A DNA stretch of 38,580 nucleotides. Source: Pseudomonadota bacterium (GTDB taxonomy: Bacteria > Myxococcota_A > Polyangia > Polyangiales > JAKSBK01). Shown here piece after piece: positions 1-38,580 of the stretch. Within the stretch, counting starts at the first letter, position 1; every line of letters starts with the position of its first letter. The DNA lies in contig JAKSBK010000382.1 of assembly GCA_022361155.1 (NCBI GenBank), positions 1 through 38,580 on the forward strand, read 5' to 3'. A program made the translations under genes and the position numbers. The notes beneath the pieces were generated by a model. The model saw nothing but the letters and a program-made list of their open reading frames with translations, did not search any database and was not told the DNA's origin.

Positions 1-734
1 CGCCAGAATGCGACGGCGCCGAAGCTGACCTCGAGCCGCTGCCCCGCGGAGCTCTCGAGCCGCGCCTGGCGCGCCTTTTCGTGCTTCGACATGCTCTTGC
101 CGAAAACCCGCCTCAGCAGGCTCGGGTGTGCGCCGGATTCATCTTGGGTTTCCTGGCCTGCGCCGGGGCGCGCGCTGAGCGCTTCGTCGCTCACGTACTC
201 TGCTTCGGCGCGCTCGAGCGGATTGTCGTCGCCGAGCTCGGCACGGGCCGAGCGCGGTGCCGGACTGGCGTACCGAACCTTGTTGCCGAGGTGGACCCAG
301 AACGCTCGACCTGCTCGCCGGAGGTGTTTCACTCTCTTGGCTCGGAAGGTATGCCGGCCGATGATCTGGCCGTCCTGGCCTTGGCGAACGCTGAGCTCCA
401 CCCGGTAGTGTCGTCTTTTGCGGACTTCCCCGTGGACGAACGCGCCGATGCCCAGCTGCCGAGCGAATACGGCGTAGCTGCCTGTGGAGCCGAGCTTGAG
501 GCCCCAGCGCCGCAGCCTGGCAGCGACCTCGGATCGGCCGATCAGCTCCACCTCGACCTGACGCCGCAGGACACGCTCGATGCTGCTGCTGACCTGGCCG
601 GCGTGTGGGCCGCTGAAGCGCTCGATCACTACCCTGACGGGCTCTGTGGCTCGGGCGCTCGAGGTAGGCAGCGTAAGGCTGCATGCCCAGAGAGCCAAAC
701 AAAACCAGGCGGTACGTGATGCCGGCAAGATCAA
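1..734 (-). CDS. Secreted protein of unknown function, C-terminus cut by window edge
   Basis: An open frame on the minus strand reads off the left edge, so the C-terminus is missing. No ATG or GTG lies between the upstream in-frame TAA and the conserved-looking part. The best start is a TTG at 734 (or a second TTG at 728). It gives a signal peptide: a short n-region, a hydrophobic stretch (WFCLALWACSLTL) and a cleavage-like SSARA. The mature protein begins with beta-rich sequence (VRVVIERFSG) and contains VEVELIGRSEVAARLRR and GAFVHGEVRKRRHYRVEL. This resembles the N-terminal domain of TolB/CsgG-type periplasmic proteins, but that is a pattern impression and not a firm family call. The later part is low-complexity and charged. 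It is divergent from the aminotransferase gene, with about 195 bp between them. Function unknown. Confidence 0.6.
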   Translation of the reverse strand, partial: MILPASRTAWFCLALWACSLTLPTSSARATEPVRVVIERFSGPHAGQVSSSIERVLRRQVEVELIGRSEVAARLRRWGLKLGSTGSYAVFARQLGIGAFVHGEVRKRRHYRVELSVRQGQDGQIIGRHTFRAKRVKHLRRAGRAFWVHLGNKVRYASPAPRSARAELGDDNPLERAEAEYVSDEALSARPGAGQETQDESGAHPSLLRRVFGKSMSKHEKARQARLESSAGQRLEVSFGAVAFW

Positions 735-928
735 ATCTCGGCGTACAGTGCACAGGGGTGTGCAGGCTTAATGACGCCGCCCATACCCTACGGGTCAAGC
801 ACTTTTCACGCGAGCTTGTCGAATCCCCCGCCAGCGCCCATAATGCGCCCCAACCCGCGGCGCCGAGGTGCTGCTCGGAGCTGGCCGTGGCGGTGCGGCC
901 TTTTGGGAGTCGTACTTCGAGGAACGTG

Positions 929-2287
929 ATGAACCTAGCAGCGCAGGCGCCTGTCCAGTCCCTCGCGCAAGAGCTCAATCAGGCGCTCGAGGACGCCGCG
1001 CCCGAAGTGCTCGGCATGCTGTCGCCCTTGGGACGCAGGCTGTACTACCCAAGAGGTATTCTGAGCCAGACAGCCGAAGCCAAGACCAAGGCACATCGGT
1101 ACAACGCAACCATAGGGATCGCCACCGAGGGCGGCGGCCCCATGTACCTGGCATCGCTGCACCGCTGGCTGCACGAGCTCGCCCCCTCGCAGGCGTATTC
1201 CTACGCTCCGCCGGGCGGGCAGCCGGAGCTGCGGGCACTGTGGCGCGACAAGCTTCTCGCCGACAGTCCATCGTTGCGGGGCAAGGTGTTCGGTCAGCCG
1301 CTGGTGACCAGCGCCATCACCCACGGCCTGTCGCTGGTTGGGGACCTGTTCGTGGAAGCGGGCGACCGCATCGTGATCCCGGACAAGCTGTGGGGCAACT
1401 ACCGCTTGACCTACGAGGTTCGCTTGGGGGCCGAGCTTTGGACTTTTCCCACGTTTCAGGCGCGGGGCCTCAATACGCAGGGCCTCGAGGAATGCCTCGG
1501 CCAAGCCGCCCGCGGACGGGACAAGGTCCTGGCCCTGCTCAACTTCCCCAACAATCCTACCGGCTACATGCCCACGCCCGAAGAAGGCGACCGCATCGCG
1601 CGGGCTATGATCGAACAGGCCCGGCAGGGGACCAAGGTGGTCGTCGTTTGCGACGACGCCTACCACGGGCTCTTCTATCATTTGGGGGGCCGGTCGCTGA
1701 CCGAATCGCTGTTCGGGCGCCTCACCAACGCACACCCCAACCTGCTTGCGATCAAGCTGGACGGCGCGACCAAGGAGCTTTTCGCCTGGGGCTTGCGCTG
1801 CGGGTTCTTGACCTTCGGGCCTGGCCGTTGCGAGCGGGCCGACGCCGTTGTGGCTGCGCTGGACGCCAAGGTGCGGGGCGCCACCAGGGCCGTGATATCC
1901 AACAGCCCGCAGCTGTCGCAAAGCCTGGTGCACAAGGCGCTGATGGCTCCCGAGATCAGGTCCCAAAGGCAGGAGAAACAACGCGTGCTGTTGGCACGAG
2001 CCACCAAGGTGCACGAAATCGTTCACGACCGGCGCTTCCGCGATAGCTGGGAGGCGTATCCCTTCAACAGCGGATACTTCATGTGCCTTCGCATCAAGGG
2101 AGTCGACGCGCACAAGCTGCGTTTACACCTGCTGGACACAGAAGGAATTGGCCTGATATCGGCTTCGGCGAGCGACCTGCGGGTCGCCTTTTCCTGCCTG
2201 GAGCTAGACCAGATCGCGCCCCTTTTCGAGACCCTGCATCGAACGATCGGCCGAATGCAGGCCGCGGCTCCCCCCGGGCAGGCCTGA
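929..2287 (+). CDS. PLP-dependent aminotransferase, class I/II
   Basis: A 452-residue fold-type I aminotransferase, predicted cytosolic, transferring an amino group between an amino acid and a 2-oxo acid through pyridoxal phosphate. Visible motifs are NFPNNPTGYMPT (residues 205-216, substrate carboxylate-binding Asn), VVCDDAYHGLFY (Asp242/243, pyridine nitrogen contact) and the Schiff-base lysine in DGATKELFAWG (Lys282). The length fits the family. The frame stays open upstream, but the ATG at 929 is preceded by GAGGAA at 919-924 and begins the conserved sequence, so it is preferred. The substrate cannot be read from sequence; aromatic or aspartate-like amino acids are possible. It stands alone, divergent from the secreted-protein gene and 89 bp before the DUF3592 gene. 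Confidence 0.88.
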   Translation: MNLAAQAPVQSLAQELNQALEDAAPEVLGMLSPLGRRLYYPRGILSQTAEAKTKAHRYNATIGIATEGGGPMYLASLHRWLHELAPSQAYSYAPPGGQPELRALWRDKLLADSPSLRGKVFGQPLVTSAITHGLSLVGDLFVEAGDRIVIPDKLWGNYRLTYEVRLGAELWTFPTFQARGLNTQGLEECLGQAARGRDKVLALLNFPNNPTGYMPTPEEGDRIARAMIEQARQGTKVVVVCDDAYHGLFYHLGGRSLTESLFGRLTNAHPNLLAIKLDGATKELFAWGLRCGFLTFGPGRCERADAVVAALDAKVRGATRAVISNSPQLSQSLVHKALMAPEIRSQRQEKQRVLLARATKVHEIVHDRRFRDSWEAYPFNSGYFMCLRIKGVDAHKLRLHLLDTEGIGLISASASDLRVAFSCLELDQIAPLFETLHRTIGRMQAAAPPGQA

Positions 2288-2376
2288 TCGGGGCAGCGGC
2301 CGAGCGCTAAAGAAACGCACAACGGCGGGCGTAAGCACGAACAGGGCCGGCGAAAGCGCCGCAGCCCGTTCGCGAA

Positions 2377-2976
2377 ATGTCGCATAGCCGCGCCGCAAAT
2401 GCTCTCCTGTTGCTCCTCCTGCTCGGTGGTGCCGGATTGTGCGCGAGCTGGATGATGCTCCGGTTGCGCCATAGCGAGGTGCAGGACTGGCCCACGGCCC
2501 CGGGCACCATCACGCGGTCCACCCAGGGTAATCCCGCGCTCGGTGACAAGACCAAAGCCAAGAGCTACCTTTCGCTGCTTCGCTACACCTACACCGTGAG
2601 CGGACGTCAGTATCGCGGCAGGTTCGTTACCTTGGCGCGCGCGGCGGACAAGAACTTCGCGCGACGGCACCCGGTGGGAACCGCAGTACGGGTGCGCTAC
2701 GACCCGCGCCGGCCAGCCATCAGCTACCTGGACACCCGTTTCCACGCAGTATGGCAGCTGCGCCTGTACCTCGGCCTTGGTCTCATGCTGCTGTCTGTCA
2801 CGCTCTGGGCGCTGTACCGGCAGCAACAGCTGCGTCGCAGGCTCCGGGTGCGCAGCGGAGAGCTGCTGACAAGGCCGAGCACGAGCCGGCCTCCGCCTGC
2901 ACCATCAGGATTCGAGCGCTCGGGCTTGCCCGTACCCCGGCGTGGCCCGCTGGGAAGGCGCCAACCCCCGCGATGA
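2377..2976 (+). CDS. DUF3592 family membrane protein
   Basis: A 199-residue protein with two transmembrane segments, at about residues 8-30 and 127-147. Between them is a beta-rich domain containing YTYTVSGRQYRGRFV and the signature-like VRVRYDPRRPAISYL, the usual pattern of DUF3592 proteins. The C-terminal 50 residues are basic and proline-rich, probably disordered and cytoplasmic. The two-helix topology with a globular loop suggests that the domain faces outside the cytoplasm. The molecular function of the family is not established. No strong ribosome-binding site precedes the ATG. The next gene, a Ser/Thr kinase, starts 211 bp downstream, so co-transcription is possible but not shown. Confidence 0.75.
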   Translation: MSHSRAANALLLLLLLGGAGLCASWMMLRLRHSEVQDWPTAPGTITRSTQGNPALGDKTKAKSYLSLLRYTYTVSGRQYRGRFVTLARAADKNFARRHPVGTAVRVRYDPRRPAISYLDTRFHAVWQLRLYLGLGLMLLSVTLWALYRQQQLRRRLRVRSGELLTRPSTSRPPPAPSGFERSGLPVPRRGPLGRRQPPR

Positions 2977-3187
2977 AGCGAGCGCAGCGAGCGCGCGGCT
3001 CGTACCCCGCGCTGCAGCCAGGTGCGCGGCTTTGCTGCCCCGGCGCAGCGGCGCCGGACCGCAGCGCGCCTTGGGGCCCGTGGACCGCGGGCCCTTACCG
3101 TCGCCGGCGGGACCACACCGCTGCTGCTGCGCAGGCCGGCCGCGTCCGGCGAGGCCCGTGCCCCGGTGGCGGTGCAGTGGGTCGTGT

Positions 3188-4690
3188 ATGCTAGGTGAGA
3201 TGGCCGGCGCTCACCAGGGTCAGCCGAGTCCCGGCGCACTGCTGGACGACCGCTACGTGCTGCACGAGGTGCTCGGAACAGGTGCCGTCGGGGTGGTCTA
3301 TCGCGCCCACGACGTGCGGCTGAAGCGCGAGCTGGCAGTCAAGATCCTGAGCCCCAATCTCGGGCCGTCGCGACACAGTCGAAGCCGCTTCGGGCGTGAG
3401 GGGCAGGCGCTGATGCGCCTATCCCATCCGAACGTGGTGGACATCCTGAGCTACGGGATCACCAACGACACGCAATACATCGCGATGGAGCTGCTCAGGG
3501 GCGTGACGCTGGAAAAAGTCCTGGAAGAGGGGGAGCCGCTCGAGCCCGGGCTGGCGCGTGATCTCATGCGCCAGGTCCTCTCCGGCCTCGCGTACGCTCA
3601 TCGACGGGGTATCGTCCATCGTGACCTGAAGCCCGGAAACGTGTTTCTCGAGGGATGGGAAGGGTCAAGCCCTGAGGTCAAGCTTCTGGATTTCGGTCTT
3701 GCCAAATTCCTCGGCGCCGCGGACAAGGAGCTGTCTCAGACCCTGACGCACACGGGGGTGGTCATGGGAACTCCCCTGTACATGGCGCCGGAGCAAGCGA
3801 CGGGCGACCAGGTGGACAAGAGCGCAGACGTGTACGCAGCCGGGAGCGTGTTCTTCGAGATGCTGACCGGACGGCCGCCCTTTGTCGAGTCCTCGCGTAG
3901 CGAGGTCGTGCGCGCGCACCTGCTGTCGCCCGTGCCCAGGCTCGAGCGCATCTGCGAGGGATTGACCGTGACGCCCGAGCTACAGCAGATGATCGAAACC
4001 GCGATGGCCAAGCGCCCGGGCGAGCGCTTTGCCGATGCAGGCCGCATGCTCAAGGCGCTTCGCAGCCTGCCGACACCCGCTGCGACCTCGTCGCTCAAGA
4101 GTCCGACCTACACACCCAGACCTGCAAGGCGTGGGATCCAACGCCTTGCGCTGGCCGGCCTGGTCGCCGTGGCAGTCGGCGCGCTCGCCTTGGTGCACGC
4201 GCTGGACAGCGAGTCGCTTGGCGCGATCGTCCAAAAGGAGCAGGGCCCCTGGGGCGAGGGCGTGCCCGCTGCGCTCGAACGCATCCAGGCGAACGCCTAC
4301 GGCGGGCAAGCGCTGAGCCGCGCCGACATTCGCGAGGTGGTGTCGTACTCGAAAGCACATCCTCGGGATCCTCGGCCGCATCTGTTGCTTGGGCACGCCT
4401 TCGCCAACAAGGGCTGGCGCCGTGACTCGCTGCGCTACTACATGAAGGCTTTCCGCGTGGATGCACGCTCGCGCGCGGATGCCTGCATGCTCGATGACCT
4501 GCTGGACGCCGTGGGACACGCTCGCCATGGACGTCGCGCAGTCAGTATGGTGCAGCAGATCTATGGTGCCGAAGCCTTGCCTGCGGTGGAGCGCAGCCAC
4601 CGCAAGGCACCACCGGACAGCGACCGGCGCAAACAGCTCGGCCTGCTAAAAAGCAAGCTGCTGCGAAGCGCACGCAACCCACGCGGTTGA
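3188..4690 (+). CDS. Membrane-anchored Hanks-type Ser/Thr protein kinase
   Basis: A 500-residue kinase. An N-terminal kinase domain (about 23-293) contains the glycine-rich loop LGTGAVGVVYRAHD, the ATP lysine in LAVKIL (Lys52), the catalytic loop HRDLKPGN (Asp146), DFG (Asp168) and the activation-segment end GTPLYMAPEQ. All catalytic residues are present, so it should be active. A linker rich in Ser, Thr, Pro and basic residues leads to one transmembrane helix (about 319-339) and an extracytoplasmic region of about 160 residues with TPR-like helical sequence (HPRDPRPHLLLGHAFANKGW), presumably the sensor part. The frame is open further upstream, but homology begins near DRYVLHEVLG. ATG 3188 is preferred and ATG 3200 is an alternative. 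It ends 44 bp before the hydrogenase operon, so a regulatory link is conceivable but unproven. Confidence 0.92.
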   Translation: MLGEMAGAHQGQPSPGALLDDRYVLHEVLGTGAVGVVYRAHDVRLKRELAVKILSPNLGPSRHSRSRFGREGQALMRLSHPNVVDILSYGITNDTQYIAMELLRGVTLEKVLEEGEPLEPGLARDLMRQVLSGLAYAHRRGIVHRDLKPGNVFLEGWEGSSPEVKLLDFGLAKFLGAADKELSQTLTHTGVVMGTPLYMAPEQATGDQVDKSADVYAAGSVFFEMLTGRPPFVESSRSEVVRAHLLSPVPRLERICEGLTVTPELQQMIETAMAKRPGERFADAGRMLKALRSLPTPAATSSLKSPTYTPRPARRGIQRLALAGLVAVAVGALALVHALDSESLGAIVQKEQGPWGEGVPAALERIQANAYGGQALSRADIREVVSYSKAHPRDPRPHLLLGHAFANKGWRRDSLRYYMKAFRVDARSRADACMLDDLLDAVGHARHGRRAVSMVQQIYGAEALPAVERSHRKAPPDSDRRKQLGLLKSKLLRSARNPRG

Positions 4691-4693
4691 GTG

Positions 4694-4707
4694 CCATGCT
4701 GGCATGG
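4694..4707. promoter_or_regulatory. Inverted repeat (operator-like) before the hydrogenase operon
   Basis: CCATGC and GCATGG are perfect inverted 6-bp half-sites separated by TG. They lie in the 44-bp gap between the kinase stop codon and the first gene of the hydrogenase operon. The position suits a regulator-binding site, but a 14-bp repeat can occur by chance and no promoter hexamers were recognised beside it. Confidence 0.3.
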
Positions 4708-4734
4708 TACGCTGCCCCTATGCTGGAGTCCCCC

Positions 4735-5214
4735 ATGCGGCATTCCGAATCGGTCAGCCTGGACGAGCTGCGTGAGCTACCTCCGTTTGCCGGCCTGAGC
4801 GACCCTCAGCTCGAAGCGGTCACGGGGCTCGCGCGCGTCAGGAGCATCGCGAGCGGACAGCAGTTGTTCCGGCAGGGGGAACCGGCCTGCGACCTCGGTG
4901 TGGTCCTGCACGGCAGGTTCAGCCTGTGCGTGGAGCTGGGAAGCGACCGGGAGCTGTGCTTGCTGACGCTCACGCGAGGCGAAGTCATCGGTTGGTCGGC
5001 GGTGCTCGACCAAGCCGCATGGCTCGCTAGTGCGACCGCGGTGAAGCCATCGTCTGTCCTGGCGTTTCACGGATCGGCCTTGCGCGATCTGTGCGCGTCC
5101 GACCACGAGCTCGGCTACCACGTCATGCGCAATCTCTTCGCCGCTGTCGCAGCCCGTCTGCACGACACGCGCCTGCAGCTGCTGGACATGTACGGCCATG
5201 GCGGAGCGGCTTAA
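4735..5214 (+). CDS. Cyclic-nucleotide-binding-fold protein without DNA-binding domain
   Basis: A 159-residue protein made almost entirely of one cyclic-nucleotide-binding (cNMP/CAP_ED) beta-roll. It begins LRELPPFAGLSDPQLEAV and contains GQQLFRQGEPACDLGVVLHG and the cassette region TRGEVIGWSAVLDQ. The Arg that normally contacts the cyclic phosphate (RxA after the GE motif) is not evident; the matching stretch reads AWLASATA, so it may bind another ligand or serve as a protein-interaction module. There is no helix-turn-helix, so it is not a CRP-type transcription factor by itself. ATG 4735 is chosen because GGAG lies at 4725-4728, six bases before it; the frame is open further upstream (ATG 4720). 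Its last 17 bases overlap the HydB-HydG gene, making it the first gene of the hydrogenase operon. A sensory or assembly role is inferred from that position. Confidence 0.82.
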   Translation: MRHSESVSLDELRELPPFAGLSDPQLEAVTGLARVRSIASGQQLFRQGEPACDLGVVLHGRFSLCVELGSDRELCLLTLTRGEVIGWSAVLDQAAWLASATAVKPSSVLAFHGSALRDLCASDHELGYHVMRNLFAAVAARLHDTRLQLLDMYGHGGAA

Positions 5215-7141
5215 CAGCGAACACCTGGACGATTTGATCGCCCTGATGCGCGGCGACGGCTACCGCGTCATCGGTCCCACGATTCGAGACGAGGCGATCG
5301 TCTACGACGAGCTCCGATCGGCGGCCGATCTGCCCTGGGGATTCACCGACCAGCAGGGGCCGGGACGTTATCGGTTGCAGCGCCGGCCAGACCGTGCTGC
5401 CTTCGGATACGTGGTGGGCCCGCACTCGTGGAAGCGTTTCCTGTTCCCGCCTCGCGAGCAGCTGGTGCGCATTCGACGGGGCAGTGATTCGCCGCAGTGG
5501 ACAGCTGCGACGGACGACGGGCCCGGATTGGCGTTGCTGGGTGTGCGCGCCTGCGAGCTCGCCGCCATCGCAATTCAGGATCGGGTGTTCATGGGCGGTC
5601 CGTTCGTCGATGGTCGCTATAGAGTGCGGCGCGAACGCTGCCTGATCATCGCAGTCAACTGCACCGAAGCCGGCGAGCTGTGCTTCTGCGACTCCATGGA
5701 CACAGGCCCCGAGGTGCAGGGCGACTACGATCTGCGAATGACCGAGCTTGGTACCGAGCTCGTGCTCGACGCCGGGTCGGCGCGTGGCCGCGAGCTGCTC
5801 GAGCGGCTGCCCAGCCGGCCGGCCGAGGACTCGGTCGCGGACAGGGCGCAGGCAGCCATCGAACGCTGCCGCCGTTCGATGGGCCGCCGTCTCGACACCC
5901 GTGATCTGCCTGCACGCTTGATGGGCAACCTCGACCACCCGCGCTACCAGGATGTGGCAGACCGCTGCCTTGCCTGCGGCAACTGCACGTCGGTTTGCCC
6001 CACCTGCTTCTGCTTCACCATCAGCGATACGTCGGGTGTCACCGACGGCGAAGCCGGCCGAGAGCGGTCCTGGGATTCGTGTTTCGGCGCCGAGCATTCC
6101 ACGATTCACGGAGCTCAGTTTCGCCCGGACGTGAGGTCGCGCTACCAGCAATGGCTCACCCACAAGCTCGCGACCTGGACGGCGCAGTTCGGGACCAGCG
6201 GTTGCGTAGGCTGCGGCCGCTGCATCGCCTGGTGCCCGGTTGGGATCGACCTTACCGTGGAAGCCTCCACGATTGCAGCCGGCGCCGGCGACCCGGTACC
6301 TCTGCCGCCCGTGCAGTCTTACGCGCCCCGGGCGGGTGACGGTCTGGTCCCAGTGCCGGCGCGAGTGCTCGAGGTCCATCGCGAAACGCACGATGTGGTC
6401 AACCTGGTGCTTCAGGCACCCGCCGGCTATGCGCCCGAGCACGGCCAGTTCAACATGCTGTCCTTGCCCGCGATCGGCGATGTGCCCATGTCGATATCCG
6501 GCTCTGGCGACGGCGTGCTGGAGCACACGCTGCGCAGTGTCGGCAACGCGACGCGCGCCCTGGCCGGGCTGCGTGAGGGCGCGGTCGTGGGCCTGCGCGG
6601 ACCGTTTGGCAAGCCCTGGCCCCTCGAGCAAGCAGTCGGCCGCCACCTGGTGCTGATCGCGGGGGGGATCGGTCTGGCCCCCCTTCGCAGCGCAGTGCGC
6701 GAAACAGTGCAGCGCCCCAAGGACTTCCCGAACGTGCGCATTCTGTATGGAACGCGTAGCCCCGACGACATCATCTACGATCGCGAGCTGCTCGGTTGGA
6801 TCCAGGCCTCGCATCTACGAGCGCACGTGACCGTGGATCGAGGAGACCGTTCCTGGAGCGGCAATATCGGCGTCGTTACCAAGCTGATGCGGCGCAAGCA
6901 CACCCCCCGCTCGGGGCTGTACTTTCTGTGCGGCCCGGAGATCATGATGCGCTACGCGTTGGCAGAGCTTGACCGGCTCGGCATCCCAGCCGAGCACATC
7001 TACCTGTCGCTGGAACGCAACATGAAATGCGCCGTGGGCATCTGCGGTCGCTGCCAGTACGGACCCCATTTCGTCTGCAAGGACGGACCCGTGTTTCGCT
7101 ATGACCAAATCGCCAGCATCTTCGGCAAGGTTGGATTCTAG
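5198..7141 (+). CDS. Fused hydrogenase beta+gamma subunit (HydB-HydG) of a group 3b-type [NiFe] hydrogenase
   Basis: A 647-residue fusion. Residues 1 to about 360 match the beta subunit (HydB, also called anaerobic sulfite reductase subunit A-like). They carry two ferredoxin-type 4Fe-4S motifs, [12 protein letters not shown] (Cys257, 260, 263, 267) and [12 protein letters not shown] (Cys336, 339, 342, 346). Residues from about 380 to 647 match the gamma subunit (HydG), a ferredoxin-NADP reductase-like module. It has the flavin region GQFNMLSLP followed by MSISG, the nucleotide motif [12 protein letters not shown] (about 487-497) and a C-terminal 2Fe-2S motif [10 protein letters not shown] with a fourth Cys (Cys611, 616, 619, 627). 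The protein should carry electrons between NAD(P)H and the small subunit, in the cytoplasm. In the characterised Pyrococcus sulfhydrogenases beta and gamma are separate chains. The gene overlaps its neighbours by 17 and 41 bp, indicating one operon with coupled translation. Confidence 0.93.
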
Positions 7142-7928
7142 CAATCCTGTTCACGCCCGGCGGCCACGCCTCGGAGTGTTCAAGCTCGCGTCGTGCGACG
7201 GCTGCCAGCTGACCTTGCTCGACTGCGAGGACGAGCTGCTGGCCGTAGCGCAGGCGGTCGACATCGTGCATTTCCCCGAGGCCTCCTCGAGCCTGATGCC
7301 CGAGGGGCCCTTCGACGTGGTCTTGGTCGAGGGATCGCTGTCGACCTCGGAACAACTCGAGCAGCTGCACCGAATCCGCAAAAACGCGCGGGCCCTGGTG
7401 ACCATCGGGGCCTGCGCCACAGCGGGCGGCATCCAGGCGCTGCGCAACTTCGCCGACCATGCCGAGTTTGCGCGCGCGGTCTACGCGCGGCCCGACATGC
7501 TGCCGATCCTGGCGAAGTCGACCCCCGTCGCCGAGCACGTCTCGGTCGACTTCGAGCTGCGAGGCTGCCCGATCGACAAGCGGCAGCTGATCGAGCTGAT
7601 CGCCGCTATGCTGGTTGGCCGCGCGCCGGTCATCCCCAACGAGAGCGTGTGTATGGAATGCAAGCGACGCGGCGCCGTCTGTGTCGTCGTGACCAAGAAC
7701 CAAGCTTGCCTCGGGCCGGTGACGCATGCGGGCTGCGGTGCCATCTGCCCCGCGTTCGCTCGCGGATGCTACGGCTGCTTTGGCCCGCGCGAGCGACCCA
7801 ACACCCGGGCCCTTGCGCAGCACATGCGGGCTCAGGGCTTGACCGGCCGGGAGATCGCTCGCAGCTTCCGGCTCTTCACCGCCTACGCCCCCGAGTTTCG
7901 CGAAGAGAGCGAACGCCATGAGTCGTGA
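7101..7928 (+). CDS. hydD: [NiFe] hydrogenase small (delta) subunit, group 3b-type
   Basis: A 275-residue small subunit that relays electrons from the NiFe site. The proximal-cluster ligands are visible as SCDGCQLTLLD (Cys32, Cys35), TIGACATAGG (Cys105) and LRGCPID (Cys156). The C-terminal half has further cysteines for two more clusters: CMECKRRGAVC (184, 187, 194), ACLGP (203), GCGAIC (212, 216) and GCYGCFGP (223, 226). There is no Tat signal peptide, which fits a cytoplasmic enzyme. The first 20 residues are poorly conserved-looking, and a GTG at codon 26 would be too late because it is adjacent to the first cluster, so the start at 7101 is kept. The gene overlaps the fused subunit gene by 41 bp and the large subunit gene by 11 bp. 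Confidence 0.93.
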   Translation: MTKSPASSARLDSSNPVHARRPRLGVFKLASCDGCQLTLLDCEDELLAVAQAVDIVHFPEASSSLMPEGPFDVVLVEGSLSTSEQLEQLHRIRKNARALVTIGACATAGGIQALRNFADHAEFARAVYARPDMLPILAKSTPVAEHVSVDFELRGCPIDKRQLIELIAAMLVGRAPVIPNESVCMECKRRGAVCVVVTKNQACLGPVTHAGCGAICPAFARGCYGCFGPRERPNTRALAQHMRAQGLTGREIARSFRLFTAYAPEFREESERHES

Positions 7929-9234
7929 GCGCACGTACAAGGTGGATCTGCTCACGAGGGTGGAGGGCGAGGGTCGCTTTCACCTGGTGGTCGACGGCGA
8001 GGACGTGAAGGAGGCGCACCTGTCGATCTTCGAGGCCCCCAGGTTCTTCGAGGCCTTCATGCGGGGCCGCTCGTTTCAGGAAGCACCCGATATCGTGGCC
8101 CGGATCTGCGGCATCTGCCCCGTGGCCTACCAGATGAGCGCGGTGCGCGCGCTCGAAAACGCGCTCGCCTGGGTGCCGACGCCCGAGATACGGACCCTGC
8201 GCCGGCTCCTGTACTGCGGCGAATGGATCGAGAGTCACGCCCTGCACGTCTTCCTGCTGCATGCGCCGGATTTCCTTGGCTACGCCAGCGCCATGGACAT
8301 GGCTCGGGATCACAAGGCCTTGGTCGAGCGTGGTCTGCGCATGAAGAAGGCCGGCAACTCGCTGATCGAAGTCCTGGGAGGCCGCGCCATCCATCCGGTT
8401 TCGGTCCGTGTGGGGGGCTTCAGCCGCGCCCCTTCCCCCGCCGAGCTCGGCGCGCTCCGCCCGGCCCTCGAGCAGGGTCTTGGCGACGCCTTGACCACGG
8501 TAAAGTGGGCGTCCGGGCTCAGGGCACCCGAGCTCGAGAGCGACTACGTGTTCGTGACGCTGTGCGCGCAAGACTACCCGCTCGAGTGGGGAGACCAGAT
8601 CGCCATCTCCGGACGCGGGCAGTTTCCGGTAGAGGCTTTTGACGAGCTCTTCGAGGAGCAGCAAGTCGCACGCTCCAACGCGCTTCACTGCCGGCTGCGC
8701 GACGGCACCCCCTACCTTTGCGGACCCATGGCCAGGCTCAACCACGCGCACGAACGGCTGCATCCCACGGCGCTTGCTGCGCTCGCCACGAGCGGCCTAA
8801 CGCTTCCGCTGCGCAATCCCTACCGTTCGATCGTGGTCAGGGCGATCGAGCTGGTGCACGCGTTCGCAGAAGCGCTGGCGATCATCGACGGCTACAGTTG
8901 CCCGCAACCCGCATGCTTCGATCTCGAGGCCGCGAGCGCATCGGGCTCGGGAGCCAGCGAAGCGCCCCGCGGCCTGCTTTGGCACCGCTACGAGCTCGAC
9001 GCCGGCGGGCTCGTTGAAACCGCTCGGATCGTGCCGCCCACATCCCAGAACCAAGCTCGCATCGAAGCCGATCTCGTAGCCATTGCGCCCGAGCTGCTGC
9101 GGCTCGATCACGACGCAGCCACCCGCCGCTGCGAGCAGCTCATCCGCGCCTACGACCCCTGCATCTCGTGCGCGACCCACTTCCTCGAGCTGACCATCGA
9201 TCGTGCCGGCGCGGATAGAAGCTCGGCTATATGA
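7918..9234 (+). CDS. hydA: [NiFe] hydrogenase large (alpha) subunit, group 3b-type
   Basis: The 438-residue catalytic subunit, holding the NiFe(CN)2CO centre where H2 is split or formed. Both ligand motifs are intact: RICGICPVAYQMSA near the N-terminus (Cys64, Cys67) and DPCISCATH near the C-terminus (Cys415, Cys418, His421). Seventeen residues follow His421 (starting FLELTI). By family knowledge these form the C-terminal extension removed by the maturation endopeptidase, whose gene overlaps this one by 4 bp. The N-terminal RVEGEGRFHLVV is also typical. The start is the ATG at 7918, preceded by GAGAG. Grouping as 3b (bifunctional NADP-linked type) rests on the fused HydB/HydG partner and gene order, not on a phylogeny. 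Confidence 0.95.
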   Translation: MSRERTYKVDLLTRVEGEGRFHLVVDGEDVKEAHLSIFEAPRFFEAFMRGRSFQEAPDIVARICGICPVAYQMSAVRALENALAWVPTPEIRTLRRLLYCGEWIESHALHVFLLHAPDFLGYASAMDMARDHKALVERGLRMKKAGNSLIEVLGGRAIHPVSVRVGGFSRAPSPAELGALRPALEQGLGDALTTVKWASGLRAPELESDYVFVTLCAQDYPLEWGDQIAISGRGQFPVEAFDELFEEQQVARSNALHCRLRDGTPYLCGPMARLNHAHERLHPTALAALATSGLTLPLRNPYRSIVVRAIELVHAFAEALAIIDGYSCPQPACFDLEAASASGSGASEAPRGLLWHRYELDAGGLVETARIVPPTSQNQARIEADLVAIAPELLRLDHDAATRRCEQLIRAYDPCISCATHFLELTIDRAGADRSSAI

Positions 9235-9734
9235 TCAGCGTGAGCCGCGTTCGGGTCATTGCACTAGGCAACCGTCACGCCTCGGATGACGGCGCCGCCC
9301 TGCGCGCGGCGGATGCGCTCGAAGGCCAACAGGTCGTGCCCGCCGGCAGACCAGGGGCGGGATTGCTGGATCTGCTCGCTGCAGAGGGCCCGATCGTGTT
9401 GGTGGATGTGATCCGGAGCGGCGCCGCACCTGGCTCGATCGTGCAGCTGTCCCTGAGCGAGCTCGCCCGGGCCGCCGTCAGCGGCGCTCCTGTGTCCTCG
9501 CATGGTTTCGGGGCCGGCGAAGCGCTCGAGCTCGGGCACGCCCTGGGCCGACCCCTGCCAGATGGGTGCTTCGTCGGCATCGAAGGAAGCAGGTTCGAGC
9601 CGGGCGATCGGCTGTCTCCGCCCGTCGAAGCCGCCCTACCCGCGCTGGTCGCCGCACTGCGCGAAGCAGTCCGGAAAGCGACAGGTGGGATCGCCGAGGA
9701 GCTTCGCGGCGCTGCGGGCCGCTACGGAGCGTGA
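9231..9734 (+). CDS. Hydrogenase maturation endopeptidase (HyaD/HycI family)
   Basis: A 167-residue protein that should cleave the C-terminal extension of the large-subunit precursor after Ni insertion. The family pattern is visible: ALGNRHASDDGAALRAADAL (glycine-Asn turn followed by acidic metal-probing residues), VLVDVIRSGAAPGS (second Asp) and SSHGFGAGEALEL (His). These correspond in order to the acidic and His residues that bind the metal in HybD-type proteases. The ATG overlaps the large subunit stop (ATGA arrangement), so translation is probably coupled and substrate and protease are made together. It is the last complete gene of the hydrogenase operon. No hyp accessory genes (hypABCDEF) are in the window. 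Confidence 0.9.
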   Translation: MISVSRVRVIALGNRHASDDGAALRAADALEGQQVVPAGRPGAGLLDLLAAEGPIVLVDVIRSGAAPGSIVQLSLSELARAAVSGAPVSSHGFGAGEALELGHALGRPLPDGCFVGIEGSRFEPGDRLSPPVEAALPALVAALREAVRKATGGIAEELRGAAGRYGA

Positions 9735-9740
9735 CCCGCC

Positions 9741-9881
9741 GTGAAACTCTACGACGAGCTCGCCGAGCGGTGGCACATCCTATCCGCACCGGAGGAGTGC
9801 CGGCAACAGCGACATGTACATGGTCAAGTACGATCCAGCAGCGAACAACGAGACGCGCGATATGCACCGCACACTGCTTGA
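9741..9881 (+). pseudogene. Methyltransferase N-terminal fragment (gene relic)
   Basis: Six bases after the protease stop, a GTG opens a 46-codon frame that begins KLYDELAERWHILSAPEE. This resembles the extreme N-terminus of class I SAM-dependent methyltransferases (the K/RLYxELAxWWxLLSPPEDY type), but the similarity ends after about 20 residues and no SAM-binding motif follows. An overlapping frame (9814-9975) contains SDMYMVKYDPAANNE, which looks like a fragment of a beta-propeller (SBBP-type) repeat. The simplest reading is a chimera of two broken genes left by deletion. A functional small protein cannot be excluded. The family assignment rests on recognition of a short motif only. Confidence 0.4.
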
Positions 9882-9984
9882 GGTCGGGCTCGCGGGCGAT
9901 CGGGCAGCTGGCATCGACGGTCGGTGTTGGTTGTTATGTGCGAAATCTGGGACGCAGGACACGAGTTATAGTTAGCATGGCACC

Positions 9985-11538
9985 ATGGCGAAGCTGACGA
10001 GGGATGTTCTGGTCGTCGGAGGGGGTCACAACGGTTTGGTGGCGGCCACCCTCCTGGCCCGCAGCGGCCTGAGCGTCTTGGTGGCCGAGCAGAGCGAGCA
10101 GCTGGGCGGCGCGGTACGGACCGAGTACCCGTTCGAGCGCGCCCCCGAGCTGGGCGTCTCGTCCGGCGCCTACCTGCTCGGGCTGATGCCGCCGAAGCTC
10201 CTCAGGCTGCTTGACCTGCAGCTGCCGCTGCTGCGCCGCGACCCGCACTACTTCTTGCCCACCAGCGGCGAGCGCTACCTCTTGCTCGGCTCCGGCCAAG
10301 CTCGCAGCCGGCAGCAGCTTGCGCGCTTCTTCTGCGAGCAGGACTGGCGCGCGCACGAGGCCCTGCAGGCCGAGCTCGGTGACCTGCGCGAGGACATCGC
10401 GCCGAGCTGGCTCGCCGAGCCCCTTTCGATCGAGGAGACGGCCGAGCGTTACGTGCGTCCGCCGCTGCGCGAGGTCTTTGTCCAGCTCTGCCGGGGCTCT
10501 ATCCGCACCTACCTGGATCGTTTTGGCTTCCGCAGCGACCTGATCAAGGCGATGTACGCGGTGACCGACGCCTTCACCGGCGTGTTCGGGGCCTGGGATA
10601 CCCCGGGCACGGGCATGAATTTCCTGATTCACAACATGTGCAGGCTCCCGGCTTCCGACGGCACCTGGATGCTGCTGCGTGGCGGGATGGGCGTTCTGAC
10701 CGAGCAGCTCGCACGGTTGGCCGGGGACCTTGGCGTGGAGATCTGGACGTCCCGGCGCGTGGTGTCGCTGCGCACGGCGCAGGGGGTCTGCCGTGGGGCC
10801 GTGCTGGCTGACGGCAGCGAGGTGACGGCGAGCGCCGTGGTGGTGAATGCGGACCCGTTTCGCTTGAGGCAGCTGGCCGGCGCTGCCAGTTTCCCGGCCG
10901 CCTACAACCAGCGGCTCGACGACTGTGCCCGACCCGGATCGAGCATGAAGGTCAACTTGGCCCTGCGCGGCTTGCCCGAGTTTTCCTGCCTGAAGGAGGA
11001 TCTCGGCCAGCACCGAGGCACGATCCATCTGCTTGCCGACGAAAGCGAGGTAATTGCCGCGCTCGACAAGGCGTTCCAGCAGGCGCGTGCCGGCGAGCTG
11101 CCGGAGCAACCCGCCATGGAGCTCTACATCCATACCGCGCTCGACTCCAGTCTCAAGGACAGCAAGGGTCGCCACAGCGCGGCCCTGTTCGTGCAGTGGG
11201 TGCCCTACGCCCTCAAGGCCAGCAGCTGGGAAGTGCAAGAGCAGCCGTACGTACAACACCTGCTTTCGCTCTGGGAGCGTCTTGCTCCCGGGAGCGCCGG
11301 CTTGGTGGACGACGTGTTCACGCTCACGCCGCCAAAAATCGAGCAGCGTTTCGGCATGACCGGCGGCCACATCCACCACATCGACAATACCTTTGGCTTC
11401 GCCGATCGCTTGCCCTATACCACACCCGTCGAAGGCCTGTACTCGGCCAGCGCCGGCTGCCATCCCGGCGGCTCGGTCATCGGTGCTGCCGGCCACAACG
11501 CAGCGGCCCGCCTGCTGCGCGACCTGGGCAAAGGCTAA
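9985..11538 (+). CDS. FAD-dependent oxidoreductase, phytoene desaturase/PYROXD2-like
   Basis: A 517-residue flavoprotein of the CrtI/PYROXD2 group. The N-terminal dinucleotide-binding fold is VVGGGHNGLVAATLLARSG, followed by the acidic end of beta-2 (VAEQ) and the GGAVRTEY loop. The C-terminal FAD motif includes GLYSASAGCHPGGSVIGAAGHNAA. The middle is a helical substrate domain. The His in GGGHNG and the HIHHIDNTFGF motif fit PYROXD2-type proteins better than true carotenoid desaturases, so the substrate is unknown. No carotenoid genes are nearby. A TATAGT sequence at 9967-9972 could be a -10 element, giving a very short leader; no clear ribosome-binding site or -35 was seen. It follows the hydrogenase operon and its relic by about 100 bp and is probably transcribed separately. 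Confidence 0.85.
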   Translation: MAKLTRDVLVVGGGHNGLVAATLLARSGLSVLVAEQSEQLGGAVRTEYPFERAPELGVSSGAYLLGLMPPKLLRLLDLQLPLLRRDPHYFLPTSGERYLLLGSGQARSRQQLARFFCEQDWRAHEALQAELGDLREDIAPSWLAEPLSIEETAERYVRPPLREVFVQLCRGSIRTYLDRFGFRSDLIKAMYAVTDAFTGVFGAWDTPGTGMNFLIHNMCRLPASDGTWMLLRGGMGVLTEQLARLAGDLGVEIWTSRRVVSLRTAQGVCRGAVLADGSEVTASAVVVNADPFRLRQLAGAASFPAAYNQRLDDCARPGSSMKVNLALRGLPEFSCLKEDLGQHRGTIHLLADESEVIAALDKAFQQARAGELPEQPAMELYIHTALDSSLKDSKGRHSAALFVQWVPYALKASSWEVQEQPYVQHLLSLWERLAPGSAGLVDDVFTLTPPKIEQRFGMTGGHIHHIDNTFGFADRLPYTTPVEGLYSASAGCHPGGSVIGAAGHNAAARLLRDLGKG

Positions 11539-11581
11539 AGGCTGAGCTGTAACGACCGGGGCCGATGCACACTACTGCCTA

Positions 11582-11739
11582 AGGCGTCGGGTCAAAATAA
11601 CATCGCCACTTCGATTTCGATCCATCCCGTCCAGCGGCGTTGCACCGCCTCCGAATACAGGGAGTATTCGCGCGACAGCGCGCCTTGCCGGCCGGGAGCC
11701 TCAAAGCCGACCTGGAGATGTTATTTTGACCCGACGCCT
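11582..11739. repeat. MITE-like inverted-repeat element, copy A
   Basis: Perfect 23-bp inverted arms lie at 11582-11604 (starts AGGCGTCGGGTC, ends AATAACATC) and 11717-11739, enclosing 112 bp. The interior is itself structured: CGAATAC-AGGGA-GTATTCG (11652-11670), GGCG-TTGCAC-CGCC and GCGCG-ACAG-CGCGC hairpins. Read on the minus strand the core contains the boxes GGCAAGGCG, TATTCG and AACGCCG, with 23 and 10 bases between them. The same boxes recur with 24- and 10-base spacings in copy B at 36699-36864, but the arms of the two copies are different. There is no transposase in the window. The element ends 28 bp before the arsS start codon and would lie in or beside its leader. Confidence 0.75.
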
Positions 11740-11767
11740 AAGAAACCGCACCTACCGAGAATCCGCC

Positions 11768-12802
11768 ATGGCCTCACCTGCTAGCGTTCATCTACCCGTG
11801 ATGGCTCGCGAGAGCCCGAGGCCCAAGGCCGCCTTCGAACAGGAGCTGGGGCAGCACGGCATGGCAAGCCTCAGCCGGAGCGCCTTGACCACGGTGCAGA
11901 TCAACGTGGGTAAGCGCTGCAATCAGGCCTGTCACCACTGCCACGTGGACGCCGGCCCGGCACGGGTCGAGAGCATGGGTCGGGATGTGGCGGAGCGCGT
12001 GGTCCGCCTGGTGGCTCGGGCACCCAGCGTCGACCTCGTGGACATAACGGGCGGAGCACCCGAGCTCAATCCCCACTTTCGTTGGCTGGTGCGCACACTG
12101 CGCGGTCATGGCGTACAGGTCATGGATCGCTGCAACCTGACCATCCTGTTCGAGCCCGGCATGCAGGACCTGCCGGCTTTTTTGGCAGACCACCAGGTGG
12201 CAGTGACGGCGAGCCTGCCCTGCTACGGTCCCGGCAACGTCGACAAGCAGCGGGGCAAAGGCGTGTTTGATCGCAGCATTCGCGCCCTGCGCATCCTGAA
12301 CCAGCACGGCTACGGGCTGGCAGGCACCTCGCTTCCGTTGGACTTGGTCTACAATCCGCTGGGAGCCTCGTTGCCACCACCCCAGGTCGCACTTGAAAGC
12401 CGCTATCGCGAGGTCTTGCGCGCCGAGCACGGGATCGAGTTCAATCGCCTGCTCACGCTCACCAACATGCCCATCCAGCGCTTCGCTCGAAGCCTCGAAC
12501 GGCAGGGTCAATACGACGCCTACATGAGCCTGCTCGTCAACCATTTCAACCCCGCGACCATCGAGCACCTCATGTGTCGCACCCTGCTGAGCGTCGGCTA
12601 CAACGGCCGGCTTTACGATTGCGACTTCAACCAGATGCTCGAGATCGCACTGGGTGCGCCTCGCCGCGACCGCGCAACCCCCACAACGGTTTGGGAATTG
12701 GACAGCCTGCAGGACCTGGCTGGCCAACGAGTCGCCACCGCAGAGCACTGCTTTGGCTGCACTGCGGGCGCGGGCTCGAGCTGTGGCGGGGCGCTTCAAT
12801 GA
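11768..12802 (+). CDS. arsS: Arsenosugar biosynthesis radical SAM protein ArsS
   Basis: A 344-residue radical SAM enzyme. The cluster motif is CNQACHHCHVDAGP (Cys51, 55, 58). The family-specific features are the DITGGAPELNPHFRWLV and VMDRCNLTIL segments, CRTLLSVGYNGRLYDCDFNQ and the C-terminal Cys-rich end CFGCTAGAGSSCGGAL. Together these define the ArsS/DUF3641 type, which by family knowledge attaches the 5'-deoxyadenosyl group to dimethylarsenite in arsenosugar formation. Some family members use selenocysteine in the C-terminal motif; here the codon is TGT, an ordinary Cys. ATG 11768 is chosen, with GAGAA 8 bases upstream; an earlier TTG lies inside the inverted-repeat element. The usual partner ArsM (arsenite methyltransferase) is not in the window. 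A UMF1-type transporter follows 90 bp downstream. Confidence 0.92.
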   Translation: MASPASVHLPVMARESPRPKAAFEQELGQHGMASLSRSALTTVQINVGKRCNQACHHCHVDAGPARVESMGRDVAERVVRLVARAPSVDLVDITGGAPELNPHFRWLVRTLRGHGVQVMDRCNLTILFEPGMQDLPAFLADHQVAVTASLPCYGPGNVDKQRGKGVFDRSIRALRILNQHGYGLAGTSLPLDLVYNPLGASLPPPQVALESRYREVLRAEHGIEFNRLLTLTNMPIQRFARSLERQGQYDAYMSLLVNHFNPATIEHLMCRTLLSVGYNGRLYDCDFNQMLEIALGAPRRDRATPTTVWELDSLQDLAGQRVATAEHCFGCTAGAGSSCGGALQ

Positions 12803-12832
12803 GAGCGGTACTGGGGCGCCGATCGCCGATCG

Positions 12833-12898
12833 TAAGGTGCGGCTAAGGTGCGGCTAAGGTGCGGCTAAGGTGCGGCTAAGGTGCGGCTAAGGTGCGGC
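12833..12898. repeat. 11-bp tandem repeat, six perfect copies, containing the MFS start codon
   Basis: The unit TAAGGTGCGGC is repeated six times without mismatch, starting 31 bp after the arsS stop. Each unit has an AAGG/GTG pair that could act as a weak ribosome site or start, and the last unit supplies the GTG at 12892 used by the MFS gene. Reading from the GTG three units upstream (33 bp, same frame) meets a TAA, so only the last GTG can start the transporter. The copy number is likely to vary by slippage. Confidence 0.95.
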
Positions 12899-14139
12899 TC
12901 GACCCCAAGCAGGTGGCGGCGTTCGCGCTCTACGACTTCGCCAACTCCGCCTACTCGGCGGTGATCGTCGCCACAGTATTCGCCGTGTACTACGCTCAGA
13001 GTGTCGTCGGCAACGAAACGGGCGAAGGCGACCTGTGGTGGGGCCGCGTCATGTCCGTTTCGGTGCTGTTCGTGGCGCTTTCGTCGCCCGCGTTGGGCTC
13101 GGTCGCGGACCGCGCCAGGATACGCAAGCGCATGATGCTCGCTTACACCTGTTTGTGCATCGGCGCAGTGGCGGCATTGTCGAGCGTGGGCCCCGGCGAC
13201 GTACTGTGGGGCTTTTGCCTGGCGGTGCTCGCCAACATCGGCTTCGAGGGAGCGCTCGTCTACTACAACGCTTACCTTCCCGACCTGGCGCCTGAGGAGC
13301 GCCGCGGCTTCGTCTCGGGCGTCGGGTTCGCGCTTGGCTACGCCGGATCGCTGATCGGGCTGCTGATCGCCCTGCCGTTGGTCCAACGCGGCATGTTCGA
13401 GCTGACCTGGCTCAGCGTCGCGGCTTTCTTCGCGCTTTTTTCGCTGCCCGCCTGGCGCTGGCTGCCTGCGGACGCCCCCGGCGGGCAGCACGTCGCAAAG
13501 GCGGCGCTCGATGGCTTTCGTCGCCTGCGCGCAACGACGCGCGAGGTGCTTCGCTCCAAGCCCCTGCGGCGATTCCTCTTCGCCTACTTCTTCTACATCG
13601 ACGGCGTGCTGACGGTTATCTACTTTGCAGCAATTTTCGCCACCAAGACGCTTCGCTTCGAGCAAGGCGAGCTCATGCTGCTCTTCATGGTGGTGCAGAT
13701 CTCGGCCCTGCTGGGCTCGCTCGCACTCGCCAAGCCCACCGATCGCTGGGGCGCCAAACGCGTCATCGGGCTGACCCTGGTCCTTTGGACCCTGATCGTG
13801 GCCGGCGCGGCAGCCGTGGAGTCGAAGCCGACGTTCTTCGCCATGGCCGCGCTGGCAGGCTCTGGGCTAGGCGCGGTGCAGGCAGCGAGCCGCAGCCTGA
13901 TGTCGAGCATGATTCCCCGCGGCCGGGAGGCCGAGCTGTTCGGCTTCTACGCCTTTTGCGGCAAATCGTCGTCCGTGCTCGGACCGCTGGTCTTCGGTCA
14001 GGTCTCCTACCTGAGCGGCGGAAACCAGCGCCTGGCAGTGCTGTGCATCGGGGCGTTCTTCGTGGTCGGAGGACTGCTGCTGCGGCGGGTGCCCTCGCCG
14101 GCAGCATCCGGGCGCGTCCCGTACGTTGGTGCCTCGTGA
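12892..14139 (+). CDS. MFS transporter, UMF1 (Atg22-like) family
   Basis: A 415-residue integral membrane protein with about 12 hydrophobic segments. The N-terminal signature LYDFANSAYSAVIVATVF is typical of the UMF1/Atg22-like MFS family, and the later EELFGFY-like motif appears as AELFGFYAFCGKSSSVLGP. A basic loop (DRARIRKR) follows the second helix, as in MFS proteins. The transported compound cannot be told from sequence. The position just after arsS might suggest export of an organoarsenical or of a related metabolite, but that is guilt by association. The start is a GTG inside the last copy of the 11-bp tandem repeat; the repeats encode stops in this frame, so an earlier start is excluded. 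Confidence 0.88.
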   Translation: MRLDPKQVAAFALYDFANSAYSAVIVATVFAVYYAQSVVGNETGEGDLWWGRVMSVSVLFVALSSPALGSVADRARIRKRMMLAYTCLCIGAVAALSSVGPGDVLWGFCLAVLANIGFEGALVYYNAYLPDLAPEERRGFVSGVGFALGYAGSLIGLLIALPLVQRGMFELTWLSVAAFFALFSLPAWRWLPADAPGGQHVAKAALDGFRRLRATTREVLRSKPLRRFLFAYFFYIDGVLTVIYFAAIFATKTLRFEQGELMLLFMVVQISALLGSLALAKPTDRWGAKRVIGLTLVLWTLIVAGAAAVESKPTFFAMAALAGSGLGAVQAASRSLMSSMIPRGREAELFGFYAFCGKSSSVLGPLVFGQVSYLSGGNQRLAVLCIGAFFVVGGLLLRRVPSPAASGRVPYVGAS

Positions 14140-14165
14140 TGGGGGATTCGCAGAGGTGTCGCGTC

Positions 14166-14201
14166 TTGTGTCGCGCCCGCGTTTTGTGTCGCGCCCGCGT
14201 T
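14166..14201. repeat. 18-bp direct repeat, two copies, upstream of speD
   Basis: TTGTGTCGCGCCCGCGTT occurs twice head to tail, flanked by partial copies (GTGTCGCGTC before and TTCTGTCAC after). It lies in the 204-bp gap between the MFS gene and speD. It may be a small degenerate array or part of a leader; no function is evident. Confidence 0.8.
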
Positions 14202-14343
14202 TTCTGTCACAACACGGTTGCGTTCCAGGGCGCCTATGGTATTGATGCGCGCCCACGTCGTGGGGGTGCGCCGGCCGCTGGCGCGCTCAACCCCTCCAAC
14301 CCCTTAACCCTGCACCCGTCAGCACGTCGAGGGAGAGTTTGCG

Positions 14344-14802
14344 TTGGACACACGCGGACGGCACCTGTTGGCCGAATACACCGGTTGCGAGGCGGGCCTG
14401 TTGGACAGTGTGGAACGGGTCGAAGCCCTGATGCGCAGAGCGGCGGAGGCCTCCAGGGCTACGGTCGTGGCCTCGGTGTTTCACCCGTTCTCCCCCCAGG
14501 GAGTGAGCGGCGTGGTCGTCATCGAAGAGTCCCACCTGTCGATTCACACCTGGCCCGAATACGGCTACGCCGCCGTGGACTTTTTCACGTGCGGGGAGTG
14601 CTCACCCGAGCAAGCCCACGAAGTGCTCAAACGCGGCCTGGGAGCCCGTGAAGTGGAACTGATGCTGGTGGACCGTGGGCGTTGCAGTGTCGGGGGCCGC
14701 ATGGATGTGCGCTACCACGTGCGGCCCAGGCAAGACCTGGGGGCGCCGCCCAAGTCGCTGCGCCGGCCGCGGAGCACCACCGCCGCGCACGCGCAGTCTT
14801 AG
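14344..14802 (+). CDS. speD: S-adenosylmethionine decarboxylase proenzyme (SpeD/SpeH type)
   Basis: A 152-residue pyruvoyl enzyme that decarboxylates AdoMet to supply the aminopropyl donor for spermidine. The self-cleavage site is [12 protein letters not shown], with processing expected between Glu62 and Ser63, so Ser63 becomes the pyruvoyl group. His68 and Cys83 (in FFTCGEC) are the other processing and catalytic residues, at the same positions as in the Thermotoga maritima enzyme. The start is TTG 14344, supported by the strong purine-rich site GAGGGAGAG just upstream. The C-terminal about 25 residues are a basic, low-complexity extension beyond the family core. speE follows after 15 bp, forming a two-gene polyamine operon. 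Confidence 0.93.
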
Positions 14803-14817
14803 GGGCTCCGTCCTAGC

Positions 14818-15675
14818 ATGCCGCTGTGGTACGACGAGGTATTCGAGGGCAACGCACGCTTCGGTCTGAAGGTCGGTAAGACCCTCTACAGCGAACGCAG
14901 CGCTTTCCAGACGATCGAGATCTTCGAGACCGAGCGCTTCGGCCGGACGCTCGCGCTCGACGGCATCTACCAGACCAGCGAGGCGGACGAGTTCTACTAC
15001 CACGAGATGCTCGTGCAGCCCGCGCTGGTCACGGCGCCCGCGATTCGGCGCGTGCTGCTCATAGGGGGCGGCGACGGTGGTTCCGCGCGCGAGATCCTGC
15101 GTCATCCCGAGGTCGAGCAGCTGGTGATGGTGGAGCTCGACAGCATGGTGGTCGAAGCGAGCCGGAGGTATTTGCCGACCATCGGCAGCGCGTGGGAAGA
15201 CCCAAGGCTCGAGGTCCGGTTCGAAGACGGCATCGCCTACGCGGCGGCATGCAACGAGCCGTTCGACGTCATCCTCATCGATGGGCCAGATCCGCTGGGG
15301 CCGGCGGTCGGACTGTTCGAAAGCTCGTTCTACACCGACTGCGAGCGCTTGCTGGGCGAGCACGGTGTGTTGGCCCAGCAGACCGAGTCGCCCGTGTTCA
15401 TGCCGCGCGATTTCTACCGGATAGTGCGCACGCTGCGCGACGTGTTCGTGTGCGCGGACCCCTACTTCGGTCCAGTGCCGGTCTATGCAAGCTCGCTCTG
15501 GAGCTACACGTACGCGAGCTCTGGCTTGGATCCCAAGGCGATCAACACCGCTCGCGCCGAGCGCATCGAGCCCCACATGCGCTACTATACGACCGAGATC
15601 CACCGAGCCGCCTTCGCGTTGCCCCGCGAGATTCAGAAGAAGCTGGACGCAGGCCAGTCGCGTGTTTCAGCGTAA
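14818..15675 (+). CDS. speE: Spermidine synthase (polyamine aminopropyltransferase)
   Basis: A 285-residue cytosolic enzyme that transfers the aminopropyl group from decarboxylated AdoMet to putrescine. An N-terminal beta-domain (LWYDEVFEGNARFGLKVGK) precedes a Rossmann fold with LLIGGGDGGSAREILRH (about 80-96), the acidic end VELD and the catalytic-site region LIDGPDPLGPA (Asp155, Asp158). The YYHEMLVQPAL segment also matches the family. The motif is DGPDP where DSTDP/DSSDP is more usual, a modest change that leaves both Asp residues. It pairs with speD upstream, so the donor is made by its neighbour. The putrescine source (ornithine or arginine/agmatine route) is not in the window, and the acceptor specificity cannot be fixed from sequence. 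Confidence 0.93.
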   Translation: MPLWYDEVFEGNARFGLKVGKTLYSERSAFQTIEIFETERFGRTLALDGIYQTSEADEFYYHEMLVQPALVTAPAIRRVLLIGGGDGGSAREILRHPEVEQLVMVELDSMVVEASRRYLPTIGSAWEDPRLEVRFEDGIAYAAACNEPFDVILIDGPDPLGPAVGLFESSFYTDCERLLGEHGVLAQQTESPVFMPRDFYRIVRTLRDVFVCADPYFGPVPVYASSLWSYTYASSGLDPKAINTARAERIEPHMRYYTTEIHRAAFALPREIQKKLDAGQSRVSA

Positions 15676-15701
15676 CTCGTGACTCTGCTACCCTCGGCTC
15701 G

Positions 15702-17678
15702 ATGAGCGATTTCGTCTGGGTTCCGCAGCGAGAGTGGATTGAAAACGCCAACGTCAGCCGGCTGATGGCAAAGCTCGGCTACGCCGTGGACCCGCACAGC
15801 GCCCCGCGCACCGAGGAGGCGGCGCGCGCGTTCATAAAACGCAGCCAGCAAGACCCCGAATGGTTTTGGGCAGCGGCTCTGGATGACATGGGCTTCGTGT
15901 GGGAGACGCCCTACGAGCGCCTGCTCGACACCTCGCGCGGCAACGCCTGGGCAGACTGGTTCGTAGGAGGACGCACCAACATCGTGCTGAACTGCGTCGA
16001 CCGCCACGCGAACGGTCCGAATCCGACCAAGATCGCGCTTATCGCCGAAACAGAGGACGAAGCCACGCGCTGTGTGAGCTACGCCGCGCTCGCGGCCCAT
16101 GTGGCCAAGGTGGCCAACGCCCTTGTGGCCTTGGGGGTCGGCCCGGGGGATCGCGTGGCCTGCTACATGCCGATGCTCGCGGAAGTCGTCTTCGCCATGC
16201 TCGCCACCCACAAGGTTGGCGCCGTTTTCGTCCCGATCTTCTCTGGCTACGCACCGCCCGCCGTGCGCGAACGACTCGAGGACGCCGACGTCAAGCTGGT
16301 GTTCACAGCCGACGGCTCGCTGCGCAGGGGGCGGACGCTGCCGCTCAAGGCCGAGCTCGATCAAGCCATCGCGGACTTGCCCGAGCTTCGCCATACCATC
16401 GTGCTGCGCCGCGCCGGAACCAGCGTTGGCTGTCCGATGACGGCGGGGCGCGACCACTACTGGCATGAGCTCGTGGAGGGCCAGAGCAGCCGGGCCGGCA
16501 CCGTGGCCGCCAAGGCCATGGACACGGCCTTGATCCTGTATACGAGCGGGACCACCGGCAAGCCCAAGGGCACGGTGCACACGCATGCCGGCTGCCTCGC
16601 GCAAACGGGCAAGGAGCTGCGCTACAACTTCGATCTCCGGCCGGACGACGTGTTTTGGTGGTTCACGGACATCGGCTGGATGATGGGACCGTGGGAGATC
16701 ATCGGTTGCTTCATGCACGGCGCCACCCTGGTGGTGTTCGAGGGCGCCCCGGACTATCCCGCGCCCGATCGCATCTGGCGCAGCGTCGAGCAGCACCGTG
16801 TGACAACGCTGGGCATCAGTCCCACGGCCGTGCGCTTGCTGATGCGCGGGGGCGATGGCTGGGTCGACCCGTACGGCATGCCGACGCTTCGCCTGCTCGG
16901 CAGCACGGGGGAGCCCTGGGATGCGGAAAGCTACACGTGGTACTTCGAGCATGTCGGCCGCGGGCGCTGCCCGGTGATCAACATCAGCGGGGGCACGGAC
17001 ATCGTTGGCTGTTTCCTCGCTCCGCTGCCCATCATGCCGCTCAAGTCCACGACGCTCCAGAGCCCGGGCTTGGGGATGGCAGTCGACGTGTTCGACGAGG
17101 GCGGCCAAAGCGTAACCGACGAGGTGGGCTATCTTGTTTGCACCAAACCCGCCCCCTCGATGACGCGGGGGTTGTGGAAACAACCGGACGCCTATCTCGA
17201 GGCCTACTGGTCCAAGTTTCCCGAGGTCTGGAACCATGGGGACTGGGCCAAGGTCGATCGGCAAGGCTACTGGTTTTTGTTCGGCCGCGCGGACGACACC
17301 ATGAATGTCGCCGGCCGCCGGGTGGGTCCCGGCGAGATCGAGGCCACCCTGATCGGCCACGACGCCGTGAGCGAGGCCGCGGCGGTAGGCGTGCCCGACC
17401 GCCTCAAGGGTACGGAAATCGTGTGCTTCGTGGTCTTGCCTCCGGCACATGAACCCAGCGAACAGCTGCGCAGCGAGCTAGGTCAGGCGGTCGTCGCAGC
17501 GCTGGGCAAGGTGGACCGCCCCAAGGCCGTGCTCTTTGTCGACGACCTGCCCAAAACGCGCAGTGCCAAGATCCTCAGGCGCCTGATCCGGAGGCGCTAT
17601 CTGGGCGACCAAGACCTCGGCGACCTCTCGAGCGTTGCCAATCCCGAAGCCATCGAGGCGATCGCCAGGGCGCGATGA
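15702..17678 (+). CDS. Acetyl/acyl-CoA synthetase-like AMP-forming ligase
   Basis: A 658-residue adenylate-forming enzyme. The N-terminal region (VWVPQREWIENANVSRLM, then WFVGGRTNIVLNCVDRH) is of the acetyl-CoA synthetase type. The core holds the phosphate loop LYTSGTTGKPKGTVHTH (about 280-295), WWFTDIGWMMGPWEI, the ISGGTDIVG motif and the hinge FGRADDTMNVAGRRVGPGEIE. The C-terminal domain ends with PKTRSAKILRRLIRR, which contains the catalytic Lys. It should activate a short carboxylic acid (acetate, propionate or a similar acid) to the acyl-AMP and then the CoA thioester; the exact acid is not determined. The frame is open upstream into speE, but ATG 15702 begins the homologous sequence and lies 26 bp after the speE stop. 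Confidence 0.9.
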   Translation: MSDFVWVPQREWIENANVSRLMAKLGYAVDPHSAPRTEEAARAFIKRSQQDPEWFWAAALDDMGFVWETPYERLLDTSRGNAWADWFVGGRTNIVLNCVDRHANGPNPTKIALIAETEDEATRCVSYAALAAHVAKVANALVALGVGPGDRVACYMPMLAEVVFAMLATHKVGAVFVPIFSGYAPPAVRERLEDADVKLVFTADGSLRRGRTLPLKAELDQAIADLPELRHTIVLRRAGTSVGCPMTAGRDHYWHELVEGQSSRAGTVAAKAMDTALILYTSGTTGKPKGTVHTHAGCLAQTGKELRYNFDLRPDDVFWWFTDIGWMMGPWEIIGCFMHGATLVVFEGAPDYPAPDRIWRSVEQHRVTTLGISPTAVRLLMRGGDGWVDPYGMPTLRLLGSTGEPWDAESYTWYFEHVGRGRCPVINISGGTDIVGCFLAPLPIMPLKSTTLQSPGLGMAVDVFDEGGQSVTDEVGYLVCTKPAPSMTRGLWKQPDAYLEAYWSKFPEVWNHGDWAKVDRQGYWFLFGRADDTMNVAGRRVGPGEIEATLIGHDAVSEAAAVGVPDRLKGTEIVCFVVLPPAHEPSEQLRSELGQAVVAALGKVDRPKAVLFVDDLPKTRSAKILRRLIRRRYLGDQDLGDLSSVANPEAIEAIARAR

Positions 17679-17714
17679 CCCTGCGCGCCCCCAACCCCCG
17701 GGACGGGTCTTACG

Positions 17715-18107
17715 TCAGCCGGCTCGCAAGACGGCGGCCGGATAGCGTGCCAACTGTTGGTCCGCAGTGACGAGCGTACAGTCTTCCGTGCCAGCTTGCG
17801 CCACAAGCATGCGATCGAACGGATCCCGGTGGTGCATGGGCAGGGTATGCAGCGCAAAGCAATGAGCCGGCTGAATCGGTAGGTTTATGAAGCCGTCCTG
17901 AAGCAAGGACTCCGGCACCATTTCCGCGAGCGGTCTTGGCAGTTGCAGCTTTCCAGCCACGATCTTGATAGCCATCTCCCAGCTCGACACGGCGGAAAGG
18001 TGGACCTCGTTGTCCATCGAGCCGATGGCTTCACGCGCGCCAACGCCCAGACGATCGGGAGCCATCTGCCACCACAGCCAGACATGGGTATCGAGCAGTA
18101 TCTTCAT
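17715..18107 (-). CDS. vapC: PIN-domain ribonuclease toxin, VapC type
   Basis: A 130-residue PIN-domain protein. The N-terminus KILLDTHVWLWW gives the first catalytic Asp. SAVSSWEMAIK holds the conserved Glu region, and HRDPFDRMLVAQA and TLVTADQQLARY give the C-terminal acidic residues. The full active-site set is present, so nuclease activity is likely. ATG 18107 is chosen because it begins the canonical N-terminus; a TTG at 18131 would add eight residues. The gene lies directly downstream of its antitoxin gene, with a gap of 33 bp, or 9 bp if the TTG is used. By family knowledge the target is RNA; which RNA is unknown. It is convergent with the CoA-ligase gene. Confidence 0.88.
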   Translation of the reverse strand: MKILLDTHVWLWWQMAPDRLGVGAREAIGSMDNEVHLSAVSSWEMAIKIVAGKLQLPRPLAEMVPESLLQDGFINLPIQPAHCFALHTLPMHHRDPFDRMLVAQAGTEDCTLVTADQQLARYPAAVLRAG

Positions 18108-18140
18108 GCAGCGATCGGCTTGCTCACTCAAGAACTGCGC

Positions 18141-18368
18141 TCAAGATGCGTAGAACTCGTCTTCGAAATCTCGCAGAGGCGCATCGAAGTCATCCGCGAC
18201 ATAACCCTCACCGGCGTAACGGCCCGCAACCCGCTGCCGGGCTGCTTCGATGGGAACCAGTCGAGCGATGGGTCGGCCCGAGCGTGCGATCACGACCTCC
18301 TCACCCTGCGCTACACGCGCCAGAAGGCGAGACAGATGGCTCTTGGCTTCATGAATATTGACTTGCAC
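18141..18368 (-). CDS. vapB: Antitoxin of the Phd/YefM type paired with the PIN toxin
   Basis: A 75-residue protein with the Phd/YefM N-terminal DNA-binding pattern: VNIHEAKSHLSRLLARVAQG then EEVVIARSGRPIARLVPI. The C-terminal half (DDFDAPLRDFEDEFYAS) is acidic and probably wraps the toxin active site. The start is GTG 18368, ten bases after a -10-like TAGTCT, so the transcript may be nearly leaderless. It is the first gene of the toxin-antitoxin operon and should repress its own promoter through the palindromes just upstream. Confidence 0.88.
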   Translation of the reverse strand: MQVNIHEAKSHLSRLLARVAQGEEVVIARSGRPIARLVPIEAARQRVAGRYAGEGYVADDFDAPLRDFEDEFYAS

Positions 18369-18378
18369 CTAATGAGAT

Positions 18379-18407
18379 AGACTAAGCTTAGTAGTAGACT
18401 AAGTCAA
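18379..18407 (-). promoter_or_regulatory. Promoter with paired palindromic operator of the vapBC pair
   Basis: On the minus strand, TTGACT (18402-18407) and TAGTCT (18379-18384) are -35 and -10 candidates with a 17-bp spacer. Between and over them lie two palindromes sharing the core ACTAAG: ACTAAGCTTAGT (18381-18392, perfect) and GACTAAGTC (18397-18405, perfect about a central base). This is the expected layout for antitoxin autorepression. The promoter assignment is inferred. Confidence 0.55.
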
Positions 18408-18425
18408 GAAAGCGCGGCTAGCTCG

Positions 18426-19439
18426 ATGAAGCTCGTGGTCCAGATCCCCTGCTACAACGAGGCGGATTCCCTCGCCCGGGTGATCGCCGAGATCCCGGCC
18501 GAGATCGCCGGCATCGACACTGTCAGCGTGCTGGTCATCGACGACGGCTCGAGCGACGCCACCTCCCAGGTCGCTCGCGATGCCGGGGCCGAGGTGGTGC
18601 GCCATTCGACCAACCGCGGCCTGGCGCAGGCGTTTGTGACCGGGATCGAAGCGGCCCTGCAGATGGAGGCCGACATCATCGTCAACACCGACGGCGACCA
18701 CCAGTATCCAGGTGAGTACATCCCAGCCCTGGTGTCGCCGCTTGTCCGGGGCCGAGCCGACCTGGTAATCGGCAACCGGCAACCCGCCCGCGATCCAAAC
18801 GTGCCGGCGCGCAAGAAGTTCTTCTACCGCGTGGGCAACACCGTGGTGCGCAGTGTCACCGGTGTCGACATCCACGACGCCCCGAGCGGCTTTCGCGCCA
18901 TGTCTCGCGATTTCGCCTTGCGGGTGTTTCTGACGAACCCGTTCTCGTACACCATCGAAACGATCTTCAGCGCTGCCGAGGCACGCTGCCTGGTGCTGGA
19001 GATACCCATCCGTCCCAATCGGCCGCGCCGTCCGAGCCGGCTCTTTGGGAGCCTGTCCGAGTACATCACCCGTTCAGCGCAAATCATCGTGCAGGGCTAC
19101 TCCATGCACAAGCCCCTGCGCGCTTTTGCATGGCTCTCGCTACCGTTCCTGTTGCTGGGCGTCGCGATCGCGGCCCGCTTCTTGTATTATTTTGTCCAAG
19201 ATCCTTCCCGCAGCGGGCACATCCAATCGCTGATTCTCGCCGCGGTCGCCGTGGTGGTGGGCGCACAGATTTTCATCTTCGGCATGCTCGGAAGCCTGGT
19301 GCGCACCAATCGTCTCCTGCTCCAAGACATCCGGCTGCGCATGCGCCGCCTCGAGCTCGAAAAGGGCCGACCACCCCGCCCTGAGGCGGGCGACGACACG
19401 AGCCCGACCGTGGTAGTCGAGCCTGAGAGCGAACGCTAG
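18426..19439 (+). CDS. Family 2 glycosyltransferase with two membrane helices (DPM-like)
   Basis: A 337-residue GT-A fold enzyme similar to polyprenyl/dolichyl-phosphate sugar transferases. Visible features are VQIPCYNEADSLARVI at the N-terminus, the nucleotide-site VLVIDDGSSDAT, the metal-binding DGDHQYPGEY and the later GFRAMSRDFA. Two hydrophobic segments (about 235-257 and 268-291) anchor it in the inner membrane, followed by a charged cytoplasmic tail. It probably transfers a sugar to a lipid carrier for a cell-surface polymer or glycolipid. The sugar and acceptor cannot be told. It is divergent from the toxin-antitoxin operon and convergent with the cysteine-rich lipoprotein gene. No other polysaccharide genes are adjacent. 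Confidence 0.87.
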   Translation: MKLVVQIPCYNEADSLARVIAEIPAEIAGIDTVSVLVIDDGSSDATSQVARDAGAEVVRHSTNRGLAQAFVTGIEAALQMEADIIVNTDGDHQYPGEYIPALVSPLVRGRADLVIGNRQPARDPNVPARKKFFYRVGNTVVRSVTGVDIHDAPSGFRAMSRDFALRVFLTNPFSYTIETIFSAAEARCLVLEIPIRPNRPRRPSRLFGSLSEYITRSAQIIVQGYSMHKPLRAFAWLSLPFLLLGVAIAARFLYYFVQDPSRSGHIQSLILAAVAVVVGAQIFIFGMLGSLVRTNRLLLQDIRLRMRRLELEKGRPPRPEAGDDTSPTVVVEPESER

Positions 19440-19475
19440 AACGCTAGTTTCTCCGCCGACCCCAGAAGGGGGTGA

Positions 19476-19498
19476 GGGCCGGCTCCGAAACCCGGCCC
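19476..19498. terminator. GC-rich hairpin between convergent genes
   Basis: GGGCCGG (19476-19482) and CCGGCCC (19492-19498) form a perfect 7-bp stem with a 9-base loop, 37 bp after the glycosyltransferase stop. No T tract follows on either strand, so it may be only a pausing or mRNA-protecting hairpin. Confidence 0.4.
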
Positions 19499-19616
19499 CC
19501 AACCGCGCTTGCTAGCGCTGGCGCACCTTCTTGTCGATGCCTCGCTGCGCGGTCGTGCCCGCGGCCTACCCGGGAGAAAACCCGCATCGGACTTCCGGCC
19601 GCGAGCACCAGTACCG

Positions 19617-21440
19617 CTAGGGGGGTACGAACTCGACGATCAGCCTGGGCCGCCGGTTTGCGTTCGAGTACTGAGTGCTGCGATAGCGCGAGTTGTTGCT
19701 CGCGTCGGCAACCAGGGCGACGCCATGGGCCGAGCTGGGGCTGCTCATCCAGTCCCGAACGAGGTCGAGCAACCCGGGTCCGCCGAAGTGGTTCAGACCG
19801 ATGCGCGGAACGAAGCCCGCAATGGCCGTGGGTTCGTAGCTGGGCTGGCTCGCCCACGTGACGCTGGCTTCCTGCCAGGGCGCCGTCAGCGGGTGCGCGC
19901 GGACCGTGCTCCCGGTGTCGAAGCAATAGAGCTCGATCGTCGCGCTTAGGATCTCCGAGCCCGGAGGTATCCTCGCGAGATCCACGGGCATGAGCAGCCC
20001 CACCCTGCGGTTGGCGGGCGTGCTTCGTACCTCGATGGCTGGCGCGAGCCCCTGGGCCGAGCCGGGCTGGCTCTCTTGAACAAATGCGTCCGCGAGAGCA
20101 AGCGTAAGCTCGAGCCCGCAGCGACCCCTGTCGCAGATGGCGATGCCGGGTGGGGTTGCACCGCACTGGCGCATGCAAGCTCCACAATGCTCCGGGTTGT
20201 TGGCGAGATCGGTTTCGCAACCGTTGGCCCAAACGAGATCGCAGTTCGCGGTGTTTGCCTCGCACACGAGCGGGTTGTCGGTGCAGGTGCCCATCTGACA
20301 GCGTTGGCTCGGTGCGCAAACCGTGCCGCAGCCGCCGCAGTGAGCCGGATCCATCCACACATTGGCTTCACAGATGCGATCTCCATCGCAGTTGGCCAGT
20401 CCAGGGGGACACATGACCGGCAGGCAGGATCCGTCGTAACACAGCGCATCGGGCGCGCACGGGATCCCGCACGAGCCGCAATGCGCTGGATCCCGTGCCA
20501 AGGCGACCTCGCAATGGTTGGCGGGATTGCCGTCGCAGTTGGCGTACCCGTCCGTACACAAGATCGGCTGGGCGGTACAGCGACCCGTGCTGCAAAGCTG
20601 ACCGGCAAGGCACACCGTACCGCAGTTGCCGCAGTGCCTGGTATCGCTCTGGATGTTGGTTTCGCACTGGTTGTTGCGGTCGCCGTCGCAGTCGGCCCAA
20701 CCCGGGGGGCAGGACAAGGGCTGCAGCACGCACAGGCCAGCGGAACACTGCTGGCCCGGCGCACATGCTTGCTGGCAGCGACCGCAATGCCTGGCGTCGT
20801 TTTGGGTGTCTGCTTCGCAACCGTTGGCGCGGCTGCCATCGCAATCGGCCCAGCCCGGAGCGCACACCGGCGCCTGGAACATGCACACGCCCGCGCGACA
20901 GCCGTGATCGGGCGGGCAGGCGAGATCGCACTGGCCGCAGTGCTCGTTGCTGTTGGCCAAATCGGCCTCGCAGCCGTTGCTCCGATCGCCGTCGCAGTCC
21001 GCATGGCCGGGCTGGCACACCTGGGGCCGGCCGACGCAGTGCCCGTTGTCGCAGCCCTCGCCCGGATCGCATGCCGCACCGCACTCCCCGCAGTGGCCAG
21101 GATCGGCCAGCAGGTCGATTTCGCAACCGTTGAGCGAGACGCGGTCGCAATCTGCCTTGCCGGCAGGGCAGACGCTGCCGCCGGCGGCGAAGCCTCCCGA
21201 TCCAGCGGCAAGCGGGCCCGACTGCGTGCCCGAGGTCCCCGCCAGCCCACCGCCCGGAGACGGTCGAGCCGTGCTGGCGGCGTCCCCGCAGCCGGCCGGC
21301 CATACGGCCAAGATCACGGCTGCTCCAGCGCGAATCGCGGCAGCCCTGCAGCGAACCGCGGTGTGCACGGGCAGGGAACGCGCGCGCGGACGACGACCGG
21401 TCCAGGTGTCTCCAGCGCGCAGCATGCCCACCAAGGCCAT
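19617..21440 (-). CDS. Lipoprotein with seven cysteine-rich repeats and a DNRLRE-type C-terminus
   Basis: About 607 residues. A hydrophobic leader ends at VWPAGC, a relaxed lipobox, so the mature protein should be lipid-anchored. Seven tandem repeats of about 50 residues follow, each with eight cysteines in the pattern C-G-xADCDGxxxNGCExDL, HCGxCxxxC, C, GxC. The sixth repeat is two residues short in its NGCE loop, and the seventh has an expanded C-terminal loop. The last about 190 residues (starting LALADAFVQESQPGS and ending RPRLIVEFVPP) resemble the DNRLRE/CBM96-type beta-sandwich found at the ends of secreted and surface proteins. Disulfides are likely. ATG 21440 is used; ATG 21425 is an alternative and the frame is open further upstream. 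It lies 65 bp after the Ig-like lipoprotein gene on the same strand, so the two may be co-transcribed. The role is unknown; adhesion or an extracellular scaffold is possible. Confidence 0.82.
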   Translation of the reverse strand: MALVGMLRAGDTWTGRRPRARSLPVHTAVRCRAAAIRAGAAVILAVWPAGCGDAASTARPSPGGGLAGTSGTQSGPLAAGSGGFAAGGSVCPAGKADCDRVSLNGCEIDLLADPGHCGECGAACDPGEGCDNGHCVGRPQVCQPGHADCDGDRSNGCEADLANSNEHCGQCDLACPPDHGCRAGVCMFQAPVCAPGWADCDGSRANGCEADTQNDARHCGRCQQACAPGQQCSAGLCVLQPLSCPPGWADCDGDRNNQCETNIQSDTRHCGNCGTVCLAGQLCSTGRCTAQPILCTDGYANCDGNPANHCEVALARDPAHCGSCGIPCAPDALCYDGSCLPVMCPPGLANCDGDRICEANVWMDPAHCGGCGTVCAPSQRCQMGTCTDNPLVCEANTANCDLVWANGCETDLANNPEHCGACMRQCGATPPGIAICDRGRCGLELTLALADAFVQESQPGSAQGLAPAIEVRSTPANRRVGLLMPVDLARIPPGSEILSATIELYCFDTGSTVRAHPLTAPWQEASVTWASQPSYEPTAIAGFVPRIGLNHFGGPGLLDLVRDWMSSPSSAHGVALVADASNNSRYRSTQYSNANRRPRLIVEFVPP

Positions 21441-21505
21441 ATAACCCAGCCAGCTGATGCGGGCCAGCGTCTCGTCTGCTCGTCTCGTCTCCGCGACGTC
21501 TCCCG

Positions 21506-23596
21506 TCAGAACGGGAACAGGTCGATGATGCGCCGGAAGGTTGCCGGCGCCGGCGTGCAATCCATGGCTGTGCAGCGGGGCAGTGGATCGATCCCGCTGC
21601 GGTTGTCGTAAGGGTTGCCAGGACACGCGTTCGGATCGCTGTGCTCAAAGCAGACGCGCAGAGGTGCCGAGACACCCACGTTGCCGATCGTGTCCTCGGC
21701 GCGCACGGCCACGCAGGCCCAGCCCTCGGAGATCTGGGTCCGGAAGTTCCAGGCATCGCCATGGCAGGCCGTGTTGGATCCTTGGGTGGGCGCGCGAGCG
21801 TAGATGCCTGTCGTGTTCACGTTGACCCCGAAGGTCACGCGAGACATCTCGCTGCCCTGACAGACCAGGCTCGGCGCCATGCTGTCGTTGCCCGGCCCGC
21901 AAAGGGTCCCCATCGCGGGATCCTCGGTGGCGACCGAGGCTTGGAAATCCGCCTGCCCGGCGTACTGGACCGGGGCCAGATCCACGAGCACCGGGGCAGG
22001 GTCGAGCATGGGGTTGATCTCGTCGCAGATTCCGTCGCCGTCCGTATCCACGAGCAGGGCCTTGTCGGAGTCGTCGAGGACGTAGAGCTGAACCTTCGCG
22101 TCGTCGATGCCCGCCAGAAAGGTCACCGGCGCGCCCTCGGCGAAGTTGCCACGGTCCTCGATGCGCGCCCGAAAGACCGACGCCTCGGGACGCACGTCAC
22201 CGTCGTCGACCGCCAGTGCACCCACAGGGTCAAAGGGGCGCGAGCAAAGAAAGGCCGAAGGGGGTTCCTTCTTGCGTTCGCGCACCGGCAGCGGATCGAG
22301 GTCGATCACAGGGGGTGCGTTGTCGATCCGCAACGTGATCGAGCGCCGGGTTTCGTTGCCCACACTGTCGCGCGCCAGGACGTTGACGGTTATCTGGGAC
22401 ACGTTGGGTGGGAACTGGCGCGTGTCAAAGGATCCGACGTACTTGTTCCCCCCTTGCGGCCTAAAGGGAAACTCGAACCCCATGTTGCCCACCGAGCCGC
22501 CGAGGCTGGCCATGTTGACGCCCGCCGCATCCGTGGCCTCGATCTCGATCTGCACGACACCACGCATCAGCGCGTTGTCCGAGGGAGCGAGGATCTCGAG
22601 CTTGGGCCCGTCCGCATCCACGTGGAAATTCAGCGAATGGGTACGCACGACACCGCGCTTGTTAGTGGCCCTTACGCCCAGGCCCGTAAGCCCGCTCAGC
22701 AGGGGAAAGACGGTGGGGTCGTCCAGGATCGCGCGAGCCGTGTAGCGACCGGGCATGGAAGGGCTCTCGGCCGCCGCGATGGGCTGCCCCGCCACGCTCA
22801 GCGAAACCGCCACCACATCGGCCATGCTGTCGCTGGGATCCACCGCTAAAGCGCTCACGGTGAAGTCCGCTTCCAGCGGCTTGGTCAGCGCCACCGTGGA
22901 GTCGGGACGGGGCGAGCTCACCGTGATCGCGGGGCCGAAGTCGATGAACACTTCGACCTCGGCTTCACCCTTGCGCTTCGATTCGGAGCTGTCCTCGGCC
23001 GAGCACGCGATGGTGAATTTCCCGTTGTCGATCTTGGTGTCGAGCCCCACGAAATCGGCCTCGAAGTCGCCCGTGGCGCTTTGTCTGACCGGGGGCTCCT
23101 CGACCGGATTCGCGTCCTCGAACAGGACGATCGCGACCGAGTCGATGCTGATCTCCTGGGCGCCGGGCGCGGGGCCCTTCCTCGCGCTGCATTGCACCGT
23201 CAAGGGCTGGGTGGAGATCACGCCGTCGCGCACGGGATCGCTGGCATGGGTGGGGCTGAGGATCGTGACCACCGGCAGCAGCCCGGGATCGGCCGGCGTG
23301 CCGCCGTCGCCCGGCAGCGACGCGGCATCGGCGGCATCGACGCCGGCGTCTGCAGCGGTCTGCCCCGCCGCTCCCGCATCGCGCCCAGCCCCGGCTCCGC
23401 CTTGGCCTGCCGTTGCCACACCGCCCTCGGGCTGCAGCGTGCCCGGAGGCGCGGGGGTCGGCGCCATGCCCTGCCCGTCGCCACAGCCCGCCGCCAGCCC
23501 CAGGCCGAAAACGCACGCCAGCCAGCCGGAGCTGGGTCCACGCGCCGGCAGCACGAACGATCCGCGTGACGGATGCGCGTGCTTGGCCCGCATCAT
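21506..23596 (-). CDS. Large lipoprotein with Ig-like beta-domains
   Basis: About 696 residues. The leader ends in GLGLAAGC, a good lipobox, so the protein should be anchored in the outer membrane or at the surface. A Gly/Ala/Pro-rich linker (about residues 42-95) follows. Then come several beta-sandwich-like segments with the pattern of bacterial Ig-like repeats, for example VVTILSPTHASDPVRDG, AITVSSPRPDSTVAL, KLEILAPSDNALMRGVVQI and ARDSVGNETRRSITLRIDN. The C-terminal part contains DTDGDGICDE, a likely calcium-binding DxDxDG loop, and several cysteines. ATG 23596 is used because it begins the signal peptide; the frame is open further upstream without signal-like sequence. It is followed by the cysteine-rich lipoprotein gene and preceded by the P-type ATPase gene on the same strand. 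No enzymatic motif was seen. Confidence 0.8.
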   Translation of the reverse strand: MMRAKHAHPSRGSFVLPARGPSSGWLACVFGLGLAAGCGDGQGMAPTPAPPGTLQPEGGVATAGQGGAGAGRDAGAAGQTAADAGVDAADAASLPGDGGTPADPGLLPVVTILSPTHASDPVRDGVISTQPLTVQCSARKGPAPGAQEISIDSVAIVLFEDANPVEEPPVRQSATGDFEADFVGLDTKIDNGKFTIACSAEDSSESKRKGEAEVEVFIDFGPAITVSSPRPDSTVALTKPLEADFTVSALAVDPSDSMADVVAVSLSVAGQPIAAAESPSMPGRYTARAILDDPTVFPLLSGLTGLGVRATNKRGVVRTHSLNFHVDADGPKLEILAPSDNALMRGVVQIEIEATDAAGVNMASLGGSVGNMGFEFPFRPQGGNKYVGSFDTRQFPPNVSQITVNVLARDSVGNETRRSITLRIDNAPPVIDLDPLPVRERKKEPPSAFLCSRPFDPVGALAVDDGDVRPEASVFRARIEDRGNFAEGAPVTFLAGIDDAKVQLYVLDDSDKALLVDTDGDGICDEINPMLDPAPVLVDLAPVQYAGQADFQASVATEDPAMGTLCGPGNDSMAPSLVCQGSEMSRVTFGVNVNTTGIYARAPTQGSNTACHGDAWNFRTQISEGWACVAVRAEDTIGNVGVSAPLRVCFEHSDPNACPGNPYDNRSGIDPLPRCTAMDCTPAPATFRRIIDLFPF

Positions 23597-23817
23597 CGGC
23601 TTCGAGGCGTCCGTCCAGCCAGGGAGTGTCTTGCACGGTCGGGCTAGCGGCCGCAGTACTTCCCACAATGTAGCCACGCAATGGTGCAATCGCGCATCCC
23701 AAAGCAGGTTCGCGCAACTTCCGCACTTGCAAGGATACGCTACGAGCTCGCTCCGCCGCAAACTACGCGGAGCGGTGGCGAGCACCTGGACCCTGGACCC
23801 TGCAACGAAGCTCCGCG

Positions 23818-26800
23818 TCAACCCGCGTCCGCGGTGGCCACTTCGCCGAGCAGCTCACCCGGATCGGTCGGCAGATGCCTGGCCTCGGCGCGAACGCGCA
23901 GTGCTGCGGCTTCGGCGTGCTCGCTTGCCCCGCCCGCGCGCTCGAGCCAACCCTGTTTCAACTGGGGCACGATGACCGAGGCGGCCGTAGCCGCCGTCGA
24001 AGCCGCCAGTGCAATGGCCCAACCGACGGGATCCAAGGGTTTACAGCCGAACATGCGGCTGAGCCCCGGGGTCTGCACCACGGCCGCGAGCGCAAGGGCG
24101 GAACCGAAACTGGTCGCGACTACGGGCAGGCTTGCACCACCCGAGATCAGGGTCTGACCGAGCTGCGTGCCCACCAAAGCAGTGAGCCCGATGGTACGCG
24201 CCCGCGCCTGCCTGCCCGTGAGACGACCCATCAGCCAGGCGCTGCCGGCGCCGGCTGCCGTGACCAGGGCCCGCGCGGCGATGTCGCGGTCGAGCGACTC
24301 GCCCAGCGAGGCGTCGGGGCCTTCGTTGGCAAGCGATTCCAGTCGGGTCCGTTCCGGAGGCCGCAGGGCGATCGCCATGGCCGGGGCCACGTCGGTGAGC
24401 AGGTTGACCAGCAGCAGCTGCCGGGCATTGAGCGGTGGCCTGCCGTCCACCAAGCCGCCGAGCAGCGTGAAGCCGATTTCGCCAAGGTTGCCGCCGATCA
24501 GTATGGAAACCGCATCGCGCACGCAGCTCCACATGGCGCGTCCCTCGATGATGGCTTCCACCAGGGTTTCGATGCGATCGTCGGTGAAGATCACGTCTGC
24601 AGCGCCCCGCGCTGCGGTCGTGCTGTGCTCACCCACGGCCACCCCCACGTTGGCGAGGCGGATGGCAGGGGCGTCGTTGGAGCCATCACCTGCCATGGCC
24701 ACGGTATGACCGGTGCGCTGCAACGTGCGCACCACACGCACCTTTTGCGATGGAGTGACCCGGGCGAACACCGAGATGCGCGGCATGCGGGCCTCGAGCT
24801 CCTCGTCGCCCAGATGGTTGAGCTCGGAGCCCGTGAGCACCGAGCCGTCCCGCAGCAGATCGAGCTCCGCAGCGATCGCCTCGGCCGTGGACGGGTGGTC
24901 GCCGGTCAGCATGATGGTGCTGATGCCTGCGCTGCGCAGTCCCCTTATGGCTTGAGCTGCGGTGGGCCGCACCGGATCGTGGAATGTGATGTAGCCGTGA
25001 AACGTCAGGTGCCCAAGATCGCCGGGGTCGAGCTCGTGGGTCGGCCCGGCAGCGCGCTCGGCCACCGCCAGTACGCGCAGCCCTTGGCGCGCCAAGCGGT
25101 CCGCCTCCAGTGCCAGCTCTTTTCGTGCGGCTTGGTCGAGCACGACCCCGGCGCCCCAGTGGGTGCAGCGCGGAAGCACGACCTCGGGAGCACCCTTGAC
25201 GCTCAGCAAGGCCCCGTCCGGTGTGCGGCCGAGGGCACCGTGGTAGCTGCGCTCCGACTCGAAGGAGAGCTCCGCCACGCGCTCCCAGCCGGGGCGAGTC
25301 GTGGAGGCATGCACGTCCACGCCCTCCGCTCCACGCCTTAGCGCGGCGTCGGTGGGATCGAGCGGGCCTGCAAGATCACCATCCGAAGTAGCGCGAAGGG
25401 CCGCCGAGAGCGCGGCGACATGTGTGACACCGAGCTCGCCCAGCCGCTCGTCATGGCGCCCGTCCGAAACGGAGCACAGCTCGATCTGGCCGTGGGTCAA
25501 CGTGCCCGTCTTGTCCAGGCACAGCACGTTCACCTGCCCGAGCGCCTCGATGCAGCGGTGGTTGCGCACCAGCGCACCGCGCCTTGATAGACGCTCTGCC
25601 GCAGCGAGCTGCGCCGCCGTGGCAAGCAGCGGCAGCCCCTCGGGCACCGCGGCGATGGCGAGGCTGACTGCGGAGCCCACCAGATCTTCCAGTTTGCGGC
25701 CGCGAAGCAAGCCGCTGCCGACCACCCCGATTCCGGCCCCGATCGCCACCGGTCCGGTCAGGCTCATCAGCGACCGCAGCCGCTGCTCGACCCCTCCCTG
25801 GCTGGGCTGGCGTTTCGCGGTCAGCGCCCCGCGGCGGGCTTCGGTGTCTTCCGCGGTCGCGACCACCACCGCGGTCGCATGTCCGGCCACGAGCGCCGTG
25901 CCCTCGTACAGCATCGATCTACGATCGGGGATATGCGGCTCGAAGGACGGCTCCGGCCCCTTGCGCACCGGCAGCGACTCCCCGGTGAGGCTCGACGCAT
26001 CCACCTCGAGCGACGAGGCTCGCAGGATGCGGCAATCTGCCGGCACCACATCGCCGGCTGCCAGGCTCACGACGTCCCCGTGCACCAAGTCCTGCGTCAG
26101 GGCCTGACGCACAGCACCCTCACGCCTCACCGTGACCTTGCGCTGGGCGTGACGAAAGAGGTGACGGATGGCGCGTTCGGTCCGGTAGCGCTGCGTGCCG
26201 CCAACGAGCGCGTTGATGGCCACCACGCCGCCCACCATGGCCGCATCGCCCACCGAGCCGACCGCCGCGGACAAGCCCGCGCCCGCGGCAAGCAACGGCG
26301 CGAGCGGGTTGAACAGCTCGTCCGTGCACGCCTCGGCGAACTCGACCACGGCAGAGCGCTTGTCCGCCACCGGAAGCCGGCGTCTGCGCGCGTCCTGATC
26401 GGACAGCCCCCGCTCGCTCGTGCGCAGGCGCGCCAGTACGCCTTCCGTGCTGAGCGCGTGCCAGGGAGTCGGATCGCGCGGGGCTCTCAGGCGCCGCGTG
26501 CGCAAAGCATACGAGTTGCGAACGCCGTTGCCCATGGCAAGCAGGGTCGCGGTGTTCACCACGAACAGCACGCGCCTCATCGGCATGGGCAGCAGGCCGC
26601 CCGCGGAAACGATCATACCTACGGTCGCGGCACCCAGCGCCACGTATACGCTTTGCTTCGAAACTGCGCGCGCAGTAACGAAGGCTTCGAGCAGGAAGCG
26701 CACGTCCGACAGATCGTCGCCGCACACCAAATGGGCGCCCCACGGTGCCGGGCCTGCGCGCCGGTGCAGCCCGATTCCACAGTCAGCCGTGGTGAACTCC

Positions 26801-28290
26801 TTCATCGCCCCCGACCCGACGAGCGCCACGCAGCGTCCCTCTTGCTGCAGCCGGCGGATGCCGGAATCCAGGCCTTCGCTTTCCGTGATCACGTCGTCGG
26901 TGTCGAGCTCCTCGAGCTGCGTCTCGTCGTCGCAGGCGATGACTACTCGGATTCCCGCTTCGTGCGCGGCGTCTATCAGCTCCTGCACGCCGGTCTGGGG
27001 CAGGACATCCACGTCGACCAGCGCCGTGATCTCGTCCTCGTGCCACAAGGCCAGCACCAGGGCGCCACGGTCCGAGAGCTCCTTGGAACGGGCCTCGAGC
27101 TCCGAGCCGAGCGGGGCATCGAGAAGCTCGGGTGGTCCGAGCCTGAAACGTCCGTCGCTCTGCACCTGAACCGGATGGTTCGGATCAAACAGCTCCATCG
27201 CCTTTCTGCGTGCCGTTTCCGCGTCGATGCGCCCATTGGCCACCAGGTCACGACCGACTGCAAAGGTCTTGCTTGTGACCAGGGCACCCTGCAGCACCAG
27301 GACGCCGACACGGTCGAAACGCCGCAGCACCTCGGGATCCCTCACCAGGATGTTGCGGCTGGCCAAGACCGAGGCCAGCTCCGCACAGAAGACGTCCCTG
27401 CCGAGGCGCGCGGGTCTCGGTAGGCCGCCGAAGAGCGCGGCCGCGGCGTGCTGAAAGCTGCGCGTCATCAGAAGGCTGAGCCCGAACCCGCCCAGCGACA
27501 CGAACATGGCGCGGTCGGCGTATTCCTCGACCGGTCCTCGCGGCAGCTCCACCGGGCGCCGTGGCGCTTCGATGCTCACCTCGCTCTGGTCGACGGGTCT
27601 CGGGCACAGCTGAGGCTCACGGCGATCCCACACCCGGCGCCGCGACTCGATCTCGCGCAGCAGCATCGCCTTGTGGACAGCATCGACCAGGCAGGCAAGC
27701 GGTCTTTGGGCAACGCTCTGGGCAGCCGCGAGTCCAAGGTTGAGCACCAGCTCCGCGCGCTCCCTGCCGATGCTCTCCTCGAGCCGCACGCGCAGACGTG
27801 GAACACCTTTTACGACCGACAGCACCGCGGAGCTGTTGGTTGCCACAGCCGGGGGCTTGAAGGGCGTGATCCGAAGCAGCGAGCCCAGCGCGACCCCCAT
27901 CAGATCGGCAGCGAGCTGTACGCTCATCTGCAGCTCGGGCTCCACGTCCGCTGGATGACTTGGTCCGTCGCTCGTGAAGCTCTGGGCCCCGGCCGCCCGC
28001 TCGGCGTCGTCGACCAGCCGGACGAGCTCGCCGCGCGTGTAGACGTGAGCATCGAAGGCGATCACGACGCGGCGCGTGCTCGGGTTGACTTCCACCCAGT
28101 GGACACGCTCCAGCTGTCCGATCGACTGCGTAACCTGCAACCTGAAGCGCTCCAATTTGTCTGCGTTCAGTGCCTTGTACTCGATGTGCATGTGCGTCGG
28201 GCTGCTCCAGCAGCGCCGCGATCGCGGCGCGAAAAGGCCGGCGGCGTTGCGGATCGCGGTGGAAAGGCCTGACGAGAAGAAGAGACTCAT
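23818..28290 (-). CDS. CtpI/CtpH-like giant P-type ATPase: degenerate ATPase half fused to an active half
   Basis: 1490 residues, far longer than ordinary P-type ATPases (about 700-1000). The N-terminus (RRCWSSPTHMHIEYKAL and on to about 100) is HMA-like but lacks CxxC. Residues about 300-590 form a degenerate ATPase module: VLVLQGALVT (about 331-340) stands where DKTGT should be, with Gln in place of the phosphorylated Asp, and VGSGAMKEFTT (about 491-501) stands where GDGxNDAP should be. From about 610 on a complete type II-like ATPase follows: TGES (769-772), PEGLP (883-887), CLDKTGTLTHGQ (Asp926), MLTGDHPSTAEAIA and MAGDGSNDAPAIRLAN, with C-terminal helices ending near VIVPQLKQGW. The overall architecture recalls mycobacterial CtpI/CtpH, whose ions are not firmly known. 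The transported cation is therefore undetermined. The first ATG (28290) is supported because residues 20-35 already resemble that family. Confidence 0.9.
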   Translation of the reverse strand: MSLFFSSGLSTAIRNAAGLFAPRSRRCWSSPTHMHIEYKALNADKLERFRLQVTQSIGQLERVHWVEVNPSTRRVVIAFDAHVYTRGELVRLVDDAERAAGAQSFTSDGPSHPADVEPELQMSVQLAADLMGVALGSLLRITPFKPPAVATNSSAVLSVVKGVPRLRVRLEESIGRERAELVLNLGLAAAQSVAQRPLACLVDAVHKAMLLREIESRRRVWDRREPQLCPRPVDQSEVSIEAPRRPVELPRGPVEEYADRAMFVSLGGFGLSLLMTRSFQHAAAALFGGLPRPARLGRDVFCAELASVLASRNILVRDPEVLRRFDRVGVLVLQGALVTSKTFAVGRDLVANGRIDAETARRKAMELFDPNHPVQVQSDGRFRLGPPELLDAPLGSELEARSKELSDRGALVLALWHEDEITALVDVDVLPQTGVQELIDAAHEAGIRVVIACDDETQLEELDTDDVITESEGLDSGIRRLQQEGRCVALVGSGAMKEFTTADCGIGLHRRAGPAPWGAHLVCGDDLSDVRFLLEAFVTARAVSKQSVYVALGAATVGMIVSAGGLLPMPMRRVLFVVNTATLLAMGNGVRNSYALRTRRLRAPRDPTPWHALSTEGVLARLRTSERGLSDQDARRRRLPVADKRSAVVEFAEACTDELFNPLAPLLAAGAGLSAAVGSVGDAAMVGGVVAINALVGGTQRYRTERAIRHLFRHAQRKVTVRREGAVRQALTQDLVHGDVVSLAAGDVVPADCRILRASSLEVDASSLTGESLPVRKGPEPSFEPHIPDRRSMLYEGTALVAGHATAVVVATAEDTEARRGALTAKRQPSQGGVEQRLRSLMSLTGPVAIGAGIGVVGSGLLRGRKLEDLVGSAVSLAIAAVPEGLPLLATAAQLAAAERLSRRGALVRNHRCIEALGQVNVLCLDKTGTLTHGQIELCSVSDGRHDERLGELGVTHVAALSAALRATSDGDLAGPLDPTDAALRRGAEGVDVHASTTRPGWERVAELSFESERSYHGALGRTPDGALLSVKGAPEVVLPRCTHWGAGVVLDQAARKELALEADRLARQGLRVLAVAERAAGPTHELDPGDLGHLTFHGYITFHDPVRPTAAQAIRGLRSAGISTIMLTGDHPSTAEAIAAELDLLRDGSVLTGSELNHLGDEELEARMPRISVFARVTPSQKVRVVRTLQRTGHTVAMAGDGSNDAPAIRLANVGVAVGEHSTTAARGAADVIFTDDRIETLVEAIIEGRAMWSCVRDAVSILIGGNLGEIGFTLLGGLVDGRPPLNARQLLLVNLLTDVAPAMAIALRPPERTRLESLANEGPDASLGESLDRDIAARALVTAAGAGSAWLMGRLTGRQARARTIGLTALVGTQLGQTLISGGASLPVVATSFGSALALAAVVQTPGLSRMFGCKPLDPVGWAIALAASTAATAASVIVPQLKQGWLERAGGASEHAEAAALRVRAEARHLPTDPGELLGEVATADAG

Positions 28291-28381
28291 CGTGCGGTCA
28301 ATCTACCAGATGCCTTGTGCCGGTTCACCTTACTTCTGTAGTGGGTGACCCGCGCCGTTCAATCGCGCTACCCTACCCGCC

Positions 28382-28591
28382 ATGACGCGTGCGCGCGTGG
28401 TTCGGATCCGTGAGCCCGGAGAGCCGGAAGTCTTGGAGCTTGGCGAGCACGAGGTGCGAGCGCCCGGACCAGGTGAGCTTCGCGTGCTAGTCGCAGCGGA
28501 GCGTCGGGACCAGTCGCTGCCTTTTCCCCCCGACACGCTAGCCCGCACGGCCGCCCCACGGGCTCCGATCTGTTCACGGCTCGCGCTGTGA
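28382..28591 (+). pseudogene. N-terminal fragment of a zinc-type alcohol dehydrogenase/quinone oxidoreductase
   Basis: A 69-codon frame starts RVVRIREPGEPEVLELGE and continues APGPGELRVLVAAE, the standard N-terminus of NADPH:quinone oxidoreductase-like MDR proteins. After about 40 residues the similarity stops; where the family would read NxxDxxxRxG, the frame runs into unrelated Pro/Ala/Arg-rich sequence and ends. The remaining 270 or so residues of the family, including the nucleotide-binding fold, are absent. It is best read as a truncated relic. It is divergent from the P-type ATPase gene. Confidence 0.55.
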
Positions 28592-28779
28592 GCGAGGTGG
28601 GGTGGGCGCGGGTGCCTGGTCCTGATAAGCTCAGGGGGCCCGTCGCGCGAGGCCTCGCCGCCGAGGACGGCCATCTCCGGGAGGGGCGGGCAGTACGCAG
28701 CGCAGTGCGTGGCCTGCAAGACGCGCCTCGGGCTCGCTCAATCACCTGGTGCACGGGAACGGACGCTTCGAAGGAGATC

Positions 28780-29334
28780 ATGCAACGTCGCTACCTGCTC
28801 TGCTACCTGCTCTTGACGGCCGCCGGCGCCGCAGTCGCATCCTGCACGAACGACATGGGCGTCCCGGTCTACGTGGATGTCACGTACCAGCTGCGCTGCC
28901 GAAACGATTGTCTGGGCAAGCTCGAGGCGCCGCCGCGGCGCGTGCGTGGCCTGGACGATCAGACCGACCCAATTATCGACTGCTTCATCAGTGTTGGTGA
29001 GCTCACCTTCACTGCACAGCAGGGCGACGAGTACGGCATTCGTGTAGACAACAGCAACCTCGCGGGGCCGACACCCGATCGATGCCGTGTCACGGTCAGC
29101 GAGGGCGCCAACAGCTTCGAGGGCAGCTGCAGCGGCACGCCCCCTGCCCCGCCGCTGGTGCCCTGCCAGCTCAACATACTCCCCGACCCCAGCGGCGCAC
29201 TGCTTGGCTCGCTCCTCTGCGTTGACCTACCCCAGCGCCTACAGCCCTCGGAGGTGCGATCGCTGGAAGCACCCGGAAACCTCCCGGCGCCCCAGCCTGC
29301 CGCGTTCAACCTTCAGGGGTGCCGGCAGCTGTAA
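28780..29334 (+). CDS. Small lipoprotein, Cys-rich, unknown function
   Basis: 184 residues. The frame is open earlier, but ATG 28780 has AAGGAG three bases upstream and starts a clear lipoprotein signal, YLLCYLLLTAAGAAVASC, with VASC as lipobox. The mature part begins TNDMGVPVYVDVTYQL and has further cysteine pairs (LRCRNDC, DRCRVTV, GSCSG, VPCQL, GCRQL) that could form disulfides. The sequence has a beta-rich look with Pro-rich loops near the end. No family was recognised. It ends seven bases before the stop codon of the convergent GltJ-like gene, so transcription of the two may interfere. Confidence 0.75.
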   Translation: MQRRYLLCYLLLTAAGAAVASCTNDMGVPVYVDVTYQLRCRNDCLGKLEAPPRRVRGLDDQTDPIIDCFISVGELTFTAQQGDEYGIRVDNSNLAGPTPDRCRVTVSEGANSFEGSCSGTPPAPPLVPCQLNILPDPSGALLGSLLCVDLPQRLQPSEVRSLEAPGNLPAPQPAAFNLQGCRQL

Positions 29335-29341
29335 AACTTCC

Positions 29342-31153
29342 CTAGAGCCTAAAGGGGAACTGGATCTTGAATTCCGGTTTCTTGAACTTGGGGAACCGGG
29401 CCTTGCGCACAGCCCGAGCAATGCAGGAGCCCGCCCTTGTACCCGCGTAGTCGCCGGATACCTTGGCGCTCCGGACACGCCCGTTGCTGCCAGAGACGGT
29501 GATGGTGGTCATCGCGACCCCGTGTTCGGACTTGCTGCAGTTCTTCACCGAGCGCTGTACAGCTCGAAGCGCCTTCATGACTTGGTCGCGCGACGGTGTT
29601 TCAGGCAGGTTGCTCTCGGTCTTCACCTTGACGGGTTTGCGCTTCGTTGTGAGCGGGTCGGGCACGCCTCCGACCGCTTGCTCCAACAGGTCGTCGATCG
29701 AGCCGCTCGCCGCTTTCTTCTTGGGCTTGGCCGCGGCTTTCTGCACGGGACGGGTGCGGCTAGCACGCCGCTGCTTCGGCTTGGGCTCGGGGGCGACCTT
29801 CTTCGGTCGCTCTTGCCTGGAGGATCGGGCCTTGCGGCTGCTGCGTGTGTCGCGCCGCCGGGCCGAACGCCGCTCGTGCGAGCCGGCTTGCTGTGACGGT
29901 TTTGGTTGGGGCTTGCGAGCCACCGGCTCCGGTTCGGGGGCTGCTGCACCCGGGGGCTCAGCCTGCGTCGGCTTCGCTGTGGGGGAAGCCGCAGCAGGGG
30001 AAGCCGCAGTCTGCTCCGAAGCGGCCCCGGTGGTTGGTTTCGAGTCGCTGCGATGCGCGCTCGGGGGTGGCGAGCTTGGCAACACGCTGCGTGCCGCGGG
30101 CGCCTCCTCCTTCAGGAGCATCATTCCGCCAACGACCGCCGCTGCGAGGATGGCGAAGCCTCCCAGGATAGCCACGATGAGCGTCTTGCTCGTGCCCTCG
30201 CCTTCGGGCACCTGGCCGGCGCTCATGGGCGAGCCCAAGGCGCCAAAACCACCTCCGCCCGAGCCCATCAGCAGATCGTCTACCTGAGGGGACTGGCCGT
30301 TGGGGCCATCTGTGCCGCTGCCGGCAGCTTGCGCGAGCGCCCGGATGTCGATCAGACCCGAGGCCTCGCCCTGTGCGAAGCCGGCGTCCTCGCTGGGGGG
30401 TGCGCTTGCGGCGTCGCTGGGGGCCGCCGAGCCGGCGCCGGTCGCCAAGGCCTGCAGGTTGCCCAGCGAAAAAAGGACCGAGTTCTCGTTGCGCGCGCCG
30501 GTCATCGCCTGTTCGGCGGTGACGCGCGGCCCTGCGGCCTGTGGCTGGCTCGCCCTTGCCAACGGGCCGGCTGCGGCCGGGCTCGCAAACAGGTCAGCGC
30601 CCGGACCCGCGGCAGCCACCTGGCCGAAGGGGCTGGACTCCGCTGCCGCGGCGTCTCCAAAGGGCGAGCTCGCGTCGCCTGCGAAGGGATCGGCTCCCAT
30701 GGAAGGCGGTTCCGCGGCGAAGTCATCTTGCTCAGCAGGGGCCGCGGCAGGCTCGGGCTGCGCGGATGCAGCGGCGCTGCTCGCGGCGCTGGGGGGGGCC
30801 TGCCCTGTCACCAAGCTGACCAGCTCGGCGCTGTCGCGGGCGGGCACCCAATCGTCCAGACCGTCTCGCCACACGTAGGCATCCCAATCGATGGTGTGCG
30901 CGGCCAGCAACTCCGCTAATTGTGTGTGCGTGTACGGTCCCTGTTGCTCACCGGCGATGACGATATGCCAGATGGCGTCGGGGGGTGGCGCGGCGATCGG
31001 CGGTTGCTGCACAGCTGCCGCCTCAGCGGGCTGGTCACCTCGGATGGTCAACACCTCGCTGCAGCGCTTGCAGCGAATCCGGAAGATCTTTCCCGCGACC
31101 TTTTCGTCGGCGATCGAGTATTTCGCTCCGCAGCTATCGCAGACGATTTTCAT
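29342..31153 (-). CDS. AgmX/GltJ-like protein: zinc ribbon, GYF_2, one helix, TonB-like C-terminus
   Basis: 603 residues. The N-terminus is a MJ0042-type zinc ribbon, CDSCGAKYSIADEKV then RCKRCSEVLTI (Cys5, 8, 28, 31). A GYF_2 domain follows at about 62-108 (WHIVIAGEQQGPYTHTQLAE, then DGLDDWVPARDS). A long Ala/Pro-rich linker leads to a single transmembrane helix (about 333-357, VAILGGFAILAAAVVGGMML). The periplasmic part is Lys/Arg/Pro-rich and ends in an AgmX/PglI-type C-terminal domain (SRDQVMKALRAVQRSV and on to IQFPFRL). In Myxococcus the same domain order is found in GltJ (AgmX), an inner-membrane part of the gliding machinery whose zinc ribbon and GYF domain contact MglA. No other glt genes are here, so a gliding role is only inferred. 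AGGA lies five bases before the ATG. Confidence 0.85.
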   Translation of the reverse strand: MKIVCDSCGAKYSIADEKVAGKIFRIRCKRCSEVLTIRGDQPAEAAAVQQPPIAAPPPDAIWHIVIAGEQQGPYTHTQLAELLAAHTIDWDAYVWRDGLDDWVPARDSAELVSLVTGQAPPSAASSAAASAQPEPAAAPAEQDDFAAEPPSMGADPFAGDASSPFGDAAAAESSPFGQVAAAGPGADLFASPAAAGPLARASQPQAAGPRVTAEQAMTGARNENSVLFSLGNLQALATGAGSAAPSDAASAPPSEDAGFAQGEASGLIDIRALAQAAGSGTDGPNGQSPQVDDLLMGSGGGGFGALGSPMSAGQVPEGEGTSKTLIVAILGGFAILAAAVVGGMMLLKEEAPAARSVLPSSPPPSAHRSDSKPTTGAASEQTAASPAAASPTAKPTQAEPPGAAAPEPEPVARKPQPKPSQQAGSHERRSARRRDTRSSRKARSSRQERPKKVAPEPKPKQRRASRTRPVQKAAAKPKKKAASGSIDDLLEQAVGGVPDPLTTKRKPVKVKTESNLPETPSRDQVMKALRAVQRSVKNCSKSEHGVAMTTITVSGSNGRVRSAKVSGDYAGTRAGSCIARAVRKARFPKFKKPEFKIQFPFRL

Positions 31154-31652
31154 GTTTCCTGAGTCCTTTTCTGGGGAGGTGGCCGCTCGGAGGCATGCGG
31201 TACAAAGTACCTGTAATCATCAACAGTAAAGCCTCCATACGACCGGATCAATCAAACGTAGAGCGCCCGGCCGCGCCAACCCGCGCTCGAGGGCGCGATC
31301 GCAAGGAGCGCGCCCGTTGACTGCCCCCAAAGAATGGATGCCGCCAGAGAAGTCCAGCGCCGCCATCGTGGTCGTCCATCTGAAAGCGAAGGTGCCTCAC
31401 GAGCCTGCGGCGTTCTTACCACAAAAACCTACAGATGCGAGACCCCACACCCCAGTCCGCTTGGCCCTGCGAGGCGGGCCTCGACCAGTCGAAGCCGCTG
31501 GCGGCAGCGCCCGGCAAGAAGGAGGTGCCTCATCGGCCGGCCGAGCGCGAGCTCGGGACCATGTGGGGCGGGCCGGTGGCTCGGCTGTTGCCAATACACC
31601 CGGTCCCCAATACACCCAAGGGGAGCCGCAAGCCGGTGACCGATGCGGGCCC
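31154..31652. other. 499-bp stretch without a convincing gene
   Basis: The stretch lies between etfA and the GltJ-like gene, both on the minus strand. Several short frames exist on both strands but none has a good start site or recognisable sequence. It holds a perfect inverted repeat GGTAC-AAA-GTACC at 31199-31211 inside the least GC-rich part (31195-31262), which is the likely promoter region of the GltJ-like gene. A short direct repeat CCAATACACCC occurs near 31590-31620. Nothing else was recognised. Confidence 0.5.
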
Positions 31653-32633
31653 TTAGCTCTTGAGCGCCTTGACGGCCTCGGTCAACTCCCCCACTACGTC
31701 GAACAAGTCCGCGCAAAGGAAGTAATCGGCCACCTGAGCGATGGGTGCCTCTCGATCCTTATTGATTGCCACGATGACCTTCGAGCCGCTCATGCCGGCC
31801 AAATGCTGGATAGCCCCGCTGATGCCCACGGCCACGTAGAGGTCGGGGGCGACCACCTTGCCGGTCTGTCCCACCTGTAGGTCACCGGGCACGTATCCGG
31901 CGTCGCACGCAGCGCGCGACGCGCCCATGGCGGCGCCGAAGGCATCGACCAGCGGCTCGAGCACGCTGGTGAAGTTGTCCGCGCTCTTCAGAGCCCGCCC
32001 GCCCGAGACCACGACCCTGGCCTCGGTCAGCTCGGGCCTGGCGCTCTTGACCGATTCGATGCCGATGAACTCGACACGTTCGGCCGCAGCGTCGGTCTGG
32101 ATCGGGGTCTGCTGCACCGGGCTCGCCGAGGCTGTTGCCTGGGCCGGGGCGAACTCGGACTGGCGTACGGTTACGACCTGGACGCCGCTGCGCAACCTGA
32201 GCGTTGCCAGCACGTTGCCGGCGTACATGGGCCGGCGGTAGGTGAGCCTGCCGTCTTCGATGCCGATAGCTACCACATCGCTCGCAATACCCGCCCCAAG
32301 CCGGGCTGCCACGCGTGGCATGAGGTCCTTGCCGTAGGTGCTGGCGCAGGCCACCAGTACCGCGTAGCCGCCCGTGCGCGTGACCTCGGCGACGGTCGGG
32401 GCATACGCCTCGGCGCAGTACCCTCCGGCCAGCTCTGCGACCAGGACCTTTTCGGCCCCGTACGCTGCGAGCGCCGGGGCGGCGCTCGACGCGCCTTCCC
32501 CGACCGCCAGCACGTCGTAGGATCCACCTGTCTGTTCAGTTATGGAACGCGCGGCGCTGATAGCCGACAACGTATGGCTGCGAACGTTTCCATCCAGCAG
32601 CTCGGCCGGGACCAGGACTTTGGTCATCGTCAT
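31653..32633 (-). CDS. etfA: Electron transfer flavoprotein, alpha subunit
   Basis: 326 residues. The FAD-binding C-terminal domain carries the family signature [20 protein letters not shown], followed by GAIQHLAGM and [11 protein letters not shown]. The N-terminal domain ([13 protein letters not shown] and on through [15 protein letters not shown]) is also typical. With EtfB it forms a soluble heterodimer that accepts electrons from acyl-CoA and related dehydrogenases and passes them to ETF:quinone oxidoreductase. ATG 32633 is preceded by AAGGTGAT and overlaps the etfB stop in an ATGA arrangement, so translation is coupled. No acyl-CoA dehydrogenase or ETF-QO gene is adjacent. The extended upstream frame belongs to etfB antisense phase and is not used. 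Confidence 0.95.
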
Positions 32634-33463
32634 ATCACCTTGGCTTCGTTGTGCAGCCGGTCGACGAGCTCCGTCACGCTGTCCACAAAAGCCACCTTGC
32701 CTCCGCGTGCTGCCGGCAGCTCGAAGCGAAGGTACTCGGAAGCGGGGGTCGGATCGATGCCGAGCGCGGCGAGCTCGAGCTGCTCGAGGGGTTTCTTCTT
32801 GGCCTGCATGATGCCCTTGAGCGATGCGTAGCGCGCACCTTCGTTGTATCGGTGCTCCTCCGGTGTGACTCCGTTGCCGACTGCAGTGGGCGTGACGATT
32901 CGCAGGTCTACGGTTACGACCGCCGGACATTGCACCTTGAGGGTGAGCACGCCCGTATCCACCTCGCGCCCCACCGTGAGCGACTTGCCGTTGTCTTCGG
33001 TGCGCACCGACATGGCGAAGGTTGCCATGGGCCAGCCGAGCAGCTCGGCGAGCATCTGGCCAACCGCGTTCGAGTCACCGTCGACCGCCTGTTTGCCCAT
33101 AAGCACCAGCTCCGGCTGCTCTCGCTCCACCAGCGCCCTGAGCGCGCGCGCAACGACCCACGAATCGAGGGCGTCGTCTTCGGCCAGCGCCAGGATGGCT
33201 CTGTCGGCGCCCATCGCGAGGGCTTGGCGCAGGCTCGCGGCGACTTCGGCAGGCCCCAGCGACACCACGACCGTCTCGCCGAGCTGCTCCCGGGTCGCCG
33301 CGTTTTCGTTGAGCCTGAGCGCAGCCTCCACGGCATACTCATCAAAGGGGTTGAGCTTCCATTCCAGACCCTCCGACGTGACTCGCGTGGCGTCCTTTTC
33401 GACCTTCACCTTGTTTGCATTATCCGGATCGCATACGCGTTTGAGCGAGACCAGTATTCTCAC
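32630..33463 (-). CDS. etfB: Electron transfer flavoprotein, beta subunit
   Basis: 277 residues. The start ILVSLKRVCDPDNANKV, the WKLNPFDEYAVEAALRL motif, the AMP-binding region LVLMGKQAVDGDSNAVGQ and LGWPMATFA all match EtfB. It binds AMP and forms the other half of the ETF heterodimer. The start is GTG 33463, with AGGAG just upstream. The stop overlaps the etfA ATG by four bases. The pair stands alone, so it probably serves several dehydrogenases encoded elsewhere. The 123-bp gap to the upstream M16-like gene should hold the promoter. Confidence 0.95.
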   Translation of the reverse strand: MRILVSLKRVCDPDNANKVKVEKDATRVTSEGLEWKLNPFDEYAVEAALRLNENAATREQLGETVVVSLGPAEVAASLRQALAMGADRAILALAEDDALDSWVVARALRALVEREQPELVLMGKQAVDGDSNAVGQMLAELLGWPMATFAMSVRTEDNGKSLTVGREVDTGVLTLKVQCPAVVTVDLRIVTPTAVGNGVTPEEHRYNEGARYASLKGIMQAKKKPLEQLELAALGIDPTPASEYLRFELPAARGGKVAFVDSVTELVDRLHNEAKVI

Positions 33464-33586
33464 GGTTTCTCCTGTGTGGGCGTGCCGATTGCAGGGCCGC
33501 GCTTTCGGACCGTACTGCGCTGCGGGAGCCTATGCGCTTTTGCTTCACGACTGTCAACCACGTGCACGTGCGCAAGCCCGCATCGG

Positions 33587-36028
33587 TCACCAAACCAGCT
33601 CTGCTTGCTGGCGCGCAGGTGCTTCGCCCTTTTCGCGTGCGATCACGAAGCGCGGACTAGTGCCGAACAGATGCTCGAGCGTGCGCAAGGCCACCTCGGC
33701 AGAGGGTTCGATCCCCGAGCCCGCCAACCTGGCTTCGGCCAAGCGCTCGGCCTTGGCTTCCGGCAGCGCGCTGCGCAGGTGCCAGTGTCGCATGCGGTCG
33801 GCATGAGCGCGGCGCACCCGTGCCTGCAGCTGCGGCCGATCCAGCCGATCGGCGATCTCGGCGACCGTGATGTCCAGACGTGAGAGCGCAGCATCTTCGG
33901 CGTCGAGCCCGACGGCTGCGCCCGCACCCCAGGGGCCCGAGACCCCTAGCTGCCAGACGGAACGCACCCCGGGTCGCTCGCGCAAGGCACGGGCCATTCG
34001 ATCCGCGAACGTGCGCGCGCCCAACCCGCCCCCGCGATGCAGGTTCGGTCCCAGCGTGCGCCATGCCACGACCACCCGAGCATGGGGCCCCGACCAAACC
34101 GAGGTGAGCAGCCCCCTTGCGGCCTCACCGAGTACCTGTGGGGGCGCTGCGGTTCCGTCTGGCAAGCGGCTGAGTCGGCGCGCGATCCGGAGCGCCGCCT
34201 GCTCGGCGGGTAGCGAGCCCACGGCAGCCACGCTCACACGAGCGCCGGTCGCTGCGGTTCGAACCAGTAGCTCGAGGTCGCGTCGAGATACCGCGTTCAG
34301 GCGCGCCGAAGAGCCCCACGGCGCGCATAGCGCCGGAGTCAGCGGCGCGATTAGCCGTGCGGCTTGACTGGCGTGCCAGGCAGGTGAGCCTCGAGGTCCG
34401 AGTCGTTCGCGCAAGCGCAGCCGCGCCCTGGCAATCCGGGTCGCTGCGAGCGGCGGGTGCAGCGCGCAGCGCAGCACCATGTCGATGGCCTGGGCCCAGC
34501 GGGCTCCGGGGGCGCTCGCGGTGATGCCCCACGAAGTGGCCTCGACCAGCGGCCGGAATGTGGCGCTCGTAGTGGATTGCGCAGCGGCCTGCGTGCACGC
34601 GGAAGCGGACAGCGTTGCAAGCAGTGCGGTGCGACCGTGCAGCGAAGCTGGTTCCTCGCCGGCCCCGCCTGCGAAACGTACGTTGACCGCCACGTGATCG
34701 CTCGCAGCGACGTGCCGCACTTCTACGCCGGCGCCGTTGGACAATCGCAACGACGCGGAGCGTTCGTCCATGGTGCCGCTCCACTCGGGATCCGCGTGGG
34801 CCTGTGCGTGGGTGACGGCACGCCGTGCGGCACTTCGCAGCCGAACACGCTCCGCCGCATCCGGATCGCGGTTCTTCGGACTTCCCTGGTCCCGTCCGGC
34901 CGCGACCAGTCCCAGGCCGATGGCCGTCGGCACGAGCTCGGGAGGGTGGGCCCCGCGCTGCGGGCGTGCCGCCCAGCGAAGCCCCACCCACTCCGACAGC
35001 ACGCTCGCACCACCGCTGGGCGGTGCCAAGGGTACCGCTGGCGGAGGCTCGTGCCGCAGGCGCGCCGCGTGGAAGGCGAGCTCTCGGGCCGCGCCGACGG
35101 GCTCGTACGCCGCGAAGCGCGCCAGAGCAAGCGCGCCGCCGCGCACGGGCAAGGCGTGAGCCGACAAGGCCTTCAGTCCGTCGAGTGTCTCGATCGGGAC
35201 TGCGTGACCGAGATGCGCGAGCGCGCTCGCAAGGTTCGCCGCGGACGCGAGCTCCGGCGTGGCCACGGCGACGCTCACCAGCGTGCGGCCACCCAGCATG
35301 ACCTCGACTCCGCCTCGGACGGGCAGCCGGCGCTGTGCGCGCCCGGCGCTAGCCCGTGGCAGAGACGCCAGGGATAGCCTTGCGCGCGCGGCGAGCACGT
35401 CGGCAGCCAGATCCCCTACAGCTACGACGAGCGCGCGCCTGCGTCCGTAGTGTCGGGCGAGGAAGCTGCTAACCGCCTGTGGGCGGGTCGCGACGCGCGC
35501 GCGTCCGAGGGGCTGGAATCCCGCGCCGTGCCTGCCGAACAGAGCGTGCAACGCCAGCGCATCGGCCGCTCGCACGGGGTCCTTTGCAGCCTTTCGGCGT
35601 GCCGCGTCGAGCCGGTTGCGCACGATCTGCAGGGCCTCTTCGCTCACTTGCCGCGTGCCCAGGCCACGTGCCAGCCGGCGCAGGCACTGGGTCAGGGCCT
35701 GGCGCTCGCAGGTCAGCGCGAGCTCGCTGGCATCGGCAAAAGCCCGCCCGCGCACGCCCTGTCCGGCGCGCTCCGAAGCAAGCCAGACCGCGAGCGTGGC
35801 GAGCTCGGGCGGCTCGGCGTCACGCGATCCAGCATCCACCCAAAGGCTGAGGTGCAGCGCGTTGCCGGTCGCACGCCGTACGACCACGGTGCGCGGACCC
35901 TCGCCCGGCCGCGAGGCGACCTGGCCGTGAAGCGCCCCCGGCCGTCGCTTGACAGGCTCGGCGCCCCCGCACGCCCCCGAGGCTAGCGCAAGGACGCAGA
36001 CCCATGGTCTTACGAACCTAGCTCGCAT
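33587..36028 (-). CDS. M16-like lipoprotein lacking the zinc-binding motif
   Basis: 813 residues. The leader ends at LALASGAC (Cys20), a lipobox. The mature protein has the repeated alpha-beta pattern of M16 (insulinase-like) peptidases. A first unit starts VVVRRATGNALHLSLWVDAG and includes a LARHYGRRRALVVAVGDL segment, typical of M16 domains. A second unit starts around LRLSNGAGVEVRHVAASDHV and includes TAATGARVSVAAVGSLP. The catalytic HxxEH is absent: the corresponding place in the first unit reads PPELATLAVWLASE. It is therefore probably a catalytically dead M16 homologue in the periplasm or outer membrane, perhaps a partner of an active subunit encoded elsewhere. The family call rests on fold-level pattern and is moderate. 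Confidence 0.75.
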   Translation of the reverse strand: MRARFVRPWVCVLALASGACGGAEPVKRRPGALHGQVASRPGEGPRTVVVRRATGNALHLSLWVDAGSRDAEPPELATLAVWLASERAGQGVRGRAFADASELALTCERQALTQCLRRLARGLGTRQVSEEALQIVRNRLDAARRKAAKDPVRAADALALHALFGRHGAGFQPLGRARVATRPQAVSSFLARHYGRRRALVVAVGDLAADVLAARARLSLASLPRASAGRAQRRLPVRGGVEVMLGGRTLVSVAVATPELASAANLASALAHLGHAVPIETLDGLKALSAHALPVRGGALALARFAAYEPVGAARELAFHAARLRHEPPPAVPLAPPSGGASVLSEWVGLRWAARPQRGAHPPELVPTAIGLGLVAAGRDQGSPKNRDPDAAERVRLRSAARRAVTHAQAHADPEWSGTMDERSASLRLSNGAGVEVRHVAASDHVAVNVRFAGGAGEEPASLHGRTALLATLSASACTQAAAQSTTSATFRPLVEATSWGITASAPGARWAQAIDMVLRCALHPPLAATRIARARLRLRERLGPRGSPAWHASQAARLIAPLTPALCAPWGSSARLNAVSRRDLELLVRTAATGARVSVAAVGSLPAEQAALRIARRLSRLPDGTAAPPQVLGEAARGLLTSVWSGPHARVVVAWRTLGPNLHRGGGLGARTFADRMARALRERPGVRSVWQLGVSGPWGAGAAVGLDAEDAALSRLDITVAEIADRLDRPQLQARVRRAHADRMRHWHLRSALPEAKAERLAEARLAGSGIEPSAEVALRTLEHLFGTSPRFVIAREKGEAPARQQAELVW

Positions 36029-36151
36029 CGGTCACCAGCCTCCGGTCCCGTGCCGAGCGGAACCGCACGCCCGATCCGCCCGCGCAAGCAGCCGCGTCCT
36101 CCGGGACCTTTCCATGGTCGCGCTCGGGAGTCTCCGAGCCGCTTCATAGCA

Positions 36152-36589
36152 TCAAAGACTAGGGTTTCGCACGGCAGCCAAGGCGGCCGGGTCCATGCGG
36201 ACGGGCCAGTTGGGGTTGGTGAAGCGCGCGCGACGCGGCAAGGCCCTGTTGCGGTTCCGGTCGGTCGCCCTCAGCCAGTCGCGCAGCCAGCGCTGGTGCT
36301 TGCGAGCCATTGCCTGGAAGCGCACGCCGGCGCTGCGAAACAGGCCGCAACTGCGATCGTGAACCACCTCGCCCTTGATCCACAGGCTTTCGCCGATCCC
36401 TGGCAGCGGCAGCTCGACCTGAACGATGCTGGGTGTGCGGGCGGGCTCGAGCAGTGGGCGGGGCCGCTCCATGAAGAGTCCTAGCGCACTGAGATCGGCC
36501 GCAAACCAGCGCTGCACCTCATCGCCGGCCACCTGGTTGGTATAGAAAGCTACCGGGATTCGCTGAAAGTATCGACGTTCCTGTTTCAT
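36152..36589 (-). CDS. PilZ-domain protein (c-di-GMP binding likely)
   Basis: 145 residues. The N-terminus RRYFQRIPVAFY supplies the RxxxR c-di-GMP motif and ADLSALGLFME supplies the (D/N)xSxxG motif; both are intact, so nucleotide binding is likely. The rest is the PilZ beta-barrel (VELPLPGIGESLWIKGEVV, then SAGVRF) and a basic C-terminal tail. ATG 36589 is used because the PilZ sequence begins there; upstream frame sequence is not PilZ-like. It probably acts as a stand-alone effector in motility, secretion or polysaccharide control. It is divergent from the TPR-like lipoprotein gene, with inverted-repeat element B between them. Confidence 0.85.
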   Translation of the reverse strand: MKQERRYFQRIPVAFYTNQVAGDEVQRWFAADLSALGLFMERPRPLLEPARTPSIVQVELPLPGIGESLWIKGEVVHDRSCGLFRSAGVRFQAMARKHQRWLRDWLRATDRNRNRALPRRARFTNPNWPVRMDPAALAAVRNPSL

Positions 36590-36698
36590 CGTGGCCAATC
36601 TCCTACAATCGCGCAGGGGTACAGTCGCAACGGTGCATTGCAGATGCAGGAGATTGTAAGCGACCGCTTTTCGTTGACGCAAAAAAGGGACCTTTGCG

Positions 36699-36864
36699 CT
36701 AGTGCCTCGCCACAGGAATCCTGGTTGGTTGGGGCCTGCAGTGGGGCTCGCTGGCAAGGCGGACCGACGAAGGACATGCAGCGCATATTCGAGGAGGTCC
36801 CAACGCCGCCAGCGGGCGCCAGGGCTGGGGCCAAACGATCAGGATTCCTGTGGCGAGGCACTAG
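36699..36864. repeat. MITE-like inverted-repeat element, copy B
   Basis: Perfect 25-bp inverted arms lie at 36699-36723 (starts CTAGTGCCTCGC, ends GGAATCCTG) and 36840-36864, enclosing 116 bp. On the plus strand the core has GGCAAGGCG, then 24 bases, TATTCG, then 10 bases, AACGCCG. These are the boxes and nearly the spacing of copy A (minus strand there). The arms are unlike those of copy A. The element lies between the divergent PilZ and TPR-like genes and ends 19 bp before the GTG of the latter. No open reading frame for a transposase is present. Confidence 0.75.
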
Positions 36865-36883
36865 GTCCTGTTGGCGGGCGAGA

Positions 36884-38080
36884 GTGACCTGCCGGCGAGC
36901 ACCGGCCATGGCGTTGTTGGCCCTGTGTCTGGCGTCGGGCTGCGGCGGGACTCGACCCCGGCCGCAGGCTCGAGCCCCCAGGGGGATCGTCGAAATGGAC
37001 GAGCTCCGGATCACGGCCCGGCGCGGCGAAGGCGGACGCTACGAGTTCGAGGTCTACGATGCGTCCGACCTGTTCAACCGGGCTACGAGGCTGCTGGACA
37101 GGGGTGCGTGCGCGCAGGCCGTCCCCCTGTACGACCGCCTGCATCGGGAGTTCGCGGGCAGCCGCTACCATTCCGCAGCCCTGTACAATGCCGGCTTGTG
37201 CCTGATCCAGCTGGGCGAGCTGCAGGCGGCTAGGGCACGCTACGAGACGCTGTTGCGCGAGCTGCCTGGGTCGCGCGACGCAAGGCACGCCAGCTTTCAG
37301 CTGGTGCAGGTGCTGCTCGAGCTGGAGTCGTGGCAAGCGTTGCTCGACCGGGTAGATGCATTGCTGGCGCGAGACGACCTGACGGTCGCTGAACGAGTGG
37401 AAGCGATGGCCCGGCGGGCCCAAGCCCTTTTCGGCGCCCGCCGGCTCGATGAGGCCGAGCGGCAGGCACGCGGCACGCTGGCCCTTCAGCGGCAGCGGCC
37501 CGAAGCCGAGCAGAGGGCCGATGTACACTTTGCGGCCGCGGCCAACTTCGTGTTGGCAGAGACCATCCGCAGCCGCGCGCAGGCGTTGCGTTTTCCCAAG
37601 GACAGTGCCGAAGCACAGCAAAGGGTGCTCCTGCAGCGGGCGGAGCTGGTGCTGAAGGCCCAGCGCGAGTACTTCAACGCCATCCGCTTCACCGATTCGC
37701 ACTGGGCCGCAGCGTCGGGCTACCGCATCGGTCACATGTACGACGAGCTGTGGCATGCCATCATGCATTCGCCGATTCCGCCCAGAGTGCCGAAGGGCGG
37801 CGAGGAGGCCTATCGCGACGAGCTCGCCAAGCTGATCAAGCCGCTCATTCGCCATGCAATCCGCTACTGGGAGCTCACCCTGATGTTGATCGAGCGCACC
37901 GGCGTCCAAGGTGGCTGGGCGTCCAAGACCCGGAAGGACCTGGAGCGCGTGCGCGAGTTGATGCTCGAGCAACCGCCGGGGCCGGGTGGCGTCAGTGAGC
38001 AGCAGCTGCGCGAGTTTCAAGGGAGGCAGCGGGCCGTCAAGCCATCCGCTGCGGCCGGCTCGGCAGGGTCGAGCCCATGA
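36884..38080 (+). CDS. TPR-like lipoprotein
   Basis: 398 residues. GTG 36884 gives a full lipoprotein signal (TCRRAPAMALLALCLASGC, lipobox LASGC); ATG 36908 would leave too short a leader. The mature protein is almost all helical, with TPR-like repeats from about residue 55 (NRATRLLDRGACAQAVPLYD, HSAALYNAGLCLIQLGELQA, RYETLLRELPGSRDARHASF). The C-terminal part (SHWAAASGYRIGHMYDELWH) is also helical and resembles myxobacterial tetratricopeptide lipoproteins. It probably acts as a protein-interaction scaffold in the periplasm or outer membrane. The frame runs open through the upstream inverted-repeat element, but that part has no signal-like sequence. No enzymatic motif was seen. Confidence 0.82.
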   Translation: MTCRRAPAMALLALCLASGCGGTRPRPQARAPRGIVEMDELRITARRGEGGRYEFEVYDASDLFNRATRLLDRGACAQAVPLYDRLHREFAGSRYHSAALYNAGLCLIQLGELQAARARYETLLRELPGSRDARHASFQLVQVLLELESWQALLDRVDALLARDDLTVAERVEAMARRAQALFGARRLDEAERQARGTLALQRQRPEAEQRADVHFAAAANFVLAETIRSRAQALRFPKDSAEAQQRVLLQRAELVLKAQREYFNAIRFTDSHWAAASGYRIGHMYDELWHAIMHSPIPPRVPKGGEEAYRDELAKLIKPLIRHAIRYWELTLMLIERTGVQGGWASKTRKDLERVRELMLEQPPGPGGVSEQQLREFQGRQRAVKPSAAAGSAGSSP

Positions 38081-38107
38081 GACTGCCAAGAATCGTGCCG
38101 AGTAAGC

Positions 38108-38136
38108 TTGACACAGCATGCACGGTCAAGTACACA
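38108..38136 (+). promoter_or_regulatory. Probable promoter of the tRNA cluster
   Basis: A perfect TTGACA (38108-38113) is followed by a 17-bp spacer and TACACA (38131-38136), about 76 bases before the first tRNA. The -35 is excellent and the -10 is poor. The position just upstream of a stable-RNA cluster supports the call. Confidence 0.5.
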
Positions 38137-38212
38137 AGCCGCCCTCGCACGCAGCCGGCGAGGCAGGCGCGTTCTCCATCGACAGTGTGGGTGCATGTCG
38201 GATATCGGCTTC

Positions 38213-38284
38213 GCTGGCGTAGCTCAACGGTAGAGCACCTGTTTTGTAAACAGGGGGTTGCGGGTTCGAATCCCTTCGCCAGCT
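38213..38284 (+). tRNA. tRNA-Thr (anticodon TGT)
   Basis: A 72-base cloverleaf. GCTGGCG pairs with CGCCAGC in the acceptor stem. The D arm is AGCTCAACGGTAGAGC. The anticodon stem CCTGT/ACAGG encloses the loop TTTGTAA (anticodon TGT). The T arm contains GGTTCGAATCC. No CCA is encoded. It is the first gene of the cluster. Confidence 0.96.
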
Positions 38285-38310
38285 CGCGAGTTTTGGAGAC
38301 AAATGATATC

Positions 38311-38393
38311 GGAGGGTTGCCCGAGTGGTCAAAGGGAGCAGACTGTAAATCTGCCGGCTTATGCCTTCAGTGGTTCAAATCCACTACCCTCCA
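38311..38393 (+). tRNA. tRNA-Tyr (anticodon GTA)
   Basis: An 83-base tRNA with a long variable arm. GGAGGGT pairs with ACCCTCC. The anticodon stem GCAGA/TCTGC encloses CTGTAAA (anticodon GTA). The T arm contains TGGTTCAAATCCA. The long variable region (CGGCTTATGCCTTCAG area) is as expected for bacterial tRNA-Tyr. Confidence 0.96.
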
Positions 38394-38439
38394 CCCCGGT
38401 CGTCTTGCTAAAGACATCGCGCCTGTGCCTTGGGTCCGT

Positions 38440-38512
38440 GCGGGAGTAGCTCAGTTGGTAGAGCGTCAGCCTTCCAAGCTGAATGTCGCCGGTTCGAGCC
38501 CGGTCTCCCGCT
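38440..38512 (+). tRNA. tRNA-Gly (anticodon TCC)
   Basis: A 73-base cloverleaf. GCGGGAG pairs with CTCCCGC. The anticodon stem TCAGC/GCTGA encloses CTTCCAA (anticodon TCC). The T arm contains CGGTTCGAGCCCG. It is the third gene of the cluster. Confidence 0.96.
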
Positions 38513-38542
38513 CCGTGCGCAACGCGGTGCAGAGGTGGTTTT

Positions 38543-38580
38543 GCCCAGGTAGCTCAGTGGTAGAGCACCTCCTTGGTAAG
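38543..38580 (+). tRNA. tRNA-Thr (anticodon GGT), cut by window end
   Basis: The first 38 bases of a tRNA: acceptor strand GCCCAGG, D arm AGCTCAGTGGTAGAGC, then CCTCC and loop TTGGTAA (anticodon GGT). The 3' half lies outside the window. In E. coli the matching gene thrT is followed directly by tufB. Confidence 0.88.

Follow-up and report, generated by a model that had tools for sequence, protein, structure and literature searches.

Elements A and B, two long inverted repeats in a stretch of 38,580 nucleotides (the window), are members of two different high-copy families in one genome, and these belong to a superfamily of small nonautonomous, MITE-like transposons, mostly 155 to 185 bp in length. 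MITEs as such are well known, are usually defined by their ends, and commonly count as empty; the present superfamily differs in a core that stays constant over families and phyla. The reading that we prefer, at a probability of roughly 55%, is that the ends of these elements are tied to transposases acting in trans and that the hairpin between them is kept as a folded single strand. In its fuller form, which we place a little below an even chance, a hitherto undescribed structured RNA of about 100 nucleotides would be carried across phyla by mini-transposons, with ends interchangeable between transposase families, and it is the RNA, not the ends, that would persist. If this is true, a core that outlives its ends, pairs on one strand, and occurs in many phyla would make small transposons vehicles of functional structured nucleic acid. 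The analysis also yields a covariance model and a simple strand test. A limited search of open-access papers found no description of the core; similar palindromes may occur in other genomes, and an earlier description is possible.

The perfect 23-base inverted repeats of A that the earlier note had reported (11582-11604 and 11717-11739, around 112 bases) were confirmed from the sequence, and such repeats with a spacer of up to 300 bases are expected by chance about 2e-6 times in the window. In its natural extent A runs from 11583 to 11738, which corrects those boundaries and leaves a TAA target duplication outside the element (Table 1). The three boxes described on the minus strand of A (GGCAAGGCG, TATTCG, and AACGCCG, at spacings of 23 and 10) were likewise recovered, and B holds the same boxes at spacings of 24 and 10. 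The computed folds have energies of -100.4 kcal/mol for A (z = -10.4 versus shuffled sequences) and -100.6 kcal/mol for B (z = -9.4). Model R1 matches A at 11713-11611 (70.1 bits; E = 3e-15) and B at 36729-36832 (68.8 bits; E = 6.3e-15), both elements being among the model's own 23 sequences. A is flanked by two plus-strand genes, one for an FAD oxidoreductase and one of the radical SAM/DUF3641 type, and B is situated between divergent PilZ and TPR genes.

Table 1. Features of elements A and B in the window
Feature	Positions	Strand	Basis or remark
Left target duplication of A, TAA	11580..11582	.	Sequence; family duplications 26/49 vs 5.6 expected
Element A, 156-bp MITE, in the direction of its core	11583..11738	-	Family of about 40 genome places
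Terminal inverted repeat of A, GGCGTCGGGTCAAAATAACATC	11583..11604	+	Sequence; 14/22 bases as in the ISAzo13 end of L470
Conserved core of A, GGCAAGGCG to AACGCCG	11635..11689	-	R1 model match
Second terminal inverted repeat of A, perfect complement of the first	11717..11738	-	Sequence
Right target duplication of A, TAA	11739..11741	.	Sequence
Element B including CTAG ends, 158 bp between both CTAG	36699..36864	+	Family of about 40 places including fragments
Terminal inverted repeat of B, TGCCTCGCCACAGGAATCCTG, after CTAG at 36699-36702	36703..36723	+	Sequence
Conserved core of B, GGCAAGGCG to AACGCCG	36753..36808	+	R1 model match
Second terminal inverted repeat of B, followed by CTAG at 36861-36864	36840..36860	-	Sequence

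The source assembly comprises 5.4 Mb in 608 contigs. DNA searches in which the best 40 candidates were scored gave about 40 A-like and about 40 B-like places, many of the latter being fragments, and the core model found at least 150 copies of the core, nearly all with E values below 0.001. This genome-wide search for further copies, which had been proposed earlier, thus returned tens of copies per arm type. The ends are GGCGTCGGGTCAAAATAACAT in family A, CTAGTGCCTCGCCACAGGAATCCTG in family B, CTAGTACCGCTTGCCAGGG in family C, GGACCCGCCACACAATAACCTG and relatives in family D, and GGGCCCGCGGAAGAATAACTCG in family E; a further family, F, has ends that are family specific in the same way. The supposition that the arms are specific to each copy was wrong, as they are conserved inside each family, and their renewal from the target was rejected on the recurrence of each arm type in tens of copies. 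Nor are the exact boxes and spacings general: the majority of A copies read AGCAAGGCG..CAACACCG, and the core is 18 bases longer in most B copies than in B itself.

Identical 3-base flanks, mostly TAA or TTA, were found in 26 of 49 GG-ended copies versus 5.6 expected from pairing the flanks of different copies, an excess slightly flattered by choosing the register of the end by flank equality; copies read by hand agree with the 3-bp duplications called by script. The complete B copies examined have CTAG at either side, and their duplication length is not readable because the flanks are always CTAG. The copies are thus dispersed with conserved terminal inverted repeats, show 3-bp target-site duplications in the GG-ended families, contain no internal transposase gene, and measure 156 to 184 bp.

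Shortened B copies are numerous in the source genome (L067, L069, L070, L033, L066, and L068); their second end has been rebuilt near CTAG or comes from another CTAG family (C or CTAGTGTCCTG..). The genome looks as if it were a patchwork of nested CTAG-targeting elements. Contigs commonly end inside these elements (e.g., C220, C521, C231, C399, and C391), so the elements are probably a main cause of assembly breaks.

The arms of A and B, described earlier as unrelated, show no similarity beyond that of shuffled sequences (identities of 0.54 to 0.58 versus 0.52), whereas their cores are 0.70 identical (shuffled, 0.58); the arms therefore diverge faster than the core. The arms of D are 0.71 to 0.79 identical to those of B and 0.58 to 0.62 identical to those of A, so that D bridges A and B and the families are connected. 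The earlier argument that a conserved core is not ordinary MITE behavior holds in one respect, since elements with unlike arms share the core, and fails in another: within a family, the recurrence of arm types in tens of copies and the 3-bp duplications of the A type are those of an ordinary MITE. That the folded middle is conserved over phyla and the ends are not suggests that the job of the middle goes beyond jumping.

One way to obtain such a pattern is recombination between families, which would homogenize the core, with new ends arising when copies exchange at the core and one arm is then copied over the other. An acidobacterial genome (G382) contains a chimera, L423, with a left arm of the GG type and a right arm of the CTAG type, and the shortened copies L033, L066, and L068 are B/C hybrids. 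Such chimeras are, however, few and asymmetric, and recombination leaves both the similarity between phyla and the strand asymmetry described below unexplained. As the sole explanation we regard it as very unlikely; it may act beside selection on the folded strand and account for the changes of ends.

Comparison of 23 diverse sequences revealed that the proposed pairs of the core are standard in 88% of cells (31 to 51% when the partners are slid) and that 14 of 21 core pairs have changes at both sides. The covariation score is 0.505, compared with 0.15 for shuffled and 0.06 to 0.10 for slid alignments. Two unpaired segments, AA in GGC-AA-GGC and AAC in C-AAC-GCC, do not vary within this set, in part because the search pattern required them. 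Since inverted repeats pair trivially, a mismatch test that depends on the strand was used: with double-strand symmetry alone, G.T and A.C arm mismatches should be equal on the core-sense strand. With one representative for each 70% identity cluster (22 clusters), that strand has 70 G.T and 14 A.C mismatches, the clusters leaning to G.T and to A.C in a ratio of 20:1, and the outer arms alone have 24 and 2. The ratio is 130:34 with 36 clusters, and the bias has the same sign when all copies are pooled; the coarsest clustering, into 8 clusters and of low power, gives 15:4 (clusters, 5:2). Mutational asymmetry was rejected as the source of the G.T excess on the changes within the elements' own families (C>T, 78; G>A, 77; A>G, 79; T>C, 131). 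Such an excess would arise neither from a cruciform nor from terminal repeats by themselves, and we infer selection on the folding of one strand. The earlier idea of a hairpin under pairing selection is thus supported by covariation and strand asymmetry and accounts for the core better than any other reading.

Among recent changes in the A and the D/E families, G.T is no more than slightly in excess (43:24 and 54:41; 21:16 and 22:25 by distinct sites), which counts against the preferred reading. We read this as selection acting on long-lived transposing lineages, with ordinary copies decaying nearly neutrally. The near-neutral decay of recent copies also fits plain MITE families, in which the palindrome would be kept for end matching by the transposase and a functionless core would be alike by descent or recent spread; the many copies, the duplications, and the family-specific ends are equally in keeping with this. 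Yet terminal repeats that diverge to noise around a middle that does not, compensatory changes over phyla, and a G.T excess confined to one strand all speak against it, and we consider it unlikely.

The selected single strand is most likely RNA, the simplest molecule of one strand, with covarying stems and strand-specific wobble as in a structured RNA. The G.T test is blind to the difference between RNA and single-stranded DNA, and conservation could instead concern DNA exposed at replication forks or during transposition; neither promoter nor terminator was recognized at A, and the core-sense strand of A opposes the direction of both neighboring genes, which is compatible with DNA. DDE transposases work on double-stranded ends. 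Such enzymes are the likely mobilizers here, and a search of the source genome for an HUH (Y1) transposase gave no match, which makes single-stranded DNA a distinctly improbable reading. No Rfam covariance model matched the core, on which a known RNA family was rejected, and a coding function was rejected on the box-to-box distances, which vary (38, 39, 40, 42, and 57 to 59 bases) without keeping to multiples of three. With a rough gene finder, the genes around copies are convergent in 25 cases, divergent in 10, and tandem in 16 to 13, and 17 of 91 copies lie inside a reading frame; orientation relative to genes is thus weakly biased and points to no particular role.

With respect to mobilization, terminal inverted repeats would be the substrates of transposases supplied in trans. 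The A type, with GG-N10-RAATAAC ends and a 3-bp duplication, is most likely moved by ISAzo13-family DDE transposases. A Verrucomicrobial genome (G386) contains an ISAzo13-family insertion sequence, L470 (PF07592; E = 8.5e-136), of about 1.29 kb with ends GGCGGTGTAAATAAATAACATTTACAA and a TTA duplication, and a MITE of the superfamily in the same genome has ends GGAGGCGTAAATAAATTAAGG, also with a TTA duplication; 16 of 22 end bases are alike between the two. For A and L470, which is from another phylum, the figure is 14 of 22, and the signature GG-N10-RAATAAC is common to the 3-bp families of several phyla. G386 is the one genome with a matching autonomous ISAzo13 partner. A search for ISAzo13 in the source genome gave no match, so that the transposase serving it would have been lost, is unassembled, or is too diverged.

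The B type, with CTAG-TRCC ends, is probably moved by CTAG-targeting IS630/Tc1-type transposases, an assignment of which we are less sure than of that for the A type. In the source genome, an IS630 gene and a B-like arm (15 of 21 bases) lie about 350 bases apart, and the end of an IS630 element in G383 is CTAGTGCCGTGCCAC compared with CTAGTGCCTCGCCAC in B (9 of the first 12 bases); a complete IS630 element with B-type ends at both sides was not found. The title of the 1991 paper by Tenzen and Ohtsubo, as cited in PMC2170065, gives CTAG as the preferred target of IS630, with duplication of TA. The IS4/IS5 group (PF01609 and PF13586) was rejected as a general mobilizer, as it is absent from a genome with 115 copies.

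Two further loci of the source genome were recorded. At L235 (1408-2829; contig C218), an IS630-family transposase gene stands beside a small LexA-like winged-helix frame, and a B-like arm bounds the locus at one side; within the frame is GACATGCAGCGC..TTCGAGG, similar to the B core GACATGCAGCGCATATTCGAGG, possibly by chance. L239 (120-2300), a 2.2-kb element, has a PF01609 transposase, its long inverted ends start at GTACTAG, and it adjoins a C-family end.

The earlier note had named REP/RAYT-type elements as the main conventional alternative; a Y1 (HUH) transposase would move these. Like REP elements, the present ones are palindromic, intergenic, and strand specific in their fold, and Y1 genes are present in some distant core-bearing genomes. 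However, PF01797 had no matches in the source genome or in G382, G383, and G387 (the last three with 115, 98, and 60 cores), the 3-bp duplications do not fit, and a length of about 156 bp compares with 20 to 40 bp for REPs (PMC3733652); we judge this origin extremely improbable. A closer parallel is offered by bacterial MITEs such as the R0 and R2 repeats of Pseudomonas fluorescens (PMC2718517) and Correia-like elements, which are also short, palindromic, multicopy, and noncoding; their ends match an insertion sequence, and mobilization in trans has been proposed. In those MITEs the family is set by the ends and the middle is said to vary, whereas in the present superfamily the middle is constant. 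The ISAzo13 element L470 (PF07592) shares with the G386 MITEs the end type GG-N10-AAATAAC and the 3-bp TTA duplication, the MITEs differing in having a structured core and no transposase gene. IS630/Tc1-mariner elements have the CTAG preference in common with the B type, and their end similarity to B is short only.

Under selection on the folded strand, ends would change with the transposase or be swapped by recombination, and the central hairpin would be retained for the action of the core-sense strand, folded and single, most likely as RNA. The conserved bulges would then resemble a site where some broadly distributed host factor binds, and the core may be an RNA in complex with a factor that many phyla have in common.

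Beyond the source genome, pattern matches occurred in 23 of 379 genomes of the same phylum, most single matches looking like chance; four of them (G047, G213, G083, and G030) have hairpins in which this core stands between different arms. A scan of 84,980 species genomes gave at least 120 matching stretches; among the 80 loci listed, 51 have at least 20 pairs between the core flanks, a few of these probably being coding sequence matched by chance. Copies of this core between different arms come from about eight named phyla, the hosts listed being Nocardioides, Arachnia, Acidobacteriota, Kiritimatiellae, Lentisphaerota, Verrucomicrobiota, Nitrospirota, Desulfobacteraceae, and Pseudomonadota; with metagenome bins frequent among them, individual taxon assignments may be wrong, and named isolates are included for Nocardioides, Arachnia, Pseudomonas, and Curvibacter. 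The model counts 115 core copies in G382, 98 in G383, 60 in Arachnia, and 57 in G381. A viral or plasmid origin was rejected: the viral collection gave one exact pattern match, and a search of plasmids and phages for a Pseudomonas relative gave none.

Two core types can be distinguished, a short one (A and B) and a long one (Pseudomonadota and some others). In two Pseudomonas species, a long-core relative occupies one shared site and has the same flanks (L142, 6738-6811; L160, 520-592). Its A-rich and T-rich borders would suit a two-way terminator, and it looks domesticated.
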